A stretch of 12,234 bases of DNA, taken from the NCBI GenBank assembly GCA_013150955.1, contig JAADJD010000009.1:1-12234 (forward strand), given 5' to 3'. Source of the stretch: Calditrichota bacterium. Lineage in GTDB: Bacteria; Calditrichota; Calditrichia; RBG-13-44-9; J042. Both the position numbers and the translations under genes were made by a program. How positions within the stretch are numbered: the first letter of the stretch is position 1; every line of letters starts with the position of its first letter. Positions 1 through 12,234 of this stretch are shown piece after piece. Below the pieces are notes generated by a model that was not told the DNA's origin, ran no database searches, and saw only the letters and a program-made list of their open reading frames with translations.

Positions 1-88
1 CCAGATTTATCTGGGTGGACAACTCCTAAAGTAACAATAATTTACAGAACCGTTTCAACGGTTTGGGTTGTCTAATTCGCACAACGGG
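1..88 (+). repeat. MITE-like hairpin element, copy 1 (left part outside window)
   Basis: This stretch matches 3635-3714 almost base for base, except for an 8-base length difference near 35-44. It contains two short perfect hairpins. One is CCAGAT-TT-ATCTGG at the window edge. The other is AACCGTT-TC-AACGGTT at 48-63. It ends in GCACAACGGG (79-88), the same terminus as the complete copy at 3506-3714. The sequence after 88 belongs to the longer dispersed repeat in reverse orientation, so this copy also sits inside that repeat. The left terminus and left target duplication lie outside the window. No coding capacity was seen. Confidence 0.8.
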
Positions 89-297
89 TTAGCGAATATA
101 TCCAGGAAAACATTTTCATCCAGATAGAATCAAGTGTATTTTGTTATTTTTATTGGTGTTAATTCGTGCAATTTGTGGTCTATTACATAATCTGGGATTA
201 GTTATATTCGTTTTAATTCGTGTAATTGTAGGGTATTGCATTATCTGGGTTTATTCGTGTGAATTCGGATCATTCGTAGGGGAATGCATAATCCGGG
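89..297 (-). repeat. Long dispersed repeat, copy A, reverse orientation, with two extra end modules
   Basis: Read on the minus strand, 89-196 follows the left part of the copy at 5387-5551: a CCCAGATTATG-like terminus, a CACGAATTAACAC-like block, then the motif at 100-121 (reverse complement of TCTATCTGGATGAAAATG). Two more degenerate terminal modules follow on the plus strand, ending at 249 (TTATCTGGG) and 297 (ATCCGGG). This gives three end modules in a row, spaced about 50 bp. The open frame at 141-455 is a translation of this repeat and has no coding features. The right part of the parent repeat is interrupted at 88/89 by the MITE-like element. Confidence 0.75.
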
Positions 298-417
298 ATA
301 AACCGTCGCCCCTGCAGATGGAAGGGACAATTCCTCCTCCTTCCAATCCCCTGTTTCCATGGAACTTACCCCTTCTTCAGAAATTTCGACAGGCGTTTTC
401 GTATTTAAAATTCATCT
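298..417. other. Intergenic spacer without recognisable gene
   Basis: This is the spacer between the repeat block and the proposed metK promoter. It has a pyrimidine-rich patch (about 329-345) but no ORF with family features, no clear hairpin with a U-tract and no repeat copy that I could match elsewhere in the window. Confidence 0.5.
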
Positions 418-445
418 TTGAACCCTTTCTGCCGTGCTTTATATT
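418..445 (+). promoter_or_regulatory. Candidate sigma70-type promoter for metK
   Basis: TTGAAC at 418-423 and TATATT at 440-445 are separated by 16 bases, which fits a vegetative promoter. The region is AT-rich and lies about 200 bases upstream of the metK start, leaving room for the structured leader at 493-613. It was found by eye. An alternative reading is a Bacteroidota-type promoter, since TTTG (417-420) and TATATTTTG (440-448) resemble that -33/-7 pair. Confidence 0.35.
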
Positions 446-492
446 TTGCCTTTAAATTTTGGGTATTTTTTTAAAATAATGAACCGAAAATA

Positions 493-613
493 CCATCACC
501 CGAAGGACAAATCGTCCAGGGAAGGTCATTGAAAAAAAGGCGCCTGGCCGCTGCGGATGGGCCAGAGTTTTTCTGCCCGACGGAGGGGGAATATTTCGGG
601 TGAACCGTGATGG
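493..613 (+). ncRNA. Candidate structured 5' leader (possible riboswitch) of metK
   Basis: The RNA upstream of metK can fold into a closed multi-branch structure. CACCCGAA (497-504) pairs perfectly with TTCGGGTG (595-602), and CCAT (493-496) can add pairs with ATGG (610-613). Inside are GGAC/GTCC (505-508 with 514-517) and CTGGCC/GGCCAG (544-549 with 560-565). Competing helices exist: CCATCAC (493-499) with GTGATGG (607-613), and CCCGA (576-580) with TCGGG (596-600). Mutually exclusive pairings in front of a SAM synthetase gene suggest a regulatory leader. I cannot match it to SAM-I, SAM-II or another class I can recall. SAM-Chlorobi-type leaders are known upstream of metK, but I cannot verify that match. 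Confidence 0.35.
544..573 (+). terminator. Terminator-like hairpin inside the metK leader
   Basis: CTGGCC (544-549) pairs with GGCCAG (560-565) around a 10-base loop, followed within two bases by five T residues (568-572). The stem is short (6 bp) but GC-rich. Its position inside the leader, about 70 bases before the metK start, suggests transcription attenuation rather than the end of an upstream gene, because no gene precedes it. It could also be just one arm of the leader fold. Confidence 0.3.
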
Positions 614-641
614 ATTTGAATTGCATTTGGAGGATTGTTGA

Positions 642-1802
642 ATGAAAAAAGATTTCCTGTTTACTTCGGAATCGGTTTCGGCGGGTCACCCCGACAAAAT
701 TGCCGATTCCATCTCGGATGAAATTGTAGACGCCATTTACCGTCTGGATGGCGATGTGCGCCAGAATCGGGCGGCGGTGGAAACGCTGGTTACCACCAAT
801 ACCACCATCCTGGCTGGAGAGGTCTCCATTCCCGACGATCAGGCCATTGATTACGAAGGCATTGCCCGTCGGGTTATCCGCGAAATTGGTTACCGCGACC
901 AATCTTTACTGTTTGATGATCGCTGCGAGGTCATCGTAAAAATCCACAAACAATCTCCGGAAATTGCGGTGGGCGTGGATCACGGGGGCGCCGGTGATCA
1001 GGGCATGATGTTTGGATATGCCACCAACGAAACGCCCCAGTTGATGCCCTTACCCATTTCCCTGGCACACCGGATTATCCGCGCCATTGACCAGGCCCGC
1101 CAGACGGGCACCATCCCCTTCTTACGTCCCGATGGGAAAACGCAGGTCACCATCCGTTACCAGGACTGGAAGCCCGTGGCCATCGAGAAAATCGTGGTCG
1201 CCGTGCCCCATGAACCGGAAGTGGATCGCGCCACGGTTGCCGACACGGTTTTCGAAACCATCATCCGTCCACTCATTCAGGAGGTAAACCTTCCCTTTCA
1301 GCGGAGTGAATCCACCTACATTGTGAATGGCACCGGCATCTGGACGATTGGCGGCCCCCACTCGGACACCGGGCTGACGGGTCGCAAGATCATTGTGGAT
1401 ACGTACGGGGGCATGGGACGCCATGGCGGAGGGGCGTTTTCCGGGAAAGATCCCACAAAGGTGGATCGTTCGGCTTCTTATGCCGCCCGTTATGTGGCGA
1501 AAAATCTGGTGGCGGCAGGCGTGGCCGATCGCCTGGAGGTGCAGGTGGCCTACGTCATTGGCCATGCCGATCCGGTGTCCATTATGGTCGAAACATTCGG
1601 CACCGGGAAAATCCCCGAATCCCGGATCGTGGAAATCATCCAGAAGGTTTTCGATTTGCGTCCGGGCGGCATCATCGAAACACTCGATTTACTGAAACCG
1701 CGCTACCGGGCCACAGCGGCTTACGGCCACTTCGGCCGCGACGAAGCTTCGTTTACCTGGGAACGCCTGGATCGGGTGGAAGCGATTCGGGAATTGTTGT
1801 AG
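642..1802 (+). CDS. metK: S-adenosylmethionine synthetase (methionine adenosyltransferase)
   Basis: This cytosolic enzyme makes S-adenosylmethionine from ATP and L-methionine, releasing phosphate and diphosphate. The 386-residue length is normal for bacterial MetK. Visible signatures are GHPDK at residues 15-19 (catalytic His16), GAGDQG at 116-121, GGPHSDTGLTGRK at 237-249, DTYGG at 253-257 and the glycine-rich GGGAFSGKDPTKVDRS at 262-277. Variants from the common form are Ser in DSISDE where DQISDA is usual, and SDTG where GDAG or GDTG is usual; both lie in otherwise intact motifs. The start is supported by GGAGG at 629-633, 8 bases upstream. The gene stands alone, with no methionine-cycle genes beside it. 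Its leader may be regulated (493-613). No convincing terminator follows; repeats begin about 45 bases after the stop. Confidence 0.98.
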   Translation: MKKDFLFTSESVSAGHPDKIADSISDEIVDAIYRLDGDVRQNRAAVETLVTTNTTILAGEVSIPDDQAIDYEGIARRVIREIGYRDQSLLFDDRCEVIVKIHKQSPEIAVGVDHGGAGDQGMMFGYATNETPQLMPLPISLAHRIIRAIDQARQTGTIPFLRPDGKTQVTIRYQDWKPVAIEKIVVAVPHEPEVDRATVADTVFETIIRPLIQEVNLPFQRSESTYIVNGTGIWTIGGPHSDTGLTGRKIIVDTYGGMGRHGGGAFSGKDPTKVDRSASYAARYVAKNLVAAGVADRLEVQVAYVIGHADPVSIMVETFGTGKIPESRIVEIIQKVFDLRPGGIIETLDLLKPRYRATAAYGHFGRDEASFTWERLDRVEAIRELL

Positions 1803-1848
1803 CCAATGTTTCACGCAGGATCACCGGTAGCATTCCGGCAACTCTAAA

Positions 1849-2213
1849 CTCAGATTATGCATTCGACCACGAATGACGCGAATGAACCCATAAAATCCAT
1901 TGGATTGTATCTGGATGAAAATTTGTTCCGGGGTGTATGCGCCATGTTTTAACCCAGATTATGCATTAGAACCGCGAATTTCACGAATTAATGCCAATAA
2001 AAATAATAAAATGCATTGGATTCTATCTGAATGAAAATGTTTTCTCGCTATTTTGTTGATATGATTCGAATTCATTCGCGTGATTCGTGGTTTAACGCAT
2101 TATTTGGGTTTAAGGATACTTTCTGGATTCATTCGTGGATTCACGGTTTGATGCATCTTCCGGGATTAGCGGTATTCACTCGCGTGCATTCGGGGGTGAA
2201 TGCGTAAATCAGG
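1849..2213 (+). repeat. Long dispersed repeat cluster, copy B
   Basis: Two copies lie head to tail. A partial one starts at about 1849 and stops near 1950. A full one spans 1953-2108 (156 bp), starting CCCAGATTATGCATT and ending CGCATTATTTGGG. Its ends are imperfect inverted repeats of roughly 35 bp. Two further terminal modules end at 2164 (TTCCGGG) and about 2213, mirroring the extra modules of copy A. The interior motif AAAATGCATTGGATT (2008-2022) recurs in the copy at 5387-5551. No ORF with coding character was seen. The spacer between metK and the response regulator-type gene is almost entirely made of this repeat. Confidence 0.8.
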
Positions 2214-2232
2214 ATTAAGAGTTCATGACTTC

Positions 2233-2253
2233 TGTCGATTAACTGTATCGACA
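2233..2253. promoter_or_regulatory. Perfect inverted repeat just upstream of the response regulator-type gene
   Basis: TGTCGAT (2233-2239) and ATCGACA (2247-2253) form a perfect 7-bp inverted repeat with a 7-base spacer, ending 10 bases before the weak GAAGG ribosome-binding site. It could be an operator for a dimeric regulator or an mRNA hairpin affecting translation. It is not part of the dispersed repeat as seen in the other copies. The function is inferred from position only. Confidence 0.4.
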
Positions 2254-2272
2254 TCAAAAATGTGAAGGCACC

Positions 2273-3382
2273 ATGACCGGCCCTCAAAAACGCGTTTTAC
2301 TGGTAGATGATGAAGAAGATTTGACCTGGACGCTATCGAAAAAACTTTCCAAAGATAGTGACAAATTTGAGCTCATCACGGTCAATTCCGGGCGCGAAGC
2401 GATTGAAGTATTAAACCAGGTACCGGTAGATCTGGTGATAACCGATGTCCGCATGCCGGAGGTATCGGGACTGGATTTGCTGGTCAAGATTAAAGAAACC
2501 TACCCGCAAACCAAAGTGATCATCATGACGGCTTACGGTTCCTCCGATGTCCATAAGGAAGCCACCGAACGCGGGTGTTTCCACTACATCGAAAAGCCGT
2601 TTGAGATCAACGAAATTCGCCAGATCATCCTGGATGCATTAAAGGAAGAAAAAGGATTCCGGGGCAGCGTTGCCGATTTTCAGCTGAGCGACATCATTCA
2701 ATTAAATTGTCTGGGACGCCTGACCACTGCCCTGCTGGTAAAACGCCAGAATGAAACGGGCACCATTTACTTTCAGGAAGGCAACATCGTTCATGCGGAG
2801 ACCGACCATCTGGAGGGAGAGGATGCCTTCTATTACATCATGAGCTGGGATGGCGGGGAATTTTCGGTACTGCGGAACAAATTCCCTCCGCGGGAAACGA
2901 TCCATAAAAGCTGGCAGAATTTGCTGTTAGAAAGCATGCGCCTGAAGGATGAACAATCGCACCTGGTCAAAGAAGAACAAGAACGCGAAAAACGGAAGCG
3001 CAACCGGCGGCTGCAACAACTGCTGGACAAGGTTTTCAAATCCGACGGTGTGGAACACATCCTGATCCATACCCATGCGGGGTTTCCCATCTTTTATCTG
3101 GGCCGTTTCAGCGGGGATGTGGACAAAATTTCGGAGCTGGGGGATAAGCTGGGAGAGGTCGTTGCCGGTGTGGAACAATCGGCGGGAAAAATTTTTGGCA
3201 AGGATTTGTTATTCTGGGAAGGCATCTTTAAAAAATACATTTACCTGTTCATCGCCCTGCCGGACGAAGACGCCTACCTTTCCATCATCGGGACGCCCCG
3301 AATGAACACCGGATTTGTGCGCCTGGAAATTAAAAAGCAATTACGGGAAATCACCCGGCTCATTGCCAGTCATCCCCATTAA
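2273..3382 (+). CDS. Response regulator-like protein: REC, DUF4388 (PATAN) and Roadblock/LC7-like domain
   Basis: A 369-residue cytosolic signalling protein. Residues 6-122 form a receiver domain with the acidic pair Asp12/Asp13, phospho-acceptor Asp58 (ITDVRMPE), Thr86 and Lys108, so phosphorylation by a histidine kinase should be possible. Residues about 129-228 look like DUF4388/PATAN (GSVADFQLSDIIQL, then TGTIYFQEGNIVHAE). Residues 222-247 are highly charged and probably helical. Residues about 246-364 resemble the Roadblock/LC7 fold, the family of MglB-like partners of small GTPases (VEHILIHTHAGFPI, then a LEIKKQ helix at the end). There is no DNA-binding domain, so output is probably protein-protein interaction. 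No kinase or GTPase lies in the window. The start has a weak GAAGG at 2264-2268, 4 bases upstream. The REC call is firm, DUF4388 is likely, and the C-terminal call is an inference from sequence pattern. Confidence 0.9.
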   Translation: MTGPQKRVLLVDDEEDLTWTLSKKLSKDSDKFELITVNSGREAIEVLNQVPVDLVITDVRMPEVSGLDLLVKIKETYPQTKVIIMTAYGSSDVHKEATERGCFHYIEKPFEINEIRQIILDALKEEKGFRGSVADFQLSDIIQLNCLGRLTTALLVKRQNETGTIYFQEGNIVHAETDHLEGEDAFYYIMSWDGGEFSVLRNKFPPRETIHKSWQNLLLESMRLKDEQSHLVKEEQEREKRKRNRRLQQLLDKVFKSDGVEHILIHTHAGFPIFYLGRFSGDVDKISELGDKLGEVVAGVEQSAGKIFGKDLLFWEGIFKKYIYLFIALPDEDAYLSIIGTPRMNTGFVRLEIKKQLREITRLIASHPH

Positions 3383-3410
3383 TCCCGGAACCCCCTACCA
3401 ATAACGCTCT

Positions 3411-3814
3411 AAATCAGATTTTGCTTTTACCTGTGAATTACACGAATTGACATAAATAATAAGCATTAAACCACGAATTACAAGAATTAACACTAATAAA
3501 ATTAACCCGTTGTGCTAATTCAGGATAAAGCAGATATTTTGAAAAACCGTTAAAACGGTTAAGAATCAATCGGTTACCTCATCTATTCTCCTGGCTGAAG
3601 CCAGGAGTGAATCGAAATTATCATTCATTAACACCCAGATTTATCTGGGTGGACAACTCCTAAAGTAATACAGAACCGTTTCAACGGTTTGGGTTGTCTA
3701 ATTCGCACAACGGGTAAAATTAACAAAATAAAAATGTGTTTCGAGGTTTATTATCGATTTTCTTGACATTTCTGGTTTCATTCGCGGGATTCGCGGTTTA
3801 ATGGATTATTTGGG
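3411..3814 (+). repeat. Long dispersed repeat, copy C, interrupted by the 209-bp element
   Basis: The left part (3411-3505) holds two successive degenerate left ends (ATCAGATTTTGC and CATTAAACCACGAATTACAAG). The right part (3724-3814) continues with AAAATGTG, then TTTCATTCGCGGGATTCGCG (3778-3797), and ends ATTATTTGGG. Removing the insertion and one target copy leaves about 186 bp, comparable to the 156- and 165-bp copies plus the extra end module. The whole interval fills most of the gap between the REC gene and the DUF1015 gene. Confidence 0.75.
3506..3714 (+). mobile_element. Complete MITE-like element with four hairpins and 9-bp target duplication
   Basis: The termini CCCGTTGTGC (3506-3515) and GCACAACGGG (3705-3714) are perfect inverted repeats. 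They are flanked by the direct repeat TAAAATTAA at 3497-3505 and 3715-3723, which is a target-site duplication. The element contains four perfect hairpins: AACCGTT/AACGGTT at 3545-3560; CTCCTGGC/GCCAGGAG at 3588-3607; CACCCAGAT/ATCTGGGTG at 3632-3651; and AACCGTT/AACGGTT at 3674-3689. Their centres are spaced about 45, 44 and 40 bases. There is no coding capacity, so movement must depend on a transposase supplied elsewhere. The right 80 bases match 1-88. The target-duplication boundary is ambiguous by one base (C at 3506 and 3724). The mobilising family is unknown to me. Confidence 0.75.
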
Positions 3815-3857
3815 AAAATTACCTCCGCGTCAGGAGGGAGTCGCTGGTTAAAAGAAA

Positions 3858-3882
3858 GGCCCTTCAACAAAGGGCCATTTTT
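3858..3882. terminator. Intrinsic terminator, probably bidirectional
   Basis: GGCCCTT (3858-3864) pairs with AAGGGCC (3870-3876) around a 5-base loop. On the plus strand it is followed by TTTTT (3878-3882). On the minus strand it is followed by a T-rich stretch (complement of 3851-3857). It lies about 80 bases past the stop of the minus-strand DUF1015 gene, and it could also stop transcripts coming from the REC gene through repeat copy C. Confidence 0.75.
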
Positions 3883-3906
3883 CAGGGATTTTTATTCGGA
3901 TAACAT

Positions 3907-3939
3907 GCCTTTAAAAAGGCTTACCCGGCTCCACGGGTA
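3907..3939. repeat. Two adjacent short hairpins after the DUF1015 gene
   Basis: GCCTTT (3907-3912) pairs with AAAGGC (3915-3920) around AA, and TACCCG (3922-3927) pairs with CGGGTA (3934-3939) around six bases. Both are perfect and nearly abut. They have no long T-run and sit 19 bases beyond the minus-strand stop. They may stabilise the 3' end of the transcript or be remnants of a hairpin-type repeat like the one at 3506-3714, but their stem sequences differ from it. Confidence 0.4.
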
Positions 3940-3957
3940 GAGAAGGACTTTCCCGGA

Positions 3958-5205
3958 TTAATCCAGCAGGTGCACCACCAGGCCGCTCTTTAGCTTGGGT
4001 TCGAACCAGGTCGATTTGGGCGGCATCACCTTGCCCGCATCGGCAATGGCCATTAGATCCTCAATCGAAGTTGGGTACAGGGCAAAGGCCAAGGCCCATT
4101 CCCCACTATCCACCCGTCTCTCCAGTTCCTCCAGTCCGCGGATTCCCCCTACAAAGTCAATTCGCTTATCTTTACGTGGATCCTGAATGCCCAGCACCGG
4201 CCCCAGTAAGTTCTCCTGTAAAATGCTCACGTCCAGTCGTTTGACCGGATCATTTTCATCGAACGTTCCGGGGCGCGCGGTCAGCTTATACCAGCGGCCC
4301 TGTAAGTACATGCCAAAGGTATGGGGTTGCCGGGGTTTGTAGCGCTGACCTTCGGGTAATGCCTCCACATCAAACTTTTCCTGAATCCGCCTTAAAAAGG
4401 TCTCGCGATCCATCCCGTTCAAGTCCTTCACCACCCGATTGTAATCCAGGATCTGCATTTGATTGTGAGGAAAGATGACCACCAGGAAGTAATTGTATTC
4501 TTCTTCTCCCGTATGGTGAGGATTTTCCGCCTGCCGCTTCTGTTTTACCCGCATGGCCGCTGCCGAACGATGATGCCCATCGGCCACATAGAGCGCATCC
4601 ACTTTCTGAAACGCTGCCTGGATTTGCTGAATCCATTTGGGGTCGGAAACCACCCAGAAGGTATGCCGCACCCCATCCTCACTGGTAAAATCATATTCGG
4701 GTGGATGCTGGATCACTTCCGAAATGAGCCGATCGATTTCTTCATCGGCCCGATAGGTTAAAAACACCGGCCCCACCTGCGCATTCAGATGATCAATGTG
4801 CCGCACCCGATCATCCTCTTTTTCCGGCCGGGTATGTTCATGCTTTTTGATGATGTCTTTTTCATACTCCTCCACCGATGCACAGGCCACCAGCCCAATT
4901 TGTTCGTGGGATCCCATAACCTGTTTGTATACGTAAAAACGGGGCTCTTCATCCTGAAACATCACGCCCTGCTGTATCAGCCGTTTTAAATTTTCGGCAC
5001 CTTTTTGATACACACGGGGATCGTACAGGTCAATACCGGGTTCCAGATCGATTTCTGGTTTATTGACGTGCAAAAAGCTGTAGGGATTGTCCCTGGCCAT
5101 TTCCCGCGCCTCTTCGCTGCTGAGCACATCGTAAGGGGGGGCAGCCACCTTCGCCGCCAGATCTTTCCGCGGTCGCAATCCACGAAATGGTCGAACCGTA
5201 ACCAT
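3958..5205 (-). CDS. DUF1015 family protein (COG4198)
   Basis: A 415-residue soluble protein of the DUF1015 family, full length from the characteristic N-terminus (VRPFRGLRP at residues 4-12, then KVAAPPYDVLS at 19-29) to the end. Conserved landmarks are NPYSFLHVNKPE (40-51), KHEHTRPEKEDDR (121-133) and ADGHHRSAAA (208-217). The DGHHR motif is reminiscent of the ParB/sulfiredoxin-like fold of serine kinases such as SerK, and DUF1015 genes often lie beside serine-biosynthesis genes in Clostridia. No serine genes are visible here, so the function stays open. No signal peptide or membrane segment was seen. The start is supported by AGGAGG (minus strand, 5216-5211), 5 bases upstream. It is transcribed alone, with a terminator at 3858-3882. 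Family call firm; biochemical role uncertain. Confidence 0.93.
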   Translation of the reverse strand: MVTVRPFRGLRPRKDLAAKVAAPPYDVLSSEEAREMARDNPYSFLHVNKPEIDLEPGIDLYDPRVYQKGAENLKRLIQQGVMFQDEEPRFYVYKQVMGSHEQIGLVACASVEEYEKDIIKKHEHTRPEKEDDRVRHIDHLNAQVGPVFLTYRADEEIDRLISEVIQHPPEYDFTSEDGVRHTFWVVSDPKWIQQIQAAFQKVDALYVADGHHRSAAAMRVKQKRQAENPHHTGEEEYNYFLVVIFPHNQMQILDYNRVVKDLNGMDRETFLRRIQEKFDVEALPEGQRYKPRQPHTFGMYLQGRWYKLTARPGTFDENDPVKRLDVSILQENLLGPVLGIQDPRKDKRIDFVGGIRGLEELERRVDSGEWALAFALYPTSIEDLMAIADAGKVMPPKSTWFEPKLKSGLVVHLLD

Positions 5206-5386
5206 ATTCTCCTCCTGTGTTTATTTGAAAATCAACGAAAATATAGGCCAAATCCCCGGCCGTTTCCAGAAGCAAAATATCTTTTCCGGAATGGTCTTTT
5301 AACGATGGGCGTGACTCTCGATGGCCGTCGCTGTCGGATCCGGGATAAAACATTGCATCGACAGGGGCAAGCGACCTTCTTATTAA
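5206..5386. other. Upstream region of the DUF1015 gene
   Basis: This spacer separates the start of the DUF1015 gene from repeat copy D. On the minus strand a TATATTTT stretch (complement of about 5237-5244), some 30 bases before the start codon, could serve as a -10 region, but I find no good -35 at the right distance. No ORF, strong hairpin or repeat match was found here. Confidence 0.4.
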
Positions 5387-5551
5387 CCCCGATTATGCAA
5401 TAGCCTACGAATTACACGAATCAACACAAATAAAACCAATAAAATGCATTGGATTGTATCTGGATGAAAATGTGTTCCCTGGTTTATTCGCAATTTTGTG
5501 GATATGGTTTGGTTTCATTCGTGGGATTCGCGGTTTCCTACATTATTTGGG
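5387..5551 (+). repeat. Long dispersed repeat, copy D (best intact copy, 165 bp)
   Basis: The copy runs from CCCCGATTATGC to CATTATTTGGG. The reverse complement of its right end closely follows its left end over about 35 bases (CCC-GATTATGCA-type terminus, then CACGAAT), so the element is an imperfect palindrome with terminal inverted repeats. The interior carries TGCATTGGATTGTATC (5445-5460) and TGGATGAAAATG (5461-5472), which recur in copies A, B and E. It lies just beyond the terminator of the foldase gene, three bases from its T-tract. No coding capacity was seen. Confidence 0.8.
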
Positions 5552-5553
5552 AT

Positions 5554-5586
5554 AAAAAAGCGCCGACAGACCATTCCCATCGGCGC
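5554..5586 (-). terminator. Intrinsic terminator of the foldase gene
   Basis: Read on the minus strand, GCGCCGA (complement of 5580-5586) pairs with TCGGCGC (complement of 5560-5566) around a 13-base loop, followed directly by six T residues (complement of 5554-5559). It lies about 40 bases past the stop of the minus-strand gene ending at 5627. Confidence 0.85.
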
Positions 5587-5626
5587 CCAACAAAACGAAA
5601 CGGTTCTTAACAGATTTCGGGCAGTT

Positions 5627-7426
5627 TTATCCCCGGAAAAACCGGTAGCGATAATCCTCAATCTCGGCCTTGGCTTTTAACTGCTCGTACCAGGCCTGAA
5701 ACACCTGAAATTGCTTCTGTTGCAGCAACCGCTGCTTGATGAATTCCCTTTGTTCGGCAAACTGTTTTTCATCAAAATCGGTGCGCTCCAGCACCCGGAT
5801 GTAGTAATAGCCCTGTGGGGACTCCAGCAAATCCGACGCTTTCCCCATCGGCAGGGCAAATGCGGCCGCGTTTATATCGACGGACAGTCCCAGTTTGGGA
5901 ATGGGTGCACCATACTTAAAAAATCCGGTGGAATCGTGCACCACTTTCCCGCTGGTATCGGCGGCAGCGATTTCGGCAAAGGCTTTCCCGGCAGCAACCT
6001 GATCGCGGATCTTTTCCGCATACTGACGCGCCAGTGCCTTGCGCTTCTCACTGATCACCCGATTCTTACAGATGTTTTTCACTTCTTCAAACGGTCGATA
6101 CCCTTCGGGTTGAATTTCGGCCAGCTCAAACACCACGTAGCCGGTGGTGGTGCGGTAAACTTCGGACACATCTCCCACTTCTGCACGGAAGGCCCATCTT
6201 ACCGCTCCTTCCAGTTGTCCCAGTCCGGGAATGAAGTTGCGATTCATGAACGGCGGGGTGGTTTTAATTTCGCGCTTCAGTTCCTGTGCGGCCTGATCGA
6301 ATCCTTCTTCACTGGCAATCTCGGCAAACAAATTGGCCTCATCGCGGGCGTCTTCGATGGTCAATGCACTGGGTGAAAATTTCAGCAGAATGTGAAACGC
6401 CCGCACCATGTCGATGCCTTCCTCGCGCTTCTTATCCACCACCTTAATAATGTGTAGGCCAAACTGGGTTTTCACCGGGCCAACAATTTCTCCCGGCCTG
6501 GCTGCAAAAGCGGCTTCGGCAAATTCGGGAACCATGTCGGATTTCTTGAAATATCCCAGATCCCCGTGGTTGTTTTTCACCGATGGATCGTCGGAGTATT
6601 CATCGGCCAGTTTGGAAAAATCGGCACCGGCACGGGCTTCCTCAATCAATTCCTCGGCCAGCCGGTACACATTGGCCGTATCCTGTTTGGAGGGCAGTGT
6701 GGGAAACAAAACGTAACGCAACACCCGCTTTTCTTCTATCTTAAAATCCTCTTTATGATCTTCATAATACTTGCGGGACTCCTCCTCGCTCACCTGAATA
6801 GTCTTGAAATCAATTCTGGAAATGGGCACACCCAGATATTCAATTCGTGCCCGCATATTTTCCCGCATGAATTCATCCTTTACTTCCTGTTCGGTGACCA
6901 TCACCGAGACGGTAATACGATCGATCAATTTCTGATACGGCAAATTCTGAGCAACAAAGGTGACCACATTGGCTTCAAATTGCGGATCGCGCAATGCCTG
7001 GCGATATTTCTGAATGTCGAATTTTCCATCGGTTTGCAATTGAGGAATCTGCTGAAAAACCTGAGGTGGATTGTGTACACTGTGATAGGCAATCTCCCGA
7101 CGAGTAATTTCAATTCCCAATCGCTCGATTTCCCTGTCCAGCAAGATCTGCTGCACAAAATTTTCCCAGACCTGATCCTGAATGCGTTTATAATCGGCGT
7201 CCTCCAGCTCCTTCCCCAATCGCTGGCGTTCATTCTCATACGCGTTCTGAAGCACCTGGTTAAATTCCTCAATGGTAATCTTGCGACCATTTACCTTGCC
7301 TACAATATTTTCATAACGCGTTCGCCCGGTAATATCGGCACCCCATTCCAGCACCATCAACCCCAGAAAGGCGAATACCAGAATCCACAGAAAAATGAAG
7401 CTCATTTCACGCATTTTGGTCATCAT
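5627..7426 (-). CDS. PpiD/SurA-like membrane-anchored peptidyl-prolyl isomerase (foldase)
   Basis: A 599-residue protein with one N-terminal membrane anchor (residues about 9-27, hydrophobic, after MMTKMREMS) and a large presumably periplasmic part. It should assist folding of exported and outer-membrane proteins. Residues about 38-190 look like a SurA/PpiD N-terminal chaperone region (KVNGRKITIEEFNQ at 44-57). Residues about 233-331 form a recognisable parvulin domain (FSKLADEYSDDPS, then GDLGYFKKSDMVPEF, then QFGLHIIKV). Two further parvulin-like segments follow (about 340-436 and 460-548) and are degenerate. The length is close to PpiD (about 620 in E. coli). The start at ATG 7426 is preceded by AAGGAG (minus strand, 7443-7438); a second ATG at 7423 is equally possible. 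It is divergent from acnA and followed by a strong terminator. Confidence 0.9.
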   Translation of the reverse strand: MMTKMREMSFIFLWILVFAFLGLMVLEWGADITGRTRYENIVGKVNGRKITIEEFNQVLQNAYENERQRLGKELEDADYKRIQDQVWENFVQQILLDREIERLGIEITRREIAYHSVHNPPQVFQQIPQLQTDGKFDIQKYRQALRDPQFEANVVTFVAQNLPYQKLIDRITVSVMVTEQEVKDEFMRENMRARIEYLGVPISRIDFKTIQVSEEESRKYYEDHKEDFKIEEKRVLRYVLFPTLPSKQDTANVYRLAEELIEEARAGADFSKLADEYSDDPSVKNNHGDLGYFKKSDMVPEFAEAAFAARPGEIVGPVKTQFGLHIIKVVDKKREEGIDMVRAFHILLKFSPSALTIEDARDEANLFAEIASEEGFDQAAQELKREIKTTPPFMNRNFIPGLGQLEGAVRWAFRAEVGDVSEVYRTTTGYVVFELAEIQPEGYRPFEEVKNICKNRVISEKRKALARQYAEKIRDQVAAGKAFAEIAAADTSGKVVHDSTGFFKYGAPIPKLGLSVDINAAAFALPMGKASDLLESPQGYYYIRVLERTDFDEKQFAEQREFIKQRLLQQKQFQVFQAWYEQLKAKAEIEDYRYRFFRG

Positions 7427-7666
7427 ATGGCGGTCATCTCCTTTCCATTAATTTCCCCAATCGTTACCTGTGTTCTATAAACTTTAAAATTTAACCGTCC
7501 CCACCGGAAAAATCAAATTAAATAAAAGTTGTTCGCGATCCGGCTCGTTTCTCTCGCCAAACCGGTCTCCAGAATTTCCACAAACCGATACCAAATCCCA
7601 AATTTATTTTTTATTTTTGAAGCCAGAAAGTGGTTTCATAAATAAAGCAAAAGGAGTCAAACGCAA
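7427..7666. promoter_or_regulatory. Divergent promoter region between the foldase gene and acnA
   Basis: Two divergent genes share this 240-bp AT-rich gap, so both promoters should lie here. For acnA, TATTTTTG at 7612-7619 resembles the Bacteroidota -7 element (TAnnTTTG), but no clear -33 partner is visible. For the foldase gene, the minus strand shows TTGATT, 16 bases, then TTAAAT (complement of about 7489-7516), a possible -35/-10 pair. AAGGAG at 7651-7656 is the acnA ribosome-binding site. No ORF or repeat copy was found. Confidence 0.4.
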
Positions 7667-10423
<2,757 letters not shown>

Positions 10424-10432
10424 ATAGATGCA

Positions 10433-10462
10433 GCAGACCAGCAACGCGATTAGCCGGTCTGC
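10433..10462 (+). other. Perfect 7-bp stem between acnA and the SDR gene
   Basis: GCAGACC (10433-10439) pairs with GGTCTGC (10456-10462) around a 16-base loop, starting 10 bases after the acnA stop. There is no following T-run, so it is not a typical intrinsic terminator. It may act as an mRNA-stabilising or partial-attenuation hairpin between the two genes, or be chance. Confidence 0.35.
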
Positions 10463-10507
10463 AATGAAATTCCGGGAAAGAACAATTTCCCAAACAGATG
10501 GGGCCAA

Positions 10508-11275
10508 ATGACAGATCGCTGGACGTTAAAAGGGAAAAAAGCACTGATCACCGGCGGCACGCGAGGGATCGGCCGGGCCATTGTGGACGAATTCCTGCGC
10601 TTCGGCGCCGAAGTGTTCATCGTGGCCCGCGATGAAGATCGTATCAGCCGTCTGATTCAACAGTGGCGCAAGGCCGGCCACCGGGTAGAAGGACTTGCCG
10701 CCGATGTCAGCCAGCCCGATGATCGCCAGCTGATTTTTGATGCCATCTCTCAACTCTGGGGCCATCTGGACATCCTGATCAACAACGCCGGCACCAACAT
10801 CCGGAAGCAGGCCGTGGCGTATGATGAGCAGGAATACCGCTTCCTGCTGGAAGTCAATATGCACCAGGTGTGGGACATGTGCCGGAAGGCCTATCCCCTG
10901 CTAAAGTCCAGTGGCGGGGGTTGCGTGGTGAACGTGACGTCGGTTGCGGGATTAACCCACGTGAGCAGTGGGCCACCCTATGCCATGGCTAAAGCCGCCG
11001 TGATTCAATTAACCCGAAATCTGGCCGTTGAATGGGCGGCGGACAACATCCGTGTGAACACCGTGGCTCCCTGGTATATCCGCACCCCACTTACAGAACC
11101 GGTGTTAAATCGCCCGGACTATCTGGAGCGCGTACTGGCCCGGACTCCCATGGGACGCGTGGGTGAACCCGAGGAAGTTGCCGCAGCGGTTACATTCCTG
11201 TGCCTGCCGGCGGCGTCCTACATCACCGGACAGTGCCTGGCTGTGGACGGGGGTTTTATGATTTACGGATTTTAA
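10508..11275 (+). CDS. SDR family oxidoreductase, tropinone-reductase-like
   Basis: A 255-residue classical short-chain dehydrogenase/reductase, cytosolic and NAD(P)H-dependent. The Rossmann motif TGGTRGIG is at 15-22, NNAG at 92-95, and the catalytic tetrad is Asn117, Ser145, Tyr158 and Lys162 (YAMAK). Arg19 in the glycine motif and Arg41 at the end of strand two favour NADP(H). The overall wording ([57 protein letters not shown]) follows the tropinone-reductase-like SDR subgroup, which also occurs in bacteria. The substrate cannot be read from sequence, and real tropane metabolism is not implied. The start at 10508 has only a weak GGGG-type ribosome-binding site, compatible with translation downstream of acnA. 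A possible terminator lies at 11295-11340. Confidence 0.92.
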
Positions 11276-11294
11276 CCCATTTATAAAAAGTTTC

Positions 11295-11340
11295 AAAGAA
11301 AAGGACGTTTTTACCCGTTGCTGGCGCCGGTTCTTTTTTT
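11295..11340 (+). terminator. Possible terminator after the SDR gene
   Basis: AAAGAA (11295-11300) can pair with TTCTTT (11331-11336), extended by GG (11303-11304) with CC (11327-11328) across a two-by-two internal mismatch. The run of T residues at 11334-11340 overlaps the outer part of the stem. It is weak as an intrinsic terminator but placed correctly, about 20-65 bases after the stop. Confidence 0.3.
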
Positions 11341-11471
11341 GAAGAATCTCCTGGCCAACTCTGTTTGGGCCCGCAGGGCCCTTAACCGAACGTTACCCGC
11401 TTGCTGTTAGTTCAAGTGCCGTTGCGAATTCTCTTTCTGAACCATAACGGTCTACTGGCTCAACCATTTAA
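11341..11471. other. Intergenic spacer with one GC-rich hairpin
   Basis: This is the spacer between the SDR gene and repeat copy E. GGGCCC (11367-11372) and GGGCCC (11376-11381) form a perfect hairpin with a three-base loop, without a T-tract on the plus strand. Apart from this I see no ORF, promoter pair or repeat match. Confidence 0.45.
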
Positions 11472-11556
11472 CCCAGATTATGCGATAGCCTACGAATTAC
11501 ACGAATGAACACAAATAAAACCAATAAAATGCACTGGATTGTGTATGAATGAAAAT
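11472..11556 (+). repeat. Long dispersed repeat, copy E, truncated by the insertion sequence
   Basis: From CCCAGATTATGCGATAGCC onward this copy follows copy D almost base for base (TACGAATTACACGAAT, AACACAAATAAAACCAATAA), so the two belong to one subfamily. Similarity stops after GAATGAAAAT (11547-11556), where copy D continues TGTGTTCCCTGG. The sequence after this point belongs to the transposase-bearing element. The missing right half of the repeat should lie beyond the far end of that element, outside the window. Confidence 0.75.
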
Positions 11557-11665
11557 CTCAAGTTTGACACTTGAAGGGCAATTTTGGGGTATTTAGGGTA
11601 CCTAAGTTCAATAAAAACAATACAGGCTTTCCTTCCTCGCCCAAAATCCTGTGGACAACTTTTTG

Positions 11666-11674
11666 TGATATAAT
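11666..11674 (+). promoter_or_regulatory. Extended -10 promoter of the transposase gene
   Basis: TGATATAAT is a perfect extended -10 element (TG, one base, TATAAT) at 11666-11674, 57 bases before the ATG at 11731. No good -35 box is present at normal spacing, which extended -10 promoters tolerate. The only SD-like run, AAGGGGG (11704-11710), lies 20 bases from the ATG, which is unusually far and implies weak translation. Confidence 0.5.
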
Positions 11675-11730
11675 ACAAGAATACGAACAATATCCCTTGC
11701 ATTAAGGGGGACAATTCATTAAATTCCAGC

Positions 11731-12234
11731 ATGTACTTTAAAATCGTGAAATCAAAAGGCTTCGAATATCTCAAACTGGTCGAAACCGGTCGAAACCTAC
11801 TGGGAAGACGGCAAAGCCCACCAACGGGTGGTGGCAAACCTGGGTCGACTTGATGTGTTGAAGCAAAGCGGTCAACTGCAGCGGTTGCGAAAACGACTGG
11901 ATGCCCTATCAGGGGAAAGCATTCCCAGTATTCGTGATCTGCAGGAACGCAACCGGTTCTGCTACGGAGACATCGTCTACCGCAAACTCTGGAAAGCCTA
12001 CCAGTTTGATGAATTATTGTCCGGGATGATCCGCGGCAAAAAGGTTCAATTTGATTTTCTTCAAACCGTTTATTTGCTGATCATTGACCGTCTGTTGGAG
12101 CCTGGCAGCAAATTGAGCACCTACCATCACCAGGATCGATACATCCATCTGGAAGAGATTTCCCTGCATCATCTTTATCGGAGTCTGGATATTTTAGCCG
12201 AGGGCAAGGAAACGATCGAACGGCACATCTTCGA
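11731..12234 (+). pseudogene. IS1634-like transposase, N-terminal part, frameshifted and incomplete at window end
   Basis: From ATG 11731 the frame reads MYFKIVKSKGFEYLKLVET and then meets a stop at about 11855. The real continuation is in the next frame from 11798 (YWEDGKAHQRVVANLGRLD) and stays open to the window end. A tandem 10-bp duplication at 11778-11797 lies exactly at the frame change; deleting one copy restores a single frame. The joined product resembles the IS1634 family N-terminus: LGRLD, then CYGDIVYRKLW, then LEPGSK, then a SLHHLYRSLDIL segment. The catalytic DDE residues would lie downstream, outside the window. Unless a programmed shift or a read error is involved, the gene is inactive. 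Confidence 0.8.
11778..11797 (+). repeat. 10-bp tandem duplication causing the transposase frameshift
   Basis: GGTCGAAACC occurs twice in immediate succession (11778-11787 and 11788-11797). Ten bases shift the frame by one, and the transposase reading frame changes exactly here. With one copy the protein reads LKLVETYWEDGKAHQ without interruption. Confidence 0.85.

Follow-up and report, generated by a model that had tools for sequence, protein, structure and literature searches.

An IS982-type MITE carrying a hairpin array that resembles the flanks of Y1 transposase genes

The window analysed here is the whole of a 12,234-base contig from a 4.07-Mb draft genome, and it is bounded by repeats at both ends. 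Between two convergent genes lies a short element with four hairpins, inserted into a copy of a dispersed repeat that it divides into a left and a right part (Table 1); this copy of the host repeat also lacks about 20 nt of the repeat. At the contig start there is the truncated right half of a second copy of the element, and at the contig end (11828-12232) an IS1634-family transposase gene begins (NF033559, 64 bits, partial). Apart from the element itself, a second family of dispersed repeat (AACCCAGATTATGCATTAAACCACGAATTACACGAATTAACAC...) occurs in the window at 141-300, 1845-2215, 3410-3810 and 11480-11560, and elsewhere at loci L009, L021, L027, L045 and L111-L114; its ends abut truncated copies of the element abruptly, as if it had inserted into them or recombined with them.

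Table 1. Positions of the element and its parts in the window.
Feature	Position	Strand	Remark
Same MITE, second copy, right half only	1-89	+	cut by contig start
Host dispersed repeat, left part	3410-3497	.	MITE lies inside the repeat
Target duplication AAAATTA, left copy	3498-3504	.	
IS982-type MITE	3505-3715	+	211-bp copy; family 219 bp with terminal A and T counted
Left terminal inverted repeat ACCCGTTGTGC	3505-3515	+	first 16 nt match IS982 end motif AC(N)6T(N)5TT
Hairpin 1, 7-bp stem, loop aa, inverted, AACCGTTaaAACGGTT	3545-3560	-	sequence type also seen beside Y1 genes
Hairpin 2, 9-bp stem, loop ga, inverted, CTCCTGGCTgaAGCCAGGAG	3588-3607	-	covariation across genomes
Hairpin 3, 9-bp stem, loop tt, 5' foot TTAA, CACCCAGATttATCTGGGTG	3632-3651	+	covariation across genomes
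Hairpin 4, 7-bp stem, loop tc, AACCGTTtcAACGGTT	3674-3689	+	
Right terminal inverted repeat (GCACAACGGGT on the + strand)	3705-3715	-	also matches AC(N)6T(N)5TT
Target duplication AAAATTA, right copy	3716-3722	.	
Host dispersed repeat, right part	3723-3810	.	

The original prediction described perfect 10-bp inverted termini within a 9-bp direct repeat, and both are present, the termini at 3506-3515 and 3705-3714 and the repeat TAAAATTAA at 3497-3505 and 3715-3723; its coordinates and description were accurate except for where the ends were divided from the duplication. The A before CCC and the T after GGG were invariant in all 21 copies with both flanks, indicating that these two bases belong to the element. 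The ends are thus better read as a perfect 11-bp ACCCGTTGTGC/GCACAACGGGT pair, with a 7-bp duplication, AAAATTA, instead of one of 9 bp. Exact duplications of 7-10 bp, mostly 7, were found in 10 of these 21 copies; mismatched pairings of left and right flanks gave 9 in 420. A fixed 9-bp reading also exceeded chance but fitted fewer copies, and the expectation that the duplication would be a constant 9 bp did not hold, since other copies show 7 to 10 bp. It had further been proposed that the site before insertion could be reconstructed from other copies of the host repeat, and indeed, paralogous undivided sites of the form ACAAATAAAATTAATAAAAT exist.

The same genome contains about 40 copies that give clear BLAST matches and about 50 loci recognized by a covariance model, many of them full length. 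Measured from CCC to GGG in the alignment, full-length copies are mostly 217-218 bp long; in the window copy, 8 nt are missing between hairpins 3 and 4. The copies have no coding capacity, all 17 for which both flanks were read are intergenic, and many contigs terminate in one. The view of the element as non-autonomous and MITE-like was therefore borne out by its many copies, its target duplication, the paralogous empty sites and a transposon with the same ends in the same genome (see below). The MITE was absent from the only congener and the two members of the taxonomic family that were searched. One diverged copy, L038 (G000:C17:27140-27340), lacks exactly hairpin 2.

The original prediction had suggested seeking a full-length transposon that shares the termini. 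A pattern search for the ends returned two of them bracketing some 1 kb at C14:32468-33481. The enclosed transposase gene is frameshifted and encodes an IS982 transposase by its NCBIfam equivalog (181.7 bits, cut-off 130). A second IS982 element, 94% identical to the first, runs into the end of contig C4, and its reading frame stays open as far as that end. The window MITE and both of these elements have the terminal inverted repeats ACCCGTTGTGCTAATT in common, and both MITE ends match the terminal motif published for IS982, AC(N)6T(N)5TT, a family whose duplications are variable in length (PMC7335449). Given the ends shared with a resident IS982 element and duplications of 7-10 bp well above the level of mismatched flanks, the element is an IS982-type MITE. 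The ends, the duplications and the resident element also strongly support its mobilization in trans, in which an IS982-family DDE transposase would act on the ACCCGTTGTGC ends. The IS982 element and the MITE share only about 16 terminal nt, and we therefore rejected an origin of the MITE by internal deletion of the IS982 element. In two other genomes that carry the same MITE (G007 and G013), which like all those compared are drafts, no IS982 relative was found.

The interior of the element consists of four perfect, regularly spaced hairpins, as had been described, with centres at 3552.5, 3597.5, 3641.5 and 3681.5 and hence spacings of 45, 44 and 40. In 20,000 mononucleotide shuffles, the mean number of perfect hairpins with a stem of at least 7 bp and a 2-nt loop was 0.015 and the maximum was 2, indicating that four such hairpins did not arise by chance. 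The fold of the whole element was 7.6 SD (RNA) and 6.8 SD (DNA) below dinucleotide shuffles. An Rfam search of the window returned nothing relevant. The array has the order 7inv-9inv-9fwd-7fwd, with stems of 7, 9, 9 and 7 bp, 2-nt loops and a spacing of about 44 nt. In the window copy, the loops of hairpins 1 and 2 are purine and those of hairpins 3 and 4 pyrimidine, and the 9-bp hairpins of this family have the 5' foot TTAA.

A class-wide search revealed similar arrays elsewhere, some of which have the same ends (G007 and G013) and one of which has quite different ends (G014). When the genomes carrying arrays were searched for Y1 transposase genes with Pfam PF01797, the only such gene in G013 and one in a KSB1 bacterium (G040) proved to lie between arrays with stems of 7/9/9/7 bp and 2-nt loops, while those of G014 are partly flanked by such arrays. 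The stems AACCGTT and CACCCGGAT recur in the arrays around the Y1 genes of G013 and G040, and the flanking arrays include AACCGTTnnAACGGTT and CACCCGGATnnATCCGGGTG (G013, G040 and partly G014). A genome-wide model search also placed arrays beside Y1 genes in G013 and G019. At the level of whole genomes within the class, there was no clear association between arrays and the presence of any Y1 gene (8/9 versus 22/30), and BLAST matches to G016 and G023 (E ~1e-5) consisted of single short stretches that we did not use as evidence on their own. At three G013 loci (L121, L207 and L208), the loops of the outer and some inner hairpins are 20-30 nt longer but the arms are intact. The MITE of G014 (L213, L214, L212, L221 and others) is about 165 bp long, with ends GGGCGCATGTCAAATTGCA and three hairpins (7-9-7), and its copy L214 is bordered by a 9-bp duplication, AGGCGCCAA. 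The occurrence of similar hairpins within a MITE with unrelated ends suggests independent capture.

No Y1 gene carrying the hairpin type of the window was found in the genome of the window itself. Its only Y1 gene, which belongs to subclass 1.2 by motif, is accompanied by different hairpins with 8-bp stems and 3-nt loops; this gene (L092, G000:C35:4903-5244 and flanks) lies amid many copies of CCCCACGCnnnGCGTGGGG and TTTTGTCCttcGGACAAAA. We therefore rejected the resident Y1 gene as the driver of the MITE family, and the quartet of hairpins is an orphan in this genome. The original prediction had regarded the stem-loops as unusual and as possible protein-binding sites, which agrees with these findings; as a refinement, the hairpins are not part of the IS982 element and match arrays flanking genes of a different transposase type, Y1 HUH. 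Because the interior matches Y1-associated arrays, one might suppose that a Y1 transposase spreads the element and that the resemblance of its ends to those of IS982 is coincidental. Y1 enzymes, however, make no staggered target duplications, as established for the IS200/IS605 mechanism, whereas staggered duplications of 7-10 bp lie at the ends of this element. Moreover, these ends are identical to those of a resident IS982 element, the matching Y1 gene was not found in the genome, and the copies seen to lack an end were truncated or joined to another repeat. We consider spread by a Y1 enzyme very improbable.

To survey these arrays more broadly, named genomes were scanned using an alignment built from these proteins, which gave 80 loci chosen by protein similarity that span KSB1, Ignavibacteria, Bacteroidota, Cloacimonadota, Neomarinimicrobiota, Planctomycetota, Verrucomicrobiota and others. 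At least two perfect hairpins were present within 450 nt of the gene in 53 of the 80 loci, compared to 2 of 65 control windows, and the density of perfect hairpins fell from 3.5 per kb in this 450-nt zone to 0.39 per kb beyond 1 kb; many Flavobacteria and others had hairpins on one side or none. A single hairpin pattern matched 1 to 22 times per genome in 12/12 host genomes, whereas the reversed control pattern matched 0 times. The nearest upstream hairpin had a pyrimidine loop in 23 of 28 cases and the nearest downstream hairpin a purine loop in 26 of 34, indicating that the arrays are oriented relative to the Y1 gene, and the array in the window follows the same loop order. Among 70 cases of 9-bp hairpins in the named relatives, taken with the pyrimidine loop on the strand read, most have (A/T)TAG as their 5' foot.

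It is conceivable that the array is ancestral: a hairpin repeat long present between genes, and unrelated in function, would have been a preferred insertion target for Y1 genes and would have been captured by MITEs. Such a target would be expected to leave Y1 genes between near-identical arrays in direct repeat, as we observed at L126 and L142. On the other hand, the orientation of the hairpins relative to the gene and their conserved foot resemble those of recognition sites, and the hairpin sequence varies between hosts along with the gene lineage; we regard an ancestral repeat as unlikely.

The flanked proteins are 146-150 aa long, carry the motif Y---Q--HH in 75 of the 80 loci and match the IS200/IS605 TnpA equivalog above its cut-off, and the solved structures nearest to them are those of ISDra2 and IS608 TnpA. 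The combination of Y---Q--HH, WQ and a length of about 148 aa defines subclass 1.2 of TnpAY1 in the classification of Quentin et al. 2018 (PMC6006769), and by motif, length and family match, rather than by tree, the flanked genes would belong to this subclass. The same study lists the REP association of subclass 1.2 as 'no' and describes it as generally without typical IS200 end structures (PMC6006769). Its automatic REP search required a GT[AG]G foot (PMC6006769), and such a requirement would miss (A/T)TAG.

We also compared variation within the element. Among 22 full-length copies, the stems vary 2.9-fold less than the spacers (0.047 versus 0.138; permutation p < 1e-4) and are also less variable than the element ends. 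Covariation of the stems, which had been put forward as a check, was absent within the genome, where stem changes are mostly unpaired decay (1 compensated pair versus 24 broken), although this comparison is uninformative because the copies are too recent. Across genomes it was clear: the two 9-bp stems contain 7 pairs with changes on both sides. Pairing of the 9-bp stems across genomes was 96.7%, compared to 32-43% with the partners slid; the first figure is flattered by the choice of rows partly for visible hairpins, which does not easily explain the number of double changes.

This constraint would also be expected if the element were a plain IS982 MITE whose hairpins are selected by the host and act as RNA in the 3' ends of messages, where they would block exonucleases or ribosomes or end transcription. 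The strong RNA fold and the intergenic position of the copies, between two convergent genes in the window, are consistent with such a role. However, the element folds just as strongly when taken as single-strand DNA, the hairpins are not followed by a T-run, and an RNA function leaves unexplained why the same architecture surrounds Y1 genes in many phyla and why the hairpins obey an orientation rule. We judge this explanation to be quite unlikely. In this genome, the conservation of the stems could possibly reflect recent ancestry through a constrained master copy, recognition by a Y1 protein missing from the assembly, or effects at the level of RNA.

Taken together, the data are best explained by a MITE that is moved by IS982 and has captured, as its interior, hairpins arrayed like those of the Y1 (HUH) subclass 1.2 type, an orphan passenger in this genome, and we put the probability of this reading at roughly 0.8. 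The nature of the interior is supported by its architecture, sequence, spacing and orientation. The array comprises two inverted units; in each, a hairpin of 9 bp, preceded by a short 5' foot, comes before one of 7 bp, and every loop is 2 nt long. In the source genomes, by analogy with the role of REPs for TnpAREP, the Y1 protein most likely recognizes the hairpins in single-strand form. IS982 ends then most likely came to bracket an array of this type, after which the unit would have spread as an IS982 MITE, with the array being multiplied by IS982 as a passenger.

A wider proposal, which we offer tentatively and hold to be possible but doubtful, is that subclass 1.2, in many phyla, is served by REP-like two-hairpin recognition arrays of its own and that DDE MITEs have captured them at least twice, so that two unrelated enzymes, one acting on double-strand and the other on single-strand DNA, could recognize the same unit and perhaps both mobilize it. 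If these interpretations are right, the arrays would be a likely DNA substrate for a set of HUH proteins described in the literature as lacking one, and their having been missed would be explained by the GT[AG]G requirement of the earlier search set against a foot that is mostly (A/T)TAG. The recognition sites of one class of transposase would be packed inside, and multiplied by, another, providing a route by which REP-like arrays could enter genomes that have no matching Y1 gene.

Compared to known systems, the element shares with IS982 insertion sequences and their MITEs the AC ends and end motif, the short duplications of variable length and a resident IS982 transposase gene, but its interior is not a deletion derivative of the IS. 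In the literature searched, mostly from outside the subscription journals, there was no IS982 MITE with a hairpin cargo or hairpin-bearing MITE of this sort. The array itself resembles REPs, BIMEs/REPINs and REPtrons (TnpAREP/RAYT) in being made of short perfect palindromes in inverted pairs that are extragenic, dispersed and preceded by a short 5' foot. Arrays of like architecture flank a Y1 gene in G013, G040 and many named genomes, although not in the genome of the window. The foot of the named relatives, (A/T)TAG, is one base from GTAG, that of the window family is TTAA, and neither is the GTAG/GTGG by which REPs are defined. The units also differ from REPs in consisting of two hairpins (9 and then 7 bp) with 2-nt loops, and from REPtrons in that the gene family is one, subclass 1.2, recorded as having no REPs, and that the window array lies inside a MITE of a DDE transposon. 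Finally, IS200/IS605 elements (TnpAY1 subclass 1.1) encode the same protein family, as judged by sequence, whereas the genes described here have a low copy number, a C-terminal Y---Q--HH and several hairpins on each side instead of one per end.
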